DNA of 34,252 nucleotides from a virus, in IMG/VR virus record IMGVR_UViG_3300033144_001707, positions 1 through 34,252 of that record. The stretch is one strand, 5' to 3'. The translations under genes were made by a program, and so were the position numbers. Below the pieces are notes generated by a model, which did no database searches, was not told where the DNA came from, and worked only from the letters and a program-made list of their open reading frames with translations. Shown piece after piece: positions 1 through 34,252 of this stretch. Positions within the stretch are counted from its first letter, which is position 1. Each line of letters begins with the position of its first letter.

Positions 1-19
1 TACTGGCAAGCAACAGGAA

Positions 20-391
20 ATGAACGAAGACGGAACATTCAGCAAGGGCGACCCCCGAATTAACCGAAAAGGACGAAAAAAGGGTTCTAAGAACTTCGCG
101 ACCATATTCAAAAAGATATGCGCGGAAGTGGCGGAAGAAGAGGAAAACGAAGACTTTGGCGAACTACCTGAAGAAACCAAGCAAGAGCGTATTTGCCGTT
201 TAATGGTTCGAAAGGCATTACAGGGCAATGCAGACGCCGCAAAAGAAATTATGGACCGCATGGACGGCAGACCGCGCCAAGTCATTGAAACAATTTCAGA
301 GTCGGAAGAAATCGGCGGCATGAAGGACGAAGAATTAATTGATTTTGAGGCTGAAGAACGGCGGGCGGCTGAAATGGACGAAGACGGCTAA
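20..391 (+). CDS. Terminase small subunit-like protein (DUF5681-type)
   Basis: A 123-aa acidic protein placed directly before the large terminase, where the DNA-recognition small subunit of the packaging motor is expected. Residues about 4-25 carry a Lys/Arg/Gly-rich motif (SKGDPRINRKGRKKGSKN) matching the start of DUF5681-type phage proteins, which usually read GNPxGRPKGSKN. A helical middle (RLMVRKALQGNADAAKEIMDR) and an acidic tail follow. No N-terminal helix-turn-helix is visible inside this reading frame. However, the frame is open to the left edge of the window and could continue from an upstream gene. The ATG at 20 follows AGGAA closely. Function is inferred from motif and position. 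Confidence 0.7.
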   Translation: MNEDGTFSKGDPRINRKGRKKGSKNFATIFKKICAEVAEEEENEDFGELPEETKQERICRLMVRKALQGNADAAKEIMDRMDGRPRQVIETISESEEIGGMKDEELIDFEAEERRAAEMDEDG

Positions 392-442
392 TCGTCGAAC
401 GAAGAATGCCAAAAATGGATTGAAAGACGCAAAAACCGATAT

Positions 443-1741
443 TTGCGAACTTGGCTAGAAACGTATCATCCGACCTACAATTGGCGATTCCCGCATTTGC
501 TGGCGTTTCAGTGGAAACTTGAAAACGGGATTGAAAGGGCTATGCGGGGCGAAAAAGTCCGCATGTTCTTCTTTGTCCCACCGCGACACGGTAAATCGTC
601 ATTGATTACGGAGCGCTTTCCGGCCTACTGCTTGCACAAGCGGCCATACTGGAAAATCATCGTTGGCGCATTCAATGACAGCAAGGCGACCGACTTTACC
701 CGAAAGATTCGACGCAATACCCGACATTGTGGAATCCGCATATCTGACGAAAAGGGCGCCGCGAATGAGTGGGAAACCGTTCAAGGCGGCGGGGCCAAGG
801 CTGCCGGTATGCAAACCGGTATTTCAGGTTGGGGCGCGAACGTGCTTGTTCTGGACGACCCCGTTCGAAACCGCGCCGACGCCAATTCGCAAACCATATC
901 CGACAAGATTTATGACGAATTTACTGATTCGTTTATGACCCGACTTGAAACCCCCAATATGGTAATCATCGTTTTAACGCGGTGGTCCGAATTGGACCTT
1001 GCGGGCCGAATCCTTGAAGATGACCCCGACGGGTGGGAAATACTGAACTTTCCGGCAATTGCGACCCGTCCGGACATGCTAGGCCGTAAAAAGGGCGATG
1101 CTCTTTGCCCCGACTTAATCCCACTTGAGCGCTTGGAATGGTTCAGGGACACACGCCCGCGCACGTTCGAAAGCCTTTACCAAGGCAACCCGTCAATCGC
1201 GACGGGCAATATCTACTTCCGCGACTGGTTCAAGTATTGGGACGACCTGCCGGACGACGTATTTCGAACCGTTCTTTCGTGCGATACAGCAGTTAAGGAA
1301 AATCAGGAAAACGACTTTTCCGTTGTTGGGACATGGAAACAAGGCGAATCGGCCTCTTACCTTTACGACGTTCACAAGGAACGCATGAATTACCCCAAGT
1401 TGCGCGACTGTCTGCTTTCAATATCAGACCGCGAAATTCCCGACTTGGTTCTTATCGAAGACAAGTCTTCGGGTTCGTCCCTGATTCAAGACTTGCAAAA
1501 TTCAACTTCTTTGCCCATTGTGCCGGTCAAGGCAGATGTATCGAAGACAGCAAGAGCACACGCGGCAACAGGCCATTTTGAAGCGGGAAACATTTATTTC
1601 AAGCGCGGGGCTTCTTGGTTGCCGGAACTCGAAAAAGAACTTCTCAGCTTCCCGAATGCCAAGCACGACGACCAAGTTGACATGGTAAATCATTACATTA
1701 ATAACGCTATGCGCCCGATAGACGACTTCATAATTGTATAA
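443..1741 (+). CDS. Terminase large subunit
   Basis: ATPase-nuclease motor that cuts concatemeric DNA and packages it into the prohead. From TTG 443 as residue 1, the Walker A-like loop PPRHGKSS is at 46-53 and Walker B VLDDP at 136-140. A coupling motif, VLTRWS, lies near 177-182. The RNase H-fold nuclease shows acidic positions at D281 (SCDTAV), E339/D340 (LIEDKSSG) and the HDDQVD cluster at 408-413. At 432 aa it has normal length for the family. There is no ATG start: the frame is open from the TAA of the preceding gene (389-391) to 443, so TTG 443 or ATT 419 must be used, or the real N-terminus lies a little upstream. The stop overlaps the portal ATG. Confidence 0.95.
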   Translation: MRTWLETYHPTYNWRFPHLLAFQWKLENGIERAMRGEKVRMFFFVPPRHGKSSLITERFPAYCLHKRPYWKIIVGAFNDSKATDFTRKIRRNTRHCGIRISDEKGAANEWETVQGGGAKAAGMQTGISGWGANVLVLDDPVRNRADANSQTISDKIYDEFTDSFMTRLETPNMVIIVLTRWSELDLAGRILEDDPDGWEILNFPAIATRPDMLGRKKGDALCPDLIPLERLEWFRDTRPRTFESLYQGNPSIATGNIYFRDWFKYWDDLPDDVFRTVLSCDTAVKENQENDFSVVGTWKQGESASYLYDVHKERMNYPKLRDCLLSISDREIPDLVLIEDKSSGSSLIQDLQNSTSLPIVPVKADVSKTARAHAATGHFEAGNIYFKRGASWLPELEKELLSFPNAKHDDQVDMVNHYINNAMRPIDDFIIV

Positions 1742-2982
1742 TGAACATTTTTCAAAAAGGTTGGAATAAGATTAAAAACTTGGGTTCAAGTCCGGCAGAT
1801 TTGGCCGCGCTACTTGGCGGGAAGACGTTCGGCGGCTTTGTATATCCATCTTACAGATATTTAGCTTCCGAGGGGTATAAATGTTCGGAATTGGTTTATT
1901 TCATCTTGAACGACATTGCCACAAGTGGAAGCCGAATACCTCTATTGCTCGACGAACAGCCCGATTGGGTGCAAGAATTAATGCGCAAGCCTGAAATGGG
2001 CGGCGATTATCCGGAAGGGCAGCCGCCGACGGTTTATACCGATTGGATGTATAAGGCGCTAATTCATAAACAGCTTGGCGGCGCTTGCTACGCATTGCCG
2101 ACCACTGGCACAAGGGGCCGAATTATGGACCTTGAATTAATTCGTCCCGACCGAATAAGCCCAATCGAAGACAACGGGGAACAGTTGAAAGGCTGGAACG
2201 TTGTTAAGTATGGAATGTCGAAGCCCTTTATGGCTGGCGAAGTCTTTTGGTCCCACAAGCTTGACCCATTGCGAGACAATTACGGTTGGCCCGCTATGGC
2301 TTCGGCGGCAAAGGCTCTTGCCCAACGAAACGAGATTTCCCGCCTAAATATGCAGGTATTGGCGAACGACGGCGCCGTTCAGGGCATTATGAAGCTGAAC
2401 CAAGGCGCCGACAAGATGGCACGGACGCCGGACAAGGAGCAAATGAACGCGATCAAGAAGGCCGTAAACGAAAAGCTTGGAGCGGGTGCAAACGGCGAAA
2501 TTCCGGTTGTCAATTGGGATATGGTTTACGAGCGACTAGGCCAAACAGGGCGCGAAATGGATTGGACCAAGACCAAAGAGCAGAATGCCCGCGAAATAGC
2601 TATTGCCAACGGATACCCGCCTTTCTTGCTTGGATTCTCGCAGGGATCGACATTTGCAAACGTATCAGAAGCCCGACAGTTCCTTTGGAATCATACAATC
2701 ATACCTTGGGTTGAAGGCATTCTTCAGGATTTGGCCGTTTACCTTGCTTGGGTTTCCGGCGACAACTCAATTCGACTTGAAGTCGACAAGTCGCAAATCT
2801 TATCAATTCAAGAGCAATTACGCATCCAAGCGGAATCAGACCGCAAAAACTACGAATCCGAATTGATTTCGCGCGAAGAATGGCGCGAGCGTAACGGATA
2901 CGACCGCGAAGTTGACGGCGAATTGAAGGTTGATATGCGGGGCTTGAATGGTTTACAACTGCCGTTCGATGGTAACGAATAA
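1741..2982 (+). CDS. Portal protein, HK97 family
   Basis: Forms the dodecameric ring at one capsid vertex through which DNA passes and onto which the terminase and connector dock. The 413-aa length and the signature in the last third (NGYPPFLLGFSQGSTFANVSEA, roughly residues 290-311, then RQFLWNHTIIPWVEGI) match HK97-type portals. The start is fixed by a TAATG overlap with the terminase stop. It is followed by a minor head protein and the protease, the usual HK97 order. The C-terminal tail ends just past the start of the next gene. Confidence 0.93.
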   Translation: MNIFQKGWNKIKNLGSSPADLAALLGGKTFGGFVYPSYRYLASEGYKCSELVYFILNDIATSGSRIPLLLDEQPDWVQELMRKPEMGGDYPEGQPPTVYTDWMYKALIHKQLGGACYALPTTGTRGRIMDLELIRPDRISPIEDNGEQLKGWNVVKYGMSKPFMAGEVFWSHKLDPLRDNYGWPAMASAAKALAQRNEISRLNMQVLANDGAVQGIMKLNQGADKMARTPDKEQMNAIKKAVNEKLGAGANGEIPVVNWDMVYERLGQTGREMDWTKTKEQNAREIAIANGYPPFLLGFSQGSTFANVSEARQFLWNHTIIPWVEGILQDLAVYLAWVSGDNSIRLEVDKSQILSIQEQLRIQAESDRKNYESELISREEWRERNGYDREVDGELKVDMRGLNGLQLPFDGNE

Positions 2983-3787
2983 TACATGCGGGAAAACCCA
3001 CCATTCCGGCCATTGTTGCGCGATTGCACGATATAAGCAGCGATTGAAGCAACAAGCGGTTGCCCCGATTCTTCAGGTTTATACCAAGCGCGAAATCCAA
3101 ATGTTTCGCATCCTTCGCCGGTATTATTCAGAAATGGGAAAGAGTTTGTCGGAAGCATACCTTGAAGACCCGCAAAACGGGGTTGAAAACGTAATTGGAC
3201 AAGCCCGCGACCCATTAAACGACCTTTTGCTTGAAGAAAACAGCGACACGGCAGCCGCAACCGGCTCTTGGCAGATTGTGAACTTCCGCAAATCAAGCCC
3301 TAGGCGCTTTCATACAAAGCAATTTGACGACGCAATAAAGACCATTTTGGCCGATTTCTTGGCTTCTGAAGCACTTAATTCAACCTTCTTGATCTTAGAC
3401 ACTGACCGCAAAAACGCAGCGAAGATCATCGCAAACGGCATTGAAGAGGGACTTGGGGAACGTGATATTGCCAAACAATTAGATTTGGAGTTTTCCGGAA
3501 ACCTTGGCAAATTCAGCGCGGCCCGCATTGCACGAACCGAAGTCGGCATTGCTGGAAGTAAGGGCCAAGACACGGGCGCCCGCGAAATTGGCGCCGTCGA
3601 TAAGGTTTGGAACGCCGTCGAGGACTCAAGAACCCGCGAATCGCATTCGAACCAAGACGGAAATCGCGTTTCAATGGATCAATTCTTTTACCCGAACGGC
3701 CAAGCCATGCTTTACCCGCATGACACCCGAAACGGGGCAACGCCGGACAACTTTATTAATTGCCGTTGCGTCGTCTTGTATGAATAG
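2969..3787 (+). CDS. Minor head protein, Mu gpF/SPP1 gp7-like
   Basis: Phage head morphogenesis protein, thought to associate with portal and DNA during assembly. The C-terminal half carries the family pattern: ARIARTEVGIAGSKG, a tract around TRESHSNQDG, and the terminal NCRCVVLYE, which matches the conserved NCRC ending of the Mu F family. I take the ATG at 2969, giving 272 aa; an in-frame ATG at 2948 would add seven residues. Either way the gene overlaps the end of the portal gene. The extreme N-terminus has a Cys/His cluster (TCGKTHHSGHCC) that could bind metal and is not part of the usual family signature. Confidence 0.85.
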   Translation: MVTNNTCGKTHHSGHCCAIARYKQRLKQQAVAPILQVYTKREIQMFRILRRYYSEMGKSLSEAYLEDPQNGVENVIGQARDPLNDLLLEENSDTAAATGSWQIVNFRKSSPRRFHTKQFDDAIKTILADFLASEALNSTFLILDTDRKNAAKIIANGIEEGLGERDIAKQLDLEFSGNLGKFSAARIARTEVGIAGSKGQDTGAREIGAVDKVWNAVEDSRTRESHSNQDGNRVSMDQFFYPNGQAMLYPHDTRNGATPDNFINCRCVVLYE

Positions 3788-3824
3788 GCTTTACAATTTC
3801 CCGCAAATCTGATTGCTTCGCATC

Positions 3825-4502
3825 GTGAAAAAGAAGTTCTACAATTTCCAATTCGAAAAGGCCGACAATGAGCAACGCACAATTATGGGCATGGCGACCA
3901 CTTTCGGCAATAAGGACCTAGACGACGACATTATTGTTGATACAGCTTTTGACGAGCAGTTTGGGGCGGAAACTTCTATTAATGCCAAGGCTCTATGGCA
4001 ACACCGCTTCGACACTCCGATTGGAATGAATATTGTCCAGAAGGTCCAAGGCGGTCTTCAGGTAATAATGAAGCTTGCCGAAGGCGTTCAAAAGGCTGAC
4101 GAAGCTTTGGCGCTCGCAAAGCAAGGCATTATTGATTCTTTTTCTATTGGCTTCGGCATTCCTTCGGGCGGCTACCGCTACGACGAACAGCGCGAAGCAT
4201 ACATTATTTCAAAAGCAGAATTGCGCGAAGTGTCTCTTGTGACATTCCCCGCAAACCCGCTTGCAAAAATTTCTGACGTAAAGAACGCTAACGACCAGCA
4301 CGAACTAAAACTTGAGTTGATTTCTCACTTGCGCGAAGCAGGTTACGCGAAATCGCTTGTAGAAACTGTTATAAATGCGGGTGTTAAAGCATTGGGTGAT
4401 CCAAAAGGCGAAGATGAAGCACAGAAAAACGAGAACGTAAACGGTTTACTTCTCGATCATCTAAACCAAATTAAAGGATCAAACCATGTCAAAGACGACT
4501 GA
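3825..4502 (+). CDS. Prohead maturation protease, HK97 type (U35)
   Basis: Serine protease that removes scaffold/delta segments from the capsid protein before expansion. The candidate catalytic His lies in ALWQHRFDTPIG and the candidate Ser in IIDSFSIGF, with the family-typical LREVSLVTFPANPLA downstream. About 225 aa from the GTG at 3825; a TTG at 3813 would add four residues, and neither start has a clear ribosome site. It sits between the minor head protein and the major capsid, and its 3' end overlaps the capsid start by 17 nt, consistent with translational coupling. Confidence 0.92.
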   Translation: MKKKFYNFQFEKADNEQRTIMGMATTFGNKDLDDDIIVDTAFDEQFGAETSINAKALWQHRFDTPIGMNIVQKVQGGLQVIMKLAEGVQKADEALALAKQGIIDSFSIGFGIPSGGYRYDEQREAYIISKAELREVSLVTFPANPLAKISDVKNANDQHELKLELISHLREAGYAKSLVETVINAGVKALGDPKGEDEAQKNENVNGLLLDHLNQIKGSNHVKDD

Positions 4503-5739
4503 AGAACTCTTATCAGAGATCAAATCGGCTCATGAAGCTAATGCGTCGGCGATCAAAGAGCGTATTACAGCGCTTGAGAAAGGCCAAGCAACTGGCGACA
4601 TTGAGCAGAAACTTGAAAACACTCACAACGCACTTGAAAAGCTAGAAGCGCAAGTTCTTGAGCAGCAAAAAGCGGCAGACGCCGAAATTGCAAAGCTTAA
4701 AAAAGGAACCGGCTGGAAAGCAGAACAAGAAAACGAACTTGCAGAAAAGCGCCGTTCTATCCTGAACGACTTCTTCCGCAAGGGTATGTTGGGACAAGAG
4801 CATTGCGAGTTTAAGCCTGAAAAGTTGGCTGAAAAAGCAGATACCGACCTATTCAAAACCAAAGATATGTCTTCGGGCGTTTCTCAGGACGGCGGCTTTT
4901 TCGTTATGCCAGAAATGGCAAATTCGATTCAGCTTTTGGAGAAAGAGCGCACACCAGTTCGCAGCATTGCAACAGTAATGTCCGGAACTGCCGCTTCATT
5001 CGAACAGCCAGTTCAAACAAAACGCCTTGGCGCTTCTCGCGTTGGTGAAAAAGCGGCCCGTCCGTCTACTGATAGCGGCGAATTGCAGCTTCAAACCGTT
5101 ACAGCGTTTGAATTATACGCGAATCCGCAAATCACTCAAACATTGCTCGACGACAGCAGCTTTGACTTGATTGGATATGTTAATTCGCAATTGGCTGACG
5201 AATTCAGCATTACAGAAGGTTACGAATTCGTTCACGGCGCCGGATCGGGTTCAAATGAATTCCGTGGAATCTTGAAGGCTCCCGACGGAACCGGCTTTGG
5301 ACAAATCCAGCAAGTTGAAACAGCGAATTCTGGTGAAGTCGTTTACGAAGACCTTGTTGACATTGACGAATTGCTTCTTCCAGCGTTCGGAAATGGCGCT
5401 TCTTGGTTGATGAATCGCACAAGCCGCGCGACACTTCGAAAGATTGTTGACCTTGAAGGACGTCCATTGCTTCAACCTGATTTGCCAAACGGCGGCCTTC
5501 CGACCGTATTCGGCAAACCAATTGTTGACGTTCCGGACATGCCAAACATTGCGGCAGATAGCCTATCAATCGCTTACGGTGATTTCCGTCGCGGTTACAT
5601 GGTTTACGACCGTATGGGCATTCGCATCTTGCGCGACCCTTACACAAACAAGCCATATATCGGCCTTTACACAACTAAGCGTTCAGGCGGCGAAATCTGG
5701 AATCACCAAGCATTCAAGCTTCTTAAGACTAAGGCGTAA
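4486..5739 (+). CDS. Major capsid protein, HK97 fold
   Basis: Shell subunit. Residues 1 to about 110 form a charged coiled coil (delta-like scaffold domain, e.g. ITALEKG, KLEAQVLEQQKAADAEIAKL). The expected protease cut is near residues 125-130, before SSGVSQDGGFF. The shell domain follows, with E-loop and P-domain motifs (FVMPEMANSIQLLEKERTPVR, then NGGLPTVFGKPIV and LPDLPN-like text). At 417 aa it is typical for a capsid with a fused scaffold. AAAGGA upstream of ATG 4486 is a good ribosome site. The sequence cannot show whether shell cross-linking occurs. Confidence 0.94.
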   Translation: MSKTTEELLSEIKSAHEANASAIKERITALEKGQATGDIEQKLENTHNALEKLEAQVLEQQKAADAEIAKLKKGTGWKAEQENELAEKRRSILNDFFRKGMLGQEHCEFKPEKLAEKADTDLFKTKDMSSGVSQDGGFFVMPEMANSIQLLEKERTPVRSIATVMSGTAASFEQPVQTKRLGASRVGEKAARPSTDSGELQLQTVTAFELYANPQITQTLLDDSSFDLIGYVNSQLADEFSITEGYEFVHGAGSGSNEFRGILKAPDGTGFGQIQQVETANSGEVVYEDLVDIDELLLPAFGNGASWLMNRTSRATLRKIVDLEGRPLLQPDLPNGGLPTVFGKPIVDVPDMPNIAADSLSIAYGDFRRGYMVYDRMGIRILRDPYTNKPYIGLYTTKRSGGEIWNHQAFKLLKTKA

Positions 5740-5789
5740 AACCCTTGTCTTTTGAAACCTGATTAACCTTAAATTGGAGAATTAAAAAA

Positions 5790-6215
5790 ATGTCATTCTC
5801 AGATCAAAACACACTCGACAATAAAGTTGCGATTCCAGCCGGAAACGTGGCAGCAAACGGCACTGTAAGCGGTGTTGTTATCGACACGCAAGACGCGGAA
5901 TCAATCAACTTCGCGGTTCAAGTTGGCGCGGCTACAGACGGAAGCTTTGCGGCTGAAATCTACGAGTCGGACGATGCTGGCATGGCTGGCGCGACTAAAA
6001 TCGACGCGGCGAACGTTGAAGGCAATGGCTACGACGAAGCAGTTGCGGCAGCAGCGAACGAAGTTTATTCGTTCCAAATTGCTCGCACAATGTCAAAGCG
6101 CTATGTCCGCCTTGACCTTGTCGTTACTGGCGTATCAACCGGTTTCGACGCGGCGGCTCTTTGCATTAAAGGCGACCTTGCAAAGACGTTGACGAGCGAC
6201 AAAAACCCGACCTAA
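5790..6215 (+). CDS. Probable head decoration protein
   Basis: A 141-aa Ala/Val/Asp-rich protein that looks all-beta, with no charged coiled coil and no membrane segment. It sits immediately after the major capsid and before a strong terminator, the usual place and expression level of a capsid decoration or cement protein. One of the clearest ribosome sites in the window precedes it (TTGGAGA about 9 nt before ATG), again fitting high expression. I do not recognise a named family, so the role is inferred from position and composition. Confidence 0.6.
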   Translation: MSFSDQNTLDNKVAIPAGNVAANGTVSGVVIDTQDAESINFAVQVGAATDGSFAAEIYESDDAGMAGATKIDAANVEGNGYDEAVAAAANEVYSFQIARTMSKRYVRLDLVVTGVSTGFDAAALCIKGDLAKTLTSDKNPT

Positions 6216-6237
6216 TCGGGACGAGTCGAAGACTTAT

Positions 6238-6270
6238 AAAAAGGGGGGCTTGCAAAAGCCCCCTTTTTTT
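6238..6270 (+). terminator. Rho-independent terminator after the capsid genes
   Basis: GGGGGCTT (6244-6251) pairs perfectly with AAGCCCCC (6256-6263) around a GCAA tetraloop, followed by seven T (6264-6270). The preceding A-run can extend the stem. It separates the abundant capsid and decoration genes from the low-copy connector and tail genes. A smaller hairpin, CCCGA/TCGGG (6206-6220), has the stop codon of the decoration gene in its loop. Confidence 0.93.
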
Positions 6271-6286
6271 GTATAAGGTTCAGGAA

Positions 6287-6856
6287 ATGAGGCGAAAAGA
6301 GACAACCGACTTCAGCGCGATAGTTCCACCGGTGACACTGGCGGACGCAAAGCTTCATGCGAGAATCAGGGCTTCACAAACAAAAGACGACGCTTACATT
6401 ACCGAGATAATTAAGGCGGCAACGCTAACAATCGAAGGTTACACGAATAAGCGCTATACCGCACGAAGCTTCGATTTAGTGTATGATTCGGAAGAAATTT
6501 GCCCTGTTCTGGAATTAGAGACATTCAACGACGATTTGACAATTAGCGCCGCAACCCTGAATTTGGAAGATGGAACCCCGCAAGCATTGGTTGAAGGCAC
6601 GGATTACGCAAAAGCTGGTAATCGGATTCAGTTCCTTGATTCGTTCTCTAATTACGCGCCGCGTGGCTTGGATGCGCTTCAAATCTCGTATTCGGTAGCA
6701 CTTTACACCGCCAGCCCTGAAATCGTCGAAGCGATCAAAGAATTTGTAACGCATCATTATGAACACCGAATTCCGGTTGTATTGGGCAAAACCATTGATT
6801 TGATACCCGCAAAGGTGCTTACTCTCATTCAAAACGATAGAATTTGGAACGTTTAG
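6287..6856 (+). CDS. Head-tail connector, gp6-like
   Basis: Adaptor ring expected to bind under the portal. The N-terminal pattern VTLADAKLHARI...DDAYITEIIKAATLTIEGYTNKRY is the helical signature of HK97 gp6-like connectors. The rest (ALQISYSV...IVEAIKEFVTHHYEHR) also fits the family. I choose the ATG at 6287 (AGGAA just upstream), giving 189 aa; a TTG at 6269 falls in the terminator T-run and is unlikely. It is the first gene after the terminator and needs readthrough or a promoter I cannot see. Confidence 0.82.
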   Translation: MRRKETTDFSAIVPPVTLADAKLHARIRASQTKDDAYITEIIKAATLTIEGYTNKRYTARSFDLVYDSEEICPVLELETFNDDLTISAATLNLEDGTPQALVEGTDYAKAGNRIQFLDSFSNYAPRGLDALQISYSVALYTASPEIVEAIKEFVTHHYEHRIPVVLGKTIDLIPAKVLTLIQNDRIWNV

Positions 6857-6859
6857 ATT

Positions 6860-7255
6860 ATGCCGGTAAGGGTTGGACAGCTTAGGGACTGCATAGACTT
6901 ATTAAAACAGGTCGACGCAATGCTTGATAATGACGCTACACAGGACGAATATTATCAAACAGTAATCGAAGGCGAATGGGCTTACGCAAAGCCGTTCAAT
7001 TCTGGCGCCCAATACCTCACGACCCGCAACGTTGAAGATCGGGTTACACACAAGTTTTGGATTCGATTCGACGAAGACTTGCAAAATCGGGGCGTAATCG
7101 ACCATTTGACCTTTGATGGGCGCATGTTCGAGATTCAAAACATTGTATTGGATGCCGAAGAAATACGCTTTATCGTCCTTGAATGCCGTGAATTAGGCTT
7201 AATTGAAGACCCAAATCCGGAAAATACTTACGATATTAGGCCGGTCGCACCGTAA
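6860..7255 (+). CDS. Head closure / head-tail joining protein
   Basis: A 131-aa protein of the SPP1 gp16-like head-closure type. It starts VRVGQLRDCIDLLKQ and contains the family features EGEWAYAKPFNSGAQY, THKFWIRFDEDL and LTFDGRMFEIQNIV. It lies three bases after the gp6-like gene, and its stop overlaps the next start (TAATG). This is the normal order connector, closure, tail completion, terminator. The protein would plug the connector after DNA packaging and present the tail-docking surface. Confidence 0.8.
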   Translation: MPVRVGQLRDCIDLLKQVDAMLDNDATQDEYYQTVIEGEWAYAKPFNSGAQYLTTRNVEDRVTHKFWIRFDEDLQNRGVIDHLTFDGRMFEIQNIVLDAEEIRFIVLECRELGLIEDPNPENTYDIRPVAP

Positions 7256-7716
7256 TGCCAGTAACAAGCGTCCAAGTCGAAAACGGAATTGCTGATTATA
7301 AAGGCTTTTCAGCGTTTGCGCCGTCATTCCAGAAGCACGGAAAGAAGGCCGTAATTGAATGGCAACGCGCAATTCAGAAGCGCGCAATTATGGGCATGAA
7401 GCGGAACAAGACCGGAAAGCCCGTAAAATCAGGGCGTCGCGGCGGCCAGCGCCTACACCGTCCAAGCATTAAAGGGCAGTATCCGGCAGTTGATACCGGT
7501 CGACTTTGGCGTTCAATCAAGCAACGCATATTGACGGGCGGCTTTGAAGGCATTGTTTACACAAACGTAAAATACGGCAAATTCCTTGAAGAGAAAGACC
7601 CGAATCGGGGCGGACGTCCATTTTTAACCCGTGCAGCCCGAGAAAAAGAGAAATTAGGAAGCGAACTTGTCAAGCGGGCAATTTTGCGTTCAATGGCGGA
7701 AGCTCAAGTAAAATAA
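7255..7716 (+). CDS. HK97 gp10-like tail-completion protein
   Basis: A 153-aa basic protein with the gp10/Mu virion morphogenesis pattern. It has a Lys/Arg-rich middle (KSGRRGGQRLHRPSIKGQ), then AVDTGRLWRSIKQRI (the conserved DTGRLRxSI-type motif) and VKYGKFLEEKD. GGRPFLTRAARE follows near the C-terminus. Its position between head closure and tail terminator agrees with that role. It likely helps join the completed tail to the head. The start is set by a one-base overlap with the previous stop. Confidence 0.8.
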   Translation: MPVTSVQVENGIADYKGFSAFAPSFQKHGKKAVIEWQRAIQKRAIMGMKRNKTGKPVKSGRRGGQRLHRPSIKGQYPAVDTGRLWRSIKQRILTGGFEGIVYTNVKYGKFLEEKDPNRGGRPFLTRAAREKEKLGSELVKRAILRSMAEAQVK

Positions 7717-7720
7717 GACC

Positions 7721-8335
7721 ATGCTTTTAAAAGAATCGACAGTTGGCTTGATACCATACCTTCAAAACGCCCTAAAGGGGACATTTTGGGGCGATCCCGC
7801 CCGCGTAACTTGCGGCGCGGATATGACGGCAGCCTTGGACGGCCAAACCAAGTTCCCAACCCCGCTTATTGTTTTAGCCCTTGGACCGACGACGGTTCAA
7901 AACAAGTCGGAATCTTCGGGAACGATTACGGCGCAATACATGATTGAACAATTGGACGTATTCGCAGTTTTAAACGGAAAGCCCGATAAAATAGGCGGAA
8001 TTCCAGTTGACCAAGTCCACCAAGTAAGAATCGACTTATTAAAAGCAATGCTTGGCATGAACCCTTCTACCCTTGCCGATTGTTTTGACGTCGACTTTGG
8101 TTATTGCACCCATTCAATTATGTATATGGGCGACGATTTCTTTGCCTTCGACCGCGAACGATACGTTCACGAATTCAATTTTGAAATCAAAAGCGAAATC
8201 AATTCGGCTGAAAATGGAGTTGGCGATACATTCCCCGAAGCAATCGAAGATTTATTGAATATACATGCGGAAATGCAGCAATCCGGAGTCGACCCCGACG
8301 CGATTCCACCGCATACAGATATAAACGTTCCGTAA
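7721..8335 (+). CDS. Tail terminator protein, Mu gp37-like
   Basis: A 204-aa protein in the position of Mu gp37 and lambda gpU, which cap the tail tube and stop its polymerisation. The beginning (LIPYLQNALKG) and the beta-rich body (PLIVLALGPTTV, MIEQLDVFAVLNG, HEFNFEIKSEI) fit the terminator fold. The last 40 residues form an acidic tail with a Pro-rich end. Assignment rests mainly on synteny with Mu-like tails plus weak sequence resemblance. Confidence 0.65.
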   Translation: MLLKESTVGLIPYLQNALKGTFWGDPARVTCGADMTAALDGQTKFPTPLIVLALGPTTVQNKSESSGTITAQYMIEQLDVFAVLNGKPDKIGGIPVDQVHQVRIDLLKAMLGMNPSTLADCFDVDFGYCTHSIMYMGDDFFAFDRERYVHEFNFEIKSEINSAENGVGDTFPEAIEDLLNIHAEMQQSGVDPDAIPPHTDINVP

Positions 8336-8377
8336 TTTGTGCTTGATTAATTGATTCAAATATGAGAGCTTGCCGCC

Positions 8378-8713
8378 ATGTCAAAGACGCCGAAAATTAA
8401 AGTCACGCCTTTAAACGATAAGGCATATCACCCTTACAACAGCAAAAAGAAGCTTTCCAAGGACGGCGAAGTTTTCGACAGGCTTTGCACACGACTAGCC
8501 CGCCAACAACGACAAGGCTTCATTAAAATTGAGCAGTATCGCGAAGCCGACAACAAGGAAGAGACTAAAAAGGAAGCGGCGCCAGTGAAAAAAGAAGAAC
8601 AAATTTCAAAAGAGGCGGAATCAGAACCCGCCACAAAGAAAGCAGCAAAAAAGGCCAAGGCTAAGAAATCCGCCAAAGGTCACCAATCAAAACCCGCAAC
8701 GACTGACGAATAA
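8378..8713 (+). CDS. Small pre-sheath protein, Mu gp38 (DUF2635) position
   Basis: A 111-aa protein directly before the sheath gene, where Mu-like phages carry the short gp38/DUF2635 protein. Residues 1-55 resemble that domain in layout (KVTPLNDKAYHPYNSKKKL, then GEVFDRLCTRLARQQRQGFI). Residues 56-111 are an added Lys/Ala/Glu-rich, probably disordered tail. Its stop overlaps the sheath ATG (TAATG). Function in the family is not known to me, and the highly basic tail is unusual. Confidence 0.55.
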   Translation: MSKTPKIKVTPLNDKAYHPYNSKKKLSKDGEVFDRLCTRLARQQRQGFIKIEQYREADNKEETKKEAAPVKKEEQISKEAESEPATKKAAKKAKAKKSAKGHQSKPATTDE

Positions 8714-10194
8714 TGCCAATTCCATTCACTCAAATAAACACAGATTCAAGGCTTCCGAGCGTTCGCCTAGAAATTAGCAATCGCCTAGCGGTTGACTCTG
8801 TAAATCAGGTTGAAAAGCTCGTTGCGATTGGTCAACGAACCGCAGCAGGTTCGGCAATCGAAGGCGAAGTTGTGACAGTAACAAGCAAAGAGGACGCGCA
8901 AGAGTTCTTCGGCGTTGGTTCACAATTGGCCGACATGCTTGAATATTTCTTAGTAAACAATGCGAATATGTCCATTACAGCAATCGCGCTTGATGATGAC
9001 GGCACAAACGCAGAAAAAACCATTACAGTAACAGGCACGGCGACAAGCGCGGCGACCCTTTCCGTTTGGGTTGCTGGCCGATTCGTTCGCGTCCCTGTTA
9101 ATATCGGAGACACCGCCGACACAATCGCGGCTTCGATCGAAGCGGCAATTGACGCGGACCCCGAACTTCTGTTTGGCGCTTCAGTTGCTTCAAACGTCGT
9201 AACACTCGTTTCATTGAACGAAGGCGCTTGGACCGACGACTTGGTTGTTGCAGTATCGCCAAGGCTCGTAAAGGACGGCGGAAGCGACACTTTACCGGAC
9301 GGCGTAACATTCGCAGTTGCGGACACCGTAGCAGGAACCGGAAACCCTGTATTACAAACCGCTTTGGATGCAGTTCCAGACGAAATCTTTGATTATATCC
9401 TTCAGCCATATACAGACGCAACAAACATGACCGCGCTTGATACATGGCTTGCAGGTCGCCAAGACGGCAATAATCAATACGAAGGCCATGCGTTCAACGC
9501 TCTTGTTGAATCGGCTGCAAACTTGCTCGCATACGGCGACAACCGCAATTCAGCGTTCGCAACTACAATGTCCGGAGCCGAAGACAGCCTTTCGCCTTCT
9601 CATGCTTGGGCTGGCGCTTATTGTGGCGCGGCAACAGTAATCGCACAAAACGACCCTGTATTGCCTTGGCACTCGCAACAAATCCTTGGAATTGATGGCG
9701 GAACCCGCACAAATCAATTTACCGATGCAGAACGCGAAAACTTCCTTAAAGGTGGTATTGCAACGCATCGCAGAACCCAAGACGGTCGCATTTTCATCGA
9801 ACGCGGCATTACAAATTATCAAACCAACAACTTGGGCCAACCGGACGTTTCTTACTTGGATTCGCAAACACCGCTTACGCTTTCATTCGCTCGCAAGGCA
9901 TACCGCCAGCGTTTGACGCAAGTTTTCTTTACCACACCTTTCAAGCTTGTAAAGGATGGGTCGCGAATCTCAGGCCAAGCCAATGTTGCAACACCTAGCA
10001 GCGTAAAAGGCGAATGTATCGCCCTTGCTCGCGAACTGGAAGCCTTGGGAATCTTCGAGAACGTCGACGAATTCCAGCAGCTAATCGAAGCGGAGATTGC
10101 GCCAAACGTAAACGCGGTTTCTGTAAAGCTTCCGCCTGATTTGGTTAATCAGCTTCGCCAAATCCTTGGCTTGATCGAATTCCGTCTTAACTAA
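8713..10194 (+). CDS. Tail sheath protein, Mu gpL-like
   Basis: Contractile sheath subunit that drives tube penetration, showing that the virion is a myovirus. The N-terminus IPFTQINTDSRLPSVRLEI is the Mu gpL/FluMu pattern, and the conserved core includes ALDTWLAGRQDGNNQYEGHA and GIATHRRTQDGRIFIERG. The C-terminal region (SPHAW-like SPSHAWAGAYCGAA, then LALARELE-type CIALARELEALG) also fits. Its 493 aa are close to Mu gpL length. It is followed by tube and gp41, the Mu order. Confidence 0.94.
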   Translation: MPIPFTQINTDSRLPSVRLEISNRLAVDSVNQVEKLVAIGQRTAAGSAIEGEVVTVTSKEDAQEFFGVGSQLADMLEYFLVNNANMSITAIALDDDGTNAEKTITVTGTATSAATLSVWVAGRFVRVPVNIGDTADTIAASIEAAIDADPELLFGASVASNVVTLVSLNEGAWTDDLVVAVSPRLVKDGGSDTLPDGVTFAVADTVAGTGNPVLQTALDAVPDEIFDYILQPYTDATNMTALDTWLAGRQDGNNQYEGHAFNALVESAANLLAYGDNRNSAFATTMSGAEDSLSPSHAWAGAYCGAATVIAQNDPVLPWHSQQILGIDGGTRTNQFTDAERENFLKGGIATHRRTQDGRIFIERGITNYQTNNLGQPDVSYLDSQTPLTLSFARKAYRQRLTQVFFTTPFKLVKDGSRISGQANVATPSSVKGECIALARELEALGIFENVDEFQQLIEAEIAPNVNAVSVKLPPDLVNQLRQILGLIEFRLN

Positions 10195-10208
10195 TCAATC
10201 AAAATAAA

Positions 10209-10580
10209 ATGGCTAAAAAAATTCTAGGGGGAACCGCACAAATCCGCGTCGACGGGCAAACGCTCGACGTCTTCGGCGATATTAAATATTCGACCACAAA
10301 CGAAGAACGCGAAATTCGTCGCGGTGTTGACCGTCACTTTAACCCAAAGATTACGCCGGTAACGCCTTACGTTGAAATGACCATTTCGGACGCTTCAAAT
10401 CTGGACGTTAAAGCGCTTGCAGAAGCCCAAGACGTAACCGTTGTCGTTCAACTGGCAAACGGTAAGCTTGTAACGTTCCCCGAATGCGACCAAGTGAACC
10501 GCGTTGAGGTTGACGCAATCGAATCGACAATGTCGCTTCGTTATGAGTCAAAGGGCGAAACGGTTGAAACTCTCGCGTAA
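10209..10580 (+). CDS. Tail tube protein, Mu gpM-like
   Basis: A 123-aa protein that polymerises into the inner tube through which DNA is delivered. It matches the Mu tube family: ILGGTAQIRVDGQTLDVFGDI at the start, REIRRGVD (a REVVRGVD-like motif) near residue 36, then YVEMTISD. It ends AIESTMSLRYES. Length is typical. It lies between sheath and tail assembly chaperone. An A-rich leader without a clear Shine-Dalgarno sequence precedes the ATG. Confidence 0.9.
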   Translation: MAKKILGGTAQIRVDGQTLDVFGDIKYSTTNEEREIRRGVDRHFNPKITPVTPYVEMTISDASNLDVKALAEAQDVTVVVQLANGKLVTFPECDQVNRVEVDAIESTMSLRYESKGETVETLA

Positions 10581-10582
10581 GC

Positions 10583-10933
10583 ATGAGCGACGAAGAGAAT
10601 CAAGCAATTCTTTCTTATAAGAAGGAAGAAAACCCCGACGCCAGAAAGGGAACGGAAGTTTCAATTCGTCTTGCTGAACCTATTACAACCGGCGGCGAAG
10701 AGATCAACTTTTTAGATTTCCGCAAAGTAGCGGTTAAGGATATTCGCCAAATCGGTTCAGCTTACAGCATACGCTTGAAGCAGGGCGAACAGTTGGTTGA
10801 TATTTGCGACGATACAATTTGCAAGTGGATTGAACGCCTTTGCGGTCTTGGAAAAGACGATGCAAACAAGCTCGACTTAGAAGACTACGAGCAAGCGAAG
10901 GCGGTGATCTTGGATTTTTTGCCCCAACTTTAG
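10583..10933 (+). CDS. Tail assembly chaperone, Mu gp41-like (zero-frame product)
   Basis: A 116-aa protein in the position of Mu gp41, lambda gpG and P2 gpE. These chaperones coat the tape measure and recruit tube subunits. The region TEVSIRLAEPITTGGEEINFLDFRKVAVKDI matches the gp41 family pattern (short excerpts: RLAEPI, FRKVAVKDI). It ends with a slippery heptamer only four codons before the TAG, allowing a longer fusion product. It lies between tube and tape measure as expected. Confidence 0.85.
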   Translation: MSDEENQAILSYKKEENPDARKGTEVSIRLAEPITTGGEEINFLDFRKVAVKDIRQIGSAYSIRLKQGEQLVDICDDTICKWIERLCGLGKDDANKLDLEDYEQAKAVILDFLPQL

Positions 10934-11121
10934 AGTTGGGCGCGGCCTTCGATGATGTTTATCGGGGGCTTATGGCTCAAGGCGACTTCTCAGGCGCGGG
11001 CATTTGCCCTTCTGTTATTGACGGATGGGAAGTTTCTGATTTATTATACTTTTGGGAACTTCACCGTAAAACCGTTGAAGACGTAAGAAGGGAAATCGAC
11101 AAACAAAAGGAATCTTTTTAA
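10583..11121 (+). CDS. Tail assembly chaperone -1 frameshift fusion (gp41-gp41')
   Basis: A -1 slip at T-TTT-TTG (10915-10921) would fuse the first 113 residues of the gp41-like protein to 66 residues read from base 10921 to the stop at 11119-11121. The extension begins APTLELGAAFDDV, contains DLLYFWELHRKT and ends DKQKESF. The extension frame has no start codon and ribosome site of its own next to the junction, and it stops one base before the tape-measure ATG. This reproduces the programmed frameshift conserved in lambda, P2 and Mu-type tails. The fusion would be 179 aa. Confidence 0.8.
10915..10940 (+). promoter_or_regulatory. Programmed -1 frameshift site with downstream hairpin
   Basis: The heptamer T TTT TTG fits the canonical X XXY YYZ form and is exactly in phase with the gp41-like zero frame. 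A perfect 7-bp hairpin follows: CCCAACT at 10923-10929 and AGTTGGG at 10934-10940, with loop TTAG containing the zero-frame stop. The spacer between heptamer and stem is only one base, shorter than usual, so the hairpin may act differently from a standard stimulator. Confidence 0.8.
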
Positions 11122-12705
11122 ATGGCCGCAGCAGTTGAAGTAAAAGTAAAGCTGATCGACGGCTTGTCGCCCAAGCTTGGCAAGATGCAACGCAACTTTA
11201 TGAAGTTGTCGAATTCCATCGAAAAGAGCGAAGCGAAGTTGAAGAAATTCGGCAATGCGGCGAAAAGCGCCGGTCAAAAAATGTCGGCTTTCGTTTCCTT
11301 GCCTATTCTGGCAGCCGGTGGCGCATCCTTGAAGCTCGCAAGCGACGCGGAAGAAACCGCGAACAAGTTCGGCGAAGTCTTCAAGGGCATTGAAAAGGAA
11401 GGCGCCGACGCGGTCGGGGGATTGTCCCGCGATTTCAAGCTGGCAGCGTCCACAAGCCAAGAATTGCTTTCGAATACCGGTGACTTGTTGACCGGCTTGG
11501 GATTGTCCAAGAAAGAGGCTCTTTCGCTATCTGAAAGCGTTGTTCGCCTATCTGGCGACGTCGCATCGTTCAAGAACGTGCAGGGCGGGACGCAACGCGC
11601 CGCCGAATCCTTGACGAAAGCGTTGCTTGGTGAACGTGAAATGCTCAAGGAAACGTTTAAGACGGCAGTATTGGAAGCCGAAGTTCAAGAAAGGGCTGCC
11701 GATATTATGGCCGAGCGCGTCGACCTGACAGAACAGCAAGCGAAAGCCCTTGCGACGCTGGCAATTGTTACCGAGCGCAACAAAGCAGCCGTCGGCGACT
11801 TCAACCGGACGCAACACCAGCTTGCCAACCAATTCCGGATATTTCAGGAACAAATCAAAGGCGTTGCCGAGAAATTGGGCAAAGTATTGATTCCCGTTGC
11901 TCAAAAAGTGCTTATCGTAATATCAAGGATTTTGACCTTCATGGACAAATTACCCGATTCGGTGAATACGATTATCGTCGTAATGGCCGGAATTGCCGCC
12001 GCAATTGGTCCAATATTAATCGGAGTCGGGCAACTTGCAATTGCCGTTACAATGTTGAAAACTTCGGTATTGGTTGCAGCTAAAGCGATGCTTGTAGCCC
12101 TTTTGCCACTATTGCCAAAGATTCTATTGATTGGTGCCGCGATTGCTTTTGTTGCCTTCCTAGTTTGGAAATTCTGGAAGCCGATTAAAACGTTTTTATT
12201 GGGTTTTTGGGACGGATTTATTGAAGGTATGCAGCCAATTTTTGAAGAAGTTAAGGCGATTTGGGAAGCAATGAAGCCCTTGCTTGATATTCTTTTTGAG
12301 CTTTTGGGCGTCCAGTCTGAAACCGGCGAAGGCTTTAAGGAGATTGGGCGAATTGTCGGCCAAATGGCGGCCTTTATGGTCAAGACAATGGCCGTTCCGC
12401 TTAGAATGTTGGGGCAAGTTGTTAAGCTTTCATTGAAGGCTGGCGCCTTCTTGGCTGACAAATTGGGGATAGGTCCAGAAGGGGGCGACGCCGCAAGGGG
12501 TGGCGCCGTAGCAGCCGCCGCCGCCGTAACGGCAAGCCCGATTGTTGCACCAGCGCAAGCGCCCGTCGTTAATAATAATATTCAGATTTCAAGCAATGTT
12601 GACGCTTCAACCGGCGCCACTGAAGCAAGCGTTATGTCTGACAGCACCGGACGAACAAAGGTCGATACCGTAGAAACCGGCCAAATAACCCCAAGAATCT
12701 TTTAA
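11122..12705 (+). CDS. Tail tape measure protein
   Basis: Sets tail length and is later expelled ahead of the DNA. 527 aa. Residues about 20-230 are helical and charged with the typical TMP pattern (KKFGNAAKSAGQKMSAFVSLPIL, then LASDAEETANKFGEVF). A hydrophobic block at about 275-355 (IIVVMAGIAAAIGPILIGVG, then LLPKILLIGAAIAFVAFLVW) probably forms membrane-inserting helices. A low-complexity Ala/Val tail follows. It begins one base after the frameshift extension. The short length implies a short tail. Confidence 0.92.
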   Translation: MAAAVEVKVKLIDGLSPKLGKMQRNFMKLSNSIEKSEAKLKKFGNAAKSAGQKMSAFVSLPILAAGGASLKLASDAEETANKFGEVFKGIEKEGADAVGGLSRDFKLAASTSQELLSNTGDLLTGLGLSKKEALSLSESVVRLSGDVASFKNVQGGTQRAAESLTKALLGEREMLKETFKTAVLEAEVQERAADIMAERVDLTEQQAKALATLAIVTERNKAAVGDFNRTQHQLANQFRIFQEQIKGVAEKLGKVLIPVAQKVLIVISRILTFMDKLPDSVNTIIVVMAGIAAAIGPILIGVGQLAIAVTMLKTSVLVAAKAMLVALLPLLPKILLIGAAIAFVAFLVWKFWKPIKTFLLGFWDGFIEGMQPIFEEVKAIWEAMKPLLDILFELLGVQSETGEGFKEIGRIVGQMAAFMVKTMAVPLRMLGQVVKLSLKAGAFLADKLGIGPEGGDAARGGAVAAAAAVTASPIVAPAQAPVVNNNIQISSNVDASTGATEASVMSDSTGRTKVDTVETGQITPRIF

Positions 12706-12707
12706 TT

Positions 12708-13970
12708 ATGAGTTGGCGCGACAAAATACAAAGGGCAAGTTTTCGGGGTAAATCGTTCAACGTCGATTCGTCGTCTATGCAATTCGGACGTAGGGTCACA
12801 ATGCACGACCAACCCTTTAAAAATACGCCATATACGGAAGACGTCGGCAGAATGGGGCGGACTTACACGTTTACCGCATTCGTTGACGAAAGAACCGTTC
12901 AAGGCCAAGATTATTTCCAGACACGGGACGAACTGATTGAAGCAATCGAAAACGACCCGTCCGTTGGGACATTGGTATTGCCTACCCTTGGAAAGCGACG
13001 CGTAAGACCGCAAAGTTGTTCGGTTTCCTTTTCGAATAGCGTTGGCGGGATGGAAAGCCTTGAATTAACCTTTGTCGAGGCTGGCGAAGAACTATTTCCA
13101 GAAGTCACGATTAACACGCAGGAAACCGCGCAAGAGAAATCGACAGAAACCCAAACGGCAGTTATTGAGGAAGCCGGAACGAAGACCAATTTCGCGCCAG
13201 TGTCGCCCGATTCAGGCGAAGGCTTGAACGATCCCGACGTAAATATTGAAGAAACGGTTCAAATTCCGGAAACCTTCAATAATGAAATCGCAATTGTAAT
13301 TTCAAGCGTTCAGCAAAACGGGGAAGAATTGGACGAATTCGTTCGCATCTTTTCAGACTACCAAGAAGGGCTTAAGGATAGCATGAGCGACCCGACATTG
13401 TTCTTCGAAAATACGAATACAATGCTTGCAGAATTGCGCGACGTATGGCCTAGCGAAAATCTGGACGACGCTTACAACGCCTTTAATTCAATATTCGGCG
13501 CAAATGTCGATAATATCGGTAAGATTGTAAACCTGAACACGGTTCAACGTCTATTGCAGGACGACAACAATCAAGCGGTCCGTGATGGCTATCGCAACTT
13601 GCTCTTGTCTCAAATGGCGAATATTACCGTTCAACAAGATTACGAATCGTCAAATGCGGTTCAGGATCGCAAGATTTCCATATTGGAAGCATTCGGCCAG
13701 CAAATCGAAAACGCTTCTATCAATCGCGACGCGGCGCAACGCAACGCCCTTGTTGACCTTCGAAGCTCTACGCTTGACCACTTGGACGGACAGAACGGCC
13801 AGTTGCCGGACGAAGTCGACCTTTCAATTGGTGATACCGTTCCCGTTTGGGCGGTGGCAAATGAAGTTTACGGTGATTCGTTTCGCGGTGAAGAAATCGC
13901 CAGTTCGAACGGAATCGTAAACCCTAACTTTATCCAAGGCCAATCAGTTGTTAAGGTCTTGACGTCCTAA
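12708..13970 (+). CDS. Mu gpN-like tail/DNA circularisation protein
   Basis: 420 aa. The N-terminal ~130 residues match the DNA_circ_N domain of Mu gpN: MSWRDKIQRASFRGKSFNV, FVDERTVQGQDYFQTRDELI, then GTLVLPTLGKRRVRP and LELTFVEAG. The middle is a long helical linker. The last 50 residues (DTVPVWAVANEVYGDS...PNFIQGQSVVKV) resemble a LysM/peptidoglycan-type or hub-docking fold, as in gpN relatives. In Mu-type tails gpN sits at the tube-baseplate junction. The stop overlaps the next ATG. Confidence 0.87.
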   Translation: MSWRDKIQRASFRGKSFNVDSSSMQFGRRVTMHDQPFKNTPYTEDVGRMGRTYTFTAFVDERTVQGQDYFQTRDELIEAIENDPSVGTLVLPTLGKRRVRPQSCSVSFSNSVGGMESLELTFVEAGEELFPEVTINTQETAQEKSTETQTAVIEEAGTKTNFAPVSPDSGEGLNDPDVNIEETVQIPETFNNEIAIVISSVQQNGEELDEFVRIFSDYQEGLKDSMSDPTLFFENTNTMLAELRDVWPSENLDDAYNAFNSIFGANVDNIGKIVNLNTVQRLLQDDNNQAVRDGYRNLLLSQMANITVQQDYESSNAVQDRKISILEAFGQQIENASINRDAAQRNALVDLRSSTLDHLDGQNGQLPDEVDLSIGDTVPVWAVANEVYGDSFRGEEIASSNGIVNPNFIQGQSVVKVLTS

Positions 13971-15037
13971 TGAGTAATCCGATCTTCATTTGCACCGTAA
14001 ACGGTAAAGATTATTCAGGTTGGAAAAGTGGAAGCATAAGCCGTTCAATCGAGAATATTTCGGGCCGTTTCAACCTGAATATTACGGATATGGTTCGGGG
14101 ACAGCAATTGCCGATCATCCGCCGCGACGACCGCGTTAAAGTATCAGTCAGGCCACAACCGAATGCGAAGCCGATTTTGCTTCTGGACGGTTGGGTTGAT
14201 AAAGTAGCCGTAAAGGTGGGAAGAACCGTTTCTTTTAAGATTGTGGGGCGCGATCTTGCGGGCGACCTTGTCGACTCTGATATTTTCGAGCGCGGCGAAT
14301 GGAAGGGGCTTAAATTCGAACAGTTCGTTCAAGACCTTGTTTCAGATTATGGCATAAAGGTTGTTGTCCAAGCTGGACTTGATACCGGCGACCCAATACC
14401 AAACGTCAAATACGACCAAGGAACGAAGATTTATGAAGTAATAGCCAAATACGCACAGCAAAAGCGCCTTTTGTGCTACAGCTTGGCCGATGGTCGGATT
14501 CTCATTGCAAGGGCCTCTGAGGTCGTTTCAAACGGCGCATTCGTGGAAGGTGGGAACGAAGGAAATATTCTTGAATACAGTCACGACAGCAACGGGACAA
14601 AGCTTTTCAGTGAATACAAGGTGAAGGGTTCGCATCCGGTTCAAGCTGGCGAGACTGAAGCCGAAGCCGCGCAAGTAGAGGGTGAAGCCAAGGACACGCG
14701 GCAAAAGCGATTGCGTCGCTTGCTTATCATTCCGGATTCATCACAAAGGCGAGTCAGCGCACAAGACCGCGCCGAATGGGAAATGCAGACACGAAGGGCC
14801 GATGCCGAGTCTTACAGCGTCAAAATAAACGGCTGGCAACCCGTCCTTAATGTTCTTGCGTTGCTCAAACTTCCAAGTATCCAATTCGAAGGAAATATGC
14901 TTATTAGCGCATATACGCTTGAATTTGGCGAAAAAGGGAAGACGACAACATTGAAATTCGTTCACCCTGATTCGTTTACAGCATTTCCGACGCCACAAAT
15001 CAAGAAAGACAAGAAGGATTCAAATTTAAATGGATAG
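13970..15037 (+). CDS. Baseplate hub protein, Mu gpP-like
   Basis: A 355-aa T4 gp27-like hub that links tube to central spike. It begins with ICTVNGKDYSGWKSGSISRSIE and has the gpP features FNLNITD, DRVKVSVRP, DGWVDKVAVKVGRTVSFKIVG and GRDLAGDLVDS. The body holds the usual FLLC/YDQGTKIYEVIAKYAQQ region. It starts in a one-base overlap with gpN and overlaps the spike gene by 8 nt, so these three hub proteins are probably translated together. Confidence 0.9.
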   Translation: MSNPIFICTVNGKDYSGWKSGSISRSIENISGRFNLNITDMVRGQQLPIIRRDDRVKVSVRPQPNAKPILLLDGWVDKVAVKVGRTVSFKIVGRDLAGDLVDSDIFERGEWKGLKFEQFVQDLVSDYGIKVVVQAGLDTGDPIPNVKYDQGTKIYEVIAKYAQQKRLLCYSLADGRILIARASEVVSNGAFVEGGNEGNILEYSHDSNGTKLFSEYKVKGSHPVQAGETEAEAAQVEGEAKDTRQKRLRRLLIIPDSSQRRVSAQDRAEWEMQTRRADAESYSVKINGWQPVLNVLALLKLPSIQFEGNMLISAYTLEFGEKGKTTTLKFVHPDSFTAFPTPQIKKDKKDSNLNG

Positions 15038-15596
15038 TTCGTTTGTCAGATGGATAAAAGCCAAGGTTAGTAATTTGCTCACCCGCGCCATAATTAAGGG
15101 GGTTAAGCAGATTGACGGCCAATTTTTCGTTCAGGTCGAAGGATTGAAAGACGATATTTCAAGCGACGTCGAATACCGGCAGCAATTCGGCTTTCGCAGT
15201 AATCCGCCTTTGGATTCTCGTTGCCTTCTGATTGCATACGGCGGCGATACTGACAATTTGACGGCCATTTTGACCGACAATAAGAATATCGAAACCGACA
15301 TTGAATTTGAAGACGGAGAATCGAGACAATTTGACGCATCCGGCAACGCTCGACACCGCATTTACGGCGGGAAGCATTACTTACAGGGCGACCAATACGA
15401 ACTTCGTATTGATGACGACAACAAGATTGATTTTGTCGCTGGAACCCTAACTTTGACAGTCGGCGGCCAGACTTACACCTTCACCGGTTCGAATGCGACA
15501 TTCAGCAAAGACTTGATAGCCGACGGAATTTCTGTTAAGACGCATACGCATAGCGGCGTCCAATCGGGCGGAAGCAACACGGGACCACCTTCTTAA
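15030..15596 (+). CDS. Baseplate spike protein, Mu gp45-like
   Basis: A 188-aa trimeric spike forming the tip of the tail. An OB-like N-terminal part (IKGVKQIDGQFFVQVEGLKDDISSDVE) precedes a beta-helical repeat region (HYLQGDQYELRIDDDNKIDFVAG). The tip motif is KTHTHSGVQSGGSNTGPPS; the HTH histidines are those expected to hold the metal ion in gp45/gpV spikes. It follows the gpP hub and precedes gp46, the exact Mu order. Confidence 0.92.
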   Translation: MDSSFVRWIKAKVSNLLTRAIIKGVKQIDGQFFVQVEGLKDDISSDVEYRQQFGFRSNPPLDSRCLLIAYGGDTDNLTAILTDNKNIETDIEFEDGESRQFDASGNARHRIYGGKHYLQGDQYELRIDDDNKIDFVAGTLTLTVGGQTYTFTGSNATFSKDLIADGISVKTHTHSGVQSGGSNTGPPS

Positions 15597-15597
15597 A

Positions 15598-16068
15598 ATG
15601 ACAAACGACCAAAACGACGTTTTTATTGAATACAATACCGAAAAGAAGTTTTTCGATATTGAGCTTTCCGACAATGGCAAAGATTTGAAGGCTGCCGTCA
15701 ATCTTCGAAATGCCGTCGGGATATGCCTATTTTGCGAACGTCGAACCGATTCAGACGACCTTTTTCCGAATATGGCTGGATACGCTGGCGACGCCTTGAA
15801 CGATTTGGGCGAAACGAATCTTGGCAATAAGATATGGCAATATCTACGCGGCAAGACGATTGACCGATTCTTACCGCAAATCGAACAGGATTGCGAAGAG
15901 GCTTTGCAATGGCTAATTGACGACTTTATTGCGTCTTCCGTAAATGTAACGGCGACGTATGACGGGGAAACCAAGCAGCGATTACGCTTCGAAGTTGAAA
16001 TTGTTCGACTTACGGGCGAAAATCTGCAATACGCTTACGTGTGGCAACAACCTTTATTCGCTAACTAA
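15598..16068 (+). CDS. Baseplate wedge protein, Mu gp46-like
   Basis: A 156-aa relative of Mu gp46 and T4 gp25, an inner wedge component thought to start sheath assembly. Recognisable parts are NLRNAVGICLFCERRTDSDD, GWAGD-like GYAGDALND, GNKIWQYLRGKT and the C-terminal beta region RLRFEVEIVRLTG. The protein is acidic and of family-typical size. It follows the spike gene by one base and its stop overlaps the gp47 ATG (TAATG). Confidence 0.87.
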   Translation: MTNDQNDVFIEYNTEKKFFDIELSDNGKDLKAAVNLRNAVGICLFCERRTDSDDLFPNMAGYAGDALNDLGETNLGNKIWQYLRGKTIDRFLPQIEQDCEEALQWLIDDFIASSVNVTATYDGETKQRLRFEVEIVRLTGENLQYAYVWQQPLFAN

Positions 16069-17138
16069 TGGCCGACATATTCAACATACGAACACCGCAA
16101 GAAATCCTTGATTCTTACTTATCGGAGATTAAAAGCGAATTCCCGACTTCGGAGCCTTCAATCAAGAAAAGCTTCTTCAATATTTTAGGGCGCGGCCTAT
16201 CCCTGATTATTCATGGCAATTATTTATGGCTTGCGAACCTTTCGAACGTGCCATTTGTGGCGCTTTGCCCGCCTGAATTCCTTGATTTACACGGCAACGA
16301 TATAGGATTGAGCCGAAAACCGGCACTTGGGGCGACTGGCGACGTTGTTTGCACGGGCGTAGACGCTTCCGTTGTATCAGTTGGCGACCGTCTAGTTACC
16401 GTCGACGGCTCAAATATCCAATATGAAGTCACAACCGGCGGCGTTGTGTCCGGCGGAAATGTAACCGTAACCGTTCGTTCGCTTATTTTTGGCTTAGACT
16501 CCAATCAGGATTCAGGCGCGACGCTTAATTTTGTAACGGCGCCCGTTGGAATGAATACCGAAGCAACCGTTGATTCTGGCGGTTTGGATGGTGGCGCCGA
16601 CTTGGAAGCCGACGAACCATACAGACAAAGACTTTTACTCAAGAAGCGCGGCCCCAACCAATGCGGGGCGCCCCAAGATTACGTCAATTGGGCTTTGGCA
16701 TTCCCCGAAGTAACCCGCGCTTTTGTATTCCCTAAAGAAGACGGGCTTGGAACGGTCCGCGTCCGTTTTATGATGGACAACAAATACCCCGACGGCATAC
16801 CCCAACCGGCAGACGAAACCGCCCTAAAGGCGTTTCTTGAAGAACTGGCGCCCGCACAGGTCGACATTTTCGTTTCCGCGCCAGTAGCACAGCCGACAGA
16901 CGTTACCTTGTCAATTACACCGGATACCCCCGAATTGCGGGCGGACGTTACGAATTCGATTCAAGATATGATTTTGCGCGAAGCAGCGCCAGACAAGACA
17001 ATTCCACTTTCAAAGCTAACCCAAGCCGTTTCGAATACTATTGGAGAAGAGGACAGCACAATTTCGGACCCAACCGGCCCAATGGTCCCCGCTTCAGTCG
17101 ACCATATTATTACGCTTGGAACTGTAACGTTCTCTTAA
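16068..17138 (+). CDS. Baseplate J-like protein, Mu gp47-like
   Basis: A 356-aa wedge protein of the Baseplate_J family (P2 gpJ, T4 gp6), which forms the iris that opens at contraction. Motifs include TPQEILDSYLSEIKSEF, the Gly-rich TVDSGGLDGGADLEADEPYRQRLL, and NQCGAPQDYVNWALAFPEVTRAFVF, the strongest family signature. The N-terminal part forms the usual beta domain with GDRLVTVDG. It sits between gp46 and gp48 homologues. Confidence 0.93.
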   Translation: MADIFNIRTPQEILDSYLSEIKSEFPTSEPSIKKSFFNILGRGLSLIIHGNYLWLANLSNVPFVALCPPEFLDLHGNDIGLSRKPALGATGDVVCTGVDASVVSVGDRLVTVDGSNIQYEVTTGGVVSGGNVTVTVRSLIFGLDSNQDSGATLNFVTAPVGMNTEATVDSGGLDGGADLEADEPYRQRLLLKKRGPNQCGAPQDYVNWALAFPEVTRAFVFPKEDGLGTVRVRFMMDNKYPDGIPQPADETALKAFLEELAPAQVDIFVSAPVAQPTDVTLSITPDTPELRADVTNSIQDMILREAAPDKTIPLSKLTQAVSNTIGEEDSTISDPTGPMVPASVDHIITLGTVTFS

Positions 17139-17139
17139 A

Positions 17140-18057
17140 ATGTCCCTTATTTGTGATATTCCAATTCCAAAGACCGGCCAACGGATCACAATCGACCAAA
17201 CCCCAAGGACTCTTGAGGATATGGGCGTTTCCTTCGTTAAGGGCGTTCAGACCGTCAAAATTTCATTCTATGAACGGCCCGAACTAAGGGTTATTGCCCG
17301 ATTTGCGGCGGACCCAAGCGCGACCATTTCCCCGACCGTTGGCAACGTAATCTTGCCCAATGACGTATTCGAAATGAACAAATTCGGCCTTGATGCCCTA
17401 TTTGTGGCGGCTGAAGGCTCAATTCAAGCGCATGTTACCCAATTTACCGGCGAAGAAGAATGCGACTTTACCAACGAATACCGGAACTTGATTGCGCGGG
17501 TTCTGCCTTCTGAACCGGAGTATTTCGGCAGTTATGGCACTTTTGCCGCAAAATACATTCCGGAATCCAACCTTTACAAGCTTTTCAATTCATTCGGTAA
17601 GGTATTTAGCGACTTTCATTGCCGCGTTTTGGATATGATATTGGAAATGTTCGCTTCGACTTCAACCGAGCTTGCGAACAATTGGGCAAATGAAACGTTT
17701 TCGGATACTCTGAATAATTGCTTGGAAGGATTTGGAATTACAACCCAAGATAAAGTTGCGGCAGCCGTCGCCAAGCTTCACGGAATCGGCGCCAATAGCA
17801 CAGAAGGTTACATTGACGTTGCCGAAGCCTTGGGCCTTGAAATCTCAATTACTGACGACGTTTCGACGTTCAGCCTGACAATCAACTTTATAAATCCGGA
17901 TTTGGCGCCAAGGCTTGCTTGCGATTTGGCTTGCGCTTCAATGTTGAATGGCCCCGACTTGAATTCGATCCTTGCTTTTCGCTGTATTATGAAGATAATC
18001 GGCCCCGCACAATCCGACATAGTTTACCAAATTAACGGCGATTGCGAATTTGAATAA
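17140..18057 (+). CDS. Baseplate protein, Mu gp48-like, with extra N-terminal domain
   Basis: 305 aa. Residues from about 115 onward (YRNLIARVLPSEPEY, then LDMILEMFASTSTELANNWANETF, GYIDVAEALGLEISI) resemble the DUF2313 protein Mu gp48, a wedge tip that carries the fibres. Residues 1-110 are additional and resemble two stand-alone small proteins encoded at 19478-19813 and 22536-22877. Shared elements include IARF, GNxIL, DV, DALFV and a final QF. The insertion may be a fibre-docking module. A TAATG overlap couples it to the fibre gene. Confidence 0.72.
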   Translation: MSLICDIPIPKTGQRITIDQTPRTLEDMGVSFVKGVQTVKISFYERPELRVIARFAADPSATISPTVGNVILPNDVFEMNKFGLDALFVAAEGSIQAHVTQFTGEEECDFTNEYRNLIARVLPSEPEYFGSYGTFAAKYIPESNLYKLFNSFGKVFSDFHCRVLDMILEMFASTSTELANNWANETFSDTLNNCLEGFGITTQDKVAAAVAKLHGIGANSTEGYIDVAEALGLEISITDDVSTFSLTINFINPDLAPRLACDLACASMLNGPDLNSILAFRCIMKIIGPAQSDIVYQINGDCEFE

Positions 18058-19475
18058 TGAAAAGATACGATCCAGCACTTTCTGTCAATGGCGTGGGCGT
18101 TCCTAGCGTTCCAGCAACAGCGCATTCCGGCAACCCCGACAATAAACCAAGTTGCGCTTCGGACCTGTATCCAGAGTTTTACGCAGACCACCAAGAAGAA
18201 ATTTGCAACGCGATTGAAGGCGCGGGCATTTCGCTTGACGGCACAAAGCGAAACCAACTCTTACTTGCGATTCAAACCATTGCGGCAGCTTCAGGCGGCG
18301 GCGGTGGGGGCGGCGGAATGATTGTTTTCGATAAGGCAACGCTTGCTTCCGGTGGCGCAACGGTTGGATTCACGCCTTTAGCGATTGGAACGCCGCCAGT
18401 TGGGGCAAACGGAATTTATCTTTCTTGTGAGCTTTCAGCCGAAAATGACGGCACGACATACCAACTTGTTGTTAAAGATACGCAGGGCGTCGAACATAGA
18501 TTTTGCCTTGTTGATGGCGCCGGAACAACCGGTTCAACCTATGGGTCCGACCGATCAACGGCATTTATCGACCTTTCAGGGCTTAACCCCGTGGAATACA
18601 AGGTTGAAAGAACGGCGGGAAGCGGCGTTTTGCGCTCTTGGACGATTGAAAAATGGGGTTGGAGCATTCCAGCCCGCGACGCTGCAAGCCTTGAAACGCT
18701 TGAATTAAACAATCAATCAGAGTCGCAATCTAGCACCACAAGCAAAACCGCGAACATTGGATTAACTTCCCAACTTTTGAACGTCGACCGAATCGAAGGT
18801 TCAGTAAATGCGGTTGTAGGAAGCGCAAATTCATATCCAATCGACGTTGAATACGTCTTTGCAAAGATCGCCGGAACTTGGTATTGGACGATTAACGGAA
18901 TCGGAACCGTTGGCGGCGCCGGAACGGGTTCAAGTGCTTCCGCAAGTGGAACCGGTCTTGTTGCTACGCTTCCGGAACTGACAATGTCGGCCATTAGCGG
19001 AAATAAGGCCAATATAACGGTAACAATTGCAGATTATTCAGTTAGTTCAACGCTTTCAATGCCTTCGGCAAATTCTGTTACGCTGGACGCAACGGCAGCA
19101 GTAAGCGCCCTTGCTAATAGTGCTTTCAAGTTTTCCGGCGCAGCAGTATTGGCAAGCGGAACCGGCAATGATAGCGGAACGATCGTATTGCCAGCGCCAT
19201 ATAATGAGGCAAAGCAAGTTCAGCTTGTCTTGAAGGCTCAAACCGACGACGCGGCTTCAATTGACAATTTGACAATTGATATTGAATGCGGTTCAGATGA
19301 TTACGGAACACCGTTGACACTTAGATACGACAACGGCGCCGATTCGGCAAAAGCAAATTCAACCGTTTTACAGATAGACACAAGAACAACAAAAAGCATT
19401 ACTTACGACGTTAATATTGGCGCAGGAACGCCCGTAAATCCGTCTTGGAGTATTGAAGTATTGGGCTATAAATAA
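18057..19475 (+). CDS. Tail fibre protein with baseplate-attachment N-terminus
   Basis: 472 aa. Residues about 40-80 (FYADHQEEICNAIEGAGISL, then QLLLAIQTI) match the N-terminal attachment motif common in Mu/P2-type fibres (NAVQEEI..VIEAAG). A hinge of eight glycines follows near residue 82. The rest is beta-rich, Ser/Thr/Ala/Gly-rich text without charged coiled coil, ending in SWSIEVLGYK. Probably a trimeric fibre that carries host-recognition domains. Poly-Gly and Ser-rich stretches suggest flexible linkers between beta domains. The host receptor cannot be inferred. Confidence 0.75.
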   Translation: MKRYDPALSVNGVGVPSVPATAHSGNPDNKPSCASDLYPEFYADHQEEICNAIEGAGISLDGTKRNQLLLAIQTIAAASGGGGGGGGMIVFDKATLASGGATVGFTPLAIGTPPVGANGIYLSCELSAENDGTTYQLVVKDTQGVEHRFCLVDGAGTTGSTYGSDRSTAFIDLSGLNPVEYKVERTAGSGVLRSWTIEKWGWSIPARDAASLETLELNNQSESQSSTTSKTANIGLTSQLLNVDRIEGSVNAVVGSANSYPIDVEYVFAKIAGTWYWTINGIGTVGGAGTGSSASASGTGLVATLPELTMSAISGNKANITVTIADYSVSSTLSMPSANSVTLDATAAVSALANSAFKFSGAAVLASGTGNDSGTIVLPAPYNEAKQVQLVLKAQTDDAASIDNLTIDIECGSDDYGTPLTLRYDNGADSAKANSTVLQIDTRTTKSITYDVNIGAGTPVNPSWSIEVLGYK

Positions 19476-19477
19476 AA

Positions 19478-19813
19478 ATGAGCGATTGCACCGACAACAC
19501 AAAACCCATTGCGGGAACTTCCCTTGAAGTAACCATTGGAAACGCGCCCGCGACCCTTGAAACTCATGGTTCGTTTTCTATCGACCCGAACGCAACAGAA
19601 ATTCGCCTATCGTTCGACATTGAGCCGGATAAGCTTAATGATATTATTGCCCGCTTCAGTCGCGACGGTTCTTTTGGCCTTGATGCAACCAAGGGCAACC
19701 CGATTTTGCGCGTCGACGTCATTATTTTGACCAAAGACCAATTCAACGCCCTGTTTGTAAACACTCAAGGCGACGTCAAAGCATTTTTAGAGCAATTCGA
19801 ACCCGCTTCGTAA
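19478..19813 (+). CDS. Small fibre-module protein, paralogue of gp48 N-domain
   Basis: A 111-aa protein of unrecognised family. By eye its C-terminal 75 residues align with the N-terminal extension of the gp48-like protein: IIARFSRDG with VIARFAADP, GNPIL with GNVIL, then DV, NALFVNTQG with DALFVAAEG, and EQF with TQF. Its start (TKPIAG) resembles the 113-aa protein at 22536. It sits two bases after the fibre gene and its stop overlaps the next ATG. It may be an adaptor, fibre accessory subunit or chaperone; no function can be assigned. Confidence 0.55.
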   Translation: MSDCTDNTKPIAGTSLEVTIGNAPATLETHGSFSIDPNATEIRLSFDIEPDKLNDIIARFSRDGSFGLDATKGNPILRVDVIILTKDQFNALFVNTQGDVKAFLEQFEPAS

Positions 19814-20235
19814 TGAAATTGATCGTCAGAAAAGTTTGTATCCCTTTGGGTTTAAAAATCCCCGTTCGTGGGAATGCTCAAACCGATTTTAATAATTCGG
19901 ACCCGAAGCTTATTTATTCCGGAACGCTGCCGGAAGACAATCTTTCGCAGATTTTCGAAGTCGAGATTATCGGAAAGAGCGCGGACAACTCGATTCGCCT
20001 TGGCTATACCGTCAAATTTATGGTCACTAGACGCGGCGCCGAGTCTCCAAGCGCGTATTCGGTCGACGTTGGAACCGAATCTTGGCTTGTTAAGCAAGAC
20101 GGCGACATTGAATTTCAGATTGTTGCAGTTGGCGACACGAATTACCAAATTGAAGCGGTTGATTCTTCCGGCGATTTGGGGATTGTTGATTGGAAGTATT
20201 CAATTCAATTAAAAGAATCGCAATCATTGGCATAA
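19813..20235 (+). CDS. Hypothetical beta-rich protein in fibre module
   Basis: A 140-aa protein without recognised domain, coil or membrane segment. Alternating polar and hydrophobic residues (SIRLGYTVKFMV, DIEFQIVAVG, DWKYSIQL) suggest a small beta-sandwich. Its closing DWKYSIQL resembles the RSWTIEKWG and SWSIEVLG elements of the neighbouring fibre, so it may be a detached fibre domain. It is tightly coupled, with a TAATG start after the previous gene and a stop overlapping the next ATG. Role unknown. Confidence 0.5.
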   Translation: MKLIVRKVCIPLGLKIPVRGNAQTDFNNSDPKLIYSGTLPEDNLSQIFEVEIIGKSADNSIRLGYTVKFMVTRRGAESPSAYSVDVGTESWLVKQDGDIEFQIVAVGDTNYQIEAVDSSGDLGIVDWKYSIQLKESQSLA

Positions 20236-21920
20236 TGAAAAACAAAATTACACTTTTTACCGCATTACTAATTGCTTGTTCCGTCGCCTTTGGTGGGACA
20301 ACCGTTACCGATAAGTTAAAGCTTAAGCAGAACGGGACAATTGAAGCAGAAGGCGCGACGAATGACGAATTCGAAACGACCCTTGAATTCACGGACCCAA
20401 CAGCAGACCGGACGATTACTTTTAAGGATGCAGACGGAACAGTTGCGTTTCTTTCCGATATTGGTTGCGGGGCTGTAACAGGAAGCGGAACGGTTGGAAA
20501 GTTGCCGAAATGGTGTGGAAGTGGTTCAAATCTTGGCGATTCTATTATCAGGGAAGCGGCGGGCGATATTTATCTTGATGATGCAAGCCCGAATACGATT
20601 TTTGGGTGTAACCTTGGAACGAATAGGCTAAGATTTGAAACAGGTCAGATTGGTATTTATATAAGCGGCGGCAACGGCGTAGAACTTACAAGCAACGTTT
20701 TCAGGCTGAGAAATTGTCTCGATGCTTTATGGCTTGGGTGCAATGATTCAGACGTTGACCTTGTTTTTTGGCGCGATGGGCATTCATACACTTTTGAAAC
20801 GCCAGACCCTTCAACGGTCGGCCCTCAAACATTCGTATTGCCTGAAGCTTCCGGAACAATGGCCGTTGCAAATTGTCTATCTTCTGACACTTTAACACTT
20901 GCGACTTCAACCGAGGGCGAACTTGTTGATTCAATGTTTAGTCAGAATGGCGCTGGAACTTTAGGAAGTATTTGCAATAATGGATTGGAACTTGGATACA
21001 TTCAAAGCAGCGCAACGGCTCAAAACTTTATTGATCTTAGAAACTCAAATCAATATTCATATAGGCTTGGTAATCATGTTTCATATGTGCAAACAATAGG
21101 CCAATACAACATGGTTGCGCCTAGCGGGTCAGACTTCGCCCTTCAGCTTTTGGGAGTTGCTTGCGACCGTCCGGAACTTGTATTTTCCAAAAACGATAAT
21201 TCTTGGCAAGCTCGAATTAAAAGCGATTATTTAACAGATCAACAGAATCACTTTTTGCCGGATACAACCGGAACGATTGCAGTCGTAAACGAATGCGTAA
21301 CAGATGTAAGCCGCCTTTTAATGACTTCCGCGACTTGCGGGGAACTTATTGACGCGCCTTTGTCCGTTGAGTCGTTTCATGTCAGGACAGACAACGGCAT
21401 AGGTATTCGATTTTATGACGGTGACGGCGATTATATGTTTGTAAATTACAACACTTCGGGTTCGGGTGGTCGCCAAGTTGCGCTTCCAGACCTCCCAAAC
21501 TTTGAAGGAAGCCCCGTATTTCGACACCTTGCTTCAATTAACACCGGTTCAAGCGTAATTCCAATGTCGACAAATGCGGGCGGTGAACTTGCTCACGCTT
21601 ACAGCGCTTCAATTGAAAACCTTTCGGAGTCCGGCGGAAATATTGATTGGGATACCGAAGAAGGCGGCACTGGAAAAATTACTTTGGACGGCAACCATAA
21701 CTTCAACGCGCCAACCAATTTGACGCCAAGCATGGAATACGTTTTAGTTATTACTCAGGACGGAATCGGAAGCAGGATACCAACTTGGGACGCGATTTTT
21801 AAATTCTCAGGGGGAACGCCGCCAACACTCACAACAACGCCAGCCGCCAAAGATATGATTTGGTTTCATTACGACGGAACCGGCTTGAACTTCAAAGGTA
21901 TTACAACCGATCTTCAATAA
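20235..21920 (+). CDS. Tail-fibre-like protein with Sec signal peptide
   Basis: 561 aa from ATG 20235, which overlaps the preceding stop (TAATG); an in-frame TTG at 20190 is inside that gene and unlikely. Residues 1-21 (MKNKITLFTALLIACSVAFG) form a clear n-h-c signal peptide. The mature part carries fibre-type repeats ending in GT: RTITFKDADGTVAFLSD, QTFVLPEASGTMAVANC and HFLPDTTGTIAVVNEC. There are many cysteines for a phage fibre, often CLS/CVT-type after each repeat. A secreted fibre-like protein is unexpected in a virion gene cluster. Confidence 0.65.
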   Translation: MKNKITLFTALLIACSVAFGGTTVTDKLKLKQNGTIEAEGATNDEFETTLEFTDPTADRTITFKDADGTVAFLSDIGCGAVTGSGTVGKLPKWCGSGSNLGDSIIREAAGDIYLDDASPNTIFGCNLGTNRLRFETGQIGIYISGGNGVELTSNVFRLRNCLDALWLGCNDSDVDLVFWRDGHSYTFETPDPSTVGPQTFVLPEASGTMAVANCLSSDTLTLATSTEGELVDSMFSQNGAGTLGSICNNGLELGYIQSSATAQNFIDLRNSNQYSYRLGNHVSYVQTIGQYNMVAPSGSDFALQLLGVACDRPELVFSKNDNSWQARIKSDYLTDQQNHFLPDTTGTIAVVNECVTDVSRLLMTSATCGELIDAPLSVESFHVRTDNGIGIRFYDGDGDYMFVNYNTSGSGGRQVALPDLPNFEGSPVFRHLASINTGSSVIPMSTNAGGELAHAYSASIENLSESGGNIDWDTEEGGTGKITLDGNHNFNAPTNLTPSMEYVLVITQDGIGSRIPTWDAIFKFSGGTPPTLTTTPAAKDMIWFHYDGTGLNFKGITTDLQ

Positions 21921-21929
21921 TATATCACT

Positions 21930-22496
21930 ATGAAAAACAAACTAAACTTATTCGTTTTACTATTAACGCTTTCGGCGCCGTTTCTTTGCGCTCAAGACGC
22001 GCTCACTTCGGAAGTCGAGATTGATTCGGACGTTACCGTTGAGAACAAAATTGACGATATTGACGTTCGCGGCGGCAAGTGGTTCATTAAGTTGAATCGC
22101 GACAAATGGGTTAAAATTGTAAGCCAAGGAAGGTTTACGCTTTACCCTGATAAAGCAGACCGAACCCAAGCCGTAATCGACGCGCAAGCGGCCTTTGAAT
22201 CCGATTTGGCTTCGTATATCAAACTTGCTCTTGATGGCTGTTTTTATGCAAACAGCCGTTCGGGGGTTGGCCTTACGCTTGAAGCACCGTTTGAACTTAA
22301 ATATCACGCTGTAAACTATTGTTCAGACATGCCTTGCCAGATTTACACGCGAGTAAAAAACAAGGAATACGCCTTAAAGCTTTATCCTAACGAAGAAGAC
22401 GAAAGCCAAGCGGCAAAAGACCTTCGAACTAATATGTCCGCGAACCTAAAAATCATTGAAGACGCCGCCGAAGCGGGGACGTTTTACGGCGATTAA
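21930..22496 (+). CDS. Secreted hypothetical protein
   Basis: 188 aa. Residues 1-21 (MKNKLNLFVLLLTLSAPFLC) are a signal peptide nearly matching that of the preceding gene in its first residues (MKNK), with likely cleavage near CAQDA. The mature protein has three cysteines (DGCFYAN, NYCSDMPCQIY) able to form disulfides in the periplasm and a charged C-terminal helix. No family recognised. As it is exported and sits in the fibre cluster, it could act at the cell envelope, for example in superinfection exclusion, but this is a guess. Confidence 0.55.
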   Translation: MKNKLNLFVLLLTLSAPFLCAQDALTSEVEIDSDVTVENKIDDIDVRGGKWFIKLNRDKWVKIVSQGRFTLYPDKADRTQAVIDAQAAFESDLASYIKLALDGCFYANSRSGVGLTLEAPFELKYHAVNYCSDMPCQIYTRVKNKEYALKLYPNEEDESQAAKDLRTNMSANLKIIEDAAEAGTFYGD

Positions 22497-22535
22497 TCTT
22501 GTATTTTCCGGATTAAAACGCTAGAAGGTTGAATT

Positions 22536-22877
22536 ATGAGTGATTTTTATACAAAGCCAATCGCCGGAGCTTCCAAGGGTATATCCATTCCAACAGATGC
22601 GGGCGGCAAGAGTCTTGCAGACTTGACGGTTTCCTTGGCTGAAAGGGCAAACGTCGTAACCATTTACACGAAGGGCGATCTTGCAGAAAGCAACCCAATC
22701 GGGGCTTACACTCTTGACCCTGACGCCGTGCCAAGCGCAACGGACGGGCAGCCAATTTACGTTGGCGACGCAATCGACGTTACGCTTGAACAATTTGACG
22801 CGATTAAGTTAATTGCTTTCACTTCGGCCATTGAATGCTGGACCGAACAATTCGACAGCGAACAAAGAAAGACCTAA
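22536..22877 (+). CDS. Small fibre-module protein, third copy of the repeated domain
   Basis: 113 aa, no named family. It starts MSDFYTKPIAG, close to MSDCTDNTKPIAG of the 111-aa protein at 19478. The shared tail includes a Gly-x-Pro-Ile step (GQPIYVGD), EQFDAI (compare DQFNAL) and EQF. The copy is more diverged than the other two. A 38-bp gap precedes it, with AGAAGG about 8 nt before the ATG as a plausible ribosome site. It directly precedes a second fibre-tip-like gene, as the other stand-alone copy directly follows a fibre gene. Confidence 0.5.
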   Translation: MSDFYTKPIAGASKGISIPTDAGGKSLADLTVSLAERANVVTIYTKGDLAESNPIGAYTLDPDAVPSATDGQPIYVGDAIDVTLEQFDAIKLIAFTSAIECWTEQFDSEQRKT

Positions 22878-22880
22878 GTT

Positions 22881-23549
22881 ATGACTTCAAGAGGTGGCGG
22901 GCGATACCCTGTAAGAAAAAGACCTTCGGGCGCTGGCGGCGGCGGGACACCCGTTATTCCGCCTAATTCAATAACAAACGTTGAGCTTGCCGACATGCAA
23001 GGAAACAGCGTTAAAGGTCGATTCAATCCTGCTTTTGGCGATCCTGAAAATTTAATTATTGGAGATAAATCAATACTTGGCAGACCCGCCGGAGGAATTC
23101 TTAAAAGCTTAACATTTGTCGAAGCTCAAGACGTTTTGAATTTCATGTATCAAAACCATGAAAGATTTAGGGTTGGAACGGTCTTGAATCCTTTTACGGG
23201 CGCGGGCGATGCTTTATCGGCTCCGGTTCTGGACGGAATGACCGACACTTGGTTTTCTAGCTTCATAAAGCAATCAACCGTTGACGTTTTCTTTTCTGGA
23301 ACGTTTGAGAATGACGCAAAAAAGAAACATGCGGCTTGCGGCATATTTATCAACGGAGTTCTTGACCCTGAAACAATTGTTCAAGCTCAAAGAGTTGGCG
23401 TTTCCAATTTATCGACTCAATGGAGTGGTGTTGTTGGGCCGTTTCAAAATATGACAATCGACGTTCGCTTTTGGGGGCCTTCTGGCGGAACAACTACCGC
23501 TTGGGACTTGGATCGAACGTTGATAATTAAGGAACGAATAATTCAATGA
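22881..23549 (+). CDS. Second tail fibre / tip protein
   Basis: 222 aa. After a basic start and a Gly-rich hinge (GAGGGGTPVIPP) it has a fibre motif known from many phages: ITNVELADMQGNSVKGRF, then GDPENLIIGDKSILGRPAGG. This resembles the LADM..NTIKGR..AGTG.PEDL repeats of tail fibres and spikes. The C-terminal 120 residues look like a compact beta tip (FFSGTFENDAKKKHAACGIF, DVRFWGPSGG) and may contact the host. The last four bases overlap the start of the metal-binding protein. Confidence 0.65.
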   Translation: MTSRGGGRYPVRKRPSGAGGGGTPVIPPNSITNVELADMQGNSVKGRFNPAFGDPENLIIGDKSILGRPAGGILKSLTFVEAQDVLNFMYQNHERFRVGTVLNPFTGAGDALSAPVLDGMTDTWFSSFIKQSTVDVFFSGTFENDAKKKHAACGIFINGVLDPETIVQAQRVGVSNLSTQWSGVVGPFQNMTIDVRFWGPSGGTTTAWDLDRTLIIKERIIQ

Positions 23550-23899
23550 ATCAATGCGGCGAATGCACTGAATGTTGTGCTGTATTCGAGATTGAAGAAA
23601 TCAATAAGCCGAAACATAAACTTTGCGCGCATTGCACTTCAAAAGGTTGTTCAATTTATGAATCAAGGCCGGAAGTTTGCCAGACCTTTGAATGCGCTTA
23701 TTTGAATTCAGATTGGAAAAAAGAGCTTCGACCTGATAAAAGCGGGGTTATTATTGCAAAAAGTTTAAAAGGTGAATATCTAGCTTACAGATTAAAAGAT
23801 GATATTTCGATGAATTCCCCTATTATGAAGCAAATCGAATATATGCAATTGCGGCACGGGGTTTCGATTCGGGGTATTGATGCACGAAAAAAAGGTTAA
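23546..23899 (+). CDS. CxxCxxCC (YkgJ-type) metal-binding protein
   Basis: 117 aa. Cysteines at 4, 7, 10, 11, 27, 30, 35, 45 and 50 form the YkgJ-type zinc or iron-chelating pattern: CGECTECC, then CAHC, GCSIYESRPEVC and FEC. The IYExRPxxC piece is diagnostic for the family. The function is poorly known even in bacteria. Here it overlaps the fibre-tip gene by 4 nt and sits before a fibre-assembly-like gene, so it could modify or assist folding of the fibre, although virion location is equally possible. Confidence 0.8.
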   Translation: MNQCGECTECCAVFEIEEINKPKHKLCAHCTSKGCSIYESRPEVCQTFECAYLNSDWKKELRPDKSGVIIAKSLKGEYLAYRLKDDISMNSPIMKQIEYMQLRHGVSIRGIDARKKG

Positions 23900-23902
23900 A
23901 AA

Positions 23903-24706
23903 ATGTCAGAAGTAACAGTTGTTTATGAATGTTCCATTTCCGAAACAGTGGTTTCGGGTGTTGTTGATCCCGACAAATTGGGCGACTTGATTAATCAATT
24001 CAACCTAGTTGAAGGCATTGATTCGATTGAAATTGACGGGGATACGCTAAAGATTCACGGCGTTTCGCTTGATCCAGCAAATGAACCTTCGCTTGAAGCG
24101 GTAATTGCGAATCATAATACTTCAATTTCCGGAATTTCTTCCGTTTACGAATGTTCGATTTCTTCAAAAATTCCATCCGGCTCCGTTAATGCAATGAAGT
24201 TGCAAGACGAAATCGACCAAAGCGGGCTTGTTGACGGGTTTAAAAGCGTTGAAGTTCTTGCGGACTTGTTGCAAGTTTGGGGTGATTCTTTCAATCAAGC
24301 GAATGAATCGGCCTTGGAAGCCATTATTGCCGCGCATGAGCCGCTTTCAGTGGAAGAACGAAAAGTTGAAATGATTGAATCGGTTGACGCGAAGACAGGC
24401 GACTTGATTTGTTGCGCCGACATTAGCTTTGCCGGAAAAATCTTTTCTTGCTCTGAGAACGCGCAAATCAATGCGACGAATATTTTCTTCGGCAAAGAAG
24501 CATACGACGCAAACGGAATGTTCCCGCTTCGCATTTCAGCCAAAGACGGTTCAAGCTACGATTTGCCCAAAGCAGAAGTCGACAGTTACTATTTCGCTCT
24601 TGTCGGGGCAAAACAGGGCTTTCTTGATAGTGGCGCCGTAATTCGCGATTCTATCCTTGCGGCCACTACTCACGCGGAACTTGATGCAATTACAGATAAT
24701 CGGTAA
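23903..24706 (+). CDS. Duplicated-domain protein with tail-fibre-assembly-like C-terminus
   Basis: 267 aa. Residues 8-71 and 82-145 are a tandem repeat with a fixed 74-residue offset and no gaps; 32 of 64 positions are identical by my count (YECSIS, SG, LV, GxS, ANE, LEA, H). Residues about 165-267 (FSCSENAQINATNIFFG, then LVGAKQ and AATTHAELDAI) resemble the DUF4376 domain found in fibre-assembly and tail proteins. It closes the fibre cluster. Likely a fibre chaperone or cap; the repeat unit is unrecognised. Confidence 0.6.
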   Translation: MSEVTVVYECSISETVVSGVVDPDKLGDLINQFNLVEGIDSIEIDGDTLKIHGVSLDPANEPSLEAVIANHNTSISGISSVYECSISSKIPSGSVNAMKLQDEIDQSGLVDGFKSVEVLADLLQVWGDSFNQANESALEAIIAAHEPLSVEERKVEMIESVDAKTGDLICCADISFAGKIFSCSENAQINATNIFFGKEAYDANGMFPLRISAKDGSSYDLPKAEVDSYYFALVGAKQGFLDSGAVIRDSILAATTHAELDAITDNR

Positions 24707-24726
24707 TTGTAAAAAGCTTTACGGTA

Positions 24727-24754
24727 TTGACTAAAAACCGGCGTTTGGTAATCT
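24727..24754 (+). promoter_or_regulatory. Candidate promoter for the lysis cassette
   Basis: TTGACT (24727-24732) is followed by a 16-bp spacer and TAATCT (24749-24754). Six bases separate the -10 from ATG 24761, the same geometry as the two switch promoters, so the transcript may start at or next to the ATG. AAAC-CGGC-GTTT in the spacer could be an operator. GGAG in the six-base gap would be lost if the RNA is leaderless, so this may instead be a coincidence. Confidence 0.4.
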
Positions 24755-24760
24755 GGAGTT

Positions 24761-25198
24761 ATGAAAACTTCAATTACAATCGCATGGTTCGCGCTTATGG
24801 CGCCAATTCTCGCCGCTTCTGAAAGCGACGTATTAATTCAAAACGATTACTTATCCCAAGGCGTTCAAATTGTCGCAATGGTTCTTATGTTCGTATTTAC
24901 TTGGCTTGGCAAAATGGCTATTTCCAAGGCTAAAGCCAAGGGCATGGACGAAGCGGTTGTTGACGAACTGGCAACGCAGATTACGGCGTTGTATCATTCT
25001 ACAGTCAAAGACCTGAAGGCCAAGGCAGCCGACGGCAAATTGACCAAGGACGAAGCCCGCCAGTTGCGTAACAAGGCATTCGAGAACACCAAGGAAGCTT
25101 TAAAGTCTTCTTCCCTGAAGAAGCACTTAATCAAGAAGGGCCAAGCTTGGGTCACTGGAAAAATCGAAGATATTATTTCAGCTAAAAAGCAAAAATGA
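24761..25198 (+). CDS. Holin-like membrane protein
   Basis: 145 aa. A hydrophobic N-terminus (ITIAWFALMAPILAA, residues 4-19) and a second segment (VQIVAMVLMFVFTWLG, about 35-50) are followed by a Lys/Ala-rich cytoplasmic tail. It begins the lysis-type cassette after the fibre genes, and layout and tail resemble LLH-type phage holins. The tail (AVVDELATQITALYHSTVKD, then LRNKAFENTKEAL) is helical. GGAG lies two bases before the ATG. Its stop TGA shares bases with the ATG of the next small gene (ATGA). The second-segment position and high Lys content support a role in membrane disruption, but no experiment-level evidence is visible. Confidence 0.55.
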   Translation: MKTSITIAWFALMAPILAASESDVLIQNDYLSQGVQIVAMVLMFVFTWLGKMAISKAKAKGMDEAVVDELATQITALYHSTVKDLKAKAADGKLTKDEARQLRNKAFENTKEALKSSSLKKHLIKKGQAWVTGKIEDIISAKKQK

Positions 25199-25353
25199 GC
25201 TTTTTCGCGTCCTTGGCGTCTTTTCTGTTTAAAGCATTATTTGAAATTGCTATAACTACGCCAAGAAAAACTTACGAAACCAAGTCAATAAATGGTCAAA
25301 TCCGCATACATACTTCTACAGACCGCGCTCTTGATAAGTATTCTAATCTGTAG
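25195..25353 (+). CDS. 52-aa amphipathic small protein in lysis cassette
   Basis: The ATG at 25195 overlaps the previous TGA (ATGA) and the frame ends with TAG at 25351-25353, giving 52 aa. The N-terminal half (SFFASLASFLFKALFEIAI) is a hydrophobic or amphipathic helix; the rest is polar and charged (RKTYETKSINGQIR). It overlaps the start of the lipoprotein gene by 62 nt in a different frame. Small membrane-active proteins of this layout are common next to phage spanin genes. No named family. Confidence 0.55.
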   Translation: MSFFASLASFLFKALFEIAITTPRKTYETKSINGQIRIHTSTDRALDKYSNL

Positions 25354-25591
25354 CGGTTGCGCGACACACAAGACCGAAATTGTTTATTCGTCTTTAGCTC
25401 CCTTTCCGGAAGCCGCCAAGTCGGCGGTCCGGATTGCGGACAACGACCCTATTCAAGTTACGGTCGGGGATACCGTCGGAAAGAAGGATTTGGGCGGATA
25501 TTTGGCCGTTCACCCGAACGACATGCAAGCGCTTGCAAACGAAATTAAGCGTCTTCGCGCCAAACTAAAAAGGTCCGGCGATGAATTGTAA
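25292..25591 (+). CDS. Lipoprotein, possible outer spanin
   Basis: 99 aa. A hydrophobic stretch ends in a lipobox (LICSGCA, lipidated Cys at residue 22), so the mature protein is a lipid-anchored periplasmic or outer-membrane protein. The mature part has an Asp/Gly-rich section (DNDPIQVTVGDTVGKKDLGG) and a basic helix (NEIKRLRAKLKRSG) at the C-terminus. A lipoprotein next to a TM/coiled-coil protein in a lysis cassette suggests an o-spanin, though it is not Pro-rich as many are. The start lies inside the 52-aa gene. Confidence 0.6.
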   Translation: MVKSAYILLQTALLISILICSGCATHKTEIVYSSLAPFPEAAKSAVRIADNDPIQVTVGDTVGKKDLGGYLAVHPNDMQALANEIKRLRAKLKRSGDEL

Positions 25592-25595
25592 AAGC

Positions 25596-25622
25596 TTGTT
25601 TAATATCAAACTTTCGTATAAT
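25596..25622 (+). promoter_or_regulatory. Candidate promoter with TATAAT box
   Basis: A perfect TATAAT (25617-25622) has TTGTTT (25596-25601) 15 bp upstream, a short spacer. AAACTTTCG just before the -10 repeats the sequence at the rightward switch operator (28707-28715). TTTCG (25612-25616) and CGAAA (25632-25636) form a spaced inverted repeat around the start site. It could drive the TM protein at 25636 and the CheY-like gene separately from late transcription. Confidence 0.4.
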
Positions 25623-25635
25623 AAGTTTTATCGAA

Positions 25636-25908
25636 ATGGAGTGGGTCGAAAAGGTCGTAAAGGAATATTGGGTTTCAACTGTAACCGGTGGGGGCGTTCT
25701 TGCTGGCGCCGGTTTTGTGGGTCGATGGGTTTTAGGTTGGTTTCAGCGAATAATTGATGAAAAAGACAAAACAATTCGTTACCTCAAAGAGCAAATTAAG
25801 TCCGAGCGATCACAGTTCGAGACAATCGACAAGTCTCGAAAAGACTTTATCGAGCAATTGCAACGACAACTTGAATCGTTATCAAAGGAAAAGCCTAAAA
25901 ATGATTAA
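25636..25908 (+). CDS. TM/coiled-coil protein, inner spanin-like
   Basis: 90 aa. One membrane segment (STVTGGGVLAGAGFVGRWVLG, residues about 14-34) is followed by a charged coiled coil (IIDEKDKTIRYLKEQI, then SRKDFIEQLQRQLESL). The topology, an N-terminal anchor and long helical arm, is that of an inner-membrane spanin or a small holin accessory, next to a lipoprotein and holin-like protein. It overlaps the receiver-domain gene by 8 nt. No named family; the spanin call is inferred. Confidence 0.5.
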   Translation: MEWVEKVVKEYWVSTVTGGGVLAGAGFVGRWVLGWFQRIIDEKDKTIRYLKEQIKSERSQFETIDKSRKDFIEQLQRQLESLSKEKPKND

Positions 25909-26404
25909 GAATGTTACGAGATTCTTGGGTTATAACCCTTCGACAAAGGTTCAGAAGCAGGACAGCCGAGCGCATATCGTGATTGCGGACGACAACGAAG
26001 CCGATTTGAAGCTTCTGGAATACTGCATTCGTCGCGAATTTACCAATATTGACATAGTGAAGCTTAAGAGCTTTTCGGAATCAATGGATTATCTTGAAGA
26101 AATCCGTCGCGGGGACCGTCCGGCGCCAACATTGGCGTTTGTAGACTACTATATGCCGAAAATGACCGGCCTTGATTTTTCAATGATGCTTTCAAATGTC
26201 GTCGCCGGTTGCGAAATATACATTCAGACCGGCGAATTGACGCATTACGAATCGCTTGAAAAGGCGGCAATGAAGGTTTACCCCGTCAAAAGATTTCTTC
26301 CCAAGGACCTATATTTTCAATCGGCTGTAAAATGCTTGAAAGCCCATTTGCTTGGGCAGCCTTCCGGAAGTCCGCAAGATAATCAAGGGTTGAGTCACGC
26401 TTAA
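25901..26404 (+). CDS. CheY-like response-regulator receiver protein
   Basis: 167 aa from ATG 25901, which overlaps the previous stop; longer in-frame starts lie inside the upstream gene. A receiver fold spans about residues 24-150. The acidic pair is D30-D31 (VIADDNEAD), phospho-acceptor D82 (LAFVDYYMPKMTG), switch Thr T110 (IYIQTGE) and conserved Lys K135 (KRFLPKDL). All key residues are present, so it should accept phosphate. There is no output domain. Such stand-alone receivers are rare in phage genomes. It converges with and overlaps the endolysin gene by 119 nt. Confidence 0.88.
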   Translation: MIKNVTRFLGYNPSTKVQKQDSRAHIVIADDNEADLKLLEYCIRREFTNIDIVKLKSFSESMDYLEEIRRGDRPAPTLAFVDYYMPKMTGLDFSMMLSNVVAGCEIYIQTGELTHYESLEKAAMKVYPVKRFLPKDLYFQSAVKCLKAHLLGQPSGSPQDNQGLSHA

Positions 26405-26738
26405 AGCCGTTTAAACCGCCGTTGTGTATGCGGGCGCAATCTTCAGCCGTTGGCAACCTTCCAAGGCGCTGACGGGTCGCATATCGCTTCATATAGCCCA
26501 ATACGATCTTGCATGAGGTCAACCGGTGGAACGCATCGCGCGGCCAAACGTAATTGGTCCCCAATTCCTTGTTTGCGTCTTCCAAATACTTTTTATGAAT
26601 TTGGAATTGGCCCGCCGCTTCATATTTGCCTGTTTCTTTGTTTAAATCGCCCATACAATAGCAGAATTCGGCATTCTGGCACTTGCAATTCGGGGTTTCG
26701 CAAGCGATCAAGAGAACTAGGAAGGTTAAAAAGTCCAT
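26286..26738 (-). CDS. Transglycosylase-like endolysin
   Basis: 150 aa. The core GDLNKETGKYEAAGQFQIHKKY, then DANKELG, and ARIHNGGLNGFK with DSTLDYLADF match transglycosylase-like lysins found in phages and bacteria (typically GPLQIR...DVN and RIHNGGPNG). E14 in LLIACETPN is the candidate catalytic Glu, so the hydrophobic first 17 residues are more likely the catalytic helix than a signal peptide. Five Cys cluster at residues 13-28, unusual for the family. Translated from a leftward operon behind the repressor. The 3' end overlaps the receiver gene. Confidence 0.7.
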   Translation of the reverse strand: MDFLTFLVLLIACETPNCKCQNAEFCYCMGDLNKETGKYEAAGQFQIHKKYLEDANKELGTNYVWPRDAFHRLTSCKIVLGYMKRYATRQRLGRLPTAEDCARIHNGGLNGFKRDSTLDYLADFRKAAQANGLSSILQPIENIGPWEEIF

Positions 26739-27037
26739 TAAAACGCCTTTTCTAGTATCCAGTTTTGAAGCAATATTGCGTCGTAATATTCCAGTTCTTC
26801 AAATTGATCTTCGGATATGTCAAAAACGAACTGTATAAGTTTACAAATCGCCTTTGAATTAAATGTAACTTCACCGTCCTTTGAAACTGAAATCGGCGAG
26901 CCGTAAATCATGTAATGAAGACCGGTAAGTGTATATTTCGGCTTTAATTCGTCCGCGTAATCCCCTTGCCCGAATTCGTATTGACCTTTTAGCTTCACTA
27001 AATCGGGGTTAAAATCTTGGTTTTGTATAAATCTCAT
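26738..27037 (-). CDS. Hypothetical protein
   Basis: A 99-aa acidic protein of no recognised family (MRFIQNQDFNPDL, then YGSPISVSKDGEVTFNSKAI, EYYDAILLQNWIL). It looks like a mixed alpha/beta small domain without membrane segment. Its stop overlaps the endolysin ATG by one base (TAATG), so the two are translationally coupled. Given this coupling it might control or escort the endolysin, but there is no sequence support for that. It sits between the coiled-coil gene and the lysin in the leftward operon. Confidence 0.6.
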   Translation of the reverse strand: MRFIQNQDFNPDLVKLKGQYEFGQGDYADELKPKYTLTGLHYMIYGSPISVSKDGEVTFNSKAICKLIQFVFDISEDQFEELEYYDAILLQNWILEKAF

Positions 27038-27078
27038 AATAAAACCCGCGTTTACCGGATGCGCGGCCCCCGTTGGGT

Positions 27079-28380
27079 TTAGTAGTTTATGGAAACATTC
27101 GGAACGTTGCCCGCTTCGATTTCGGCAAGGACGTCTTCAGCCATTTCAAGCCCGTTGTCGCGTCCGTGCGTTACGGCGTTTTGAATCGCGTCCGAGATGG
27201 CGCAAACCGCTTGATGATGAACCTTTATACGGTGGTTTTCGTCTTCCTTGCGTTTGAATTCTTCTTGCGCTTTCGCCCTTTCTTCGGCTTCGACCTTGGC
27301 GCGGGCTTCAGCTTCGGCCTTTTTCTTGGCTTCGGCTTCTTGCTCCTCTTGTCTTTGGCTGGCCGCCTGAAGTGATTTTTCAAGCGATGCAATCGCCATT
27401 TCTTGCGCGGTTCGGGCTTCTTCGGCGAATTCTCCAAAGGAATCGTCGATTTCGACCTTCTTTACGTCAAAGATTCGATCTTGTATTGAATCGGCTGAAC
27501 GTTCGCCAACATTAACCGACGATTTTATTTCGTCGATATAATGGCGGATTCGTTCAATTCGCTTTCTTTCGGTTTCCTCTTTGGCCTTCTTGGCGGCTTT
27601 TTCGGCTTCGTATTTTTCGGCCTTAAGCTTTTCTTCGCGCTCTTTGGCTTCTTTTTCGGCCTTTTCCTTGGCTTCAGCTTCAATACGCGCCTTTTCTTCC
27701 GCTTGGCGTTTTTCTTCGGCCTCTTTGCGCTCTTTCTCTTCGCGTTCGGCCTTTTCTTTACGCAAGCGCTCCAGTTCCGCCGCTTCTTTTTCCTTCTTAA
27801 CTGTATCTTCCAACAGTTTTTCGAGCTTTGCAACGGCTTCAGCCTTTACGCGATGCGCTTCGTTTTCGAATTCTTCAAAAGCTGAATCAACTTTGTATTC
27901 TTTTAGGTTGTCGAGATTCGCCTTTATTTGTTCCGAATTAAAACCAAGGGTAATTTCAGAATCGGCATAATCTGAAATATGCTTGATCCAGCCCTTTAAT
28001 TCGTTAATCCGCTCTTTTTCTTGGTTTTCCCATATATCAAGAGGCTTGCGAGCTTCGGCGGCCATTTCGTCGAATGCGTCACGAACCTTGCGGCGTTCAG
28101 CGTTTACCGCGTCGATTTGTTGCTTGGCTTCGGCTGTAAGCTTTTTGCCAGCGTCTTCAAATGCGGTTTTCGATTTGCGAAACTTATGGGCAAATGAGGC
28201 AATTTCTTTGCGTCCCTTGGCCGTTGATACGTCCGGAACGAAAGATTCAAGCTCTTTGCGGTGGGCTTCAATAATCGTTTCGATTACGTCTTTGTTTGTG
28301 AACTTTTCGATTGTGTTTACTTGGTCGACAGCGACCAATGCGTTTGATTCTGTTTGTTTTTCTGTTTCTGTTTCTGGCAT
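27079..28380 (-). CDS. Long coiled-coil phage protein (recombination-module type)
   Basis: 433 aa. The first ~140 residues contain a pattern I know from coiled-coil proteins of phage recombination modules: ELESFVPDVSTAKGRKEIAS, FRKSKTAFEDAGKKL, then VNAERRKVRDAFDEM and EARKPLDIWENQEKERI. Residues about 190-280 and 335-385 are Glu/Lys/Ala-rich heptads, a very long coiled coil. Two copies of a segment around HISDYADSEI and HYIDEIKSSV flank the coil. Such proteins often neighbour RecE/RecT-type genes; here the RecE-like gene is on the other strand. Start one base after the repressor stop. Confidence 0.75.
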   Translation of the reverse strand: MPETETEKQTESNALVAVDQVNTIEKFTNKDVIETIIEAHRKELESFVPDVSTAKGRKEIASFAHKFRKSKTAFEDAGKKLTAEAKQQIDAVNAERRKVRDAFDEMAAEARKPLDIWENQEKERINELKGWIKHISDYADSEITLGFNSEQIKANLDNLKEYKVDSAFEEFENEAHRVKAEAVAKLEKLLEDTVKKEKEAAELERLRKEKAEREEKERKEAEEKRQAEEKARIEAEAKEKAEKEAKEREEKLKAEKYEAEKAAKKAKEETERKRIERIRHYIDEIKSSVNVGERSADSIQDRIFDVKKVEIDDSFGEFAEEARTAQEMAIASLEKSLQAASQRQEEQEAEAKKKAEAEARAKVEAEERAKAQEEFKRKEDENHRIKVHHQAVCAISDAIQNAVTHGRDNGLEMAEDVLAEIEAGNVPNVSINY

Positions 28381-28381
28381 T

Positions 28382-28657
28382 TTATTTTAGGTTTATGGTG
28401 ATAGATTCAACCGAATCGTCCAATCCGGCGTTTTCAATAAGGTCTTGGCAATGAGCTTCAAAAAGCGCAATTCGGGTTTCCGGCTTCTTGAATCCTTTGA
28501 AGAACGATTTTTGCGTTTCGATTGATAGGGTTTTGACTCGTCCCTTTTCCCAATTGGAAAGGGAAGGGACCATTAAACCGGTATTCCCGCAAAAGTCGGT
28601 AAGCGTTAAGCCTTCATGCTGAAGGGCGGCTTTAAATGTATTTCTTAAGTTATCCAT
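28382..28657 (-). CDS. XRE/Cro-CI-type repressor
   Basis: 91 aa from ATG at 28657; a longer frame to 28753 would run across the switch region and is unlikely. Residues about 3-55 fit a lambda-repressor-like HTH: LRNTFKAALQHEGLTLTDFC, with recognition helix region GLMVPSLSNWEKGR. The C-terminal 35 residues are acidic and could dimerise. There is no LexA-type protease domain. It faces the rightward gene across a 78-bp operator region and heads the leftward operon. It probably binds the two TTTCG...GAAA sites and represses both promoters. Confidence 0.72.
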   Translation of the reverse strand: MDNLRNTFKAALQHEGLTLTDFCGNTGLMVPSLSNWEKGRVKTLSIETQKSFFKGFKKPETRIALFEAHCQDLIENAGLDDSVESITINLK

Positions 28658-28663
28658 TTTCGC

Positions 28664-28692
28664 AGTATTTCGGAAAACGAAACTTTTTTCAA
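28664..28692 (-). promoter_or_regulatory. Leftward switch promoter (repressor gene)
   Basis: On the minus strand TTGAAA (28692-28687), 17-bp spacer, AATACT (28669-28664), then six bases to ATG 28657. The expected start is on or next to the A of the ATG, so the RNA is probably leaderless, like lambda cI from PRM. The operator 28668-28682 lies in the spacer and touches the -10. Confidence 0.65.
28668..28682. promoter_or_regulatory. Operator site 1
   Basis: TTTCGGAAAACGAAA, a perfect 5-bp inverted repeat (TTTCG/CGAAA) with 5-bp centre, inside the spacer of the leftward promoter. It matches operator 2 at 11 of 15 positions when both are read in the direction of their promoter. Confidence 0.65.
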
Positions 28693-28700
28693 TAAAAAAC

Positions 28701-28729
28701 TTGAACAAACTTTCGAAATCTGAAATTCT
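28701..28729 (+). promoter_or_regulatory. Rightward switch promoter (early genes)
   Basis: TTGAAC (28701-28706), 17-bp spacer, AATTCT (28724-28729), then six bases to ATG 28736. Aligned with the leftward promoter from -35 to ATG the two share about two thirds of bases. The transcript would again start at the ATG. Confidence 0.6.
28711..28725. promoter_or_regulatory. Operator site 2
   Basis: TTTCGAAATCTGAAA, four bases after the rightward -35 and reaching into the -10, mirroring operator 1. The two sites are 43 bp apart start to start, about four helix turns, so dimers bound at both would lie on the same face of the DNA. Confidence 0.65.
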
Positions 28730-28735
28730 TGCAAC

Positions 28736-28921
28736 ATGAGCGAAGAGGCACAACGAAAAGTTTACGGACTTATAAACAATACAACGCGGCTTTTGACGAC
28801 TCCCAAGAACGATTCAGAAGTTCGGGAAACGGCAATTGCTTATTTAGAGATAATTCAGCGAATCAAGCCGGAACACTTGAAGCAAATCAAGCTTTCGCCA
28901 GATTCGCCGATTATTCTATAA
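28736..28921 (+). CDS. First rightward early gene, 61-aa hypothetical
   Basis: A 61-aa protein in the cro position, opposite the repressor. It begins MSEEAQRKVYGLINNTTRLL and continues ETAIAYLEIIQRIKPEHLKQ, largely helical, with a short Pro-rich end. I see no convincing helix-turn-helix signature, so a Cro role is not supported by sequence, only by place. Its ATG lies at the predicted transcription start, implying translation of a leaderless RNA. A stem-loop follows the stop. Confidence 0.6.
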   Translation: MSEEAQRKVYGLINNTTRLLTTPKNDSEVRETAIAYLEIIQRIKPEHLKQIKLSPDSPIIL

Positions 28922-28929
28922 ATCAGAAA

Positions 28930-28950
28930 GGCGGCCCCGAATAGGCCGCC
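28930..28950 (+). terminator. GC-rich stem-loop after the first early gene
   Basis: GGCGGCC (28930-28936) pairs perfectly with GGCCGCC (28944-28950), loop CCGAATA. No T-run follows, so it may be a weak or factor-assisted terminator or an RNA processing/stability hairpin. An AACAGAAA octamer (28956-28963) follows. Confidence 0.5.
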
Positions 28951-29013
28951 AATCTAACAGAAAAACAATAGTTTTAATACATATCCCCGAAGGGAATAAA
29001 CAGAAAGGACAAC

Positions 29014-29913
29014 ATGAATCAGACTCAAGAAGAAGTCAACAAAATAGACGGCGTTACCGTTCACGGCGTCGAAGAAATCAACCTAAACGCGCCCGTCGAA
29101 GGAATTTATCGGAATGTCCCGTTTGACATTTACGAGAAAATCGACGCGCTAAATTCGAGCAAAATTCGCCAAGCTTGCAAGTCTGCAAAGATGTATAAGC
29201 GGTATTTGCTGCAAAAGGAAAAAGAAGAAAGCAAGACAAGCGAAGCTTTAGAGTTTGGCCGAGCTTTCGCGCTTATATGCGAAGACCCTGAAGGCGCAAA
29301 ATCCAAAATTCAGGAAGGGCCGACAAAGACTTTCGGAACAAAAGCTTGGATGGAGCAACTAGAAGCAAATCCCGAAATTATTTACGTTAAGCCGGACGCG
29401 CTTCCAATGTTGGATCAAATGGCCGAAGCTCTGTATTCTCACAAATACGCCGGTCGTTACGTTGGCGACGAATGCGCTGAAAACGAATTAACGATTGTTT
29501 GGCGCCATGTCCGGACCGGTCGATTTCTTAAAGGTAGAATCGACATTTATTCATTAAATGAAGTTATCGACGTAAAGACCACAACGACAAAGGATATTAA
29601 TCCGGATAAGTTGAAATGGTCTATCAAGGACTACCGTTACGACGTCCAAGCAACAATGTATTTCGACGGAATGGCAGCACTTGGCGCAAAGCCGAACGGT
29701 TGCAGCTTGTTTTTTGTTGAAAAGCATGAAGTCTTGCCGGACGTCGTTTGCCGAGCCTTTAACCCTGAAGAAATGCAAGAAGCCCGCGACGACTACAATC
29801 GCGCCTTGGACCGCATTATTGAAGGCGAAGAAACGGGTTATTATGCCGGATATGAAGACGGCGTAATTGTTCCGCTTTGGGGATTCGATGAACCAACCGT
29901 TGCTTACGATTAA
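29014..29913 (+). CDS. RecE-like PD-(D/E)XK exonuclease
   Basis: A 299-aa 5'-3' exonuclease of the RecE/ExoVIII C-terminal type, which makes 3' overhangs for strand annealing. The N-terminal part has the family start (FDIYEKIDALNSSKIRQACK, then ALEFGRAFALI, where the usual His is Ala). The catalytic core is GRIDIYS with D177, and D186-V-K188 in EVIDVKTTTT. DVQATMYFDGM carries the conserved Q212 and Y216. No RecT/Beta partner is visible in the window. GAAAGGA upstream is a good ribosome site. Confidence 0.87.
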   Translation: MNQTQEEVNKIDGVTVHGVEEINLNAPVEGIYRNVPFDIYEKIDALNSSKIRQACKSAKMYKRYLLQKEKEESKTSEALEFGRAFALICEDPEGAKSKIQEGPTKTFGTKAWMEQLEANPEIIYVKPDALPMLDQMAEALYSHKYAGRYVGDECAENELTIVWRHVRTGRFLKGRIDIYSLNEVIDVKTTTTKDINPDKLKWSIKDYRYDVQATMYFDGMAALGAKPNGCSLFFVEKHEVLPDVVCRAFNPEEMQEARDDYNRALDRIIEGEETGYYAGYEDGVIVPLWGFDEPTVAYD

Positions 29914-29921
29914 TTAATATT

Positions 29922-30044
29922 ATGGCAATTACTTATATAATTATAGGGGCAATCTTGTATCATGTTAATGATGATATTTCGATTTTAGCAATGTTTCTTA
30001 TTGTTGCCTATCTTTCAGAAATTAACGCAAAACTTATAAAATAA
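29922..30044 (+). CDS. 40-aa small membrane peptide
   Basis: ATG 29922 to TAA 30042-30044, 40 aa. Two hydrophobic segments (ITYIIIGAILY and ISILAMFLIVAYL) are separated by a short polar HVNDD loop, so it probably forms a membrane hairpin. It fills the gap between the exonuclease stop and the next ATG, which begins one base after its stop. Base composition is more AT-rich than its neighbours. No family. Confidence 0.5.
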   Translation: MAITYIIIGAILYHVNDDISILAMFLIVAYLSEINAKLIK

Positions 30045-30045
30045 A

Positions 30046-30420
30046 ATGACAACAAACCCAATTGAAAAAGGCGAAGAAATAACGGATTCAATTACAAGGC
30101 ATATTGACCGCCGTTTTATTAATTCAACGGACCTTATCGGAAAAGGCGATTGCGCGGTTGAAATTTCGCGCGTCGAAAAGCTTCCGCAAATCGTTTACGA
30201 GAATAAGCAGACCAAGAAGAACCCAATCTTGCTTTACTTCACGCACACGGAAAAGCCGCTTGTATTGAATAATACGCATATTCGGCAAATCACCGTTGCC
30301 CTTAAAACTTCGGACGTTTCGAGCTGGAAAGGTAAGAAAGTTGCTATATTTGCCGAAGAAGGGATGTTTTTCGGCAAGCAGCAATACGCCGTTCGTTTCC
30401 GTGAAAAAGCCCCGCAATAA
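30046..30420 (+). CDS. Conserved phage hypothetical of recombination module
   Basis: 124 aa. The part KPLVLNNTHIRQITVAL...SSWKGKKVAIFAEEG resembles a common phage family seen next to RecE/RecT-like genes (usual form KPLVLNKTN...WIGKRV.LY). An OB-like beta barrel is plausible from alternating strands (AVEISRVEKLPQIVYE, NPILLYFTHT, YAVRFREKA). Role in the family is not known to me; a DNA-binding helper for the exonuclease is possible. The stop lies in the loop of a GCCCC/GGGGC hairpin. Confidence 0.6.
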   Translation: MTTNPIEKGEEITDSITRHIDRRFINSTDLIGKGDCAVEISRVEKLPQIVYENKQTKKNPILLYFTHTEKPLVLNNTHIRQITVALKTSDVSSWKGKKVAIFAEEGMFFGKQQYAVRFREKAPQ

Positions 30421-30425
30421 GGGGC
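30409..30425 (+). terminator. Stem-loop with stop codon in loop
   Basis: GCCCC (30409-30413) pairs with GGGGC (30421-30425); loop GCAATAA includes the TAA of the preceding gene. GCAATTTTT follows, so it may terminate weakly. Confidence 0.4.
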
Positions 30426-30453
30426 GCAATTTTTAACCCGTAAAAATAAAAAT

Positions 30454-30801
30454 ATGAACTCAAAAGAAAAACTAGAACTTTCAATTCTTCTTGAAGGATT
30501 GCAGGACGAAATTCACGCAACCGCCCGCGAAAAGGGTTGGTGGGATAATGAGCGAAGCGACGCCGAATTGATCGCTTTGGAGCATTCAGAACTTTCTGAA
30601 GCGCTTGAATCCGCAAGACACGGACACCCGCCCGACGATAAGATTCCAGACTTTAGCGGAACGGAAGCCGAGCTTGCCGACGTATTGATTCGCATCTTCG
30701 ACCATGCAGCCGGTAAGGGTCATAACGTTATCGGCGCAATGTTCGCAAAAATCGAAATGAACAAAGGCCGCGAAAAGATGCACGGCGGAAAGAAGTTTTA
30801 A
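30454..30801 (+). CDS. MazG-like NTP pyrophosphohydrolase
   Basis: 115 aa. All-alpha NTP-PPase domain: E43xxE46 in ALEHSELSEALE and E73xxD76 in EAELADVLIRIFDHA are the Mg-binding pairs, with a Trp-rich helix (REKGWWDNE) in the family position. It would hydrolyse nucleoside triphosphates or (p)ppGpp-like nucleotides; phage copies are thought to affect nucleotide pools. Its length and the C-terminal IEMNKGREKMHGGKKF fit single-domain phage MazG-like proteins. It lies 33 bases after the preceding stop. Confidence 0.82.
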   Translation: MNSKEKLELSILLEGLQDEIHATAREKGWWDNERSDAELIALEHSELSEALESARHGHPPDDKIPDFSGTEAELADVLIRIFDHAAGKGHNVIGAMFAKIEMNKGREKMHGGKKF

Positions 30802-30816
30802 CCCAAACCAAAATCA

Positions 30817-30832
30817 AACAGAAAGACAGAAA
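30817..30832 (+). repeat. Tandem AACAGAAA octamer leader
   Basis: AACAGAAA then GACAGAAA, ending three bases before ATG 30836. Other copies: single at 28999-29006 and 32824-32831, tandem at 32562-32577, 33134-33149 and 33419-33434, and one without an adjacent start codon at 28956-28963. All are on the + strand in the early region. Confidence 0.7.
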
Positions 30833-30835
30833 AAC

Positions 30836-31285
30836 ATGAAAGTTGATATTGAACTTGTTAAAATGGTAATGCAGCGAAACGAACTCGACGTTCGCAAAAC
30901 TTCGCAGATTATCGAAGACATAAACACAGAGTTGGCGAACATGGTCGACGAAGATAAGCCGCCGCCAGTTAAGAAGCAATTTTGCATTTTGGTAAGCGAT
31001 CCCGAAGGCTTGTTGCATGATAAAGACTTGGTTGGATGGGTTGCCCAAATTCCAGAAGGCGACAGTCCTTACACGCTGGAAGAACGCATTCAGAAATCGG
31101 CCTATGATTTCAACGTTACGCCGAAAGGCCAACGTATGCCAGTAAAGACAGTCGGCGAAGCTTGCGAGCATGTATCGGCCCGCATCTTCAAAGAAAACGA
31201 CGCTTGGATTAAAACCAAAGAGCCGGTTTTGGTCGTTCGCACAAATAACCGTTGTATCCTAGAAGATGGAAATTCAAAAGCTTGA
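30836..31285 (+). CDS. Hypothetical early protein
   Basis: 149 aa, family not recognised. The N-terminal 45 residues are helical (ELVKMVMQRNELDVRKTSQI); the rest looks like a compact alpha/beta domain (KKQFCILVSDPEGLL, DLVGWVAQIPEGD, ARIFKENDAW, PVLVVRTNNR). The ATG follows a tandem AACAGAAA/GACAGAAA leader with no clear Shine-Dalgarno sequence. Its 3' end overlaps the DnaA-like gene by 20 nt. Function unknown. Confidence 0.7.
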   Translation: MKVDIELVKMVMQRNELDVRKTSQIIEDINTELANMVDEDKPPPVKKQFCILVSDPEGLLHDKDLVGWVAQIPEGDSPYTLEERIQKSAYDFNVTPKGQRMPVKTVGEACEHVSARIFKENDAWIKTKEPVLVVRTNNRCILEDGNSKA

Positions 31286-31583
31286 GGCGCTAGATTCCGT
31301 TTTAAAGGTCATTACTGAAGCCTTGGCGGTTTGCCCCGCCAAGGTTCGCAGTAAAACCCGAATCGGGGAAGTTCAGGACGCAAGAAGCCTTTTCGTCTTC
31401 TTTGCCAATCGTGAAGGCCATACAGACAACGAAATTTCGCGTTTCCTTGGCTTTAAGAGTTATCAGCATGTCAAATACCATGTTGACCGCGTAAACGATT
31501 ATTTGACGCATGACAGGCCCACACAGGCCAAATTTGCGACATGCTTTCGAGCGATGGAAGAAGCGACGGGAAGGGCTGAATAA
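31266..31583 (+). CDS. DnaA domain IV-like DNA-binding protein
   Basis: 105 aa. The middle, KTRIGEVQDARSLFVFFANR, then DNEISRFLGFKSYQHVKYHVDRV, follows the layout of the DnaA C-terminal DNA-binding domain (RxxxxARQxAMYL...IGxxFGxRDHSTV). SYQHV replaces the DHSTV loop that reads the DnaA box. There is no AAA+ domain. It may bind an origin or compete with host DnaA at its boxes. It overlaps the gene before by 20 nt and touches the next by one base. Confidence 0.65.
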   Translation: MEIQKLEALDSVLKVITEALAVCPAKVRSKTRIGEVQDARSLFVFFANREGHTDNEISRFLGFKSYQHVKYHVDRVNDYLTHDRPTQAKFATCFRAMEEATGRAE

Positions 31584-31843
31584 TGGAACTATTTCCGGAA
31601 GAAGAAATGCAAAGCCTTTCCCCGAAAGTGGCTTGGATGAAATGCCACAATATAAAGACAAGGCTTCGCGATGATTTGGGCGACGATCCTTGCCCTTGGG
31701 AAGCTTACAAAGGAAATCTTAAAAGCGCGATTGATGACGTTGCGGAATGGGCCGACGGTTCGGACCGCATGGCTTGGGGGATGAATGAAGAAGACGCCCT
31801 TGAAGCTTTAGCAATGAAACGAAAAATAAAATTCTACAGATGA
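31583..31843 (+). CDS. Hypothetical acidic protein
   Basis: 86 aa, unrecognised. Rich in Trp and acidic residues ([42 protein letters not shown]), with a basic last part (KRKIKFYR). It looks like a small helical protein. It starts in a one-base overlap with the DnaA-like gene and ends in an ATGA overlap with the J-domain gene, so the three are one translational block. Confidence 0.65.
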
Positions 31844-32481
31844 CAGCAGAAAACGAAGACCTTTACGAAATACTTGGCGTCGACCATGACGCCGGAAAAG
31901 ATGAAATCAAAGCAGCATACCGAAAACTTGCCGCAAAGCATCATCCAGACAAGAACGGCGGAAAGCATTCCGAACAGTTTTATAAAGTTCAAATGGCATA
32001 CGAGATTCTTTCGGATGATGAATCGCGCCGAAGTTACGATGCCGACGGAACCACAACGCGGGATTCGCTGGAATTTAAGGCGCATTTGCATTTCGTTGAA
32101 ACCTTTTGCCGTATATTCGCGGAAATGGCTGAAGACGCCGACATAATGCGAATAATCGAAGCAACCATTAAAAGCGATATTGCGGCGCTTAGGGCTTTTA
32201 ATAAGGCGATTGAAAAGAATATTCGCAAAATGGAAGCCATGATAAAGCGAATCAAGACGCGCGGGGAACATAACCTTATTAAACAGACATTTGAATTCAA
32301 TATTCGAGAGTTTAAAAAGCGCATTTCTCAAAATGATGCGCGTCGCGAATTGCTTGAAAAGGCGCTTGAATATACTGAATCGTATTCAGTTGAACAAATG
32401 CTTCGGCTTCCGCTTGGCGGGAATATGCCGAATACTGAACGGGCATACGATGATTTCTTGCGCGGAAGGCCGATTTATTAA
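31840..32481 (+). CDS. J-domain (DnaJ-like) protein
   Basis: 213 aa. A J-domain spans about residues 7-70: LYEILGV, helix [19 protein letters not shown] with the catalytic HPD at 35-37, then [18 protein letters not shown] is needed to stimulate DnaK ATPase. The rest (about 140 aa) is helical, lacking the G/F, zinc-finger and C-terminal domains, so substrate binding is private. It probably recruits host DnaK, perhaps to a replication complex together with the DnaA-like neighbour. Confidence 0.85.
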
Positions 32482-32509
32482 AAAAGATCGTTTTTCTTTC
32501 CGGATTGTA

Positions 32510-32538
32510 TTGACAAGGCGAATCGCTTGGGGTAAGCT
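32510..32538 (+). promoter_or_regulatory. Early promoter 1
   Basis: TTGACA (32510-32515), 17-bp spacer, TAAGCT (32533-32538), about 40-base leader to ATG 32579. The block 32493-32516 (TTTCTTTCCG[G]ATTG... through TTGACAA) recurs at 33055-33078 with a single G-to-C difference. Confidence 0.7.
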
Positions 32539-32578
32539 TGGCGAATAATCAGATTAACCCAAACGGAAAAACAGAAAA

Positions 32579-32800
32579 ATGACAATCGAAGCACTAGCCC
32601 AAACAAAAAGATTCACTAAAGTAAAACTTGCGATTCCAGCACTTCGCCCAATGAAGACGCTTGAAGGAAACCAGTTTGAAAGCACCGATTCGTTCAAGCT
32701 TCTTGGTATGCAATGCGGTTGCCTTGCTCGCCTAAGTAGAATCGGCGACAATGCGAAAATAACAGTTCGCGCTGAAGACGTAATTGTTGCGGGGGCTTAA
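32579..32800 (+). CDS. Hypothetical small early protein
   Basis: 73 aa, unrecognised. Beta-rich appearance (FTKVKLAIPALRPM, CLARLSRIGDNAKITVRAED) with no coil or membrane segment; an OB-like or SH3-like small domain is possible. First gene of early promoter 1. The ATG follows the tandem AACGGAAA/AACAGAAA leader with one base between. The stop TAA is in the loop of a perfect GCGGGGG/CCCCCGC hairpin. Confidence 0.6.
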   Translation: MTIEALAQTKRFTKVKLAIPALRPMKTLEGNQFESTDSFKLLGMQCGCLARLSRIGDNAKITVRAEDVIVAGA

Positions 32801-32807
32801 CCCCCGC
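32789..32807 (+). terminator. GC-rich stem-loop with stop codon in loop
   Basis: GCGGGGG (32789-32795) and CCCCCGC (32801-32807), 7 bp perfect, loop CTTAA containing the TAA stop at 32798-32800. No T-run follows. The AACAGAAA leader of the next gene starts 16 bases after it. Confidence 0.5.
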
Positions 32808-32836
32808 CGAAACTTTAACCGCTAACAGAAATTATC

Positions 32837-33007
32837 ATGAAAGTAACATACAAAACTTATAAAATCGCACTATTTAACGCAGACTGGAAGCCCCAAGAAG
32901 TTTTCGAGGTAAGAGCCTTTTGCGAATCAAGCGCAAGATTTGAAGCAAATAAAGGCATTAGACATTTGCCTTGCGGTTGGTTTGTTAAAGTTCTTGGCGT
33001 AGCGTAA
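32837..33007 (+). CDS. 56-aa hypothetical early protein
   Basis: ATG 32837 to TAA 33005-33007, 56 aa. Begins MKVTYKTYKIALFNADW, continues EVFEVRAFCESSARFEANKG and ends GWFVKVLGVA, with a beta-alpha-beta look. No known family. It follows the stem-loop and a single AACAGAAA leader, five bases before the ATG. It stops just before the CCC-GAAA-GGG and T-arm-like hairpins. Base use is like its neighbours. Confidence 0.55.
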   Translation: MKVTYKTYKIALFNADWKPQEVFEVRAFCESSARFEANKGIRHLPCGWFVKVLGVA

Positions 33008-33016
33008 ACCCGAAAG

Positions 33017-33039
33017 GGCGGGGGTTCGATCCCCCCGCC
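33017..33039 (+). other. tRNA T-arm-like hairpin, possible att core
   Basis: GGCGGGGG (33017-33024) and CCCCCGCC (33032-33039) pair perfectly around the 7-base loop TTCGATC, the TTCRANY consensus of a tRNA or tmRNA T-loop. The preceding text has CCC-GAAA-GGG and the following is an A-run. I found no acceptor 5' strand, D-arm or anticodon arm, so it is not a whole tRNA. Such 3'-end fragments are typical phage attachment cores, but no integrase is visible. A plain hairpin terminator is the alternative. Confidence 0.45.
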
Positions 33040-33071
33040 AAAAAAAACTTCAACTTTCTTTCCGCATTGTA

Positions 33072-33100
33072 TTGACAAAGCCGTTCCGGTCTGTCATGCT
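33072..33100 (+). promoter_or_regulatory. Early promoter 2
   Basis: TTGACA (33072-33077), 17-bp spacer, CATGCT (33095-33100). Preceded by the 24-bp block shared with early promoter 1 (33055-33078). A weaker -10 but the same overall layout; about 54 bases of leader precede ATG 33155. Confidence 0.6.
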
Positions 33101-33133
33101 CTTTTATGAAGGTGAGGGAAGAACCCGAACCAA

Positions 33134-33149
33134 AACAGAAAAACAGAAA
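33134..33149 (+). repeat. Perfect tandem AACAGAAA octamers
   Basis: Two exact adjacent copies of AACAGAAA, ending five bases before ATG 33155. The best example of the leader repeat in this window. Confidence 0.75.
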
Positions 33150-33154
33150 ATACA

Positions 33155-33343
33155 ATGAACAGAAAAGACGCCAACGAAGTAAAAGAGACATTAAAAGCAA
33201 ACGCGCAACATATGTCTGGATTAAGCGAAAAAATAGTTCCGTGCATGAATCAAAACGAATTGCAATACGCGGTTCAACAATTGAATTGCACACTTACGGA
33301 ACTGACAGACCTTCGCGACACGTTGGCAACGTTAATCGACTAA
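33155..33343 (+). CDS. Hypothetical helical small protein
   Basis: 62 aa, entirely helical-looking (DANEVKETLKANAQHMSGLS, then ELQYAVQQLNCTLTELTDLR), with heptad-like spacing; probably a helical hairpin or dimer. No named family. Promoter 2 and the AACAGAAA tandem precede it, and a strong stem-loop follows seven bases after its stop, making it a single-gene unit. Confidence 0.6.
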   Translation: MNRKDANEVKETLKANAQHMSGLSEKIVPCMNQNELQYAVQQLNCTLTELTDLRDTLATLID

Positions 33344-33349
33344 TAAAAA

Positions 33350-33374
33350 GCGGCGGGGTGAAATTCCCCGCCGC
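33350..33374 (+). terminator. Strong GC stem-loop after single-gene unit
   Basis: GCGGCGGGG (33350-33358) and CCCCGCCGC (33366-33374), 9 bp perfect, loop TGAAATT, followed by CTTTACT. The most stable hairpin of the early region; the T-run is poor. Confidence 0.65.
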
Positions 33375-33418
33375 CTTTACTACCCCATATCTATTTTCAT
33401 AGCATTCTACTTACACCA

Positions 33419-33434
33419 AACAGCAAAACAGAAA
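33419..33434 (+). repeat. Tandem octamer leader (AACAGCAA/AACAGAAA)
   Basis: Two adjacent octamers ending five bases before ATG 33440, one base different from perfect tandem. Confidence 0.65.
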
Positions 33435-33439
33435 AACCA

Positions 33440-33676
33440 ATGAAATCAATACTAGAAATCGTCGACCGCATGGCAGACAGCAAAACCGTCCGAGTTTCAA
33501 CAGGCCGCGAAGTCAAGGCCGCCGCGAAACTTTGCCTTCAGACCCTTAACTTTCATATGAAGCCCCAAGGCGACCTTGCCTTTGTTGTCTTCGTTGATAG
33601 CGCCTTGCGCGTTTCAGGCTGCCGCGTGAACGATGGCCGCTTGACTGAATCCCAACTTGAGGCGCTTGCGAAATGA
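33440..33676 (+). CDS. Hypothetical early protein
   Basis: 78 aa, unrecognised. A helical first half (ILEIVDRMADSKTVR, EVKAAAKLCLQTLNF) and a beta second half (DLAFVVFVDSALRVSGCRV) ending in a short helix. It is the first of three genes linked by ATGA overlaps (next starts 33673, then 33846), so they are likely translated together from a leader with AACAGAAA tandem. Confidence 0.6.
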   Translation: MKSILEIVDRMADSKTVRVSTGREVKAAAKLCLQTLNFHMKPQGDLAFVVFVDSALRVSGCRVNDGRLTESQLEALAK

Positions 33677-33849
33677 AGAAGCGATTCAAGATTGTAGAAC
33701 GCCGGATTCAAATCGTTGAATATGTCGTTGAGGCTGAAACCGAAGAATTGGCAAAGAAGTTCGAAGGCGAAATTGAAAGCCAAGACGTCGTTGACGGTTG
33801 GGGCGAAAGCGTCGAATCATGCGTTGAACTAGCGGAGGGCGAAGAATGA
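33673..33849 (+). CDS. 58-aa acidic hypothetical protein
   Basis: ATG 33673 overlaps the previous TGA and the frame stops at TGA 33847-33849, 58 aa. A basic first dozen residues (KKRFKIVERRIQIVEYVVEA) precede a strongly acidic rest (TEELAKKF, DVVDGWGESVESCVELAEGE). This beta-helix-beta layout with EYVVEAET is common in small phage proteins of unknown role. Both ends overlap neighbours by four bases. Confidence 0.55.
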   Translation: MKKRFKIVERRIQIVEYVVEAETEELAKKFEGEIESQDVVDGWGESVESCVELAEGEE

Positions 33850-34252
33850 ACACCGTCCCCGCAACTTCCCTTGCCGTTTACCAAGAGCTTTCGAAGACGA
33901 ACTTCTTCAACACCAAGCGCGGCGAAGTGTTTGAATTCATCATGCGGAAAGGCGAATGCACCATTTCGCAAGCAATCGAAGCCATTGAATCCAAGCGAGA
34001 CAGCTCGATAAATGCTAGATTCTCAGAGCTTGAACGCATGGACTTGATTGAAGTCTTCAAATACGCGCAAGACCCGCTTGGAAGCTTCGAGGTTAGCTTT
34101 TACAGGCCGACCGGACGCTTACCCCTAAAACTCAAGAAACCCGTCCCCTTGAAGGCGCAAATCGCCGATTTGAAAGAATTGCTGAACGAGTGTTATAACA
34201 CCTTGCCAGCTTGGGAAACCGAACTTCGAAATAAAATTAAATATAAATTGGA
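33846..34252 (+). CDS. Winged-helix-like protein, cut by window edge
   Basis: At least 135 aa, open at the right edge. Residues about 25-70 look like a winged helix: RGEVFEFIMRKGECTISQAI, then SSINARFSELERMDLIEVF. After a Pro/Lys linker a helix follows (IADLKELLNECYNTL). If the molecule is circular the frame continues through position 1 into the terminase small-subunit frame at 20. That would place this HTH at the N-terminus of the small terminase, where DNA-binding domains normally sit. Confidence 0.6.
   Translation, partial: MNTVPATSLAVYQELSKTNFFNTKRGEVFEFIMRKGECTISQAIEAIESKRDSSINARFSELERMDLIEVFKYAQDPLGSFEVSFYRPTGRLPLKLKKPVPLKAQIADLKELLNECYNTLPAWETELRNKIKYKL

Follow-up and report, generated by a model that had tools for sequence, protein, structure and literature searches.

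The control region of this virus, in the 34,252-nt stretch analyzed here (IMG/VR record IMGVR_UViG_3300033144_001707, positions 1 to 34,252; "the window"), consists of two divergent promoter-like arms that are near mirror images of each other and occupy the 78 bp (28658–28735) between the start codons of a putative repressor gene and of the first gene of an early operon. We interpret the region as the divergent operator-promoter of a phage early-control locus, in which a single protein, the 91-aa product of the leftward gene, would bind within both promoter spacers and repress both operons; we regard this reading as reasonably probable. The features on which it is based are listed in Table 1.

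Table 1. Features of the divergent control region and its flanking genes, with the evidence for each.
Feature	Positions	Strand	Evidence
Mirror block, both divergent promoter-operator arms with their ATGs	28655..28738	.	84 bp; arm identity and palindrome rank
Left arm (TTGAAA-17-AATACT-6-ATG), predicted to drive the repressor operon from a leaderless start	28655..28692	-	Sequence; promoter scan 9/12
Right arm (TTGAAC-17-AATTCT-6-ATG, TGn ahead of the -10), predicted to drive the early operon from a leaderless start	28701..28738	+	Sequence; 7/12 matches
Putative operator in left spacer, perfect 5+5 palindrome TTTCG-N5-CGAAA	28668..28682	.	Pattern and palindrome search
Putative operator in right spacer, TTTCG-N5-TGAAA, one mismatch	28711..28725	.	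Pattern search
Extra TTTCG half-site beside the repressor ATG	28658..28662	+	10 bp from the first half of the left operator
91-aa putative Cro/CI-type (Xre) repressor	28382..28657	-	HTH_26, HTH_3, PHROG regulators, XRE structure (all weak)
433-aa phrog_1376 protein	27079..28380	-	ATG one base past the repressor stop; PHROG match
61-aa ORF, first of the early operon	28736..28921	+	Codon usage; HTH searches (Pfam, PHROGs, fold) negative
RecE/exonuclease VIII-type nuclease	29014..29913	+	PDDEXK families (Pfam); phrog_412 exonuclease VIII, E 7.5e-36

Both arms share the build TTGAA[A/C]-17-AAT[A/T]CT-6-ATG, as the first-pass annotation of this DNA had described. On the minus strand, TTGAAA (28692–28687) is followed by a 17-bp spacer, AATACT (28669–28664), GCGAAA and the ATG at 28657–28655, giving TTGAAA-AAAGTTTCGTTTTCCGA-AATACT-GCGAAA-ATG. 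On the plus strand, TTGAAC (28701–28706), again with a 17-bp spacer, precedes AATTCT (28724–28729), TGCAAC and the ATG at 28736–28738, giving TTGAAC-AAACTTTCGAAATCTGA-AATTCT-TGCAAC-ATG. The arms are identical at 27 of 38 positions, close to the 27 of 39 estimated previously, and at 24 of 35 if the ATG is excluded. None of 20,000 dinucleotide shuffles of the gap reached the latter value (10.2 +/- 3.0 of 35), and the block is the top-scoring imperfect palindrome with 38-bp arms in the whole window (27 pairs, loops of 0–20 bases), where the background at a loop of 8 has a mean of 9.4 pairs (sd 2.8). Among 128 other divergent ORF gaps from phage loci, the best score was 24/38 when maximized over position and loop, and the ATG-anchored arm identity is 12/35 in lambda, 9/35 in PY54 and 8/35 in Piluca. 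Because the shuffles, the remaining palindromes of the window, the other gaps and the three named phages all score lower, the mirror symmetry is genuine and unusually strong.

The arms resemble each other mainly in the -35, operator and -10 elements; elsewhere their identity is near chance. Identical columns make up 5/6 of the -35 hexamer, 3/4 of the next four bases, all of TTTCG (5/5), of the GA that ends the spacer (2/2) and of GAAA (4/4), and 5/6 of the -10 hexamer (3/4 for the four -10 bases outside GAAA), compared with 2/6 in the operator core and 2/6 in the discriminator. Outside the -35, the operator halves and the -10, 7 of 16 columns are identical, versus about 29% expected from composition. 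The full arm pattern, TTGAANNNNNTTTCGNNNNNYGAAATNCTNNNNNNATG, matches in the window at these two arms only. The block is thus best read as one module used twice in the same register, having arisen by inverted duplication or by convergence.

As promoters, the arms are predictions from sequence. Their -10 hexamers are weak, with 4/6 and 3/6 matches to TATAAT, and a simple promoter scan reports the left arm only; over a 2.5-kb stretch it returns 3 promoter-like sites versus 3.1 expected from shuffles. The same promoter grammar recurs with a consensus -35 at 32510 (TTGACA-17-TAAGCT) and 33072 (TTGACA-17-CATGCT), and these promoter-like sequences support the grammar proposed for the arms. In both arms, the 6-nt discriminator places the predicted start on the A of the ATG, which bears out, as a prediction from spacing, the earlier proposal that each start falls on its ATG, and both messages probably begin at the AUG or within a few bases of it. 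Among the 18 gene starts with sufficient upstream room, four (8378, 24761, 28657 and 28736) carry TTGA-16..18-NANNNT separated from the start by exactly 6 nt, compared with 0.05 in shuffles, and the motif occurs at no other distance from 0 to 13 from the 18 testable starts. This agreement is only suggestive of leaderless starts, because the comparison was devised with both arms already in view and because 8378 and 24761 are weak cases, with a weak -10 or a GGAG immediately before the ATG. A missing Shine–Dalgarno sequence is likewise weak evidence, since strong ones are the exception among the genes of this phage, and was dropped as proof of leaderless starts. The symmetry could also be real and the starts not leaderless, if the -10s are misassigned and transcripts begin upstream, with A-rich or unstructured leaders like those from which most genes of this phage would be translated. 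The weakness of the -10 hexamers and the normality of Shine–Dalgarno-free leaders in this phage speak for such upstream starts, but a -10 lies six bases before the ATG independently in both arms, and likewise at two other genes, and we judge them unlikely, at a level that still deserves serious weight.

Within each spacer, a 15-bp palindromic site of the form TTTCG-N5-[C/T]GAAA starts four bases past the -35 hexamer, so that one operator-like site overlaps each promoter, in the position that the first-pass annotation had assigned to it. Half-sites 10 bp apart have the spacing expected for a dimer of a helix–turn–helix (HTH) protein. The centres of the two sites are separated by 43 bp, or about four helical turns. 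At this 10-bp spacing the window contains three perfect TTTCG/CGAAA pairs (28168, 28668 and 30164), where 0.2 would be expected, and it contains none at the other spacings from 5 to 19. The looser 15-mer TTTCG-N6-GAAA has three copies elsewhere in the window, all within ORFs (11522, 28168 and 30164). The symmetric repression suggested earlier does not follow from this layout. The arms are unequal on paper, because the left site is perfect and accompanied by a third half-site, for which there is no mirror counterpart, whereas the right site carries one mismatch, whose base creates a TGn extended -10. Repression of the two arms is probably not symmetric, as far as the sites themselves indicate.

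The gene adjoining the left arm encodes a plausible, if weakly matched, repressor, in keeping with the role proposed for it previously. Its 91-aa product matches HTH_26 (E 0.0032) and HTH_3 (E 0.021), both under the Pfam cut-off, and shows weak matches to PHROG regulators and to an XRE regulator structure (E 0.22); the single-sequence structure model is poor (pLDDT 60). The repressor gene and the phrog_1376 gene are probably co-transcribed, judging from the single base between the stop codon of the former and the ATG of the latter. The weak HTH assignment would also fit an arrangement in which a host regulator or another phage protein binds the sites, the 91-aa protein acts elsewhere and the early genes tap a host signal, as would the further perfect sites inside ORFs at 28168 and 30164. 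We consider this improbable, as the paired sites flank the divergent gene of an HTH-like protein, which is the usual place for such a protein's own operators.

On the right, the early operon begins with the 61-aa ORF, whose codon usage is moderately coding-like, and continues with the RecE-type nuclease, a pyrophosphatase-type protein, small early genes and a DnaJ-domain protein. The 61-aa protein belongs to no recognized family, and neither Pfam, PHROGs nor a fold search detected an HTH in it; its model (pLDDT 77) is a helical hairpin with no convincing PDB match. Searches for a tyrosine integrase or serine recombinase (Phage_integrase, Resolvase) found none in this record, which looks truncated because its last ORF (33846–34250) runs to the right end without a stop. 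These results do not bear out a lambda-like switch with two repressors, and a second repressor is not evident. In a bistable switch of that type, the 61-aa protein would be a divergent Cro analogue competing with the 91-aa repressor for both operators. Its place at the head of the early operon, a length comparable to that of known Cro proteins and the twin operators are compatible with such a role, but in view of its hairpin model and the missing HTH family we give this alternative little credence. It is very improbable that the palindrome acts as a structural element (a cruciform, a replication origin or a recombination site) in place of twin promoters. In favour of that view, it is the strongest long palindrome of the window, and early replication and recombination genes follow it. 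Against it, the gain in folding of its single-stranded DNA over shuffles is modest (z -1.65), on which ground the cruciform was set aside as the main explanation, and the arm identity coincides with the -35, the operator and the -10.

The 3' end of the 61-aa ORF contains the second-strongest palindrome of the window (28835–28930, 25/38), followed by a GC hairpin at about 28930–28950, and the RNA fold of 28830–28960 has a z of -4.55. This palindrome and hairpin (28835–28951) could be an attenuator of the exonuclease operon or a structured RNA. The same ORF shares a repeat of about 34 bp (28858–28891, 85% identity) with the ORF at 32837–33007 (32922–32954); the encoded peptides are unlike.

In the one-repressor reading that we favour, the 91-aa Cro/CI-type (Xre) protein would bind as a dimer to the 15-bp sites occupying both sigma70-like promoter spacers, and the bound protein would block RNA polymerase at both. 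Repression of the left arm would amount to negative autoregulation of its own operon, comprising the repressor and phrog_1376 genes, while repression of the right arm would keep the early operon off, including the 61-aa ORF, the RecE-type exonuclease and the further early genes. The left operator is the more perfect of the two, so that autorepression would require no more repressor than does repression of the early operon. The symmetry itself would reflect two copies of one module, with -35, operator and -10 in fixed register. What the sequence establishes is the layout, the symmetry and the order of the genes; promoter activity, transcript 5' ends, the identity and binding of the repressor, the order of affinities and a possibly temperate life style are inferred.

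Several known systems share parts of this design. Twin operators of the tetR/tetA type also combine one repressor with two near-identical palindromes, which provide autoregulation and repression of the neighbouring gene, but they involve a TetR-family, ligand-induced protein and do not belong to a phage early region. Lambda OR (PRM/PR) likewise has a Cro/CI-type repressor, divergent promoters and a leaderless PRM message, but it contains three operators, a leader with a Shine–Dalgarno sequence precedes cro, and its arms show only the low identity given above. In the Yersinia telomere phage PY54, the cI and cro messages are both leaderless by 5' RACE (PMC4488713), and a pair of leaderless arms is therefore not the novelty that it had seemed to be in the first-pass annotation. 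PY54 resembles the present locus in its divergent repressor and early genes and in leaderless messages on both sides, which in the present locus are only predicted; it differs in having a true Cro, a gap of 104 bp and arms that are not mirrored (9 of 35 identities, against 9.2 expected). Mycobacteriophage BPs, in which Prep and PR diverge, uses one repressor and two operators, one in the PR spacer from -35 to -10 and the other at Prep (PMC4557955). It thus shares the divergent promoters, an operator within a promoter spacer and the single repressor, but its operator is a different, 12-bp sequence, the site at Prep overlaps the start of that promoter and does not mirror the first, and the repressor is integration-dependent. 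The paaR2/ydaS region of CP-933P in E. coli O157:H7 combines a leaderless prophage regulator with a 97-bp divergent gap and palindromic operators over both promoters; it differs in having four palindromes and two DNA-binding regulators, and, in the portion of the account considered here, leaderless expression is described for the paaR2 side only (PMC8630535). In the open-licence full text searched, we found no description of a module mirrored in the same register with each predicted start on its ATG. The locus is a tidy variant of phage control regions already known, not a new kind.

Searches for the mirrored block in other phages, proposed with the original observation, yielded no second example: over 158 loci, the pattern matches only the window's own copy (L001), and distant blastn with the block DNA gave only short chance-level pieces. 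No relatives of the 91-aa repressor were found in viral contigs, phages or plasmids. The exonuclease and the phrog_1376 protein have no relatives in the viral contigs and distant matches among phages; two of the phrog_1376 neighbourhoods were inspected, and the repressor gap of Piluca is not mirrored. Terminase and capsid searches returned distant phages and near-identical structural fragments (L003 and L036) that are too short to span the switch. Divergent TTGACA pairs with a leaderless-spaced right arm and a right ORF number 78 in the viral contigs; the left arm is also leaderless-spaced in 4, with an ATG on both sides in 2. Chance may account for these four, none of which is a recognizable repressor pair.

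Elsewhere in the window, the two copies of an 83% repeat (32480–32519 and 33042–33081) have TTGACA in matching positions, where it opens a promoter-like TTGACA-17-NANNCT in either copy. An A-rich ACAGAAAA tract recurs just upstream of small early genes (30805–30833, 32550–32578, 33122–33150 and 33407–33435) and is perhaps a translation signal replacing Shine–Dalgarno. The sequence at 33019–33036 resembles a tRNA T-arm or the 3' end of a tmRNA (Rfam gives a partial tmRNA hit with E 0.021, far short of the gathering score); it is possibly an attachment-site core, found without an integrase. On the minus strand, 26286–26738 encodes a member of the Destabilase family of invertebrate-type lysozymes (Pfam E 8.7e-8), a likely endolysin. 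It is overlapped by a convergent ORF (25901–26404) with a response-regulator receiver-like domain (Response_reg, E 9.8e-7, just under the Pfam cut-off).

More tentatively, the locus may be a minimal one-repressor switch, made of facing copies of one module with both outputs leaderless and no Cro, in which the choice depends solely on small differences between the modules and on the cell's capacity for leaderless translation; we hold this to be a minority possibility. If both arms are leaderless and share one module, they would constitute a natural matched pair that differs at 11 of 38 bases and drives opposite genes. Such a pair could be used to measure how small operator and -10 differences order repression, and could test whether leaderless starts link early and repressor expression to ribosome state. 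It would also point to further leaderless starts in the same phage, at 8378 and 24761.
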